A stretch of DNA of 64,000 nt from Tomocerus qinae. Its lineage: Eukaryota > Arthropoda > Collembola > Entomobryomorpha > Tomoceridae. The translations under genes were made by a program, and so were the position numbers. Where the stretch lies: the NCBI GenBank assembly GCA_020055645.1, contig CM034548.1:18724001-18788000 (forward strand). The letters run 5' to 3'. Below are positions 1 to 64,000 of the stretch, piece after piece. The notes beneath the pieces are model-generated. The model worked only from the letters and a program-made list of their open reading frames with translations, was not told the DNA's origin and searched no databases. Position 1 is the first letter of the stretch. Each line of letters opens with the position of its first letter.

Positions 1-3000
1 TCTACTCCTAATGAGATTAAAAAGAATTTACATTAATTACAGTAATTATTGAGACTGAATGTAAATGAAAAAGGTGATGTAGCAATAAATCAAAATGATC
101 GGACCACGCAACCCCATAAAATCTTTTCAAACCCTCTTTGATCCATAAATATGCAGCTATCCTTACTTTTCAATACTTCACAGAATTAAACCGCTACATT
201 ATGTTAATTAGTTTTACCCGTTCTCAAAATTCAAATTATCCATAATTCATACTCTGGGCTGAAATTCTACTTTTTTTTATTGAAATTCTAAGTGGAGCAG
301 CTCATTTTAAGTAAAAGTACTCGAGAAGATAGGATTTGCATAATTTCATACTAGTAAATGTTTGCAATTAAGCCACCCAGTTTATAGTGAAAAAATGTGT
401 TGGATAAGGCACCATCGACCGACAAAAGATGAGAGGCCTTGTGGGATACTGCAGAAAGGTTTTTCTTGGGAAAATAAATCGCTTTGCGTATGGATAGCAT
501 ACTCCAACAAAATCCACCTTACCTCATGCCATATTGCATTGTCTTAGTTAGCTGACAATTTGATACACCTTAACTTAAGCATACCACACGCACACATACA
601 TCATGCACGTTTACTATTACAAGAAATACCACACTGCACTTTGAAACAATAATTATTGTAATTAGTCTGATTACATAGGCATAGTAACGGTGCTTATGCA
701 AGCTGTTTAGTTTTGACTTTGAAAACTCTCCTCTGCAAGCTATAAGTAACTTAATTAAAATAATTTTTAACAATTCTTAATATAGAATACAATGGATAAT
801 GGAAATTAGTATCCTGGATGAAAACGTATAGTTGAATTATTCATAGTTTAATTAAAATGGTACCCTAAAACCTACAAGACCTAGATTGTAGTATATCGCA
901 TGATATTATGAAATGTAATGTGCATACCTGTATGCAGGTACTTTTATTGTCGATGATGAATGAATCATTAATTACTGACTACTGACTACTGTTACAGTAA
1001 TGCCAAAGATTTCTACACATCAGAGAATAATCTTTTGAAATTTAGTGCAGTATTTATGGAATAATTATTCAAATATTTTTATTATTTAAAATGCAACACA
1101 TTAATAATTATAATATTGATAAATTGTATAATTGGGTAAATGGAATATAACGAATATTGATTTTAAAAATGTTTTAAGGAACTACATATTAATAGTGGAA
1201 GTTGTACCTTGTGTCATTCATTTTCATAGTACTATAAGCAAATCTGAGGCAAAATCCAGCTTTCAGTAAAATAGCAGGTGTATATTTATTTAGTTCACGC
1301 TACAGTCTCATTGTCACTTTCCTCTAACTTGACTCTATTGGATGTTTGTCTGAGTTTGTCGTTGATAATCTATATGGAGTACATAATCTGCATAAAGTAG
1401 TAGACATAAAAGTAACATTCTAAGCAGTTGTGGTCACACTCACACTCACAGATATTGTACTCCTTGCAATAAGAAATAATTTATCTACCCTCTGTACCTG
1501 TAAATTGTGTAATTGTCTGATATCATAATTTACATAGATGGATATCAATAAGTACCTCAGAAAGGTGGTCACTCCGTCATGGAGTAAAATAAAATCCTTT
1601 GAAAGATCTGTTCAGCGATTAATTAGTTTCTTATCATCGAAAAATTGAAATCAAGAATGGTTTTTTAATTAATTCAAATGAATTATTTTCAGGTAAATCT
1701 ACTACTTCTAGCACCTACATGAAAAGGTATACTGTAATAGTATTCTTAGAGAAGCCTCATGATTCATCATTATTTTAAAGTTGCATAACATGTTCTTAAA
1801 ACAGATTTATAAATAAGATATATGTTTAAATTTAACATGTGTCTACGCAATTATGTGTAGCTTGTTTCTATTTTGGTTGCAAATTCTGTCCCATTAAGTG
1901 TGATAATAAAAAAATGTGCGTACAATTAACAAGTATAATTAAAAGGTTATATAAACCGAGTGAAAAGTTTATTGTTGTTGATACGAAGCATTTCACATTG
2001 TTCAATATCAAACGGTTGTGTGGTGTGAGGTTGATTCTGATACGAAAATATGAAATTCATAAGCGAATGATTTCAAAAGCTGGGACGGAATTCCGCGGTG
2101 CATGTAGTGACAATGTAATACAAGGCATGACAATCTTATATACTTACCACCAAAGATGCAATGCTTATAGACTTTTGAGAATGGGACATGAAACATTGTT
2201 TTTACATTAAGCGTAGATTTAATAATGTATAACTTCACGGTGCAGGCCACATAAACCAAACCTAGTTCTTTTCCTAAACTTGACATTATTTTTATCTTTG
2301 TCACTCCCTGACAAGGAGCGTTAAATGAGTGGCCAACTTCTTATCTGCAGTATTAAGTTGAGTGTGAATATTTTGATAGATGGACTGAGATATAGTGTGA
2401 CTGGTGTCATAGTGTGACTGGTGACTCCCATATTATGTCCCACTCCACCCGTATCTCTGAAAATTCTTCCTAAACGTTTCGTATTCCAAAAATTTCCAAA
2501 TAGATCAGATATAATTTAAAACATATTATGTGACAAAATGTCATGTTTCATCAAGAAAGTTAAGCCATTAGAAATTTAATTTCTTGTAGTACATATACGG
2601 AATAGATGGTGAGATTGAGTGTCTGGTCTGTTTATGTCAACGTCAATCGCTACGGACATAAAAATGGATTTTTACATACATTATTATGATAAATGTTGAC
2701 GTTGACTTTTTTGGATGGAAATATAAATTATAGGTAGCTATAGATTAGTCGAGAGTCTGTAGGGTACAGGACAGGGAGACATTTACATATTATTGTAATT
2801 GTAAAGCAAGATGTAAAAGTAGCAACTTGCAGTAAATGACAAGCATATCAATCCAGTATCTAAAGCAAAATCACACTTCTTTATCGCACGATATGACAAG
2901 TAAAATTCAACGGCTAGAAAAATCGAGTGATGCAAACAAACATGATGAGTTTTTTTATAGAACTGCTCATTGCGCATTTGTTCACATTAGCCATATGAAT

Positions 3001-5616
3001 TGAGTGACGTGGTTGGTTGATGCATACGAGGACAAAGCAACAAACCTTTTTGTCGTTCATCAGATCAAATCATGGGTCAGCTCAGTTGACAGAACAAGAA
3101 TTAATTAAATAAGGCGAAAGTCCTGTCCCCAAACCTCTTAAAGAATTCTACTTTCGTTGGGTGCTGTAAGAAAATGTTCAGTCACCATAAACAACCTCTA
3201 TCTTTGTCGTTTTCCTATTATTACCTACTCCACATATTATGTGAACTCTACTCTTATTGAACCTATTCAGTAGGTATACATTATTATGCATCGTAGACTA
3301 CCAACTTGCAGCCAACTTATCTAACATTGCATACACTTGACAAGTGTAATCTTACGGTGATTTTTATACTGAATTAATGCAGCGACTATCTACTAGTGTA
3401 TTTCGATTTAAGGATTTTATATTATATTTGTCATACTAAACACATATTCCTAATGCACTTACCCAACTCTCAAATTGCTCTTTATTTTTCTGTTTTAGAC
3501 AGAATTATTTATTTATGTCGGAACTTTCAGTACTCCAATACACATTATTCTTGTCTTACACAATACTAACTAAGCACAGACATTTTACACACCTGTACTT
3601 TTACTACCAACTCTACATACTAAGAATCTCTACACTCTCATGCATTGCATTCCAAAGGAGCCATGTACCTTTCTTGCTAAATTCTCTGATAGAGCAGAGT
3701 CCACACAAAAATAAATTGTGTGATTTGGAGCTCAAAGTTCGCCATTTCCTATATCCAACGTCTAATTTGCAAATATCTTACTTATTCTATTCCTTATTTT
3801 TCCACTTGGCAATCCTTTTGGAATTTCTCAAAAACTCCATCTACAATATCAGAAAAAAATAACCCAATCTAACAGTGATGGGAAAAATATTGACAGACGG
3901 CTAAACTTGTTGCAATACACATTCCATACTGTATTAACCAATACATAGTAAAACCTGTAGCTGAAGGATAAAATGGAACTATTTAATAGAGGTACTATTC
4001 ACCATCTGTCATCACATGCATCAGTATGTCTCATCCCGTATCGTCACCAATGAACCATAACAAATATTATGTTTTAACATCGTACAAGCAAAAAAGAAAC
4101 AAATTATTGCATTTACATGCTACCTTTTCACATAGATATCTACACGTGGAAGTGTTAACAAGATAAAATAGACAGCTATAAGTATGTAATAATAGATTAG
4201 TTTCTTCATTAGCAATTCTTAATTTCACAAATTTGAAAATTTCTTCCGCTGGGTTAGCCTGACATATCTTAACAATAATTCTCGGCCTATTGTCATGTTA
4301 TTTTTACCTAACGCTGTCATGTCCTTATATCTGTTCATAAATATACTTACTTACACCTACCTGTAAATGCAAGTTAGAAATTTTATTTGCATTTGATAAT
4401 AGATGCACACGTAAATTTTATAATATAGGCAGCTCTAGTTACAGTCTCAATGCACAAAAGGATGATTATTATTATGTTCGTCTGTATGTTGGCAATCTTT
4501 CATACATAATTTAGCATTAATGTAATCCGGAAATTTTTTTGAAGGAAGGGATTCATTTTAGGCGCTTTTCCTTGGCAAAGATCTGCCTTAACAACATTAA
4601 TCGCTTGTTTTCTGGATAATTTTATGAGTTTTTATGTCTTGCTCTACACTGCTGAGTAAACCGTCTTCATGGGAATAATCACAAGTAAAACAAAAATTAA
4701 ATATGCCATCATTTGTTATGTATGTCTTCTCATTCTCAACCAAAAATTGTTTTGCCCAAGTTTCTACCATCCCTCAATGACACAGATATAAACAAATGCA
4801 CTGTTCTCTAATATGACTCTCTCCTTTTTTCATTTGCGGTACACTAATTCAAATTCAGCAAAAATACATCTGTAAATGGCCAAGTCAGTCGTATTTAATC
4901 TACATATAGATATTAGATACCTACCTAATGGCGATAAGAGAGAATACACATTATTATGCATCTTGACTCTGCACTCGCATTTTGAATTGCATTTCGATTT
5001 CAGACAGATGAAAATTGACGAGAGCTTTTGTATTGAGAAGCCCCTTCACTTTTAGTGCAGACAGCAGAGTACTCCTATTTTAGGTTATTTAGTGGACGAA
5101 TGGGTAGGTCGTGTCAGGTAAACTTTTTGTTGTAGGTACTTTGTTCTCATTTTGATAACAAGCCCAATGCAAACACTCCAACAAGAAAGTTTTTGATGCT
5201 TGAAAGCTACCCCATCCTATATATCCACAATACAACCAACACAAAAATATTCGAACATTTAGCAGATGATTGATTGCTTATGTTGTCAGCTAAACTTGCA
5301 CTAACTTCAATTTATTATTTTATCCATATCCAATATAAATCATCAAATATATCTTATTGTTGGGATCCCATGTCTCCTGATTGTAATGTACAATGCTAAT
5401 TTCATAAATACGATTACTAGATCATCAAATTAGGGACGCAAAAAAGGAAGCTTTTAAGTATACATTTACAGTATAATTGATTTAAAGTCAACTATACTAT
5501 TATTGTTTCATGCCGTTAAAAAATTATTTGATTCCCGGGGGTGAGTATTTGAGAGGGTATTCTAATAACCACTGTCTGAGATAAAACAATTATACCTACC
5601 TGTCTATGTATGTCCA
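1..5616. other. Gene-poor AT-rich DNA
   Basis: I find no exon that I can support here. Short open frames exist, the longest 123 codons at 1839-2210, but they match no family I know, overlap open frames on the other strand and fit chance expectation. A short tandem duplication of a unit reading ATAGTGTGACTGGTG lies near 2391-2425. The 11-mer ACATTATTATG occurs near 2678, 3278 and 4948. Confidence 0.6.
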
Positions 5617-5890
5617 GTGTTTGATGACCAGCCGGCTGGTTGGTTAAAATGGCTGGTTAAAATGGCCGGCCAGCAGGTTGAAATTCTTTGTTAACCAGTG
5701 GATAAAACAGTCAAAATGGCTGAAATGGCCAAAAACAGTCTAATGGGGCTATGCGAACTGAGGAAATCATCCTTGATTTGGCGGGAAATTTAAAAAACCA
5801 TGATTTTTGGCCATTTTGGCCACTAGCCATTTCAGCCACTTTAGCCGGCTGGCTGGTCAAAATAATTTTTTGCCGGCTAAAATGGAACAC
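5617..5890. repeat. Inverted-repeat cluster rich in GGCTGG/AAATGGC words
   Basis: The left end reads TTTGATGACCAGCCGGCTGG. The right side carries AGCCGGCTGGCTGGTCAAAA, roughly its reverse complement. An inner pair, AAAATGGCTGAAATGGCC near 5713 against GGCCATTTTGGCC...GCCATTTCAGCC near 5809-5838, is also inverted. The word AAATGGC recurs on both strands. It resembles a degenerate MITE or foldback relic. No clear target-site duplication was found, so the class and exact ends are unresolved. Confidence 0.5.
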
Positions 5891-6085
5891 AAATGGCAGA
5901 GAGATATTGCATAAAACAATAAACTATATTCTAGGATAAGAATGTTTCGAAATTAAACTACATATTGACCCACAAAGAGGGCCTAGTTTCTGTGATATAA
6001 TCGTATAAACTTGAAAAAATTCACCAACCTATTTATAAATTCGCCTGCTTAAGAAACCTGCATATGTTAGGTAACGCAATTAACC

Positions 6086-6277
6086 CAAGCACGAATGCAG
6101 AACTGAGTTTCGGAGGGGGCTAGATTTCCAATAGGTATTGAAAATTTTTAGCATTTTTTGAAGTAAATGAGTCAAAGAGAAATTTTTTGCCATTTTGAAA
6201 AAAAAATTCCTTTTCCTTGGATTTCGGGGAGGGGGGGGGGCTTCAGCCCGTAAAGCCCATCCCTAAATACGTCCTTG
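6086..6277. mobile_element. hAT-like MITE, diverged copy
   Basis: This is a 192-bp element flanked by the 8-bp direct repeat AATTAACC (6078-6085 and 6278-6285). Its left end CAAGCACGAATGCAG pairs with the reverse complement of its right end, CAAGGACGTATTTAG. The interior shares an A/T-rich TTTTTTGCCATTTT stretch and a long G tract with the element at 25067-25251. An 8-bp duplication and CA-starting termini fit the hAT superfamily. There is no room for a transposase, so it is non-autonomous. Confidence 0.72.
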
Positions 6278-7860
6278 AATTAACCCACTCCCTCAATGAG
6301 TAACGCAAGTGTTGACTGCAACACTTTTGGGTACCTCCTCCTCCCATCTACTGCACACGTAATATATTCAAATTCCTTAAAACCAAAAATGCGCAAGCCC
6401 ACTTCCTCTAAACCGCCGAAACGAGTCGTCTCAATATGACACCACAACAATCTTTACTACCACATAAACGTAAAGTGGGGCATGCGCATGAAATTCTGCT
6501 GAACGTAGTATGTACCACCATATAATTTTGTAAATATGTCCGTGCCGTTTTGTAATGACTATAGACTACTAGTACTGATTTTGCTTTACATTTCAACACG
6601 CTTCTTAGGCATCAAAAATTGGTCTACTAAGTAGTGAACGGTTAGTTGATTAATCATCTATCTAATAAAAACTTAAGGAAGAAGTTTTCATTTGGGTGAT
6701 GTCCCTAAAATGAGCAATGCGCAAGTCCGTATATATATACTATGCTTCTTCTAACATCAGGTTTCAAAATACAACTTCTGTGTTAAGATCTGGTGTGTGA
6801 TTATTTCAAAACTAACAACATCTTTGATTTTGATTGTGCTTTGTGTTTGTAGTATATATGCATGTTTTGTATTGCTTTTCGGGTATTGATTGTTTGTTCA
6901 TCTATGACTGAAGGTAAGTATCTTTCCTAACTTAAAAATTGTCGACTTGGATTGTTTTGCGAAACTTGCGAAACTTAATTTAAGCAACAGGACTAATGCT
7001 GCTCAGAAGCAGTTTCTCTTGAAAATTTTGAAAATCAACTTGGTAAGTATATTTGGGTAAATATGGGATACCTTTAGTTTCAATATGAATCAATTACTAC
7101 TAGAGGGGGCGGAGATTGCCCCAGACGGGGGGTTACGAGCCCCCAAAACATTTGACTGGCTCAAAATGGTTTGAAATAACATTTTTACATACCCTTCGAT
7201 AGACTCAATGGATTTCAGCATTTTGAAAATTTATAGCGCTATTTTAAAATTCAGGACATTGTGCTATGCCATAAGCATAGTAGTTTACTAAGGCAAATAG
7301 CAATGATTTTTTGGGATTGTTGTTATTATATGGGATGGGTTGCCTATTGAATTTCTCTTGAGTGCTAGGTTCGTCCATTTGCTGGGTTCACTAGTACGTA
7401 AATAAGAAGAGAGTGAACGGTCTATTTATGAAATTCTTATGCGCAGCCGCTAGAAATTTATTTATTTCAACATTTTTCTAGCACACTGTACTAGGTCTGC
7501 AGCTAGTCTCTACAGGGTCATCACTTATCCCCCGACCACAGCTCAACACAGACTAGATATCAAGAAGGCCTATATGCCACCTTGTAGAAAGTCTTTTTGT
7601 AAATTTAAGCGACCCTAACACAATGCAAATTGGTTAAGAAAAACCGGGTAAAAATGTTTTTGAAAATAAAAAGTTGAAAATTCATCGACCGCCTGATGGA
7701 CACTACGGCGGACCGAAACTCGGCTGTTGAGTCTATCTTTTTAATGTTTCAACTTGCAGCGTTAATAGGAAATTTCAAATTTAAGTCAAATCCGCTCTTT
7801 CTGGCACGAATGCACGTCCGTGCCAGTAAGCCTTAGTGTACAGTACACAGCGGGTAGGTA
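6278..7860. other. Non-coding upstream DNA with a candidate small first exon
   Basis: No long coding exon is visible. At 6904-6913 the short stretch ATGACTGAAG is followed by a consensus donor, GTAAGT. Its phase matches the acceptor at 9133-9134 upstream of the TMX2-like gene, so it could be an alternative first coding exon (see that gene). A TATA-rich stretch lies near 6729-6742. A GC-rich patch near 7100-7145 looks like an old repeat but shows no termini. Confidence 0.4.
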
Positions 7861-8450
7861 GTCGAAAATCCAATACCTAGTTGCAAAACGTCGCTCTCGG
7901 TCCTGTAAAATTGAAGCAGCCTGGCTTGGCAAATTCAATTTTCAATCAAAGACAAGTGATTTTTGAATGCGCAGTTGAGTTGAGGATATATTGAAGTTCG
8001 TGAAGGTAAGTTTTATTTATGTACTTTCAACTTTTGACTTTTAATTGTAATGTTGAATGTTATTTTAAATAGTCGAAAACCCAACATCTAGTTGCAAAAC
8101 GCCGCTCTCGGTCCTGTAAAATTGAAGCAGCCTGGCTTGGCAAATTCAATTTTCAATCAAAGACAAGTGATTTTTGAATGCGCAGTTGAGTTGAAGATAT
8201 ATTGAAGTTCGTGAAGGTAAGTTTTATTTATGTACTTTCAACTTTTGACTTTTAATTGTAATGTTGAATGTTATTTTAAATAGTCGAAAACCCAACATCT
8301 AGTTGCAAAACGCCGCTCTCGGTCCTGTAAAATTGAAGCAGCCTGGCTTGGCAAATTCAATTTTCAATCAAAGACAAGTGATTTTTGAATGCGCAGTTGA
8401 GTTGAATATAAATTGAAGTTCGTTATTTTAGAATTGAATGTCATTTTAAA
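7861..8450. repeat. 211-bp tandem repeat, about 2.8 copies, carrying splice donors
   Basis: Three units start at 7861, 8072 and 8283, each beginning GTCGAAAA, so the period is exactly 211 bp. The copies are almost identical through the GCTCTCGGTCCTG, TTGAAGCAGCCTGG and GCGCAGTTGAG words. Units 1 and 2 contain GTGAAG|GTAAGT, a consensus 5' splice site, near 8007 and 8218. Unit 3 loses that segment and decays after about 8425. The array lies about 0.7 kb before the acceptor of the TMX2-like gene, so it may be a multiplied promoter or first exon. Confidence 0.85.
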
Positions 8451-9175
8451 TATATTCATATCGTACTATCAATATCAACTATTGACTATTTCATGTTTAC
8501 GACTACGACTTAAGACTCCGTAGATCGTGCAAAATGTTACATAACCATTTTTTAATCATAAAACCTGAATTTTCAATGTGTACCACCATTCCACTAATTC
8601 CATCCATTTTCCTTAGCTTTCTATTTTCATTATTATTATTTGTCATTTATATTATTGAAATATTAGTTATTTCATGTATGTATCGTACACCGTATTAGCG
8701 GAAAATCTCATATGTTTTTGACATCAGTCAGTAATAAATTAAAATTGTTGCTCTAAAATAGTGAATAGTGACTGAAGGTTTACGTTACATTTTTACTCAA
8801 AACATATGATATCGTAATTTCAAATATCATTGGTCATGACTGAAATCCTAATTTTGAATGTACTGCTTAGTAAACAATATTTTTTCCCGAAAATCTGATA
8901 ACTTTGAATTTTGAAAATTTTTAAATTTAATTGAAAACTACTAACTAATCAAACCTACCAAATAACAATGACATTCAGAAAATTAATTCATAATTACTAT
9001 TGGGCATTTTAATTAAAAGTATCTTAGCCATTTTCTTCTAGGGAAACTAATTGTGAATGGTGTATGATGACATGGGATGTAATTTTGAATTGCAATAACA
9101 GAATCTCTATTAATTGTGATTTGAATATTTTCAGTTCCTAATAATCTTCAATACGTTCGTCAACAAATTATCAAT

Positions 9176-10213
9176 ATGGGCATGTTCAGAGATGTCAAAA
9201 CCTTACGTCACCCGTACTACATCGTTAACCTCATGCTCAGTGCCTCATTTCTCCTATGTAAGCTCGTACCGCAACTATGCAGCTTGGTTTTTGCAGGGGA
9301 CTGCGAAATAGATATGCGCCAGACTGAGATACTGTTCATGCTGATAGTGGTTGTGATGTTTCGAGCTAGAAAAACCGGGCCGGTTACTCTTGTGTCATTT
9401 GTCAGGAACTCATTTATATATTGCAAAACGGCTAATACCTTCCTATGGCTCTACGCCTACCATCCCTATGGCCTGTTCTTTTTGTTCCTAATTCTGTGTA
9501 AGTTGTATTGATTTTGATTGATGACCCCTTAAAAATGAATGCTTTTATAAACCACATAATAATTCGTATTAGCATGATGGTTGATGTTTTACTAATTGAT
9601 ATTTATATTTTGTATTTTTCAGTGCAATTTGTCCTTGTACCACAGCCCACATACTATGGGCCGCAAGCTGTCACTTATTTCAGAGACATAAAAAGTTTCA
9701 ACGAGGAAACCAACAAGAAAAATATCACTTGGATTGTCGAATTTTATTCTGAATATGTTCCTTCCCGGGTGAAATTTTCCTCTGTAATTTTTGCTGAACT
9801 CTCTGCCAAGTAAGCATGTTTGTTTTTGTGTAAATTATTATTATTACGTTTTTCAATGTTTTTGAAATATTTTAACTTTTCTCTGTCATGATTTCAGGTA
9901 TTCATTAGAGAATTTGAAATTTGGTACAATTGATCTTAGCAAGATTCCCGAACTTGCCACAAAATACTATGTCACCAAGATGTCTTTCTCTACACAATTG
10001 CCAAACGTTTTGCTTTTTGAGAATGGGAAACTCAAATACAGTTGGGGTAAACCCAAACAGATTCCTGGAAAAGAGGAAACGATAACATTTATGTTTTCAC
10101 AAAAGATGGTCATCGACGCTTTCAATCTCAACAATTTGTACGCCGATCGAAAGAAGGAATTGGAGGCAAGATCGAAAATTGCAAAATCGTCTGGCCATGC
10201 TAAGTCGGATTGA
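9176..10213 (+). CDS. TMX2: Thioredoxin-related transmembrane protein 2 (TMX2-like)
   Basis: Coding exons are 9176-9497, 9623-9809 and 9898-10213, giving 274 residues with matching phases 1 and 2 (human about 296). TMX2 is an ER membrane protein of the PDI family that acts at ER-mitochondria contacts. Hydrophobic segments lie near residues 15-39, 52-62 and 97-113, and a thioredoxin-like domain follows from about 140 (TWIVEF at 143-148). FNLNNLY near the C-terminus matches FNLNELY of the family. The usual SNDC active-site region reads YVPSRV (152-157) with no cysteine, and the tail lacks the dilysine ER signal. An acceptor at 9133-9134 opens this exon in frame before the ATG, so the true start may lie upstream. 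The 10-nt piece at 6904-6913 joins in phase and would add 17 residues. Confidence 0.9.
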
Positions 10214-10498
10214 TTCTCATTTTGCTTTCATTTAATATTTGCCATCAAAAAATAATGCTAGTTACCCTAGTGAGTGAGTCCCTTTACATCAAATTAATCA
10301 CGTACCTTCATATGTTTTAATTATCAATTCAAAGTATTGCTTCATGATGGTATATATACCTATAATGTAGTTTGTTTGCTAATGTAAATATGATCACTTC
10401 CAGTCCAAATACTTTGTATGAAAATGTGCTGTAAAATGTAAGTATGTAGCCAAAGTAGGAAATACGTACATGTAATACAATATGTACTACCTATTAAT

Positions 10499-11072
10499 GG
10501 GCCTACCCCTTTTTGTCAACACCTTTTTGTCAACACCATTTTGTCAACAAATTATTTTTAGAAATCACTTTTTGTCAACACATAGCAAGCTTTTTATTAA
10601 CACATGCACATGTAAGTTATATGTATAATAATATGCATGTGTATGCAAAACATGATTTATAATTATTATTTGTCCACGAATGGATAATTGTGAAGCAAAC
10701 CTAAGCAAACAAAAAAGATCCTCAGGCTATTCTAAAACTTAAAAAAATGTTCGAAAGTTAGCAAAAATGACTCTGAGTGGATTTATATCATTGCTAACAA
10801 ACTATAAAATCGTAGAATATTCGGGATACTTTTCTTAGTACTGATTATTTGGTTTATTTAATTGTTTGATTTAATCTAGTACAAGTACTAACAGCCATTA
10901 CTTATTTTTACCATTAAAGTCAGAATTAATTTTTAAGGTATAGCATCAATTACAGTTGTGTTGACAAAAAAGATAACTGCTGTTGACAAAAAATAAAATG
11001 GTGTTGACAAAAGGTGTTTTCGGTTTTTTTGCCCTGTTGACATTTTAGTGTTGACAAATTGGGGGTAGGTCC
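10499..11072. mobile_element. Non-autonomous DNA transposon with TTGTCAACA subterminal boxes
   Basis: This 574-bp element begins GGGCCTACCCC and ends with the reverse complement of GGACCTACCCC. It is flanked by the direct repeat TATTAAT at 10492-10498 and 11073-11079. The left end carries four copies of TTTTGTCAACA and the right end five in the opposite orientation. Such repeated subterminal words usually serve as transposase binding sites. There is no internal coding frame. The superfamily is unclear because a 7-bp duplication is atypical; it could be 8-9 bp with slippage. It lies 286 bp after the TMX2 stop, probably in the 3' UTR or just past it. Confidence 0.82.
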
Positions 11073-11079
11073 TATTAAT

Positions 11080-12584
11080 AATACTTAAATAGTTACATCA
11101 TTGTAGTTTTGGGTAATAATGTCATAAATAACTATAATCGACCAATATTTATTAGGAGTCAGAAAAATGTTGTTTTATCCAGTGGCCTAATATGATGATA
11201 GTTAATAGCTATAACTTGTCGTAGTGTAGTATAACCCTACAATGTTATCAATGTATTTGATCTCTACAACCTTATTGTCATGTAACTAAGTAAAATTGTA
11301 TAAATGAGCTATAATGTGTAATAAAATGTCACTTCTACTGATTATAATATATAGTGCACTATTGTTGTGCAATATATGCAATCAAACATTCACTAAGTTG
11401 TTCTTGATGCTTAAATGGAAAGGAAAATGAATATTAAGAGCAGCAAACACAGTATGATGTATAATTTCGTTTAGCATCTAATTGTTTCTTGGTGTGGGCA
11501 ACAATGATTAATAGTCTCATCATTTAACTCAACATAAGATCTATCTACAGCATAATTATCTTGACAATTTTTGGATGCATTACCACTTTGTAGCACACAT
11601 ATTATTTATTGATGCAACGATATGTATGTAATGCATCTAAGGATATCAGTTGAATGCATCCATAAAAATAAAATTAATAGCAACTAAAACAGAACTTTCG
11701 CCCAGCTCAGCTGGAAGGTGAAACCCAATTTCCACAGAATCCTTAACGATTTATAACAATTTATCTTCTGAAGCATTAATATGTAGAGTTAGTACGCATA
11801 TGCTTTGATACATTTATTAAAAATCCGGCACCACCCTTATTATTTAATCTGACTATCAAATTAATTTCAGAAAGGTTTGTTTATGTATCATAAGAACAAA
11901 GAGAGTGTACAGCGAGTATCTCTATGCAAGTGTATTATTGTCATGTTCCCATACTTACCTGAAATGCTGTCGATAGTGAATACATGTAGTTCAGTCAGAT
12001 ATGTAGATTGAACTGGTTAACTAATTTGACAACTTGTGATAGTTTCAAATAAAAGTAACAGTCTATTGGGGATACAGTTCTCTCGTCATTTTTAAATAAG
12101 ATTTTACATTTAGGTGGATATAGTTAAATTTATATGGAGTGATTGTCTCAAATTAACCAGTACATTATTATGATATACAGTATAAGAATGAAGCAGGTGC
12201 ATATAAAATATAACCTTTAAAGTGCATAGATCCACGTTAAATTTGTCTTTTACTATTGTCTGGTCATTCATATGTGAAATCTGATAAGGTTAAATCAACT
12301 GCATATAAATGGACGAGTCAACGGGTCTGGTCTACCGTCCAAGTTACGTTGACACTTGATTTTATGGTACTATGTCAAGGCAAAACCACCCGTCTCTCCT
12401 TAACAAAGATGTCAGACTATTTCTATTGTACAAAACTAAGATATTCCATATACTTAGCAAAATTATAATTCACTTTATCTACTACAAGAAATAATGCAAT
12501 AGGAGCAGAATAATTCTATGTAAAGATTATATAATGCCAACAGACTTTAAAATTCTGCCAGTAATGCTTATGATAATAAAGGTC
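11080..12584. other. Intergenic DNA with a possible polyadenylation signal
   Basis: No coding exon is recognised. AATAAA at 11320-11325 is a possible distal polyadenylation signal for the upstream TMX2-like gene, 1.1 kb after its stop, but nothing confirms its use. The copy of TACATTATTATG at 12161-12172 is the fourth in the window. Confidence 0.4.
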
Positions 12585-13857
12585 TATATGTGGTAGTATA
12601 ACTGTGCCCCATGTACAAGGGCGCCATTGTACTAGTATAACTGTGCGTAGCGAGTTATACTAGGATAACCGACCCTCGGGGTTTCAGTACAACTGTTCCA
12701 CGCTTTAATACATTGCAAAGCCTGAGTTAATTAGACAATTATGCTACTTTATAATGATATGATAATAATTTATGTTAAAAATCTTATTAACTTGATTTAC
12801 TCAGTCAAATAGTGATAATTGCAAAAACCAAATAATTAACATAATATTGGTAGATACGTGAAAGAACAATCAATTGCATTTAACATTCTTACATGTATTG
12901 TCAACATGGTACTTTGTACCACAGGGTATGTCATTCTTTCTACATGGACATCTATTAGTTTGGCAATCCGTCTTGCATTTGCAGATTGATTGTCTACTGA
13001 AGGAAGTTACCCACCTTAGGGCAGTGATGTACTTAATTGTATTAGTTGGCCATGCCGCTGTGTTTATTTCGGCTGACCAAGTTCAAACTTTCGATTCGTT
13101 GATCATGCTTTTTATTCCAACACATTTAAGGGCCATTGCAAAATCAAAAAATAATATCATACATTCATGAATAAATGTGAGCAGGTAATAAAAAATTATG
13201 AAGACATTTCCTTACCGGCATTGTCATGGTAGAATGTCATCTCCTTAAAAAACTGACTATGGTTTAATATTTTTTTGCCACCGCCTACAAATGTTAAAAA
13301 TTCAGTTCCATTTTCTATATCAATCTTATACCTCTGTCGGACTCGAATCGAAAGTTTGAACTTGGTCAGCCGAAATAAACACAGCGGCATGGCCAACTAA
13401 TACAATTAAGTACATCACTGCCCTAAGGTGGGTAACTTCCTTCAGTAGACAATCAATCTGCAAATGCAAGACGGATTGCCAAACTAATAGATGTCCATGT
13501 AGAAAGAATGACATACCCTGTGGTACAAAGTACCATGTTGACAATACATGTAAGAATGTTAAATGCAATTGATTGTTCTTTCACGTATCTACCAATATTA
13601 TGTTAATTATTTGGTTTTTGCAATTATCACTATTTGACTGAGTAAATCAAGTTAATAAGATTTTTAACATAAATTATAATCATATCATTATAAAGTAGCA
13701 TAATTGTCTAATTAACTCAGGCTTTGCAATGTATTAAAGCGTGGAACAGTTGTACTGAAACCCCGAGGGTCGGTTATCCTAGTATAACTCGCTACGCACA
13801 GTTATACTAGTACAATGGCGCCCTTGTACATGGGGCACAGTTATACTACCACATATA
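12585..13857. mobile_element. Foldback-type element with two 514-bp inverted arms
   Basis: The left arm 12585-13098 and right arm 13344-13857 are reverse complements of equal length. I found one difference (A at 12764), so identity is near 99.8%. A 245-bp spacer separates them. If the flanking TATA is the target duplication, the mobile unit is 12589-13853, starting TGTGGTAGTATAACTGTG. Each arm contains an inner hairpin, CTAGTATAAC...GTTATACTAG, near its outer end. The same 75-codon frame occurs in both arms simply because they are copies. The near identity implies recent insertion or arm homogenisation. The transposon superfamily is not evident. Confidence 0.88.
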
Positions 13858-16800
13858 TACATCTATACGTAGCATTAGTAAATGCATAATGATATTGTGC
13901 TCGCTATCTCATTATTTCTATATTGACTCTAGTCATGTAGATTATTATTGTTGTATCATTGTGTGCACTGCTAAAAGAATGTTTGTACCGTATGCAAAGT
14001 TTGCAAAGGAAGGTAGAGTATAATGCCTAATGCAATACTAACCTAACTAGTAGTCTTGTAATATCTGTGTGTAGTAAACAAGTGAATACCTACCTGTAGT
14101 GAATATTATTTGCTATAGTATAATATGAAGCTTTTACTCTGAGAATAATAAAATAGATAATTGCAAGCTTCAAACACTGTAAGAACGTTGTAGTTAAATT
14201 TTTTAGCAAAACTACAGCAAACTTGACTCTTTTAGCATAAAACGAACTTTGTAATTACTTCTATTGCCAAACCTCAGCAAGTGCTGAAGTGCTTAATATT
14301 GTTTTATAAAGTAATTTACTATTACTCATCAATCAGCTATACATGTACCTGCAGCAGCATGCGAGAACATTTACATTACCATTCCTCGGCATTTATCTCT
14401 ATTTAAATAATGGATGCAATCCAAGTGCAACTCATTGCAACACAAATTTCATTACAAATAAATCAATCTTTTCAAGTTTATAATATCAGATCCAATACGT
14501 CTACACTGCTCCACATCTATGCATGTGGCCGTAGCGAAATCATAGTGATTAATATGACCAATTGGTTCTCCCTTAATGACAGCACAAATGTTTTTACACT
14601 TCCCCCGCAGCAAAAATACTGTTTACATCTCTGACCCATTTTATATCTCTACACTTAAATTTATGACAATTTATGAAATTCGTAATATACAATAAAATAA
14701 AATGTCCCTGTTGTTTTAGTCGAGATTTAACTGCCATATAACAATAGACTTTTATGCATTCTATAACTATATCGTTTTCAGAATCTCAAGTTGTTTTCAA
14801 GTTTGCAAACACATAAAACAGTAAGACCTTTGTTCAAGAACTCGATAGCTACCATTTCATAACCATTTCCCTTTTTAATTGAACCAAAGTTTTTCTTTTG
14901 CTTATTTCGTATATACTGATATGATATACTGCGGCTACGTGACTACGTTTAGAATGCAAAAAATACTATACCTACTTATTTACAACTGTTACTATTACTT
15001 ACAGACAAAATATACCCTTAGATTTCATTCTATATCATAAATGCTGAAACCGAAACAAATCTTAATGATTACTTTTCACAAAAAATTGATACATATTATT
15101 TACATGTGCGTAGAAGATATATTCAAGCTGTGATGCATTTAAAATCTATTTTGACAAGAGTCATAAATAAAAATTCTATTTTCATAGACCAGATAGCGCA
15201 ATAAATACTAGATAGGTAAATATTTATAAAAATGCTACCAGATGCGTTTTCAAAGTTATAATTAGAAATCCAAGAAAATTTTTGCTTATCTGCAGTTTTG
15301 GACATTTTTGACAGACAAGTGTATCTTTAAGATTGTAGATAAAAAAGGAAACTGTCTAAATATCTTCACATTAAATACGATGCTTTTATATACACCCAAA
15401 TTGAAATTTAGAATAAGTATCAATAAAAGGATATAGAAGTAAATATTTGCAAATTCTTAAATACAGATATGTCAAAATATGTTCAGCTGCAGTCAAACGT
15501 CCTTTCTACCATTTATACTAATAAATGTACAAATGTACTTGAGTTGATGTTTATGTATATTGCATACTATACTGTGTCCCTGTCCGATCACACTTGAACC
15601 AAGCAAAAGACTTTCCATTTTCCTAGTTCCTATAGCCCTAATATAAAATGGATCGTTTGATGTGAACTCAAGATTTGGATCAAGGAAATTTCTTCCAGTC
15701 TAAAAAAGTTTATTCATCGGTTTCCTGATCAAGGAATTGTAGGTGTATACTGATTTACTTAACAATAGTTAATTACTATCCGAAACTACAAACTCAAGAA
15801 CTATTAAGGTCTTCTACGTATACTAATTACTATTAAACACTAATTAACCACTAAGAAAACTTTAACCATTCTTTATTATAACCTGAACGGCAGTTAAAGT
15901 ATAAAACTATTTATTTCCCGTACATAATGAGATGCAACCAAATGCAAACTATAAAAATTAAACAATGGTGATAATAAATGTGAATCTCAGTTTTTATGTG
16001 TCATCAATAAAAGAGATATCCATGTAATATCATATTATGCAAATATGTAAAGTATTTTTGGAATATCATAATAATAACTTGTGATGATATTACCTATTAT
16101 GTTTTATCTGATTCCTTTCCTGGAATTTTAATATGAAATGGGTCTGGTTGTAATTGTAACAGCTAATTTTTATGAACAGCTATTACGCAAATAATATTTA
16201 TTGTAGAAGAAACGAGAAGAACCAGTTCAAGTGCCTCATACATCTTAATGAAAACAGAACGAACCCACTCACCAAGTCTTACAACTCTGCAGAAGTCGAT
16301 ACGGCTTCACTTAGCTCAGCGTAAAATGCACCAGTATGCTCTAAAAATTCCTAAACGATGTGGGTAAAAATTATAAGTAAAAAATGAGACTGTTATAAGT
16401 TTTAAAATGTTTGCCTATGATCTTCTAGGATTTTTCGTCTAGTAAATAACCTTTGGGATCGTTAGGGGCTGATTTCCCCCTTTCGGTATTTTAAATATGT
16501 TTGAGGTGCTTGTCCTAACTTTTTGTATTAGATGCTAAAATCTCATCTTACATATAAAACTTCATTCACAATATTCAATCTTTAGTATCTATTAGAGGGA
16601 GAGAGAATAGATACCAATTTGTATTTCCTTGGCAAATCATAACATTTTAATTTGTTTATGTTCAATTTCCGTTTACACTTCTACTACGTTTCTGACACTT
16701 TTACGACTGTCTAGTTTTTCATTTCGGATAAATTTTTTGTATTCATTGTTTAGCATTCTTGAATTGGAGTCTAAAAATATACAGTTCATAGATTTCGTCT

Positions 16801-19800
16801 AACACTTTGAGATTCTTATTTTAAATAATAATAATAATTGATTTGATAAATCTGAATTTTTCAAAAAGTTTCCGGATTTATATCATCCGAGTACTTAATA
16901 TTTTGTGCTACATTTTTGGCCTATAGCTAAGTGGATTATTTTATGTTTCTGGAATCACTATATAATTAGTATAATTTATTAAATACATACTTATTGGATT
17001 GTGACCGACAATTTCACGGCATTATAAATCATAAGTATAATATTCTGTATTATTTTACACGATAAGCTAATCGCGTATGTACATAAAATTATATCTTTAT
17101 TATATAAGATTTTCTGTGTGCGTATTTATTAAGTTATACTGTCATAAGAATAAATAATGAATTGACTTGACGCTGATGGTGAGTACAAGTAGCAAGGTGA
17201 ACATTAAATTGAAATAGTTTCTCAACATTCTAGGAAATATTCCACCCTAATTCACATAGTGATGAGCCGCTATGGAATAAATAAATTGTAGTGTACTGTG
17301 AACACTATTTTGCCTACTGGGCAATAATATTATGCATCTCACTTATAGCCAACTGCATCAGCATTAAAAGCAACAGTAGCAATGCACTGTCATAAAAGCA
17401 AATGCACACGACGACATTAAATATTATATAACTATTACAGACAGATAGCATGTACGTAGTTTGTAGTACAACGTTTACTTGTCATTCATAATATATACTA
17501 ACTGATTGTATCTATGAAAAGTCAACGTAACATAGAAGATAATAAATACTAATAAAATAATGGCCTAAAATTTGTTATTGGATGAGAATGACAAAGAAAA
17601 TGTGGATCTGTTGAATTAGGAAAATACTACTATACCAACAATTGAAGAAAAAAGAATGCACAGATTGTACACAAAAGCTGTGGATAGATACAAGAATGTA
17701 CATAAGTTAAGTGGATTAAGTGCCACTGAAATTGCATGAGACTTCAATTATTTATTTATTGATATAAGTTCGTGTAGTATAAATGTATAATTTTTGGGGA
17801 ATGACAGTCTAGTTTCATTTTTGTTATACAAGAATCATCTAACAAGTAATCACTTTCTGCTGGCATCCATGCCAAGCTTTATTAGTATTACCACATGCAC
17901 CCAATATAATAATATTGGATTTTCTGCTTCTTTCTTTATCATTAGTGATAGCGTTTTCTTGTTTTCTTGCCTTATACAAATTGACGAATGACTGAGCAAT
18001 TATTTGCAGGTATGAAGAGATGTTAGGTGTAAGAAGTGCGTGGCAAAGTTGCATTAATCTCTTCAATCTCAACAAAAGGATAGCGTCGTTGCCGACTCTT
18101 AATGAAAATTTCAATAAAAAATGAAATTCATCCTACGGCTCGATAAAAAAAATGGAGAAAGAATCTCCAATCAAATGCAATGTTGACCAATTCTGATTTT
18201 TGTCTAGGCTCGTACGAAACCATTGCGGGATGTACATAAACCATGGCTCAATCAGAGAAATTAATCTGAAAAATTGCATTCCAACTAATGACAATTCGTT
18301 TACATCATTCTGTAGCTATTTAAATACATTAAATTATTATTAAAGTACCTTTAGTACTAGAATATGCATTTTATTGAAATTACTTAACAACTGATACAAT
18401 TTAAAATTATAATCAACTATACAATTGGGTAAATCTGTGTGGCTGATAATATTTACTATTGACTGAAGCAGATATAGGTTATAGAATGAATGCTTGAGCT
18501 AATACAATTATTTTAAACTTGATTTTGCTTTTTTACTGAATTAAAAATATAATTAAGCAATTGTACTATTTATTATGATATAATCTTAGTATATGTTTTA
18601 TAAGGGTCGGGGTTGCTGATATAGGGTTGCTTATCAGAATAGTGAATTGTGTTAATAACGTGTTATTTTAATGTGTCACTAATGACTTGGTATGACATGA
18701 AGTGTGAGATTGACAAGCGGTCCAGGTACATGTAGATAAAGTGGTGTAATTTGAATCTGTGACAAAACAACTTTAATCCTTTTCACCAGGCAGGCATAGG
18801 CCAATCTTATTGAGAATAAACTTTGCCGTCCTTCTTTATCCCTGACCTCCTAATCCAATTTTTTCCATGAGGATATTTACTTTCTGCTTTTGTCATGTTC
18901 AAGTTAGCTTTAGCCAACTATTCTTAAGCATTTACTCATTCTACTATACTACTACCACTGGTAAGTTCTTAATGCTACAATAGATAGATTTATCCTAATG
19001 TGCTGCTGTGGAAAGCAATGATATGATGCATGGAAATAATTATGATTTTTTGTTTTTAAATTACATTAAGATGTAGTGAATTTATTTCTCACAAATAAAC
19101 AGATTAAAACAAAAGTAATCAAATATACATATAATTAAGACTAGCCAATCTGTATTTCAATTTTACTGCGTACCTTGGCATTTAAATTATAGTGCGTGTA
19201 GGTGAACTAAATTAAATTTATGACTGTTATAAAAACTTAAAATCCTCAAGACTGAATTTATTCTTGAGGAAAATCCTTTTATATTATCTACCTGAATACA
19301 AACAAATTACACTTTCAAGTGCGACCAGATTTTTTTAATTCATACAAATAAATGCAGCTGCATTTTCCGCTGCAACCAAATTCAGACAGGTAATTGCAAC
19401 ACATTGAACAATTTATGGGAGGATAATTAATAATATTTTACAGTAATATAGGTTATCAATGAATTAATAGATTAAGTTTACAATAATTTGGTTAATGAAC
19501 TTTGTATTGGCAATTGTGATATAAAAATATAAGGAATTTCTTTTAGTCATAGACTTATGTAACAAGTTATCGGTATATTGGTAACCTTAAGCTATAAAAA
19601 CAAAGCTTGTCAATAGGAACAAAAGAAAATAGCTAATTACATCTCAAGACGTGGATGTGGCTGGCTGGCTCCTGAGAATTACAACTTCATAAAAATAATA
19701 TCACTATTGCAGTGGAGTGATTAAATTTTATGGCATCTGTTGCATGTAGCAGAGGTATAGAGTTTTTTTTATAAATAGATTTATAGATCAACGGATATGA

Positions 19801-22368
19801 TTTTAAAAGCCGCGTTCTGAAAACGTGTCAATTGAAAAGAAAACGTGGAAAACAATATCTAATATAACAAAAATCTTCAGTTGTGATTTTTATTAGTGTG
19901 TTACATATTTTGTACACTTTCAAGAACTCAAGTAAACAACAAAGCTTTGTAACACATCTTAAATGTGTTAATAGCTATATGAAAGGCATTTAGCCAAATC
20001 CATTTTTTCATTTCGTCACCTTCTGTGTAGTCAAAAATGGTTAATAAAGTAGACACCAGAGAATATATTATTACGATATTATTACAAATGTACGTAGGCA
20101 GAAAATGATACTCGTGTTTGTAGAAGTATGCGTTTCATAGTGTAAATTTAGTGGTGTAGTTACATCATTGACACGACATGAGCTTGAGTTATAATGATGT
20201 TGATATGAAGCAACAAACTTCTCGTGTATGTAATTGTGAACCATGAAATGTTACATTATATACACTTATACACATGTAATTGATATATAATTGAGATTCG
20301 TATCCTATTTTTAATTGTATTCCTGTTCCTAAACAGCTCTTCAGTTTATTTCTGGTTTTTTAAGTGTTTGAACAGTGCTACTGTTTAGTACGAAACGAAC
20401 TAGATATTATTGCACAAATTTTAATTGCAATGAGATAGAAAGGCAAGTCTGCTTTGAGACGTGAATGCACTCTTGATAAGTTTACAAAATCTCATTTTTA
20501 TTTTAGAATGAAAAATGAGAATACATCTTTCCTTTGGTGCAATTATCTTTAAAGCACTAATTACATCTGAAAAATGATAAAAAAACAAATGCATTCTTAA
20601 AGATCGTGAATAAGCTTTATGATGTGTAGTACTTAGGTAACCTACGTAATAAATAAGCATACCTATTAGTATCCTTGTACCTTCTGTAGGTTTATTAACC
20701 CTTTATTACTAATTATTCTGCCTGTTTAAGACAGCCATTTAATGCAAAGGAAATCTCACTCAATGCATGACCAAATAAATTTTTAATATTTATCGTAACA
20801 GTCTCGAACGTGTTCAGATATAATATACAGTCCTTTCGTATTCATATTAAAAGTGCAGTGCTGCTGCGATGACCTGACCTTTATTAAGAAGATTGAGATA
20901 AAATGGAGAAATGTGCAATCTGCCTGAAATCTACCAACATAATATTAATGAATACGTTTGTTACACGTTCTTACGTAGTCGTTTACTGACAATTAACTTG
21001 CGAATACAAATATTAACAAAAAATGTGCGTTTTGTCAATACTTTTATTTCACAACCATTATTCACTTTTAAGATCTACTCATTCTGAATTCTAGACATCA
21101 GACGCACGTTTCTTCCATTATGCAGCTACTCCAAACACGTGAATTCTTGTTTTCATGCAAACATTAGAGAAGGGAGATCTGTCTGATGCGAGTGACATTT
21201 GATAGACTTTTTTCTGTAACCAAGAAGCCATCAAACTAATTAATAACGTGCTATGCATCATTTTACTATATAAAATGACCTATCAATTCACTTCTCAGAG
21301 TAACAACAATCACCATGTAGTAAATGATCCTCGGAACAATGTGCGTACAAAGAACTCTTGCCAAACAAAAGGATACGTTTTAAGCATCTATAACAATTAC
21401 TAATTAATGATTATATCAGTGGCTAGCATTTCAATGCTTATGTAAATGCTGTATCCAAGTACTATAAAAATCTTATAGGGCTACGCAATCTTGGTTAAGT
21501 GTTACTAGAGAACATATAAATCAACACTGGTTGAAAGAAATCAAGTTTTCTGATTTACACATGTTGTCCTGTTTGAAATTGTAACCAATTTACTTTTTTG
21601 TTGTATACATAATATTTGTTATTACTCCCAGATTACTATATTCAAAATATACTTAATACATACAAATTAGAAAGATAAGAGCAGTCGATCTGTTGATTGA
21701 CAGGTGTAGTTTAAAAAGTAGCTACCAAATGTAGATCACTTCTGTATTTGGGAATTTGCTCCACTATTTTAAGTGCTTAGAGGAAATCTGAATGATCAAG
21801 GAGGCAATAATCGCAAAGATGAAAAGCTTGTTTGACCATCAAAAAAATATTATCAGCGACAACAATTACCTACTAATGATTGTAGAGGACGTGATAATGT
21901 AACATTCATTGGCAGCACTGCGGGTACTACTAAAATATTAATTGTATTAACATAAATTGGCAGCCGATAATAAAATACTAATTGCATAAATTTCATTATC
22001 GTTTCAATTCCAACAAGTCAAATGTTCAAACAGGTAAGTAATTATTTAGTAATCTAAAATGAATGAAAGTTATGCTGATAGATATTATTTAATGTGTCAA
22101 AACAAAACGATTATTTTAATTTACCTATTTTAAAACCAATAAATAATTTTATTCACGCTAGTCGATCCTTATTTAAAGATCAGCTATTTAAAGTCAATCA
22201 TAATAATATAAATAATCCTGTTCTTTAGGAGATTTTCCTATGCATGTTCTTGATTTTGATATATACCATGCATAGTGTGCCTAAACTCAATGCATTAGAG
22301 CATACATATGACATAGAATACATTTACAAAGAATAAATTCAACTGCTATGGGTATTTTCCAAAATAAA
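13858..22368. other. Gene desert, first part
   Basis: About 8.5 kb of AT-rich DNA without an exon I can defend. Open frames of 60-90 codons occur on both strands but lack recognisable motifs, coding composition or paired splice sites. A consensus donor on the minus strand near 16277 (GACTTG|GTGAGT) could mark a non-coding exon, without further support. Confidence 0.5.
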
Positions 22369-22430
22369 GACTGAATTGGACCGAAATGGACTGAATTGGA
22401 CCAAATTAGACCGAAGGACCAAATTAGGCT
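22369..22430. repeat. Short tandem repeat, 20-bp unit
   Basis: Two units of GACTGAATTGGACCGAAATG type are followed by shortened copies (GACCGAA, GGACCAAATTAGG). It is a small local minisatellite with no evident function. Confidence 0.6.
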
Positions 22431-25058
22431 AAATTTATTAAAATAACTAAACTTGCCTTTTATGAATGCATCCTTCTGAAAAGGGTCTTCTCAAAGCCTG
22501 TCTTCTAATTTATAAAAAATGATTTTTTACTAGATGCCTAACTTACCTTTCAAAAATGAGTCACATTGTGCTGGGAGCCTAGTAATATATATTATTATGG
22601 TTTGACGGATAATTCGCCCATTATAGAAAGTTAACCATTTATGCTGTCTTGGATTATAAATTAGCAAGACAAATGCTTGACAAATTTTTATTTTAATAAA
22701 ATGCATATCACAGTCACACGTTTTAATTCATTGGACAAAGGGTAGCTCTACAGCAGATACTAAGAGTGAGGCTATTTCTAAACATGCATGAATAAGTATC
22801 TGGGTATGTAAAATGTAACGCCGTTACATTATTATATTATCATTCTGAATGTCCTTTTAACAATGTACATTATTTAAAAATTAGCCCAACTCCTAATAAG
22901 TAGATGAAATTTTTATCATTATTCATTCATTCATTCTGACTTTCTTCTTACTGATTGTACCTACTTGTATGGTAAATATTTTTTTTAGATAAAAGACCTA
23001 TGACCTGCTCTTAAGAGACATTCTACTCGTGATTTTTAATTCCACTGTATTAATTAAGCACTTTCATTTGGCTTTGGAACATAATATTTCACCTACACAA
23101 TATCTACATAAATATATACACGTACCTATCTATATTATAATATTTGTATGGCTACATTTTTTCAAGTTTACCAAATTCTAGAAATTATGACAGTAATATT
23201 AAATGGTGACGTTGAGTAATATTGACAGAGTTGTCTTGCAAACAAGCAGATTATAAAAGTTTTCACTGAAACACGACTGCTCCCTCTGCCATATTACGAG
23301 AAATAATATTCATGGTAGAAAAACTCATATAACACAAAACAAGAAACAGAAAGGCAGAGCAGCCAGACTTGTTTCATAGTATTTTATTTTGTATAATTAT
23401 TGTATTGCATAAGAGTTGGTGAATGCATGAATATTCTTCCAATCTTTAACAACGTCTTACTCGTCAGATAGCTCATGTAAAGTTACCTTTGCAAAAACAA
23501 GAAGTGGTAACCAGAACCAGATTCGATTTCTGCAGATACTTACGCCAAACCGTTAGGCTGTACCAATTGCTCTGTATTCATTCATATTATGATGTTTTAC
23601 TGCAATAAATAATTCACTTTTACAAAGTAAACCAATATGCAACTGCATTAATTATGCCTACAATTCTATTAAAACTTTTAGGTGCTATAACCAGCAGGCA
23701 ATATTAGCCAAACCATTTTACCTCCCAGCAGAAATCTCAAATAAATTTATGATCTGCAGAGTGGCAATTACTCGAATATTCAGAATGTAAGCGAGAGACA
23801 CGCAGAAAAGGGCAAGGTCGTAGCAAATAGGCACTTCCAATTGTCGCAATAATGCTCACAACCCTTCTCTATATCTCTATAGTATTTTTAGAGCACTGGC
23901 AGCATAAATAAAAAGAACAGGTCTCTACCTTTGTCACTCAATCATTTGTCCTTTGGGCCAATGCATCCACCCAGTGAAAGAAGTCTATTCACTCAAACAT
24001 TTTTTGCATATCTTTCGGAAATAAATTTAAATAAAGTTTTAAACAAATGTAAAGCATAATACAAACTTAAATATAGTTTTAAAATTTCTAAGGAACAATT
24101 AGTAAAAAAAATACTGTTATCTGTTAAAAAACGAAGTTAATAAATGTTTTAATGAATTATTTGTAGAATACACATGCGTAAAAACGTGTACCGCAATCAA
24201 TGATAAACAATATATTTAGCGTGCATATTATTGGATGGCTTTTGAGGTTAGTTTATACTATAGACTTCGACGTTAATTGCTTTCAATTTAAAGTTTTTAG
24301 AAAACGTAACTATTAAATAAGTAAAAAAATCTTAATTTATTTTACTTAAAAGGTACGTTTTCATTTCGTTCTTATAGCTCGTGGGTCGTTTAACATGTAT
24401 TTTCGTTAAAATAGAAAAATGGTACTTTTATACTCTTTACCATATATACCAACGCATTCGGAAATTACTATCAGTACGATTTTACGAAACGAAACATACG
24501 AAACTACTACATGTGCACTTAATCGGGATGTCTTGTTTAGTTTAACTGCGACACTAATAATATGCGAACAATTTATACTACTTATGCATTTTACATAACG
24601 GGCGTATAACCGAAAAATTTTTAAACCAGGAAGAATAAAATACTGATTTTTAACATGAATCACCATTAAAATTTATACAATTTGTGTATTACAAGAAAAT
24701 CCACCAATTTACTAGTGCGTTGAAAATATTACTTAATAGTTCTTAACGCGATCTTTCGATTGATATAAGCATTTGCCTTGGTAATACACGGGAGGTATTT
24801 ATTTTTGGCTGAGACAGCATTCATCATTTATTAGTGGCGAATAAGTGACTTTCGACCATATGATCATAAACGACAATTTTCGTACATGCATATAAAATGT
24901 CCTTCAAACGTTGCATAAATATTTCAAACCATAAAATTTTCATTGCTAGAGATATCTTTTAATTTTCCAAGCACAATAGATTACTACGAAAATGACTTTA
25001 CATTTATACTCATGTCAAAAGCGTAGTACTCAAATGTGCAAGAAGACCTTTAATTACA
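22431..25058. other. Gene desert, second part
   Basis: AT-rich DNA with no recognisable exon or RNA gene. The longest open frame, 86 codons on the minus strand at 24406-24666, resembles no family known to me and has no exon-like context. Confidence 0.5.
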
Positions 25059-25066
25059 ATTATGTC

Positions 25067-25251
25067 CAGGCACGTATCTAGAAGTTTGTTCAAGGGGGGC
25101 GGAAGCAAAAAGTATATCAAAAATAAGACATATTCGCGCGAAGCGCGAAAAATTTTTGCCATTTTAGGCCATTTTTGAGAAAAAAATTCTCTTTTTCTCA
25201 GTTTTAGGGGGGGCGCTGCGCCCCCCCGCCCCCCTACTAAATACGTGCTTG
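25067..25251. mobile_element. hAT-like MITE, younger copy
   Basis: This 185-bp element is flanked by the 8-bp direct repeat ATTATGTC (25059-25066, 25252-25259). The termini CAGGCACGTATCTAG and, on the other strand, CAAGCACGTATTTAG are near-perfect inverted repeats. Inside are GCGCGAAGCGCG and a GGGGGGG-CGCTGCG-CCCCCCC hairpin near the right end. It is the same family as 6086-6277. The 8-bp duplication and terminal sequence point to the hAT superfamily. No protein-coding capacity. Confidence 0.85.
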
Positions 25252-25309
25252 ATTATGTCTATTAGTCAAACAACAACCTATATCAATGTTAACAGCAATA
25301 AGTAAATTC

Positions 25310-25452
25310 AGGCATTAAGCTTAATGCCTAGGCAATAAGCTTAATGCCTAAAAATGCCCGGCATTAAGCTTAAAGCCTAGTCTTTAAGCTTATATAATGC
25401 CTAGGCATTAAGCCTAATGCCTGAATTTTACTCGGCATTAAGCTTAATGCCT
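25310..25452. repeat. Array of 20-bp AAGCTT-centred palindromes
   Basis: The perfect palindrome AGGCATTAAGCTTAATGCCT (25310-25329) is followed by imperfect copies at 25330-25349, 25359-25378, 25380-25402 (degenerate), 25403-25422 and 25433-25452. The flanks AATTCAGGCATTA (from 25305) and TAATGCCTGAATT (to about 25427) are also inverted to each other. The block could extrude as a multi-stem cruciform or form hairpin RNA. It starts 59 bp after the neighbouring MITE. I see no target duplication. Confidence 0.85.
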
Positions 25453-26940
25453 AGTCTTATTGCCTGATTTGGGTGGAAATCAATGTAAACAACAAAAACT
25501 TAAGTCTAACACACACAGTCGATGTGTATTTATGTAAAATGTAAATGTACACGGTTAGGGTTAGTCATTTAAAACAATGTGGGATTTTTACATGTATTTT
25601 AATTTCATAAATTTTACAAATGTTACCACCTCCTCCATTCGGATTTTCCATACTGGAAAACCGCATCAACTGACATCCTAATATTTGATATATTCAACTC
25701 ACAACTAAAATGACATCAATTCTTGCGACCCATGTCTCAAGTTGATTCATTTTGAAATTATAAATTACAAATTGTGATTTTGGTCTACTTTTTATGCTAC
25801 AAGGGCTCCGTTTATATCGTTTATCTATAGACTATGATTTATGATGTGTAGCTGTGGACAAAAACCCGTACTGTGGTAACAGAGCCCATATATTGATCAA
25901 ACTGCCACAAATCATTACAAATGGTGTCGTTTGTGATGATCGGGCCCCCTCAACTTTCGAAATTAAATGAAAAATCGCAAATGATGGCACCTTTCAAGGG
26001 GATGCCGAGCCGCCGAGTGTGCCTTTTTTATTGTGTCCGGTGAAAACCCAATAACTAAAAGCAAGGATTACTTTCATTAAAATTAGTAGCTTATTATTCT
26101 TAAACACTATCCCTTAATCAACTTATTACTTTCCTATGATGACATTAATAAAAAGAGAGATTGCTGAGGCGAAAAAGTGCCCAATCATAGAAAAAGAAAA
26201 ATTCGCATAGCTGGAGAATAGGATAGAAATAGATGGTTTGGAATTTTACTCAAATAATCTACCTATGCTAATTCACGGCAACTCTCAATTCAATAAACAA
26301 TCTAATTTTGAAAGCTTTCAGTTATACAACTGTAAAAATTTATGTTGAACTGAAGACCATGCATCCAATTTTCAACGATTAGAAAGAAATATCATAAAAG
26401 GGAGAATACATAGCAGATGACACGTTTAATGTTTACAGAAGAATGTCTTTTCTAAAAAATACTGAAATCAAAAAACTATTATTTTATTAAGCGATTATGT
26501 TTTGTCCAAGTTCAGCTAAAACTGGAATTTTTTTCCCTTCTAGTTCGATGTTCTGGACCAGTTATAGTCAAATTTATCAAGCTCTTGGATACGTGATATT
26601 TGCCTCCATGAAAAATAATTGTCTTTAGCTTTCAATTGGTGGGTAATGCATATCTAATTTTGGGGAAATCCATCTTTAATATTCGATTTCCGATTTTGCT
26701 TGAGGCTTGAGTGCCATTTCATAGATTATAATAATTAATCTAATAGATAGACAGAATGGGATTAGATTAGAGTGAAGTTAATTAAGTCAGGTGACTATTT
26801 AGTTTTGATATCTATGCCAGGTATGCCAAGTGTTGGAAATTGAAATACGCCTCCCAGTTAGTTAATTGGTTGCCCTTAGTCTTAAACCTTATATGAAATG
26901 TAGCTATATAGCATTAATACAATATTATAGTCAATCTATA
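25453..26940. other. Intergenic DNA upstream of MDH2
   Basis: No exon is recognised. The sequence is AT-rich with no clear repeat termini or RNA gene. Confidence 0.45.
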
Positions 26941-26959
26941 TAATATAAAATATATCTAA

Positions 26960-27240
26960 TCTTCGTCCATGACTTTTGCACAGAATAGAAACAACCTTGA
27001 GAGATGAGACGAACTGAGCGTGTGCACGGCAGGCAAGGAATTGAAACGAGGCGAACCGACTGCAAGACCGACGGGCTGAATTTTGCTGTGTGACTCTCGA
27101 TCTGCTGTTTCTTCCTTTCGGCGACGTCACGTCATTCCTCTCGTTCGTGTTCACCTCTCTGGCTGGCTGGATCCATTCAGATTTTGAAATTAAATAAATA
27201 AATAGCACACTCTTTGCTAATTATTAATAACTCTTTCAAA
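26960..27240 (+). promoter_or_regulatory. Putative MDH2 promoter and 5' UTR
   Basis: A locally GC-richer segment directly precedes the MDH2 start codon in otherwise AT-rich DNA. It contains GACGTCACGTCAT at 27123-27135, a CREB/ATF-type element, followed by pyrimidine-rich CCTCTCGTTCG that could hold an initiator. No TATA box is obvious at the expected distance. This is inference from composition and position; a transcription start has not been measured. Confidence 0.45.
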
Positions 27241-29587
27241 ATGTTTTCACGGCTTTCAAAATGCCCTCAACTTCTCACCATCGGATCCAAAAATTTCTCC
27301 ACCAGCGGAAAGGTAACATCAATATCCTACTGACCTATTTATTTTTTCACCTTCATACCTACAATGTTGCGTAATTTGGGAGTCCTCCCTACTGTAAAAA
27401 TTTCATTTTCATTTGGGAAATTACTAAATAAAATTATATTCTCCTTTTATCATTCATTAATGGCCTCATAGTTATTTTTTGAATGTCAGGTAACACACTT
27501 TTCAGCTGGCTGCAAATATAATACCTACCTACATCTGATATTCAACATTAATTTTATGAGCCGTTTCTTTAAGTAATTAAGTATTTGTACCGGACCATTA
27601 TTTTTATTAAATAGTAAATATTATTTTATTGCTTGGTATATAAATAAAAATATTATTGTATTGTGTTATATTTGTAAGTTCGACATATAGTAATATATAT
27701 AGGCATTCGGCATTCTCTGTATGAGTGTACAATAATTGAAAAACTGCAGTCGTACAGTATACAGTTGGAAAAATGTCAAGATGACGAAGAAACACGGGTA
27801 GGATTTGCAAATTATTATAGTAACACCATTCATTATGCAAAATAAGAGTATGTTTCGGTTATATTTATCCTAGAAATGTTATGAGAATCCGTTCTGTCGA
27901 AGTGTGTAGAAGACGAAGCTAAAAATAGACATTGCAATTGTGATATGCTGTACTATGACTTGATGGTTATTTTCGTACTTTGGAAAACAATATTGTCATG
28001 TGTTCCTATTAGATAAGAACATTAGCTAACCCATTTAAATGAAGAGTATTTTATATTTTATAAGCCGTGTACTTTAGATATGTATTATGAATGTCCCTAT
28101 TTTCAATATATTTCTTGAATTGTAGCAAAATACCAAAGTAGCTGTGATGGGAGCCAGTGGAGGAATCGGCCAGCCCCTTTCTCTGTTGTTGAAGCACTCT
28201 CAGCTCATTAGCGAATTGTCTTTATACGACATTGTCCACACTCCGGGGGTTGCAGCTGATTTGAGCCATATCGAAACGAGATGTAAAGTCCAAGGCTTTG
28301 TCGGACCAGATCAACTTTTGGATTCTCTTAAGGGATGCGACTTGGTAATCATCCCTGCTGGCGTGCCAAGGAAGCCTGGTATGACTCGTGATGACCTTTT
28401 CAACACCAATGCTTCAATTGTCAGAGATTTGGCTGCTGCTTGCGCTCAAGCCTGCCCAAAAGCACTTATTGGTATCATCTCCAACCCGGTACGACGTCAA
28501 CTAATGCTTACAATTTTGCCCCGTTTCTCAATCTTATTGCATAACGCCCTTTTCAGCGTGTATTTATTTCCCCTTAGTTAGTAATTAAGTTAGTTAGTGG
28601 ATTGGAAATATTAATTGTTTGTGAATAATAAACAGGTCAACAGCACTGTACCAATCGCATCTGAAGTCCTTAAGAAGGCTGGTGTTTATGATCCTAAGAG
28701 AGTCTTTGGCGTATCCACATTGGATGTAGTGCGAGCCAACACTTTCATTGCTGAAGCCAAGGTGCCGATTTATTTTTATTTTCCACAGAGTTTTAATTTT
28801 ATTGATCCAGTGTTATTAGACTGGAATGATATTATTATTTGTTTTTACAGGGATTAGACCCCTCTCAAGTGAACTGCCCAGTAATTGGCGGTCACTCTGG
28901 TGTGACGATCATTCCACTTATTTCTCAATGTAAACCAGCTGTACAGTTCCCTGCCGACCAGTTAAAGGCACTCACAGAAAGAATACAGGTATAAAAGACC
29001 ATCAATTATTCTGGGGATTATTACATACCATAATGTGGCAATAATTAAATCCATATTCTCAGATATATTACATTTAATTTTTTATACTTTTAGGAAGCTG
29101 GTACAGAAGTTGTGAAGGTGAGAAGATAAATATTCTAATCTATTTAAATAACAGCCCTTTTATGTTTTATTTTGATTTGTTTTACTTAAATGACTTTGTG
29201 ACAATAGGCAAAGGCAGGTGCTGGATCTGCTACTCTTTCAATGGCTTACGCTGGTGCTCGTTTTGCCTTCTCTGTTCTCCGAGCAATTAAGGGTGAGCAG
29301 GGTGTGATCGAATGCTCCTATGTGAAATCTGATGTCACAGAAGCTACATATTTTGCTACTCCAGTGGTCATTGGTGTAAGTCATTCATTCTTAAATTGTA
29401 CATTATTTGTAAATAGAAAAATGTTATGTCATCTGCTTTCATAAAATATATTTTGCAGCCCAATGGAGTTGAGAAGAATTTAGGCTTGGGAAAATTGTCT
29501 AGTTTCGAACAAGATTTACTCCAGAAAGCTTTGCCAGAATTGAAGAAAAACATCCAAACAGGAGAAGACTTCGTTAACAAGAAATAA
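27241..29587 (+). CDS. MDH2: Malate dehydrogenase, mitochondrial
   Basis: Seven exons: 27241-27312, 28126-28488, 28636-28761, 28851-28988, 29094-29117, 29208-29375 and 29459-29587. They encode 339 residues (human 338), and all six introns are phase 0. The enzyme interconverts malate and oxaloacetate with NAD in the matrix, in the TCA cycle and malate-aspartate shuttle. Exon 1 encodes a basic, Ser-rich import presequence of about 24 residues. The NAD fold motif GASGGIGQ is at 33-40, and substrate arginines lie in RKPGMTR (106, 112) and VVRAN (178). The Asp-His catalytic pair is D175 and H202 (GGHSG). Exon 5 has only 24 nt. The donor after exon 3 (GTGCCG) is weak, but protein continuity (AEAK then GLDPS) demands it. 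Nothing suggests inactivation. Confidence 0.97.
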
Positions 29588-31038
29588 TTATTCAATGTCA
29601 AATTAAATCTTAGTACAATACTTCCTATGCTTAGATGGATAATCAACAAATATTGATAACACGATTTAAGCTATATGATGGCACTAATTTTACTGCAATG
29701 TTTCTAGTCTGTGACTACTTTTATGCATTTAATCTAAAATTGTTATTGTTAGTGTTCAAACTTAAAATTTCCTTTTGATTTTATTTCTGATTCCAAGTGT
29801 TTAACAACGATGCGTAAATTGAAGCTTTATGATAGAATCATTGAAGAATTGAAAGCTCACTAATTACAAATAATAGTACGAGACGTTTTGTTTTGTCTTT
29901 ATTTAAATCAAGCAAGGCCATCATTACATACACACGTGTATGACGTCAAATATCAAATGAGTAATAAAGTTGGTTCATTCTACATAGGAATGAGAGCTAT
30001 ATATATAATCGTACAGAAAAACTCACATTCTTTTCAATATCACATTGAAATCATTAAAACATACATGAAGTTAAGTTCACACTTTTTAATACGGAGTCAG
30101 TGCTAGAATTTGGCAAAGCCACTCTCAACGTAGGAGATTAGACGCGGTACCAGTACCATTATTTAAAGTTCCGTACAGGTACCTAATATAGATATTTTTT
30201 ATCATAGTGGTCATCCGTAGTAATTTATACAACACATTACGTTAGATTATCATTTGAGTCTAAGACGATTAACTTACTACTAATTATTATATATATTTAT
30301 TATTTTAAAAGACATGCAGTTTTTCTAGAGCATATAGTAGATTAAATAAAAGTAATATTGGACATATCGACATGAATATCGAATTGATGCATAATACAAC
30401 TTAAATGTCGCTTAAAAATGTTTTTAAAAACTATTAAAAAAACTGACCAACAAATTTTACAATGATATTCCTCCTATTAAACATATGGCAATAAGATTCT
30501 GAAAACTCGAAATGGGCGATTTGTTTCTAGTAGAATTCACTTACTGTAATATAGTTTAATAAAGCGAGTTACGTGCATTAAGTACACAAAATGTTAGCTC
30601 AGCCCCTGGCCTATTTTTTTAAATTCCCTAAGAGAATGCCAAAAATCGCCAGAATATCACAGATCTAGCAATTCGAAATTTAAATAAAATGGCATGACGT
30701 GGTAATGACTACGTTTTTAAACTATTCAGCATATATAACGGAAATAAATGATATTTTACAACATATAATAGAAATGCTTGTTTGGAATGCAAACATCGAT
30801 ACGAAACTAAACAAGTATTCCTAATATGATCATCCTTTTGATATAAATACTTTTAACAGTATAAATAAATGAAAAGCGATAGGAATTTACAATCATAAGC
30901 ACGTATTTGTAATTCACGATTACAATAAATAGTAACTCAGTCTTTCTTAACAATGCAACTACAAATTTGAGCAATTAGGAACCAACTAAACATTAATATA
31001 GACATATTATGATAAATTAAACTGATCGAATTGAATTT
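29588..31038. other. Convergent 3' flank of MDH2 and the cytospin gene
   Basis: The two genes converge here with 1.45 kb between stop codons, so both 3' UTRs probably lie in this AT-rich stretch. No coding frame is supported. TTTATT words near 30295 on the plus strand would read AATAAA on the minus strand and may serve the cytospin transcript. Confidence 0.45.
29963..29968 (+). terminator. Candidate MDH2 polyadenylation signal
   Basis: AATAAA 376 bases after the MDH2 stop codon is the first canonical hexamer I found downstream on this strand. Use is not shown. Confidence 0.35.
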
Positions 31039-34000
31039 TCAGATACTGGTTGCTTTTCCCTCCAAACAGACGTAAATATCTTTCACATACCCCATTACTT
31101 TCTCCCATGCTGGACGTTCGTTTGATAACATTTCTTTAATATCCTACAATGAAACAGTGTAAGGCATTTAGTGAAAAATTTTAAAATTAAAAAATAGTTG
31201 TAGAAATTGTAGGAGAAAAGAAAACTTACAAGACTCGTTTCAATATAAATAGACTCTGCCGCCTGGAATGCAATTTTAAAGTTTTCTTCTCTGTTGTCTG
31301 GTTTCAATGTCTCATAGGGAATTTTATCCGGGACGAAAGTATGCAGAAGGGCACACAGAGCCATACCATCATTCCAAGACGTGCTGAAATTGGTAATATC
31401 GATGTACTTGTAACCGAGTGTTCGATTCTGACACCATTTTAAGAGTGCATTTCGTTTAGAACCGCCGGTGATTTTGACAAGAGCCGTCAAAGGATCCACA
31501 CGTTCTATAAATTATATTATTCCAAATATTATATTTCATATTTTATGGTTTGCATTTTCAACATTAAATTACTTTAATGAAGAAAGGACGAACCAATTTC
31601 GCAGTAACTGTTTCGGCGAACATCAGTGTTAGACGAACTGACTTTGCAAAGAGATTTATTGAATGCGATAGGGCGTTCAGGGGTGGAGGATTTCGATATT
31701 TTATTCTCGAGGTGAGATTCAGTCTTTTTTGGGTTAGCCTCTGCAGCATCAGGGATTTCAATTAAACTTTTAGGACTGGAATCCAGATTTTCTTTGTCGT
31801 CTGACGCGCAAAATAAGATCTCGACAGATGGAGAGTCCAAATCTTGACAAATTGGTAAGCTATTGGATTGAAACTGAGAACTGTCCTCTTCATCCACATA
31901 CGTGTTTCCATTTTCTAACGAATTGATTCTTTCTCTAAGAATGACGTTCTCCTTGTGAAGCCTATCTGATGTTTCCTGAGCTTCAGTCTTAAAATCATTA
32001 GCCGCTCGCACAACTAGCAGCAAATCAGATTGGAATTGCTGCCATTCTTCTCTCTCAGCGGCTATAATGGATTTTTCTTGAGACAAGGCCCTTTCCAATG
32101 ACTCGCACTGCTGCTTCCATTGCAATAATTCTAATTCCATCTGGCAAATGACATTTCTTAGACGTAAATTATCTCGCATTTCCTGTTGATACTTCTTTTC
32201 CACATTGTGACAAGCATCATGAGCCTGTATAATTATATTTAACCCATATTACAACAAATATTCTTTGTTTTATAAACAATAACCATTGGGAATAAATTTT
32301 ACCTCGCTTAAATCTTGAGATAACGTTGTATTTTCAGAAGCAGCCTTCGTCAAGCGATCTTCTAAATCTTTCAAGACTTCTTTAGAATCACTTTGCAATG
32401 CAGATATTTCGTTTCTAAGGTCGCTAACTTCCAGTTTCTTAATACGAACTTCTTCCAGAGCATTTTGAAGCTTCTCATGACAATCTTGAAGGTCAGCTTC
32501 TAAAAGACTCCTTTGTTTTTTAAGCTCTTCAAAATCCTCGCTAGACCACAATTTACATTATTTAAATACTCATGCATTTTTATGATTGCAACAACAAAGT
32601 GAAATGTTTCCTCACCTTATGTTAATTGCGGGTTGTAAATTTCTTTCCTCAGCTTTTAATTTCTCTTGTTGAACCAGATCTTCGTATTTACTTTTGACGA
32701 TCTCGAATGATGATTGGATTCGTTGTAATTCAATTTGGTGAGACGTCTGGGTTGATTTGAGCTCATTGAATTCCGACGTCACCTTTTCCTTTTCTTTCGT
32801 GACTTTGTCAAGATAATTTCGGTGGTTTGATATCTCTTGACGCAATTCGGCAATTTCATTGCATTTTGTTTCTAATGTTTGCTGCAACTGATGAATATGC
32901 CCATCCAAAGACTCGCTTTTCTTTGCAAGGACTTCCTTTTCATCTCTCAGTGACTACAAATACATAAAACAAATTAGCTCACAACTTTTCATACATGAAT
33001 ATGGATGAGACGACTTGCACATGAATACATTATTATGGTGAAGGCAATCAATTAGGAATAAATTATTCAGTGGTGTAATAATGGAAATTACACCACTACT
33101 CAAAATGAGTCATTTGAAGGCCAACTAGTGCAGCACAGACACAGATAACAGAGACAAATAGAAACGCTATTAGAGGCTTAGACCTACCTATGTACATAAG
33201 TTACACAAACACTCAAGTGGGGAGTGATAAAAATGTAAAGTAACAGGTAAATACAATCAACCAACCAAAAGCAAGAGAAAATACGTCAAAGCAATAACAG
33301 ATTAGTTCCCGATATTACATATGTATCCTTTTAGCAGAACATTATTAAATGGCTAAAAATATCATCCTTAAGTGGCATCAACCTGGGCAAATCAAAGATA
33401 TACCTTTATGTAGGACTGTAATTCTTGAATTTGATTTCTCTCCCTTTCTTCTCCAGCAGCTGCAAATGGAGATGGCAGTCGTTGGTTATTGGTCACATCC
33501 GGCAAGGCAATGTTTAATGAAGACGGGCTGGTTGCATCACCAACAATGCTTTCCGCGTGTGTTCTTTAAATTACATAAAATTACAATTAAACCACACCCA
33601 AAGAATTTACTTCTAAATCGAATACCATAATTACTGCATTGACATACTTGTAAAAGTTAACTTTTTCACTCAGATGGCTGATAGAGTCAAGCAGAACGAA
33701 ATTCTCATCGCGTAGTTTTTCATTCTCGACTCTGAGCTCGCTAGTACATTGATGGGAGTCAGATAGTTCTTTCAGAGTAGCCGCAAGTTCTTCGCTGGTA
33801 CTATGATGAGTCTCTTCCATCTGAGTAATCTTATCTTGTAAACAAGCTACTGATTTGGATATATTTGTAGATGTCGAAACTCCATCCCATTCAGGCCCTG
33901 ATGATTTATTGCTCTGATTCTTTTTTCCTCCATCCCGGAATGACAATTTTAACGCCAATTGGTCATTAGACCGTTTCAGCGTCTTTTCTAACTCCCTGTT

Positions 34001-34438
34001 GGATGACTCAAGATTTGCAATGCGCTGTCTATATTGCTTAATTTCTTCTCTCTGACTTTCCTGCTAATCAAAATTCATGGTTAAATCAATACATTGTCTT
34101 TTTACATGGAAACATTGTTTAAGTTTGTCTAAAAATGATTTTACCTGAAAGGAGTCGATATCCAACTGCAATCTTTCGATAGCTTCATCTCGGTGTGATA
34201 TTTTTTCTTTCAATTCTCCGATTTTCTGATGCAAGGCCAAATGGTCAGTTTGAGGAGGAGGGACAGTTTCGCTGGTAGACACGTAAAATGCGGTGCTTTG
34301 TTGCTGTTTCTCAGATTTCAACAGGTGCGTGTCTAAAGAATCCACACTGTGAGAAGTGGCCACTCCCCCTTTTTTCCCGACATTTTTGTCCGATTCGTTC
34401 GGTCCGTTGCGTCTACGGAATAGTGATTTAAATTTCAT
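31039..34438 (-). CDS. SPECC1L: Cytospin-A-like protein (SPECC1L family)
   Basis: Eight minus-strand exons in transcript order: 34438-34145, 34063-33648, 33563-33404, 32953-32616, 32540-32303, 32224-31594, 31504-31230, 31143-31039. All phases agree and give 818 residues (human SPECC1L 1117). Cytospins link actin and microtubules and act in adhesion, spindle organisation and cytokinesis. After a basic N-terminus ([10 protein letters not shown]) come long coiled coils. [11 protein letters not shown] in exon 2 matches the diagnostic family segment. A C-terminal calponin-homology domain spans about residues 693-812 ([46 protein letters not shown]). Exon 2 has a NAGNAG acceptor, so one Gln may be optional. 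The donor ending exon 6 (GTTCGT) is weak and inferred from phase. The N-terminus is shorter than in vertebrates; an upstream exon may exist (see 36857-37617). Confidence 0.93.
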
Positions 34439-36856
34439 TTCGAATTGTTAGTTAAGTCTCACTTGGGAAAAATATTCTTTACGCGTCGAGCAAATGTCCG
34501 TTTAGAAACTAATGAAACTAGAAACACTTAAGCACTGTAATTGCAATGAGATCAACAATGTACATAATATTTCAACACTAAATGTTTCACAGTGCTAAGC
34601 ACAGGATATGGACATGTACTCACTCACTCAATGATCTAGCTAACCTACGTTGTAATTCTTAGTGACTCATGTATTAAGTATTCTAAGTTCACATCACAGT
34701 CAGAGTACCTAGACAAGACATACTTTTTTCACAGCACAAAACTCCTTATTAACAAGCACGCACTTAACAAGGGAATATTATAAGACAAACCAAGTTGAGT
34801 CATTGGAAAGGAGCCAACCGTCTTCCAAGAACCATTCTAAATTTTGTATTCGACCGTTTCCTTCGTTTTACTAAACTATTTCAATTAGATCCTAAGTATT
34901 AATAGAGCGATAATTTGACTTAACTACTGACTAGACACTCAAAAAGAAAACGCTATTTGCATGTAGCAATAGCAATGGCCAGTTGACCGAGTCAAGATGA
35001 TATTTAGTAGTACAAAGAGTTATTATCGTATTTCTTTCCGTTGGCTCTCGAATGACGAATAATCTTTTTATTCAATTACCAAAATAGGGTAAGTCGGCAA
35101 CAGTAAAACTACCATAACTTTAGAAGGAGGTTAGTCTGTGGAATGAGTAGGTAATTGATCGTTTCGTACTACTCAAGACTGTATAGATAAAATATATGAT
35201 ATCACTGTGCTCATAAATTCACAGGTAAAAACTCAATGATAATGTTCAAGTTTAGGTACGGACAAGTACAACGTCAAGGTACACAAAGATAACAGAGAAC
35301 TGTATCTCTACACTCTACACCTCCATTAATAAAAAAGTAATTCTTGTAAAAAATGTCTATGAGATAATTGGAGCAGCAGCTACGCGTTACAAAATCAGTT
35401 TTCAATTAACCAATCCACTTAATTTGACTCGACCAAAGCACAAAGAACCAGAATCACATTTATAATAACCACAACTCAGGTGCAGTAATATTATAATAGC
35501 TGCTATCCTATTGTACAATGGAAGCAAGGGAAAAATCTCTATTTCAACTGCATCCCTATAGATTGTTCAATGAAAACGAAAACAAATATTATATCTTCGA
35601 CTACGCTATGCAATGTCTCTCCTCTCGATTGCATTGCCTTTCTGTACTGACTACTGCTCACTGTTTGTTATTGCCAGACGAGACTAGGGATACATCGGAG
35701 GAGGGAGGAATTGTTGAAACTTCGTCGTATTATTATATTATGGTGGGTGGCTATGTATTACGTAGTCTGCAATGCAATGCACACTATGCACTGCACATTC
35801 TGTTTTTCATGCAGTAGCATTTTACATTTTACTCTGGTCTGTGTGTTGCCCAAGATTACAGAATACCAGGGTACCTACCTACTCCTCTCCGTCTACAGTC
35901 TGCATCAACCAACCCTTGATAAACTGGAAATCTAAAGATTAAAGCTGCTTAGCGGCATATGGCCCGATCTGCTTGGATCTACCTCCTATTACATTATTAC
36001 ATGCATTCACTATGTATATTATGTGCACAGCTACATCACAAGAAAAAATAATATTATGTGGTACTTGCTGTAGTTAATGGTATGAGCAAGTAAAAAAAAA
36101 GAGTATAGATGTATTACACAGAGAGAGGGTGGGAATACACATACCTACATGTATAAAAGTCTGAAAAATACCATGTATCGTATCCGTTTAGGGTAACTAC
36201 TCAACTGAAAGAGACGATACAATTAAAGGTATTCAATAAATCGTCACGCGAAGAAGGGGAGGGGATATTCCAGTCAGCTTTGCTATCTGTTCACTTTATT
36301 ATAGCAAAAGTAAAGACTTGATCTATAAGCAAGCACCAGCAGCCAATAGACAGACTTGCAGATAGCAAAAGCACCCTACTCAACTGACTCTCAGCTCAAA
36401 CGTGAGATAAGGTAGTATAATTAACGTCAAATGTTGCGTGCGTACCGTGTAATATCTCCACACACAAACAAGGAATTTCTATTGTATTTGAATCCCCTAT
36501 ACGCATCCAACCCGGTGCAAATACATAAATACCAAAGAAATATTAAAAGAATGTCTTATAGCAAAATTCCGACTTCCTAACTTTTGCATACGTTGCTAAC
36601 ATGCAATTCAATATCAAATTACATAAAATGATAGCCCATTATTTTAGAGCCATAAACTTTATATAAGTCATAGATAAATTTTACTTGAAATCATCTTATA
36701 ACCAGTTTGGATCACCTTCTCCTCATATATTCCCGTCGACATCACTTATTGTTATCCCTTAAATGCATGCAAACATAATATGAAAAAAGCAGTTTCTGGG
36801 TTTAGATATTTGGATAGACAAGAAATAACCAAAGATTAACATGAAATAATCTAAAG
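34439..36856. other. Upstream region of the cytospin gene
   Basis: No coding exon is recognised on either strand. Two overlapping plus-strand frames at 35518-35935 contain many CATTGCA/TGCAATG words and look non-coding. The stretch probably holds the proximal cytospin promoter or, if the 37.2-37.6 kb exon belongs to that gene, an intron. Confidence 0.4.
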
Positions 36857-37617
36857 TCAGTGACACTCATATTGAGCCACCCTCGAGCATTTAATAACGA
36901 TATTACCATTCTGTTCGGTCAACGGCCTGCTCAATAACTTATTCGCTGGTATTTGCAGCCACAACATATCTCTGTATGCTTTTCGTACATATCTGCTCAG
37001 ACCATACGGAACTTTTTTGTTTGACTGCAAATTAAAACCTAATACTGTCCTAAACGATATGTAGTTACGTTGTTTATGTTTTTTCCAACCCTCAATCAAT
37101 AGACTTTACGAAAAAATAGATTATATGTTGCAGAATATTAGCACGTGATTATAGTGCACATATACATGTATTCATCATACTTGAATTCCTTAAAATCTTA
37201 CGTGGGCTCCGACTCCTCTACTCCTACTATATTGATACAAGTTTCACTGGATGACCGTCTTCGAGATCTAGCAGAAACAGGATGATTTTTTGATGAGACC
37301 ACGCGCTGTACGCCTTCCACCGGAAACTGAAGCTTTTTACTGGCATTAGAATTCCATGGGCGTTTTGTTTTCGTGCTTGTGTTGACATCATTAACTTTGG
37401 TAATTGCCCGTTTAGGAACTACATTTCCACTAGACGGCTTGGTTGAACTTGCTGAATTATGAATACTTGCCGTTGTTCCCTTCGTACTTTTAGGCACGTT
37501 GTTATTTGTAGGTCCTTTGAGTAAAGTCGTTTTTACAGGTTCTTTAGGTTTGGCTCCTCCACGCGCAATTCCAACAGCACTCACGACCCTCTCCGCCGGC
37601 TTCATGTTATTTAGCAT
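36857..37617 (-). CDS. Unrecognised basic disordered protein, or upstream cytospin exon
   Basis: The segment 37627-37202 looks like a true exon. It has an acceptor TTAATAG, ATG at 37617 with a second in frame at 37605, 138 open codons rich in Ser, Thr, Lys and Pro, and a strong donor GTAAGA. The C-terminal part has SKKL followed by a SARSRRRSSSETC stretch, which recalls the SKKL...RSRSRT region in the N-terminal disordered part of vertebrate SPECC1L. I infer it may be a distal alternative 5' exon of the neighbouring cytospin gene. It ends in phase 2, which does not match cytospin exon 2. A downstream acceptor at 37104 does match, opening 81 codons to a stop at 36857 and giving a 220-residue product, but that second part is unfamiliar and could be chance. 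Confidence 0.45.
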
Positions 37618-37627
37618 TCGATTATAC

Positions 37628-40600
37628 CTATTAACCACAGTCAGTCCAAATACATTTTAATTAATTAAATAAACGACATAATAATACTCAATTTTAAAGT
37701 GAGACGCAAAATACTAGAGATACGCAATCTACATATAATATGTTACACAATCTCGATTGGAGATTCTCCAATCTGTTAACAATAATTAAGTAGCATAGCA
37801 CACCTTAGAAAAACTAATGTGCCATTACCATAATACAAACTATGAGTGAAACAGTGAAAGATACTCGTCTTCATACACCTCTTCGTTAAGTTACAACATA
37901 CCATCATCATCAGCTCTTTCAATAATTATGTCAATGAATCATAACACGAGACAATCGTACTCAATAACTTAATAGACTCAATACCTACATATATACAATA
38001 CAAACAATACAATGCTAATTATTTATTATACACTTTTATGGTCAAGCATAATATTATGGAGAGCTTCTGGAATTTAGATTTAGCTACTGACCAAATTGAC
38101 AGCACCATTTTTTACTTTAACATATAACAAATATTTTACTATTCACGTACACAAAAAAGCACAAAATTATTTACGATGAAGCATACAAAATGTACTTACG
38201 TGTACTCACAGCATCTGGATTTACGGCGACCGAAAAGAGTTTGTTAATTATGACCATCAATAACCGGATTCCTGTTATTACTATTGACAGCAGAATGTTG
38301 TAGAGACAAATAAACCGGGTTATGACAGATCAGCAAATATCTAAACGGGAAAAATAAAGTTTACACTTTAATTTGAGAATGCAGTAATACTTCACAGCTA
38401 AGAAAATGCAAGTTTTATCACTACCACATTATACATAACAATAAAATCAGTCTGTACTTTTGAAATAATTTTCCACTAATATAAAATCCTTAGAGCAAAA
38501 TAAGATCGTATTTACTTGGCTGAAAGTTGATGTATGAACATAACTAACTCTTGAAATTGAATTAAGAGAGCAAAGCTCACAATTAGGCAATTATTCTATT
38601 TTATTAATGATTTTTCAACTCATTAAATTGCCATTAGTAAAACTTTCTCTGTAGGTAGGTAGATAACAAAATGCTACACTATTAGTATCTAATATTCAGT
38701 TATAGTATGGGAGTACATCACAAAATCACAACACAACGAAGTAGAATACTAAACTAACTTTATCGTTTCACTCACTGAACAAAGATAAATCTACTACAAA
38801 CTATTCGCTATCATGTCTCACTTCGGCACTTCTAATGACAAAGGTATACAATTAAGTGCCCGAGTGTCTGCAAGGTTGGCACAAGTGTGAACATTACAAA
38901 AACTACGTTTTAGTAAGCCTTACTAATTTAATAATGAAATTTTAATGCTTAATACTCCTTTGAGAAACCTCTTAGTTAAATTCTTAAGATTGTTAACATT
39001 TGTTATCGGTATACATACAAATATTACGAGAGAAATAATCCACAAAAATATTGTAAACATTGCTTAGAGTCTTGAAGAAAAGGAACATTTTATTTAGAAA
39101 CCTAAATAATCTGAACTTGAAAAAATACATATTTCGTAAATACATACTGTGCTTAAAAATGCACTCCCCACACTTCCCCCGAACTGGGTTCCTTGAAAGC
39201 AAAACTAGTCAAACCAACTATAATTTTTACCATCCCGTATAGGGGGTTCGGGAGGAGATGCAGGGGGATTCTATTTAGTGCTTTGGGTGGCAGTAGAACA
39301 GTGACATGTGCATCAACAATTAATTATGAATGTATGGCAAAAATATATTTATTTAGTTGAATCATACTTTTATAAAAATGTTTGCTAAACTTCTAAATCC
39401 GAGAAGTACATTTGAAAGAATGGATAAATAAAATGGATGAATGACTTTTTGACCTAGCTACCTCTAGAACCTATGACTATGGTTTTTCAAAGGTACAGAT
39501 TGTAGATATTGTCTATGACGTTGATAAAATATGAATTACCTATTATATATAGTACGTTCATTCAATTTGATACTCTTTATAGAAAAATACATGAATAGGT
39601 AAAATTCTAGGCCAATCTAGGTCATGGTTTGAGTTTGAAGACCATTACTAGGGGATATGGGAGAATTAAAGGATTGTCCACCACGGCGAAATTATTATTT
39701 CAATGACTGGAAGTTCAAATTGGACTGTAATCCTTTAAGAAATAAAAATCAGAATTAGCTTACGTTTTATTAAACTTTTAGTAAGGTTGGTCTAACGATT
39801 TGAAATAATGATGAAGTATAGCTTCTTTACAAGATAAAAATACCATAGTTTCAAGTATTGCGTTGTTTCAAAACAGAATCACGGTCTAGAACTGGGGTTA
39901 ACAATAAACATGCCATGAATCATGGCTGTCACATATTTTCAATGAACAACAAAATGTTAATGGCCGTACTCGCAATATATGTCATAACTACCTTGTCTCA
40001 AATTTATGAATAATGTTGTTGCAACAAACATAATAAAATGTATTAGAATTTACAGTTGGTTGAACCAATATCCTATCAAATGAAAAAATCAGAGCATGTA
40101 ATGTAATTACTGAATGCTGAATATCAATAATTTTATTACAGTATCAATAATAATTTCGCTTAAATTATTTGGCTAAAATATCATAAACGTAGTATTTCTG
40201 AAAAGTTACCTGTTAGCATAATGTCTATCCCAATTTAATTTGAAAGATAGATCTTTGTAGCCATGTAAATGCTACTATCAACTACACCTACTACACAAGA
40301 CTTTGTTATAAAAATGATTGTCTCATAAAGTGCCAAAGAGGTTCGTAATTTATTGGTTGATTGACGATATTTTATAAGTCATTATGGTTTTAACTTCACT
40401 GTATTATACTTATTGATTTATAACTGTTGACTGTCAGTCTTAGGTACTTAGACATTAGAGTATTGAAAACTTTGATGTTTGATTACTATTTTATCACCTC
40501 GGTTAAACTGTTAATAAATAAATGATCATCTGAAAAGGAGTTGTCTATTTAATTGTTAAACAGATCAAAACTATGACCTTTCCAATAATCGATAATAAAT

Positions 40601-42478
40601 GTTGATGTCATACATCATAATAGTTGATAGTGCTACTCAATATCCCTGTTTTTAATACAATGTAAATTGTGGGAACTTATTTAGAGTTATTTAAAATTAA
40701 CAATAGATTACTTGCTTGAGTGAGGTGTCGTTAATGTTCAATGTTATGACAGTGTTACTAACTTTTGCAATGAGAATTATTTCAGCAAATTATGTTATAA
40801 ATTGTATTAGCAAATTAAAGAAATATATTGCTTAATAAAAAGAAAATAAAAGAATCTTACTTGTTATGCTCATCGCCATCCAAATTGCTGAAAATTATGG
40901 AAATAATAATACTGACTGGATAGTTAGTAACGTATTTGTTTTGAAGTCAGTTTCAGTGTGACAAAATCACACCTGAAATGATGAATGACGGCACATAAGG
41001 AAAACCTAACGAAATCTGTCAATGTTATGGTAAGCTGAAGCTGACATTCAATTAGGTTAGGTTTGTTGTTAGTTAGTGTGATAAAGGGAGGGAAGTATTT
41101 TAACGCACGTGTAGTGTATGTAAACAAAATCAATATCTCGAACAGGAGAGCGGGAGAAAAATTGTTGGCTGTTGGTTGGTCATTCAAATTGAAAGAATTG
41201 TTCCCCACCACTACTACTACATGTGTACAATTTCCAACAGTGTCTGTCTGTTCCAAAAGTGGGCAAAAATATTTCCGGCCGGGTTTCTCAATAAACAGAT
41301 AGATACTTGCCAATTGCCCGGCCAGTAGCCAGCTATTACATTCACTACAAAAATTCAACTCGTTCAGTCACAAACTTCAAACATTTTAAACTGGCTAGTG
41401 AATGACATACAAAATTGTAATGATATGAAATTGCCACGGCAATAAATTTTCGATCGTCAGCCAATTCTTGGTTGGAGTGCATTGTTTAGGGTAAACCCCT
41501 TTTAGCGGATTGAAACGGTTGCAACACCTACAAATACAAATTTAAAGTTTCCCTACTTTTACCTGGTGGCTCAAGAGTTGCATATTCCTGTAAAATGAGA
41601 TTAGATTTGTGGCAACGGTGACACAAAGTAAGGTTAAATGTAATGTTGAAAAAATTCAAAATTTTTGATTCCTAGTGTTGTCACCAGTTACAAATAAGTT
41701 TTAATCCAAAGGATGTAATCCAATCCAATTTTTACGTCGGCTAATTAGAATACCCAAGTAGAGCGCCAGATTTTAGTAGATAACTAAGTAAAATGTTGTG
41801 TTGTGTACCGAGAGAATGTAAATTCTGTCACGAACTGTCAACTGTGCCTTCCATGCCACCTTCAAAATGTTAACACTGGCGGCCGGCTGGTTTTACCTCT
41901 GATAAAAAATGGGCTCGGTCAGTGACCAATTTCAAAAATTTTCTATCCTTCCATACATGTCAAAACTGTTCAGCAAGTTTTGACCCTAGGGCATACAGTA
42001 ATTGAAAGCACCGATGGGACAGTGACAAGATATATGGAAATTTCTTAACACGGCAAGACATCATAGTTTTTCTTTATTAACCTAGCTGGCTGAAATAAAA
42101 GCACTGCCGCCGGTCTGAAATATTGGCGACCGGCCCGTTCTATTGACATCTTCGGCCTTGCCGGTGCCTATCTCTAATCTGTTCTGCACATTACTTGAGT
42201 ATATCAGCAGAATCAGCACATGTAGCTTTTAGAAGATCAAGACCGAAGATCCACCTGAATCCCGCCTGGCTGATCAAAAACGAAATCCAGAATTGACTGT
42301 CAATTTTCTGGTCATGATCTAGTCCACTGTTGACTGTCAAATGTTTTAATTTTTAATGTTTTGTTACTATAGTATTTCAAAATATCATTGTTCTTACTGA
42401 AGTGTGAACTTGTACATTGATATCGCTAACTTTCGCTGTTCTTGCATCAGACATCAGAATTTAGTCGAAAGAAGCATA
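37628..42478. other. Intergenic region before the MCRS1-like gene
   Basis: No defended coding exon. On the minus strand near 38210-38280 an ATG-containing stretch with donor-like GTGAGT and GTAAGT could be a leader exon for the 37.2-37.6 kb exon. A 144-codon minus frame at 40924-41358 and an overlapping 79-codon plus frame lie in DNA slightly richer in GC, but neither resembles a known protein. Around 41870-42170 GC-rich words such as GGCGGCCGGCTGG and GCCGCCGG recur in both orientations, suggesting repeat debris near the MCRS1 promoter. Confidence 0.4.
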
Positions 42479-45400
42479 ATGTCCTCAGAACCTGAAAAAA
42501 ATACAACTAAAGAAGATTTGTCTTCTCCACGAAAAGTGCCCTTGACAATATCTAAATCCAGAGTCACTTTTGTCTCTCCAGGAGTAGTGGATAGCGAAGG
42601 ATTTCTAGCTCCTCCTCCGCAATCAACATTATTGATAAGACGAACGAAGACTAACAATTCCTCAACATACGAATATGAGTCCCATTTAGGTAAATCACTC
42701 TAATAAAACCGTTAAAACGTAAACACCAAACATATAATTATCTTAAGAAAGAATCCTGTTCACATTAAGAAAGCGTTTAACTTTTTTATTTTTGGACAAT
42801 GGAGAATAGAGTAGTTAATTAATTTTTGAATATCTTACTGAATAGAGAAAGAGAAAATGTCAAATTATAACTGTGAACGAATACAGCATCCCTCAAAATG
42901 TTGTTGAAAATTTCATGTTCAGTTTATTTTGATGTCAATTTTAGGACGAGTAGAGGCCGGATTTAATGCGCCGGGTCAAAAAGCATCGCCAATTCGTAGA
43001 GATGGAAGTGTTGGCTTACCATTCTTTGATAGAAGTAATCAGCATACTTCTGCTCTTGCAAGTTTGGAAGATTACAAATTGCGCTGCAGTCCTGGTGACG
43101 ACATTCAACTAAAAATTCCAAAATTATGCTTAAAGAGAGTTAACGTTAAGGCTAATCTTCAGCCTCCAACACTCCTTGTTAACAAAAGAGGTCCCCGAGG
43201 AAAGTATAAGAAGAAGAACAAAAACGTTGATGTGTACAGAGTCAAACGCCCGTATACAAAAAACGTTAATGCGGACAGAGTCAAAGGCCCAGATACAAAA
43301 TGCAAATTAACAGATGAAACTGAACGGAAGTTGGTTGATCATGATTCCCCTTTGGAAAAGAGTGACTGTGAAAATGATGACGCCAGTGATGGTAGAAAAC
43401 CATGTCTATCTGATAATGGGATATGGCGACCAACAGATGATTTGAGATTAATTTCTAATGTAATACAGGTAAGACAAAAATGGTCATATCTACTATAAAC
43501 ACATTTCTTAAGTTATAACCTATAACATAAATCGTTAATAAACCTCAAATATTTTATGCCGTGTGCCGTATATCTATAAAACAATTTATTTTGTGTTTTT
43601 ATGTAGACTTGTAACTTACAATATGTACACATCGGAGTAAAGTTTTCTTGTGTTTTTACTCTTGAAGATATTAAAACACGATGGAAAAGTTTGATGTATG
43701 ACGAAAAGATTTCTAATACTTCCAAAACAGCCGTTAGAAAACTTCACCCGCTAGTCAAAAATAAAATTCTAAGCGCTGTCCTTTTCAATGATAAAGAAGA
43801 AGATTTGCTAAAAGCCGTCAACGAAGTACTAACATTTTAAAATAATTTACTCTAAATTCCTCTTTAAATAACAGTATCATTGGTTTCAGGATCGATTGGG
43901 AAATGAAAATCTAATTTTTTTTGAAAAACTGTTAGAAGACAACAAAGATATCTTCTACAAGACACGGACACCAAAATCACTTTTCGATCACTGGCTCCGT
44001 TTGAAAGAACTTAGCTTGCTTGACGCCAATATTGGTAAAATTTTACTCAGGATTTTAGAACTATCTAACATTTTTTGATTAATTTCAATTTCACTTAAAT
44101 ATTTTTTAACTATTGTAGAACGACCACCACTAGAACGTTTTGAAAGTTTTGAAATGGAAGTGGATGACAAAATGCTTTTGAAAGAACCGTATGACGCAGG
44201 AGTATTTCGAGAATGGAAGAAAGTGAAAAGGTACACTCAAGACACTGATAAGGCTCCTTTCTAACTTTTTATGTTTACCTACTATAACTATCAAATGGCA
44301 TGACTAAGTAACAATTCCAGTGAAGGCTTGATTGAAAGCATTATATTATTGAGTAGCATGAATGAAATGAAGATATAATATTAATCCAAACTATTAGATT
44401 AAAATTATATTAAAACCCAATTAGATTAAAATAAATAAAATCAGAATCCGATTAAGGTTGCTCATCGCGCCTACAGAACAATAACATGGGACTATCAAAA
44501 TGCATGTTAAAAAATGTTTTACATCTGGCTCATTTCCTCCCGAAGGATAAAAAACATAAATAAATGGTGCGAAAACATCAAAGTTTTATAAAAACTAAAA
44601 CTTAGTTTTTTGGGAATTTGCTTTTTTAAAAGCATTTAAAGTAACGATTAACGATGTCAAAAATCCAGCCGCCCTCGTTTGTTCTTCGATAGTCCACGAT
44701 TCCAAAAATGGAAGTCCCATAAAAATCGGACTTATCTTTCGAGAGCAATTGAGCCAACATGCATTTTAATAGTCCCATGTGATTTCAATGCAGGTGCGAT
44801 GAGCTTCCTTAACTTGAATTGGATCACAATTTTGTTATATCGGATTGTGTTATGCACAATGTGACATTATTTAAAGTCCAGTAATTTAGGCACCCATCTT
44901 TTATTGAGGTGGTTTATTTTTGTAGCAGAGGCTTATGACAAGAAGACGTTTTTAATTGAATTCCAGTTTGAGAAAATGAGTAACTTTGGTTCGATACTTG
45001 GTAAAAAGTCTTCAAATAACTTTAGAAAGCGCACAGGTTCTTTAGAAACTTTAATACGCGCCGTTGTTAGGTATCTTATCGAGGTCACAGGTTATTGACA
45101 TTTCTTCATCTGGACACAAACCATACAGACGCAAGAACGTCATTTCCCTACCGATTCTTTATCTAGATTAGTGTTAACACAGTTTAATGTTATTTAAATA
45201 GGAAAACTTCATAGTAAAAGAAGTAAACGGTCTTAATTTCACATAAAAATGGGAACATCGCGATGTATCGGAGGTTACGTCTTGTATTTACTATACGAAC
45301 ACTGTTAATAATTCCCCCTCACCATAGAGGTTTTGACTAATTCTAACAATTAGACATTTTTTGTTCGTTAATTTCTGATGTCAAATAACTAATGCAAATT

Positions 45401-46451
45401 CCATTGTGTTGTCAAGATAATTCTGAATTTTTACAATAAAACTTTAGGAACGAAGGGTTTTCGAATATGTTTTGGCAGCTGTTTATTATAAATAATACAT
45501 TTTTGATATAGTCTAAGTATGATCATCCCTATCCATTGCCCACTACTATAAAACAAACACATTATCGGTTTCACACTTTCACGTGTTCCTTGCTTAAATC
45601 ATTATTGCTAATAAAATGTTTATTTTAATTTAATAGAGACAATGTAAGAAAGATCAAAAAACTGGAAAAAGAAGTAAAGCACTTGCAAATACTTGTTGAC
45701 AATATTGTATTAAAAGACAATATTGTCGAGACAGAAAGTGTAAATTATCTAGCGATATTTAAAGGTGAAAAGGTTCGACATCTTATGAATACACACGAGG
45801 TAAATAACAAAAAATATTTATTTTCCTGCCTTGGCCAAAAATATACTAATCACTAATGGAATTATTTTAGTTCATTTAATCTGCTATGTTACAGATTACA
45901 TTTGGAAGAAAAGCCCCCAACACTATAGTTGACATTGATTTACAACTAGAAGGAAGTTCGGAAAAAGTTTCTCGTATCCAAGGCAAAATTAGTTTAGAAG
46001 ATGATGGACAGTTCCAAATTCAAAACCTTGGGAAAAACGCAATTATTGTCAACGCGAAGCCATTGAGACCTTTCACTACAACGTCATTGGAAGATCAAGC
46101 TACCATTATGGTAATGGCAACTACTATTTTTGGAACATAAATTAAACCCTTGAGACATTTATGGATTTTTGCATTGCCTATCAAAAAATGACCAGTACCT
46201 ACAGGAACCGACAAATTCCCACGGGTTTAATTCATTTTCCTTCTGTAATAAAAATATTTGTAAATTTCGTTAATGTCATTGATTTTGAAATACCTCATTT
46301 GTTTTTAATATTATTCAAGATTGCCAATCTGAGTTTCGTTTTTGAGATTAACAAAAATATGTTGGAGCATATTCGCAGAACTTTTGCACAACGAATAAAA
46401 CCCAGCAAAAAGAAGGATCTGAAAAGACGGAATAAGAGAGGAATCTTATAG
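42479..46451 (+). CDS. MCRS1: Microspherule protein 1-like FHA protein
   Basis: Eight exons: 42479-42689, 42945-43468, 43607-43825, 43890-44034, 44119-44230, 45637-45799, 45895-46110 and 46320-46451. They encode 573 residues with agreeing phases (human MCRS1 462). MCRS1 is a nuclear and nucleolar protein of the NSL histone-acetyltransferase and INO80 complexes and also protects spindle minus ends. Residues 1-230 are disordered, with a Lys-rich stretch. The conserved N-domain starts at WRPTDDLRLI and continues HIGVKFSCVFTLEDI and RKLHP. A coiled segment with KIKKLEKEVKHLQ precedes the C-terminal FHA domain (about 459-560), which opens ITFGRKAP and carries SRIQGKI. The start at 42479 was chosen over an in-frame ATG at 42404 because MSSEPEKN begins a typical disordered head. 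Intron 5 (44231-45636) carries a MITE. Confidence 0.93.
44456..44808. mobile_element. TTAA-flanked MITE in intron 5 of the MCRS1-like gene
   Basis: This 353-bp element is flanked by TTAA at 44452-44455 and 44809-44812. Its left end GGTTGCTCATCGCGCCTACA pairs with the other-strand right end GGAAGCTCATCGCACCTGCA. The inverted match continues through ACATGGGACTAT and AAAATGCATGTT, so each terminal repeat is about 60 bp. A TTAA target is typical of piggyBac and Kolobok-type transposases. No transposase is encoded. It is intronic, so the coding sequence is untouched. Confidence 0.82.
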
Positions 46452-49400
46452 CACTATGAAATCAAAAGTTCAATTCGACGTAAATATTAAACACTGATGC
46501 TTTCACATGTCACATAGTTGATTTTTTTAAAATCGTGACCTGGAAAGAAGTATCCTATATGCATGTCTATAGTTTTATTGTCCTTAGAGTATGTGCCTGA
46601 TGTATTAATCAATTGTAAAGCGATGTTTTTAAAACTATCAATTCTACTGCCTTTTTTGGGTCGCATATGCTTCCTCAAAAAATAATAAACGTACACATGA
46701 GAGGTATTGACTGCACACGAACGGGTATCTTAAATGTTAATAATTGCCAGTGATGGTTTTAAATAACTAATAGAAATTACAAATCAAGCCGTTGTTTATC
46801 ATTTATTGATTCTCTGGATAACTGTTTTATATCATTCATAAAATAAATAGCTATGGGGCTGTAAGAAATTATTTTTGAGGTTCTTAGATTATAAACCTAA
46901 TTGTAACTTTCTTTCATTTTCACCTCACCAAGTTCCTTTTCCTCTTTATCTGTGAAAACAACCATGTTTCATGCTCAACCAAATTGGCACCTTCCGTTCC
47001 AATTCCTAACACTTTCACATCCATAAGCCACTTACAAATGTTTTTAAAAGCTACTCCTTTACGTTAGACCAGGATATGACAGAACGGCATAGACATAAGT
47101 ACCATAAAGATTAGGTTCTAAGGGTCCGGTCGACAACGTTGTTCATTTAATTGGAAAGATAATATAAACTGAAGCATAATTGTAGTACACATTTGATAGT
47201 CAAAAACACCACAAAGGGTATTTGAAAGTTTTTAGCCCTGTAACTAGTTTGAAAACCTTAACTGATGTACCGTATTTTCATAATAATATGGCAAAGCTAA
47301 TCTAGGAGGTCTATATACGTCAATTCTTGATTGGTTAGCTGGTTATATCTTCATCGTTGTCACTTTCCCTTATAGTTTCTCCGTTGACTCGATTTGATTT
47401 TATAACTTTGTAGCTCATCTACGTTCCATTCGCCGCATCTTTTCCAGACCCACTCGGGATATCAAGCTGATCTGTATTGTATTAACTGATATAATTGCTT
47501 GTACCAGGTATATATTGTAATTTACTTATATAGTAGCCAAGGAAAATTCAATCAGGTAACAAATCAATGAAATATTAGTAAGTAACAAACATACACGTTT
47601 GACAGACTACAAGTTTATTTTTACCAAGATCAATTAAAATGCATTCATTAGTTTGATTCGCAATTATTCGTTCTTATTGAAGGGAGATCTAAGTATATAT
47701 TTGATTAAGTTTGTTTTCATGTTAGGATTATACAGACCAACTTTTAAGCGTAATAGTTTGCTTTGTAGTGGCTTGTCATTATGCATGTATCAGTAACGTC
47801 TGCAAAGCTAAGTTAGGTAGGGACATAATCGGAGGATGTGAATCTAGCATGTTGTGTGATGACTGGAGTTTATGAGTAGGTACAGACTGGAGCCGAGTAG
47901 AGCCAAATGTGCTGGTTCTGGAGAAGGTGCAAGACTCCATTATGGAGAAGGAGAAGGCGAAGGAGAAGGAATAAAGATGATAGCAGATGAGTAGAGGAGA
48001 ATTAGAGTTGAGATTTCTACTATTTGATTATGTTTGATTTGATTGTGTTTATATGACCAATGATTTAATACCAATCAGAATTATTGAAGTTATGGTAACA
48101 TAGAATAACGCACAATATTGTAAATAATAAGTAAAATAAGTATCAGTTAGATAAATAAATAAGTTAGAAGTTAATAGCGCACAAAACCAAAACTTTACTT
48201 AAAAATCAGTAATAATTCATGATTTTTATTATTACTCGGCATTCTTATGTAAAATGTAGAAAAATTAGTAAGAGTTGATTTCACTGGTATGAAATTGTGA
48301 TGTTTTAATCATTAAAATACAGTATAAAATGAATCTTGTTTGCGAGGCAAGGTGAGAATTTAGAAGATGAATGCATTAGGCAGAAATTCTGCTAACAGAG
48401 ATCCAGAATCTCGGTTTTTCCCTTCTCCATTCCCTTACGCCTACACGCCAACAGCTCACAACATTTCTCCAACTCCAACCAAACCTTTCCTCAGACATAT
48501 CGTAATACCTGGAGCCTGGAGCCTGGAGCCCAAGGTTAATATTCTTGGGTAGGAAGAGGCAGCTAACGATTTTTAACATCATTAAAATAATATGGAATTG
48601 ACTATTTGAATAGATATGATGAAAAGCTCCACACATGAAATACAATTCCTTTACATACGTCTATAGCAGGCATCCACCATACATGAGTGATCATGATCCT
48701 AGCCCGTGCCTTACTTCATTTGTGTCAATTATTTCAGTGATTTCTACGCAGTTCAGGTTGGGTCCATTGAACTGCGAAATATATACATTTCGTATAGTTT
48801 TATGTCTTCCTTTTCATTTATAGTTATTTATGATGTTTGGGAGATTCATACTACTTCAATGTAATAAAGAAATTCCGTTAGGTAAAATCATTCTTTTAGA
48901 TGGGAGAGATTGCAGATCAAACTGTGTTGTGAGTCAAACATGTCCTATATAGTAACGACGCGAACTTGCAAGACAGCCAGCCTTGTCTCGTTTAAACTAA
49001 ACAGTCCATAAGGGAAACAAAATGATTTTTACAGATAAAGCGGAACATGCAACTTAAAAAAAAGAATTATTCATACTTTCATACTCTATGTATTTATTCT
49101 AAACATGTTTTGTATTCAATTTAAAATGAATTTCCTTTAAAATGGCATATCTTAGTTTAAAATATAAATTATTTATTGATGCAAATATTGAAAAATTGAC
49201 AAAAACATTTGTCGTGGTAAAGGGAATAAAAAGAAGATCAAAAATAAAGTGTTTACACGCAGTAAATGAATTAAAGTAACTCATAATACGGAATAGATTC
49301 AATAATTAGGTACTAGAGCTACATGCTATCTTTTACGATGATGAATTTATTCGTCTTCTCTTCTGTTACCCCTTCTCTTTCCGATTTATCATTCTATTTT

Positions 49401-50966
49401 TGGCGTGGTCGTGTTCCCGGCGATCCCGAGAGTTTCCACTTCCAGGAGTCTTCCTACACGACGATGATAATTAGCGTCGACAGCGCATCGCAAAACCTTG
49501 CCGTGTCCTACCTGTGGGGTTTTCATCCACCTTCAATTCAGCAGCCCAACGAAAATTCTATTTCCAAACAGAAAATCTTGGAAATATCCTAGTCGGAAAG
49601 GTCAACAGTCAACACACCCGTTGCGTCCTGCGTAGTCATGAATTTCATTTCATACGAATAAACGAAATGAACGACGCAGAGTTGGGATTGAGAAATGAGA
49701 CATATTATTCTCATGTAGACGACAAAGCAAATAATGCAAAACAAAATATTACAACGAAAAGATGATTGTATTAACTAAGCATTGAGCAGACAGTACCCAT
49801 GACAGCATTTACTTAAGATTCATTTAAATTAGAAAGGTCAAACTGGTTCGTTGTTTGGAACTAAGCTGCTGACGCTTGTAAATTTCAGGAATTGTCTGGA
49901 AGGAAAATGTCATATTAGACTTGTATTTTCATGGGAAGACAACTTGAGAAATCGACCTCGAAAAACTGGCATCATTTACTTTTTACAGAGAATTGAGTAT
50001 AATATGACGATGACCATGGGAAGATACTGAAAACTCATGTTTAATAGTTTTTCTTTGTTTTATTTCAATTTCCATGAATAATAGGCTGATTGTTTGGTGA
50101 AAGAGATTTCAATAGGTACGTAGCAGTAGAGCCGAATCCCAGTTTCACAAGTAAGCAGAGGACGACGACGACGCCATGAAAATATCGACCTAATCTGATT
50201 CTGCTCCTTTCCAAAGCAACTCGACTGATAGCGATAAGATAAAACTGAAATCAGCGAGAGTATGCACTGCTGCGTAGTTCTTTAGTACCTATAATAATAT
50301 AGTTCTGCTAAGCTGGACAGTGTTTTGGGCCAGTGTGCTCCTTGCAACGACGCGAGGTAGACGCATAAATGGTTAGGTCTCTTGTATAATATCTTATCGC
50401 GACAAGAACGTATATTGAGGGGACGGTGTTCGGCATTTACTTCTGCTGCTCTACGATTTCTCCGTGGTGAATTACAGATAGCTTGCAGGAAAAGGTAGAA
50501 GAGAGGAGGCTGTTGGAATATAATGCGCATACAAGGTCGGGCGGTCGAGAAATTGTTGCCGTTTCACTTTTGCTTCAGACATTTTGGATTAGGAGTTCAA
50601 TCCTCATGTGACATGCAGCTAGCAACCAATACAATTTGAATCCAGTTAAATTAACAACGTAAAACATTTGGTTGCATTTGAAGATATTGGTCGTTGGCAA
50701 CTGGAAAAGTTAAACAATAGTTTTTTTGCTTAGTTGACTGACAACAGGAATTACAGACATTATTTAGGTTGCCCAAATTAAAGCTCCGGAACTCGGGAGT
50801 CTGTTTACCGAAGCTAGGATTTCGGGTAGCGACTGACTGTGACTATTCGGGAACTCGGGATGTTATCCCACTTCTCATGTGTTGCAGTTGAATAAATTAT
50901 CTAAGCAGTTGTGTGGGAACAAAATTCTTAGATTTTACAAGTCGCGTTAAAGGATTCATTTAAAAT
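46452..50966. other. Intergenic region between the MCRS1- and PPM1D-like genes
   Basis: Mostly AT-rich and non-coding. A GGAGAAGGAGAAGG purine run lies near 47941-47972. Around 49323-49765 two overlapping plus-strand frames (89 and 83 codons) lie in DNA with more balanced composition than its surroundings; I do not recognise either product. Near 50771-50855 CGGGAACTCGGGA-type words recur just before the phosphatase gene and may be part of its promoter. Confidence 0.4.
46684..46689 (+). terminator. Candidate MCRS1 polyadenylation signal
   Basis: AATAAA 232 bases after the MCRS1-like stop codon, at a plausible distance for its 3' UTR. Use is not shown. Confidence 0.4.
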
Positions 50967-53900
50967 ATGGAGGCAAGTATTGGAGTTAACTTGCGGGTAA
51001 CTGCTCACTCTAACCAGGGGGGCAGACGGTATATGGAGGACATGTTCTGTGTCGCATATCAACCAACCACTGACGAACGAGACCTGCTTTATGCCTATTT
51101 TGGAATTTTTGATGGCCATGGTGGCCGAGACGCTGCTCTTTACGCAAAAACTCATCTCATGGATGAAATCGTCTCTCAAAAGAATTTCTGGGCCGACGAC
51201 GATGAGTCAGTATTGAGAGCTATTCGCGACGGATTCATTAATACTCACTACGCTATGTGGAAGGAGCTGGGTAAGACTGTTAAATATTCAATAATATTTA
51301 AATTTAACTCTCATAGATTGATAAAATTGGAGATTCACTTCAAAATTGACAAGACAAAAATATTGTCACATCATTTCTTTAAAATTTTATCTTGATTTTA
51401 GTTGCTATTGTCAAATTCAGGGGATCAAATTTCTAGATTGAAAAATTTCAAAATAATACATCAATAATTAGCAACTATAATAAGAAATGATATTTAAAAA
51501 ATATATTTTATATAGCAATACATAATTTTGGCAGTTCAATAAATTATAAAATTTTGTGGACATAAAAATTAAACATTACCCTTAAATTGCAGAGGTTTGG
51601 CCGAAGACTCAGTCAGGTTTACCATCAACATCAGGGACAACTGCAAGCGTTGCTTTTGTACGCCGAGGGAAGCTATACATCGGTCACGTTGGGGACTCGG
51701 CTATTGTTCTGGGGTATCAAGATCCATCAAGTGGTTATTGGAGAGCTCGACCGCTTACTAAAGATCACAAACCAGAAAATGCACAGGAAAATGCTCGCAT
51801 AACCCAGTAAGTAAAATGTCTTAAAAATGTTAATAATTCTAGTTTACATAAATTACCAAAATCAGTAATTTACTTAAGACGAGAAAATGGTAAAGAAGAA
51901 AAATTTACCTATTTATCTATTTACTTGTATCCGTTCGCAGTTGCTTGCAGGGCGATTGTACTGACATGGGTAAAATATTATATGGTTTTTAAATTTGAAA
52001 ATATTATTTATCTGGCTGTAACTAATGACACTGGACAACCAATAATATAAAAATACTCAAATTCTAAGAACATATTTAATCATTGCAATTGAATTTAAAA
52101 TTTTAATTAAATAAAATATGCATAGTTGAGTTTCTATTTCTTATTCTCGTCATTTATTTTTAAAACTTTCTCAGATGTGGTGGCAAAGTCATCAGTAAGT
52201 CAGGCGTTCCAAGAGTTGTGTGGAATCGACCACGTATCGGCCACAAAGGTCCTGTGCGTCGATCAACTCCAATTGACGAAATCCCTTTTCTGGCTGTTGC
52301 TCGCTCGTTGGGTTAGTATGACATTTTAATTGATGTAATTGTTTAGAAAGTTTAGAATTTAGATGACAACAATTTTGCTGTCTGTAGGGGATTTGTGGAG
52401 TTACAACTCAACACAAAATGAGTTCGTCGTTTCACCTGTCCCTGATGTGTCAGTGTATGACATTGATGTGACTCGTCACCGATGTCTTATACTCGGAAGC
52501 GATGGATTGTGGAATATGCTGAGCTGCCAGGATGCGGTGAATGGAGTCTATTTTGCAGAGAAGAATAACGAACGGCAACTTTTGGCTGCTCCTCCACACG
52601 TTTCCTCGTCTCAAGTGAAGAATTGGATCAACCCATCGAAAAGACTTGTAGACAGAGCATTAGACAAGTGGTGTCACCATAACCTGCGTGCGGACAACAC
52701 GTCAGTTGTCACGGTTGTCATTGATCCTCCAGGACCTCCTAAGGCCCAGGTATTAAACAGATTATTCTCATTTATACTAAGTTACATAAATATAAAAATA
52801 GCATCTAGCTATATATGCTTTTCAGTCCGTTTCTCATTTACTCTAGTAAACAATAGCAATATTGTCAGGATATGCATATATATTCATAACGACATAACTC
52901 CAAAATATTTTGCTACATTTGAATACAAATGGTTTTGTTAAAGTAGACAAAAAAATATATTCGTGCGTTTTAATTAACTTTTTTTATCATGCCTAGTCCC
53001 TAGTACATAATATGGAATATAGCCCATATTATGGCTTCTGAATTACGACTAGGAAGGTAGGAAGGCACACCTGTGTGACATAATATCTAAATAAGCGAGC
53101 TAGTACCGCCTTTTCTTTCTTGACTGAAGAATGTAATACAAGATGAAATAAAAGATTTTCCAGGAAAAGGAAATAATACTGGCCACTGGCATTCTTTAAT
53201 TTGATTTAGATCTTGCTCAGGGCTCAGGCTTCAGTAGAAAAATAGCGAAGTAATTGCAATATATTTGGTGGTGGTATAGAGCACACAAGCACATACCACA
53301 GCAGCAATTCATTTGTTTTTATTAAAGTAGCACGCTACATTTACCAAATTGAAATTACCTTTCACATTATCAGGCTATTTAAGATTAACAGAGAATTAGT
53401 TTGGATGAAAATTTAAGCCCGAAAAATATTAAAGACAATTTTGATTTACAAAGCCTAAAGTTGTCGACTACTACTAGTCGAATTTTGACTTTTGAAAATT
53501 TTCCCAAAGGCTTATATTTTCATCAATCAGACGGCAATATTTTAGGGTAGAAGTAGTACTCGTAAATCAGTATGATCCTATAATAACGGGTCATACTGAT
53601 TTTCTGTGTATGAACTACAGGTTTTGCGACAGAATCAGCGGAGTCAAATGTTTCAGCAGGCGAGCGTTGCAGCAGTTGATTCAACCACGGCAAGGTCTCA
53701 GTCATCATCCGGCAGTTCGCCATCTTCTTCTCCGATCTTCAGAGCTGCACGACCTATGCCGGCAGGTCCACATCTTCCTCCAAACTACCACACGAACTAT
53801 CACCGCACACCAAGGCACAACGCGTCAGCTTCCATTGGAGACAAAAGGTTACCCAGACCAGTAACTGTGGATCCAGGTAAGCCAAGGAGCTCTCATCCAA

Positions 53901-54659
53901 TGCCGCCTCAAGTGGAGAGGAATGCAGAACAAAATAGCAGTGCCAAATCTCGCGTTGTACTGAAAAGAAAATCGGATACGGTGTCCAAGCACCCATCCAA
54001 ACTTCCTAATATGATGAGACTACCGTCGGTGAATGTCATGAGATACGTTCCTCCGAGCGCTTTACCAGTCCCGGCGGAAACTGCCTCACAGGATCAAAGC
54101 TCCTCAAGCAAACCAAAGGATGATGTCCAAATTCATGAGATCTCTTCGTCTAGTGAAACTAAATCCAACCAGTCTTCTACAAATGTCAAGATCACACGGT
54201 CAGCGATGAATAAGGGGAACCTGATGAAAATTCTTCCTCCGCCCATCCATACTCGACTAACCAGGCACAACAACATACAATTGCTGAATGATTTACCAGT
54301 GCCAAAGGTGGAGAAGAAAAAACCTCGCAGGAGGTCAGTTGTCACACACCAGCACCTGCTGCGAGGCGCGACCAAGAAAACAATTGCATCCATCAAGAAG
54401 AAGGCGGTCGCCAAAGTTGGTGTAAGTTCTAGTCAATATCATTTATAATTGTGAAATTAACCGATGTATAACTATTCTTTTGTTGACCTGATGAATTTTT
54501 TTGTAGAAAAAACGAGGAAGAAAACCAAAATCTTTATTGTCTGCTACACCTGCAGGATCTTCGGTACCTGACTCTGACTCTTTGCTATCTACTGAGAGGA
54601 ACCTGCGTTCAGCTACTAAGCGCAAGGCAAGGGTTACTCGCAGCATGAAAAACAAGTAA
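50967..54659 (+). CDS. PPM1D: PP2C-type Ser/Thr phosphatase, PPM1D/WIP1-like
   Basis: Six exons: 50967-51270, 51593-51806, 52175-52311, 52388-52749, 53621-54421 and 54507-54659. They encode 656 residues (human 605) with phases agreeing throughout. PPM1D dephosphorylates and silences p53, ATM/CHK and p38 signalling after DNA damage. The catalytic domain spans residues 1-335: RRYMED (20-25), FDGHGG (48-53), VGDSA (134-138), DHKPE (159-163), SDGLWN (256-261) and ADNTS (320-324). The likely metal aspartates are D49, D257 and D321. The basic B-loop VVWNRPR...GPVRRS (187-203) separates PPM1D from other PP2C proteins. The tail (340-656) is Ser/Pro-rich and strongly basic, with KKKPRRR and, in the last exon, KKRGRKPK (607-614), an AT-hook-like motif. 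The first donor is strong; the third (GTTAGT) is weaker. Confidence 0.95.
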
Positions 54660-57600
54660 ATCACCAATTACTTTATTCCTGGACAAGTAGTTACACGTAG
54701 AAAATAGTATGTTTGTTTCAAAGAACATTGTCACATTATTTTCAGTAAAAGCATTATAGGCTTCTTAACTCAGAGGGATACTACATAATTATATTTCATC
54801 ATCCCATAAAAGAGAAGTTCGTAGTTTCCAGATTGTATTCATTTTAGCAGTCATATGGAAAATACTAATCAAAGGATTTAATTTCTACAATTTGTCAATT
54901 AATATGACTGAAATATTTAAAGCCCTTAGGGTAAATGAAGTCCAGTCTTATTTACATAAATTTGGCTACAGAGAAGCACAGAAAAAAATGTCCCAACAAT
55001 CGATATTGTTTTGGAATCATCGACTAAAGTAGAAATATTAATTCTCATTAAAAGTTGTGCTTCCAATACCTAAATTCCATCATAAACAATTCAGTTTTCC
55101 TTCCATCTTTACTAAAGATCAAAAAGATGTGTTAAACTCTGAGGCTACTAACGTTTGCTTCACGAAGGATAAGATTTTTTGGCGGACGCGAGTTTACAAT
55201 ACCTACCAGATGAAATTGAGACAGCTCATGCAACGCGGTCGGTGAAGGATAAATGGTGTACAACAAGACGCCTAAGTAAAAATATTGTCCAGGCTGGGTA
55301 AAGGGTATGTGACTGGATACTAAGGTATAGTCGATAACCTTTATTTGGACGAAATTTTTGCTGGCTATAAGTTGAAGCTATTAAATTCCGTTCTACCTCT
55401 CCCCAAGTTGTCGAAAGAAAGTGATTTGACCAATTGGAAAGAATTTGGCTGCTAAAAATTAGGATTCGATAAATTCGATCCTACGGAGATAAATTTTTCA
55501 TGTATATCCTCTAGGAGAGTCATCTCGAAAAGTGTTATCATGGGTTGACAATTTCGACATAAATGTGTGTCGTTTCTTCGGTATAACTCTCCCGAGAGGA
55601 TAAATATTTAGTGGGGCGGGGAAATACATGTATTATTGTAGTTGATTTGTTTGTGATTTTTCATGAGTTAATTTTAGAGTCATGGATGAATTTTGTGCTG
55701 ATTTGGTTCAAATTCCGTTTGTATGATTTCCTTATGAATTAAGTAGAATAGTCCGTTTATTTTGGTATAAATAGCTATAAATAGTAATAAGTCATGTTGG
55801 TTACCAATCATGCAATGCTATATAGTACTGATGTATCGTTGTTAATGAATTTAACGTATGTAAATTTAATGAATTTTGGTTCGTTTTCTTGCGATTTGTT
55901 TAGTTGGAAAACATTTTGTTTATTGGGGATTTCTTTGATAACTATATATGGATGTTAAACATTGTACTGTGTGTCTAGATGTTTGTATGTCTAGATGTTT
56001 GTAATGTCTGTAACGTAACGTGTAGCTTCTAAAATTATCAGTGGCCAGCATCATCATTCCACCCTATTGTTAGAAAACCTGCATAATATTAAGATTGGTG
56101 TACATCAATTTAAAGCTGACATGATTAGGTGTGTTGTATATTTGTGTCTCCGATAAATATTAATTGTATACTAGATAGTAAATAGATCATTATTTTTAAC
56201 AGATTATAATGATGAATTTACTTTGTCTATGTAGTGTGTATTCTGTGCATAGAATAATAATGTACCTCCTCTAGTGAACCAGTCAGGTAAATATGTCGTA
56301 GGCCAAATGTTTGTAACCTTCTAAGGAGAGACGTGTATTACTCACATAATATTACACCATAACTTAAGCTTGTGTGAAAGTCTAACTGTCTCCCCTTTAC
56401 TTTACACTGTTATCTCATTCAAATTTTTGGCGTACGACTAAAATTACAGATAATTTATGTCTGTCTATTATGTTTACTCATATTTGCAAATTATGTTCAC
56501 CTTCATAAATGTATTGTGAAATAATAAATGAATTTTTCTCAGTCTTTTTTTGGTGTTAACTTAAAAAGCGAATTCCACACAGACTTTAATTGTAGTGTTA
56601 AAAAAAGGTCTCTGTAATTATAAATATCATAATTTTGACTGTAATTATGTTATAGACAGTAGATTATTTAATTGTGTAATTAGTAATTATTATGTTGAAT
56701 AGGTTTAGTATAGTCTAATTATTCGCAGATTTTTTCTTGAAAAGATATATATTATTTACTAATATAATTTGTAGGTCGAAACGGTATACTTTTGGAAAGA
56801 ACTAACTGAATACTAACTAGGAACCTTAAAATAAGTGAGACTATAGTTCAACTAGTTTGAATAAATCTACGTTTAATTTTGATTTATGAGAAGACTTATA
56901 TAAGTACGATACTGTATGTATAAATACAACTAATCATGTCACTATTCAGTCGGCGCGTTGAAATAGATGTTTTGTGTCGATTGATGTATTAGTTAATATG
57001 AATAGTACTATGTGTATAAATATATATATATCCCTAATTAAATTTAATTGCTTTGTGTATTAATGTACATAGATGTAGACTGTGATGTTGTTTCCGCATA
57101 TGTTTGGAAATCTCTTTATCTTTATTTGTATCGATAGAGAGTCAGCGACGACGATGGCGACAAGCGAAACGATTTACTAATTAAGAATATCAATAGATAT
57201 GAAGTTGAAAGATACGCAAAGGATACCTACTCTACTGTTGATCATATTTTCCGTGCGTAAATACCTAAGGAAAACCAGATCACTATACTTACTTTGGTTA
57301 TTGCCGTTTTATTCAATAAAATTTATTGAACACATAAATACGTTATTATCGATATAAATATATGTACTATACTATATACCGAGTTTTAAGTTACTCTTTA
57401 ATGGATTCTATATAAAATAACTATATAAATGGTACTAGAGAAATAAGTGAGTATTACGGACGGATCTCACTCGTAGAACTAAATTTATTGTGCGTATTTG
57501 CCCTGTACTTGACGCATTGCGTCATATTGAGTCATCATAAATGTACGTCAATTTATTATATGGGCAACTAACTACTCATTATTTGTCATTGGTCATTAAT

Positions 57601-60047
57601 TCATGTTTACTATGATACTCTAGATGTGTATATATACAAAAGCTTTCATCGTAATATTTACAATTAGTTATGCCTTACCTAACTTTATCAAATACCTAAT
57701 TTTCAACTTATATTCTTGTTGTCATCCCAAAAATCTCATTTTTTTTGTTGTCAATTATGAAATAAAATAACTTGGTTTAAAAAATTTATCGTCCTTTTAA
57801 TTACCAACGGCATCGAAATCTAAAGTCTTCTTCATAAACTACAAAAAGCAGTTATTTACCTATGCAGTAAGGATCTTTTGAATGCTAATAATTATTAAAA
57901 GTAATGCAGTATCATAATAGCACCTTGATCATTGATAAACAATACTTCAGCTTTATAGGCATTCATCCATTTAATTCACCTGTTGGTACTGCATACGCAT
58001 ACCCTACAGCAAATTGTTTGGTCATTTTAGTCCATATTTAAGCACATTTTACAATTTTAAGTGTAAATAAAAATACGCGATGTTATAGGTAAAGTTGCAA
58101 AATTAAATGCTTACCACAAATGTTTTAAAATTGGATTTATTTAGTTGAATACAATTTCGATTTTATAAACATCAGTTATGAGAAGACTATGAATAAAATC
58201 CAAATTAAATTAATCATTATCGGTAAGTTAGTATATATGTCAGTTTATTATGCACAATTAGTATGGAAATTGAATAATTTTGAATATGAGTGTATACTGC
58301 ATCTTCAAGCTAAATGGTCTTTTGCTATTTTAACGGTAATCATTTATGATGATGTAAAAATAGTTATTAACAAAAAAGATTATATTCGGCTTTATAGTGT
58401 ATCCCGGGTAGTATAAACTTATTTTAAGGGTGTTGAAAGCTATTGCTGTAGATTGTGTGGATTTAGGAATATTGGCAGAAACAAAAAATACATATTGGTG
58501 AATCATTGCTTGTAATAACTGAACAACTTTCATCTGTGTTGGGTAAATAGCAATGTGCATAGCTACAGAGGCTTTCACTCATAGACGAATGCATTCGTCC
58601 GACCAGATGCCAACGGTTGGAGAGCCTTGCAACTAACCCTATTTAGATGTGTAGAAAAGACATTTCTAATCAGAAGCAAAGGAGCATGATTTACTCTTTA
58701 GTATTTAGCTTTATTAAAAGGCCACACTGAAAGAAGTTGATAATACAACTAAAAACTACGTTAAATAGTGCTTAATCATTGTTATAACATAACATTTTGC
58801 AATTTGCAGCCATTTCTAGCAAATTGCAACGATACTAATGTAAATGGCAACAAATGGCTGTGAAATGCTAAATGAGTACAAAATCCTGCAAATGGCTACG
58901 AATTGCAAATGGCTGCGAAATGCTGAAAAATAGATTGTGAGTTGAATGCTTTCATATCCATGTTCTCTTCTGTTATGCAGCCAATGTTCCCAATCCCAAA
59001 TGTATAGCATATTGGATTAATTTTTAAAGACTTTTGCCCCATAGAAAAAAGGAAATAATATTTGCTTCTGACAAAATAAATATCTTTAACAGTCCCATCA
59101 ATGTTTACCCCTATTTTAGTATTATTTTGATTAATGGTAATTAATTTTTGATAGCTGTGAACGACATGTCATAACGCTGAAAAAACATTCATTGTTATGT
59201 AGTTAGTCATTCATGCAAATAAAACATAAAGGCTACGATTTTAGCGATTTTATTTTTGTGACTTTCTGATAAGTAGAACATTCACATTTTAGGTTTTACA
59301 TTTATTTTAATTTTTAATATACATTTACTAATAGATGCCTAATATTCTACATAGAATAATATATTGTATATAGTATATATAGTATAGTTATGATAGTAAA
59401 GAGTAAGAGTAGAATAACTTTGATAAATGCACAGTTATCTAGGTATTTAATTACATTAAATATAGGAAATGTATATTATGCGTCATACTTTGGTATTTTC
59501 TTGCTGAGCGATAAAATTGTAATTAAAGGCAATGCGTTATTTAGCAATGGTAAGCAAACATTACAATCATAACCGGTTTCACTAATTAATAAGAAAAGTG
59601 GAAAAATCACATCATGACGTTGAAAGCCGTGCACCAGTAAAATTTTTAATAGCACAAAGGGCGAATGTCTTAAAGTGCACTTAACACAGATTCTTAATTT
59701 GTGGTTAGAAAGATGCTTGCAGAAAGTTGCGGATATCTATACTAGTTACAAGTAAATATCAGTCATTCATTTTCAGACCATTGCACGGGTACAAATATTT
59801 CTTTCTGTATAGTGCCCTGAGATTGGGTTAGTTTGATTGTTTTGTTCATTGTTAATTGGATTTCATTCGATCGAACATTACATTATAATTTACATATAAT
59901 AAAATGACGAATGACTAATAATTTTTGTCTTTCTAAGCTTAGTCTAATAATACTTTATGGTTTACATTTATCCTTGATAGAGACTTAATATCTGTTCTTG
60001 AGTAGAAGTCATGCTATTGAACATAATACAATGAGTAATTTGGTAGT
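54660..60047. other. 3' flanks between the PPM1D-like gene and LZTR1
   Basis: The two genes converge with 5.4 kb between stops. AATAAA at 56523-56528 and 57315-57320 are possible PPM1D polyadenylation signals, which would imply a long 3' UTR. On the minus strand TTTATT near 59246 may serve LZTR1. Small frames at 55057-55245 and 58189-58578 have no recognisable product. No RNA gene is seen. Confidence 0.4.
58799..58932. repeat. Degenerate repeats of AAATGGCTGCGAAATGCT type
   Basis: Three imperfect direct copies of AAATGGCTGTGAAATGCT occur between about 58852 and 58925. A reverse-complement relative, TTTGCAGCCATTTCTAGC, lies at 58802-58819. The cluster resembles a decayed MITE or minisatellite. 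No clear boundaries. Confidence 0.5.
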
Positions 60048-63000
60048 TTAATTATCACTTTGCAGGCTAGCGTTTGACATATCACGATTTAATTTGGCTT
60101 CTCCCATTTCGTCAGCCAAAGCTTCCAAAATTTCTAGCAGTAGCTCTCTATTCAATGAACGCATCTTGGGTAATCTGGCCACCTGAATCAATTAATCCCA
60201 ATATTATTTTCGTTTTTCAACCCCGAGGTGACAAATCAATAAATTTGTACATAATTAAATTGCACGAAATAGTATTAGATCTTTTTACCTTAGGAAAATG
60301 ATGGATGATGAGGTTTAAAGCATATTTTTTCATGTCATGGGCTTGAATACGATTGGCCGCCTCCAAAATCTGAATGACATTTTCAAATGTCACATTCATC
60401 TCAAGATTTTGTTTGCAGAATGCCTGGGAAAAAAAGAAAGTGTTAGAATATCCCATTTCTTGTGAGAATACAAAATTATAATTTTTTCTACCTGAAGTCG
60501 GTTATTTGTAAATCCATAGTAGTAAGGAGCACTGAATAGATACAATGAATCCTCTGGTGGCATACTGACTTCTCCACAGTATATGTATCGCAGAAGAGAA
60601 TCGAATGATTGCCGAGAAGGTATCATTTCTCCTATCTGAATCTATTGAAAATATTCCATGAGTAAATATTCTTGATTACCAAAATAGAAACGTATACTTA
60701 CATTGACGACACAGTCTTCAGGCATGAAAGACCTGAACATTCCCTCAAAATAGGTACAACGTGCAGCCAAGATAGCTTTATGAGCTGGAATCATGGTCCC
60801 ATCCAGCATTAAAGTTATATCGCAAAAGTCCTTTCCTATTGACCTCAGAAACTGGCTCATATCTTGCTCCAACATTGTCACTAGAATGAAATAAAAATAT
60901 AAATAATTGTCTTAAGTTAAACTGTTAAATAATTGGAAATAGTACAAATTCAAATCATGTTAAAATTGTTAAGTAGAACCTTTAAAACATGAATTAGACT
61001 TTAAAGTAATTTTTGAAAAGCTTTTTCTTTTTAAATACTCGATAAATTATACAATATAGGTAAAAATCACAAAAATCCTATAAATTGAAACTAAAAAGGA
61101 ATTCTATGAGTATATTACTTGGGCTGTCGAATTGTGGCTCTTGAACACCGTGTGACCTTGGCACTTGACGTCGTCTAACAATTTCAACCATTAGGGGTTG
61201 CTCCAGAGTTTCGAATTCCTTGCTCATTACTATCTGAGTGTAGTTAGTTTCCTTCACAATGTACTTCAAACAAAATTCTTTGAGAAAATACAGGTTTAAA
61301 TGCGAAGCGTTTTTTAGGGCTTCCAGAACATTCGCAGTGCTAATTGTTGCCTCCAAATATTGCACACACAGCTGTTCCAAATAGCGCATGTGGCACTATA
61401 TCAAGTCCATATTTCACAGTGAGACCAAAAATGTATAATAAAATATATATTTTTTATCTTTCAAGGAAATAGATAACAAAGAATCTCACCTGAACAGCCA
61501 GTCTATATACGTCCATCATCAGCAATACAACTCGATCACTGGAAGGATCTTTGCCTGAGAGCAAACAATACATTCATATTTATGTCATCAGTAAAGTTTG
61601 TAAATTTTTTGAACAATTTAATCGCTTGCAAAATTTAGCTTACATTGCTTGGTAAGATCAATCCTGTCGGTGTAAATAAATTTTAGAAGCATTTCAAAAG
61701 CACCAGAACTGGCATCTCCAAGTTTTACTTCTAAAGCTGGTAAATCTTTTTGGCGCAGTGACCCACCAAAAACCTTTTCAATGTGCTTGTCTCGAGCTTC
61801 TTTTGCTTGGCGTATACGTGATCGCAGCCACTGTGACCTAATAACACGTGAATGAATTATTTGAAGACATTTTTGTACTAATTGATATCATTTACTTTTA
61901 CATAATCTAATAATCTGTAAAAACAAACGTACCTAGCTGCTACGATTGGAATATGAGCTGGAATACGGACCTCTTCTGGTCCTATAACAAACTCTAAATC
62001 GCAAAATTGCTTGGCATCCAAAAGTCTTCCGAAATCCTCATGAAGTGTGCATTTAGGATAATTGGAAAACTAATATTGGAAACAAAAAAGGCCCAAAATT
62101 AGATTTTTATGTCTTTTTTTGCAACCGGTAAGAAATTGAAGTAAAAAGTTTATGTAAATTTAGAAAGGTAGAAAAGACGGTACACACATACAGGGGAAGA
62201 TTAATACCTGAAATCGATACATTTCTCCGCTTCGAATGTTGTTATCAACAGTTCCTCCGAAAATAAACATTGCGTCTCCTACAACAGCTGAAGCATGAAA
62301 AAGACGGCCTGCTGGAATCTGAGAACATCACGGCCACATTAAATACCTCAAATGCAAAAACTACAATTGAAAAAAATTTACTACCGAGAATCTTTCCCCC
62401 ACAGTCAACAAAGAGCTTTCTTTAAGTGAAAACATTACCGGAGATCCCTAATTTCCAAAGCATTAAACCATGAACCAGCGAAATTTTAAAATAAGCATTT
62501 AGGAAATGGTAGTCAGTGATAAAAACCAACCTGAGAGTCTTGTCCTGGCTGTATAACTGACCACAATTTGAGGTCGATGTCATAACAATACAAATCATTA
62601 GGCAGAGTATTATCCGCAGCACCACCAAACACATACAAATGAGATTCGTAAGCCACCATTGTGTGGCCATAACGCCTTGTTGGGGGTGGAGGAGCACCTC
62701 TAAGAATATGCTCCGTTGAAATTCTTGTCCAGCTGATTTATACACAAGTCAATACTTTAGAGACCTACTTCAATTAACATTATGTGGAATTATATTTAAA
62801 TTTTATTAATGTACAATTTTTCTTGAAAATGGAATTGAAATAAGCTGTTGGTCATTTTAGCTCCACTTTGACCACTAAACACAAACATCGAATCGTTCAC
62901 AACAACAACTGGAAAGTTGCAGCATGTAGGCGGACAGTCGCCTGATTGGGCAATTTCTTCCCATGTTCGAGATTCCCCCTTAATGGCCATATAACAAACA

Positions 63001-64000
63001 AATGTTAACAATAATATCATTTATATGGAAAAAATACATTATAATATACAGTGTAGAAGAAGAAAAAATCGAAATACAAAATTTTACAGATAGACAAATA
63101 GTCCACATGTCGTTCAACCGAGTATTTCCATCATAACCAGCAAAAATCCATAGTTTTCCATCATAAACTGCCGCTCCGTGTGCTGATCGTGGCACTGGAG
63201 TTCTATTTAATTCAAAATATAAAATTATAGATTTACACGTTACTTAATGTATTAATTCAGCTACCAAAATGAAAAAAAACTTACTTCCCCACAAATTTCC
63301 ACTCTGTCCATTGACCAGTAGAAAATTTGTATCGAAACAAATCGTTTTTATTTGTGAGGTTTATATTGGAATGAATGTCCCCTGTATAACCTCCAAAAAC
63401 GTACATTGAATTCCCATGTACCTAAAAGGAATAATTAAATACATATCTGAAGGTGAGAAAACATTGAAACAGCCTTTTGCTAGATTTGAAAATTCAAAGG
63501 TCAAATTTATATTCAAAGGAATGAATTATATAATACAATGAATAGAAGTTAATACTATCAAGTGGATTAAGTTAAGTATTATGGAGTGGACTAAAGTTAA
63601 GTATCTGCTATGAAGTGGTATTAGCTATTTAAGTACAATGAAGTGGATGGACTATAAGCTAAGTAGTATAAATCTATGAAGTGGACCAAGTATAAAGTTA
63701 AGTGGTATAAAAACAGCTTATATGTATTATGAGTGGACCATCACTAATCCCTTCAATCTGAAAATGAGATTGCTATACTAATTGGTTTACTACTATGACA
63801 CTTAAAAAGAATTCTTAAACATCTTACAACTGCAGAATGATGATAGCGTGGTGCTGGAGGGGAACCAGTTGAAAAAGCTCGACCCCATGACTTTTCTTTG
63901 ACATCAAACCTGAGAAAATCATTCAGCATATTTTTCCCATTGTCTCCTCCGAACACGTAAATGGCTTCTTTATACGCCACAACTGTATGCTTGCTCCGTC
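60048..64000 (-). CDS. LZTR1: Leucine-zipper-like transcription regulator 1 (Kelch-BTB-BACK), 5' end outside
   Basis: Fifteen minus-strand exons in transcript order: 64000-63828, 63421-63285, 63202-63088, 62978-62815, 62732-62531, 62447-62385, 62318-62208, 62069-61933, 61837-61644, 61554-61490, 61395-61119, 60880-60702, 60641-60492, 60423-60289, 60182-60048. About 744 residues are present (human 840); roughly the first 70-75 lie beyond the window. LZTR1 is a CUL3 ubiquitin-ligase adaptor on endomembranes that targets RAS-family GTPases. Kelch blades show [52 protein letters not shown] and [10 protein letters not shown]. Two BTB-BACK units follow; the second begins [11 protein letters not shown] and contains [24 protein letters not shown] and the PPEDSLYLF...APYYYGF segments. 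The 63-nt exon at 62447-62385 is the least certain. Every phase agrees and no disabling change is seen. Confidence 0.95.
63557..63739. repeat. Degenerate minisatellite in an LZTR1 intron
   Basis: Five to six imperfect copies of a roughly 28-40 bp unit built on ATGAAGTGGAC and TAAAGTTAAGTGGTAT lie in the intron between the first two exons visible here. Spacing is irregular. No functional sign is seen. Confidence 0.65.

Follow-up and report, generated by a model that had tools for sequence, protein, structure and literature searches.

A probable non-autonomous Ginger2/Tdd transposon in Tomocerus qinae, with long arms apparently copied from its own 3' end

A nearly perfect inverted repeat of more than 500 bp in the genome of the collembolan Tomocerus qinae raises the questions of what kind of element it is, how it was formed and how its two arms have stayed so alike. 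In the stretch of 64,000 nucleotides analyzed here, referred to as the window and situated in contig C3, positions 12585-13098 and 13344-13857 constitute inverted arms around a spacer of 245 bp, and the arms differ at one site (12764, A vs T), just as had been described in an earlier interpretation made from the letters alone (hereafter the sequence-only reading). The arms are also equally long, as stated there, but the 514 bp given for each includes a 4-bp TATA that is a target-site duplication (TSD); the arms proper thus measure 510 bp with one mismatch, and the element itself, at 12589-13853, measures 1,265 bp. The list for the window comprises 11 inverted pairs of at least 30 bp; after this one, the longest measures 82 bp at 73%, which excludes a chance origin of the palindrome. 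Taking all data together, we consider it very probable that this is a non-autonomous Ginger2/Tdd transposon, shaped by deletion of its core, copying of its 3' end onto its 5' end, mobilization in trans and later copying between the arms. Its parts are as follows, with the evidence for each in parentheses.

12585..12588, no strand: left copy of the TSD, TATA (TATA on both sides).
12589..13098, minus strand: left arm of 510 bp, which is the element's original 3' end, read in the transposase sense, with the last transposase codons (Cys-rich tail), the 3' UTR and the terminal repeat TGTGG (arm identity; alignment of the tail to the related element L030).
13099..13343, minus strand: spacer, a contiguous piece of the 5' part of the parental gene, joined to the 3' part by an internal deletion (alignment to the family copy L032).
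13216..13343, minus strand, within the spacer: piece of the first coding region, ..VRQRYKIDIENGTEFLTFVGGGKKILNHSQFFKEMTFYHDNAG (alignment to the N-terminal portion of the L030 transposase).
13106..13215, minus strand, within the spacer: the non-coding rest, which starts with GTAAGG and reaches to the deletion junction (same order in L032, ahead of the integrase core).
13344..13853, plus strand: right arm, 510 bp, where the 3' end has been copied in inverted form in place of the approximately 280-bp 5' terminal repeat, the 5' UTR and the gene start (1 mismatch to the left arm).
13854..13857, no strand: right copy of the TSD, TATA (comparison of the 4-bp duplications).

The segment at 13106-13215 is probably part of an intron; L030 has no intron at the corresponding place. 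Short internal repeats are built on GTATAAC motifs.

The remainder of the window holds several further items. A second inverted repeat of 82 nt, 73% complementary and with its halves 247 nt apart, is found at 44427-44508 and 44756-44837 and is possibly an old MITE. At 7859-8491, a 211-bp unit is repeated three times head-to-tail, the second and third units being 98% and 76% identical to the first, and short palindromic repeats built on GGCATTAAGCTTAATGCC are clustered at 25304-25466. Pieces of eukaryotic genes were identified with Pfam in four frames, i.e. a lactate/malate dehydrogenase frame (28126-28581), a calponin-homology frame (31095-31511) and two PP2C frames (50964-51395 and 52363-52941). 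A tRNA search of the window found none.

By employing the left arm as a query against the genome (334 Mb in 115 contigs), we obtained at least 45 matches, with 40 scored out of 202 candidates, and this family count is to be read as a lower bound. The locus is consequently not unique, whereas a unique locus without an empty-site allele was what the sequence-only reading had named as speaking against it. The regions compared were 20 around the better matches, supplemented with L029, L030, L031, L032 and L033. Left out of the counts of both terminal inverted repeats (TIRs) and TSDs were L016, L019, L021, L022 and L028, whose retrieved stretches lack a clear second end, together with L029, L031 and L032, in which one end is missing. 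The truncated copy L009 enters the TIR count and not the TSD count, while L030, from a related family, enters the TSD count and not the TIR count.

A matching 4-bp duplication was found in 15 out of 17 copies, the window included; in L025 it is one base off, and in L033 the left end was not found. Besides TATA, the duplications comprise TATG, TTTA, TAAA and CATA, carried by four family members, and as these are not palindromic they fix the TSD length at 4 bp. The target site in the window reads C-TATA / TATA-T, with one departure from RTATAY, i.e. an outer left base that is not a purine. Printed beside the duplication without imposing any pattern, the ends read TGTGG, TGTCG or TGTCA, with TGTGG in the window. 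The left end was matched in 16 of the 17 copies, but since the pattern required TGT[CG][GA]TAG, this number tests the position of the end and not its letters.

Coding remnants in both the arms and the spacer connect the element to a transposase. The Cys-rich tail of the arm, in the right-arm sequence, aligns to the C-terminus of the L030 transposase with 43 out of 70 residues identical (E 4e-26); the left arm shows this frame too, and a stop just upstream of TWSAE breaks it. In the spacer, a frame aligns to the N-terminal part of the same transposase (17 of 43 residues identical, E 4e-9). Pfam gave only a sub-threshold preSET_CXC match in the arms, and phmmer gave no credible match for the C-terminal frame against PDB; the tail may resemble KRBA2-like host genes. 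That the spacer might be a captured host exon was also considered, and dropped, as Pfam and PDB searches with a hand-joined frame gave nothing useful and the spacer aligns as transposon coding sequence.

L030 itself is 2.84 kb long; its TIRs measure 145 bp (95%), its termini read TGTGG and TATA is duplicated at its flanks. Its first long frame (exon 1), of 478 aa, contains the Pfam domain rve above threshold (E 4.5e-9), whereas Integrase_H2C2 scores 25.4 bits against a cut-off of 25.5 (E 1.6e-5), with H-x4-H and C-x2-C visible. The protein matches PFV integrase with an E of 9.5e-20, and its catalytic triad has the spacing D-58-D-37-E. By sequence comparison (61% in the tail), L030 is placed in a related family, separate from that of the window. 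Within the latter, L032 carries the terminal repeat of the window at 93% over 317 bp, and the window spacer aligns to its positions 789-1027 at 95% over 240 aligned positions, except for about the last 7 spacer bases. Past this segment, L032 continues into an integrase core at 1061, which is broken, in pieces 69%, 67% and 42% identical to L030; in its triad, the spacing of 37 lies within a single frame, while the spacing of 58 crosses a hand-made join and does not count as evidence. Broken core segments aligning to L030 are also found in L025 (arm 88%; 65% over 99 aa) and L033 (arm 84%), and a short one in L013. In the window copy the integrase core is absent, having been deleted.

Several candidates for a complete copy were examined and rejected. 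The 9.2-kb L018 has ORFs that, by eye, look like BEL/Pao retrotransposon coding sequence; a copy with extended arms that contains a nested insertion is the probable reading. The 4.9 kb of L022 probably also include nested retrotransposon sequence, again judged by eye. In L029, what follows the 5' end is a degraded remnant plus an unrelated ORF, and L031 has N-terminal codons and a degraded finger but no Pfam core. Of the two things that the sequence-only reading had proposed to look for in the genome, other copies were found, but no intact autonomous partner with ends near-identical to those of the window among the regions examined, i.e. the 20 around the better matches and L029-L033. A separate observation concerns C1:79081118-79108898, where a transposase N-terminal probe matches six times in a span of 28 kb, with identities of 35-68% and no stops in five of these matches; this may be a cluster of Ginger2-like copies or a host gene array.

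According to the accessible text of Bao et al. 2010 (PMC2836005), Ginger2 elements have TGTNR ends, 4-bp duplications (5 bp in TDD-4/5), RTATAY as the preferred target, and H2C2 and DDE domains; Table 2 of the same source gives TIRs of 45-297 bp, with TDD-4/5 included, and lists the 252-bp Ginger2-1N1_NV, probably non-autonomous to judge from its name and length. The window element shares the TGTNR termini and the 4-bp TSD in an RTATAY-like sequence. A DDE integrase-type core is found in its family (pieces in L032, L025, L033 and L013) as well as in the related L030, where H2C2 stays 0.1 bit below its threshold. What differs is that the terminal repeat of the window has grown to 510 bp by an inverted duplication that includes coding sequence, and that its family has a conserved Cys-rich tail; the term CXC does not appear in the accessible text of PMC2836005. 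We therefore assign the window element to Ginger2/Tdd, a probable assignment that draws on termini, the 4-bp TATA-type TSD, coding remnants and integrase-bearing relatives. The sequence-only reading had found no superfamily that it could name with confidence and had suggested an undescribed long-TIR or foldback family, a view not supported by the same set of features, from the TGTGG ends to the integrase relatives.

Long near-perfect arms, internal GTATAAC repeats and a palindromic, AT-rich duplication open to reading as a TA would also suit a foldback element or a MITE of some other superfamily (Tc1/mariner, Galileo/P, Mutator or Polinton), or an undescribed family. Given the non-palindromic 4-bp TSDs in four family members, and the integrase-type character of both the coding remnants and the core-bearing relatives, we regard this as highly improbable. 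Tc1/mariner with a TA duplication is ruled out by those same TSDs. A foldback of the Galileo type would have a P-superfamily transposase and a 7-bp TSD, where we find integrase-type coding sequence and 4 bp, and Ginger1 needs CCGG or CCGT/ACGG as its TSD, where we find TATA, TATG, TTTA, TAAA and CATA. IS481EU, IS3EU, GingerRoot and Polinton share integrase-like DDE transposases, IS481EU having in addition TGT...ACA-type ends and partly 4-bp TSDs. As given in the accessible portion of a 2023 article in Biology (PMC10045372), IS481EU, IS3EU/GingerRoot and Polinton have no HHCC motif ahead of their core, the ends of IS3EU and GingerRoot are mostly TA..TA and their TSDs 6 bp, and IS481EU comes from parabasalids and has TSDs of about 4, 15 or 25 bp. 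The 6-bp duplications of IS3EU, GingerRoot and Polinton and their lack of the HHCC motif, as given there, argue against these as the source of the window element (PMC10045372).

The palindrome of the window is present also at a second locus, C1:85.93M, in the copy L009, where both junctions and the spacer are as in the window and the flanks are unrelated. A genome search allowing up to 2 mismatches located the 5' junction at exactly two places, against 0 matches for a reversed control. Perfect palindromes are a known artefact of certain library and amplification methods, so that an assembler duplicating one arm, or a chimeric inverted read, could in principle give rise to such a structure. The same structure at two loci makes this unlikely, however, and as the window palindrome moreover stops exactly at the TATA duplication, with a spacer that is a parental segment in the correct order, we consider an assembly artefact exceedingly improbable. 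The two loci also suggest that the palindrome probably moved as a unit; as one end of L009 is truncated by its outer 122 positions, the TATA among them, this copy offers no TSD as proof that it arrived by transposition. At about 985-1001 in L009, past the break of the truncated arm, an isolated ACCGACCCTC was noted by eye, suggesting a repair scar.

How the palindrome arose may be approached from the repeat lengths within the family. In a sample skewed to long arms, as copies were picked by arm score, 11 out of 17 copies have inverted repeats of 239-295 bp, L033 has 162 bp and five are extended, namely the window (514 bp with TATA), L009 (392 bp, a truncated copy), L014 (615 bp), L015 (381 bp) and L018 (488 bp). 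Several other copies retain N-terminal codons upstream of the spacer segment. These comparisons suggest that an autonomous parent, with TIRs of about 280 bp and encoding an H2C2 finger, a DDE core and a Cys-rich tail, would have lost its core by internal deletion. Double-strand-break repair or a template switch may then have copied the 3'-terminal 510 bp, inverted, onto the broken 5' end, with a near-perfect palindrome as the outcome. By eye, microhomology amounts to about 1 bp at the joint of the inverted copy and to about 2 bp at that of the internal deletion, which suits end joining or template switching in break repair; we infer the route, as well as the order of these two steps, from the finished structure. 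A transposase supplied in trans would subsequently have moved the palindrome, giving the TATA duplication here and the sister copy elsewhere, and gene conversion or arm-templated repair may since then have carried changes from one arm over to the other.

A comparable growth of terminal repeats is known from Galileo (Marzo et al. 2013). In the 2RT copies of Galileo in Drosophila mojavensis, according to the text accessible to us, TIRs are longer than those of nearly complete copies and adjacent internal sequence has been recruited to the opposite end in inverted orientation, which was explained by recombination or conversion between the ends, and the copies with the longest TIRs are non-autonomous (PMC3573991). 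The window element, likewise a non-autonomous copy, has a TIR that grew by taking up internal sequence in inverted form. Galileo differs in belonging to the P-element superfamily and in making 7-bp duplications, and in the Ginger2 element of the window homogenization shows itself in mirrored substitutions when two copies are compared. Literature searches, in which subscription journals were thinly covered, brought up no report of a palindromic derivative or a repeat extension of this sort for Ginger in the text that was accessible.

The family shows a second series of end rearrangements in L014, L015 and L017, which are 98-99% alike and differently rearranged by nested inverted duplications, positions 1-1041 of L014 being the inverse of 242-1282 of L017. 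The idea that L017 represents an unhomogenized state preceding L014 and L015 was dropped, as its first 245 bp form a 99.6% inverted repeat.

The comparison of the window with L009 bears directly on the likeness of the arms. Over 1,151 aligned positions there are 7 differences, of which six form three mirrored pairs (element coordinates 166/1108, 297/977 and 326/948) and the seventh is a single change in the 3' arm of the window copy, while the spacer differs at 0 of 245 positions. Under independent change, the chance of three such coincidences is roughly estimated at 7e-9. At position 297 the derived state is that of L009 (T in 14 out of 14 other 3' arms), as it is at 166 (T or G in the others, A in none), whereas at 326 it is that of the window (C in 14 out of 14 other 3' arms). 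Mirrored changes are thus derived in both lineages, meaning that mutations were copied from arm to arm after L009 and the window had split. Arm-to-arm homogenization of this palindrome is thereby indicated by sequence comparison of one pair of copies. The copying may have taken place at the locus or during transposition; the mirrored changes could have come about by re-copying of the palindrome from one arm at each transposition, and not by conversion in place. Of the alternatives left by the sequence-only reading, i.e. a recent insertion or ongoing homogenization of the arms, both find support, the element being a recently spread long-TIR element with mirrored substitutions between the window and L009.

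One could instead hold that the palindrome is perfect through extreme youth alone, with no conversion involved, as might be argued from the one mismatch in 510 bp, from the spacer shared unchanged with L009 and from the fact that most other family copies lack a clear sign of homogenized ends. Youth predicts independent differences between the arms, however, and with six of the seven differences falling in mirrored pairs that are split over both lineages we find this explanation very unlikely. In a crude measure of distance over 285 columns, a stretch that extends beyond the short repeats, only 6 out of 15 copies (L011, L018, L023, L025, L026 and the window) had a smaller distance between their own two ends than from these to any other copy, with one tie (L015); by this measure, no family-wide rule of homogenization was seen across the 15 copies. 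A broader idea, which we put forward as tentative and on balance doubtful, is that the palindrome is a recurrent and self-maintaining state of this Ginger2 family, in which the 5' end is replaced time and again by the 3' end, the product stays mobile and the arms template each other. Three extended sets fit this idea (window/L009, L014/L015 and L018), with mirrored changes examined in window/L009 only. If it were true, an element free of coding sequence could keep two matched transposase-binding ends indefinitely.

The sequence-only reading had also foreseen that a transcript through the unit would fold into a very long hairpin, and the computed fold agrees: as single-stranded RNA the whole unit forms one hairpin of more than 500 pairs, with a minimum free energy of -977 kcal/mol (computed without a shuffle control). 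Together with the homology to many family members, this might suggest a functional host locus, in which the inverted repeat is kept as a source of double-stranded RNA (endo-siRNA) directed against the Ginger2 family. The transposon anatomy and the TSD suffice to explain the structure without selection, and Rfam gave no match at the gathering threshold in the window, so that we judge a host function very improbable. Even as the transposon copy that we take it to be, the unit, if transcribed, would give rise to double-stranded RNA with matches to many members of the family, and it is a possible source of siRNA, as the sequence-only reading had suggested.

With the probable assignment to Ginger2/Tdd, a previously unnamed foldback is placed in a known superfamily, and the extension of TIRs by copying of an end, documented in Galileo, is indicated in an integrase-type transposon too. 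The length of the TIR, often used as a character in classification, spans 162-615 bp among the measured copies of this one family. In the pair formed by the window and L009, a natural experiment on a small scale, arm-to-arm conversion may be counted against mutation, at three mirrored changes to one single change.
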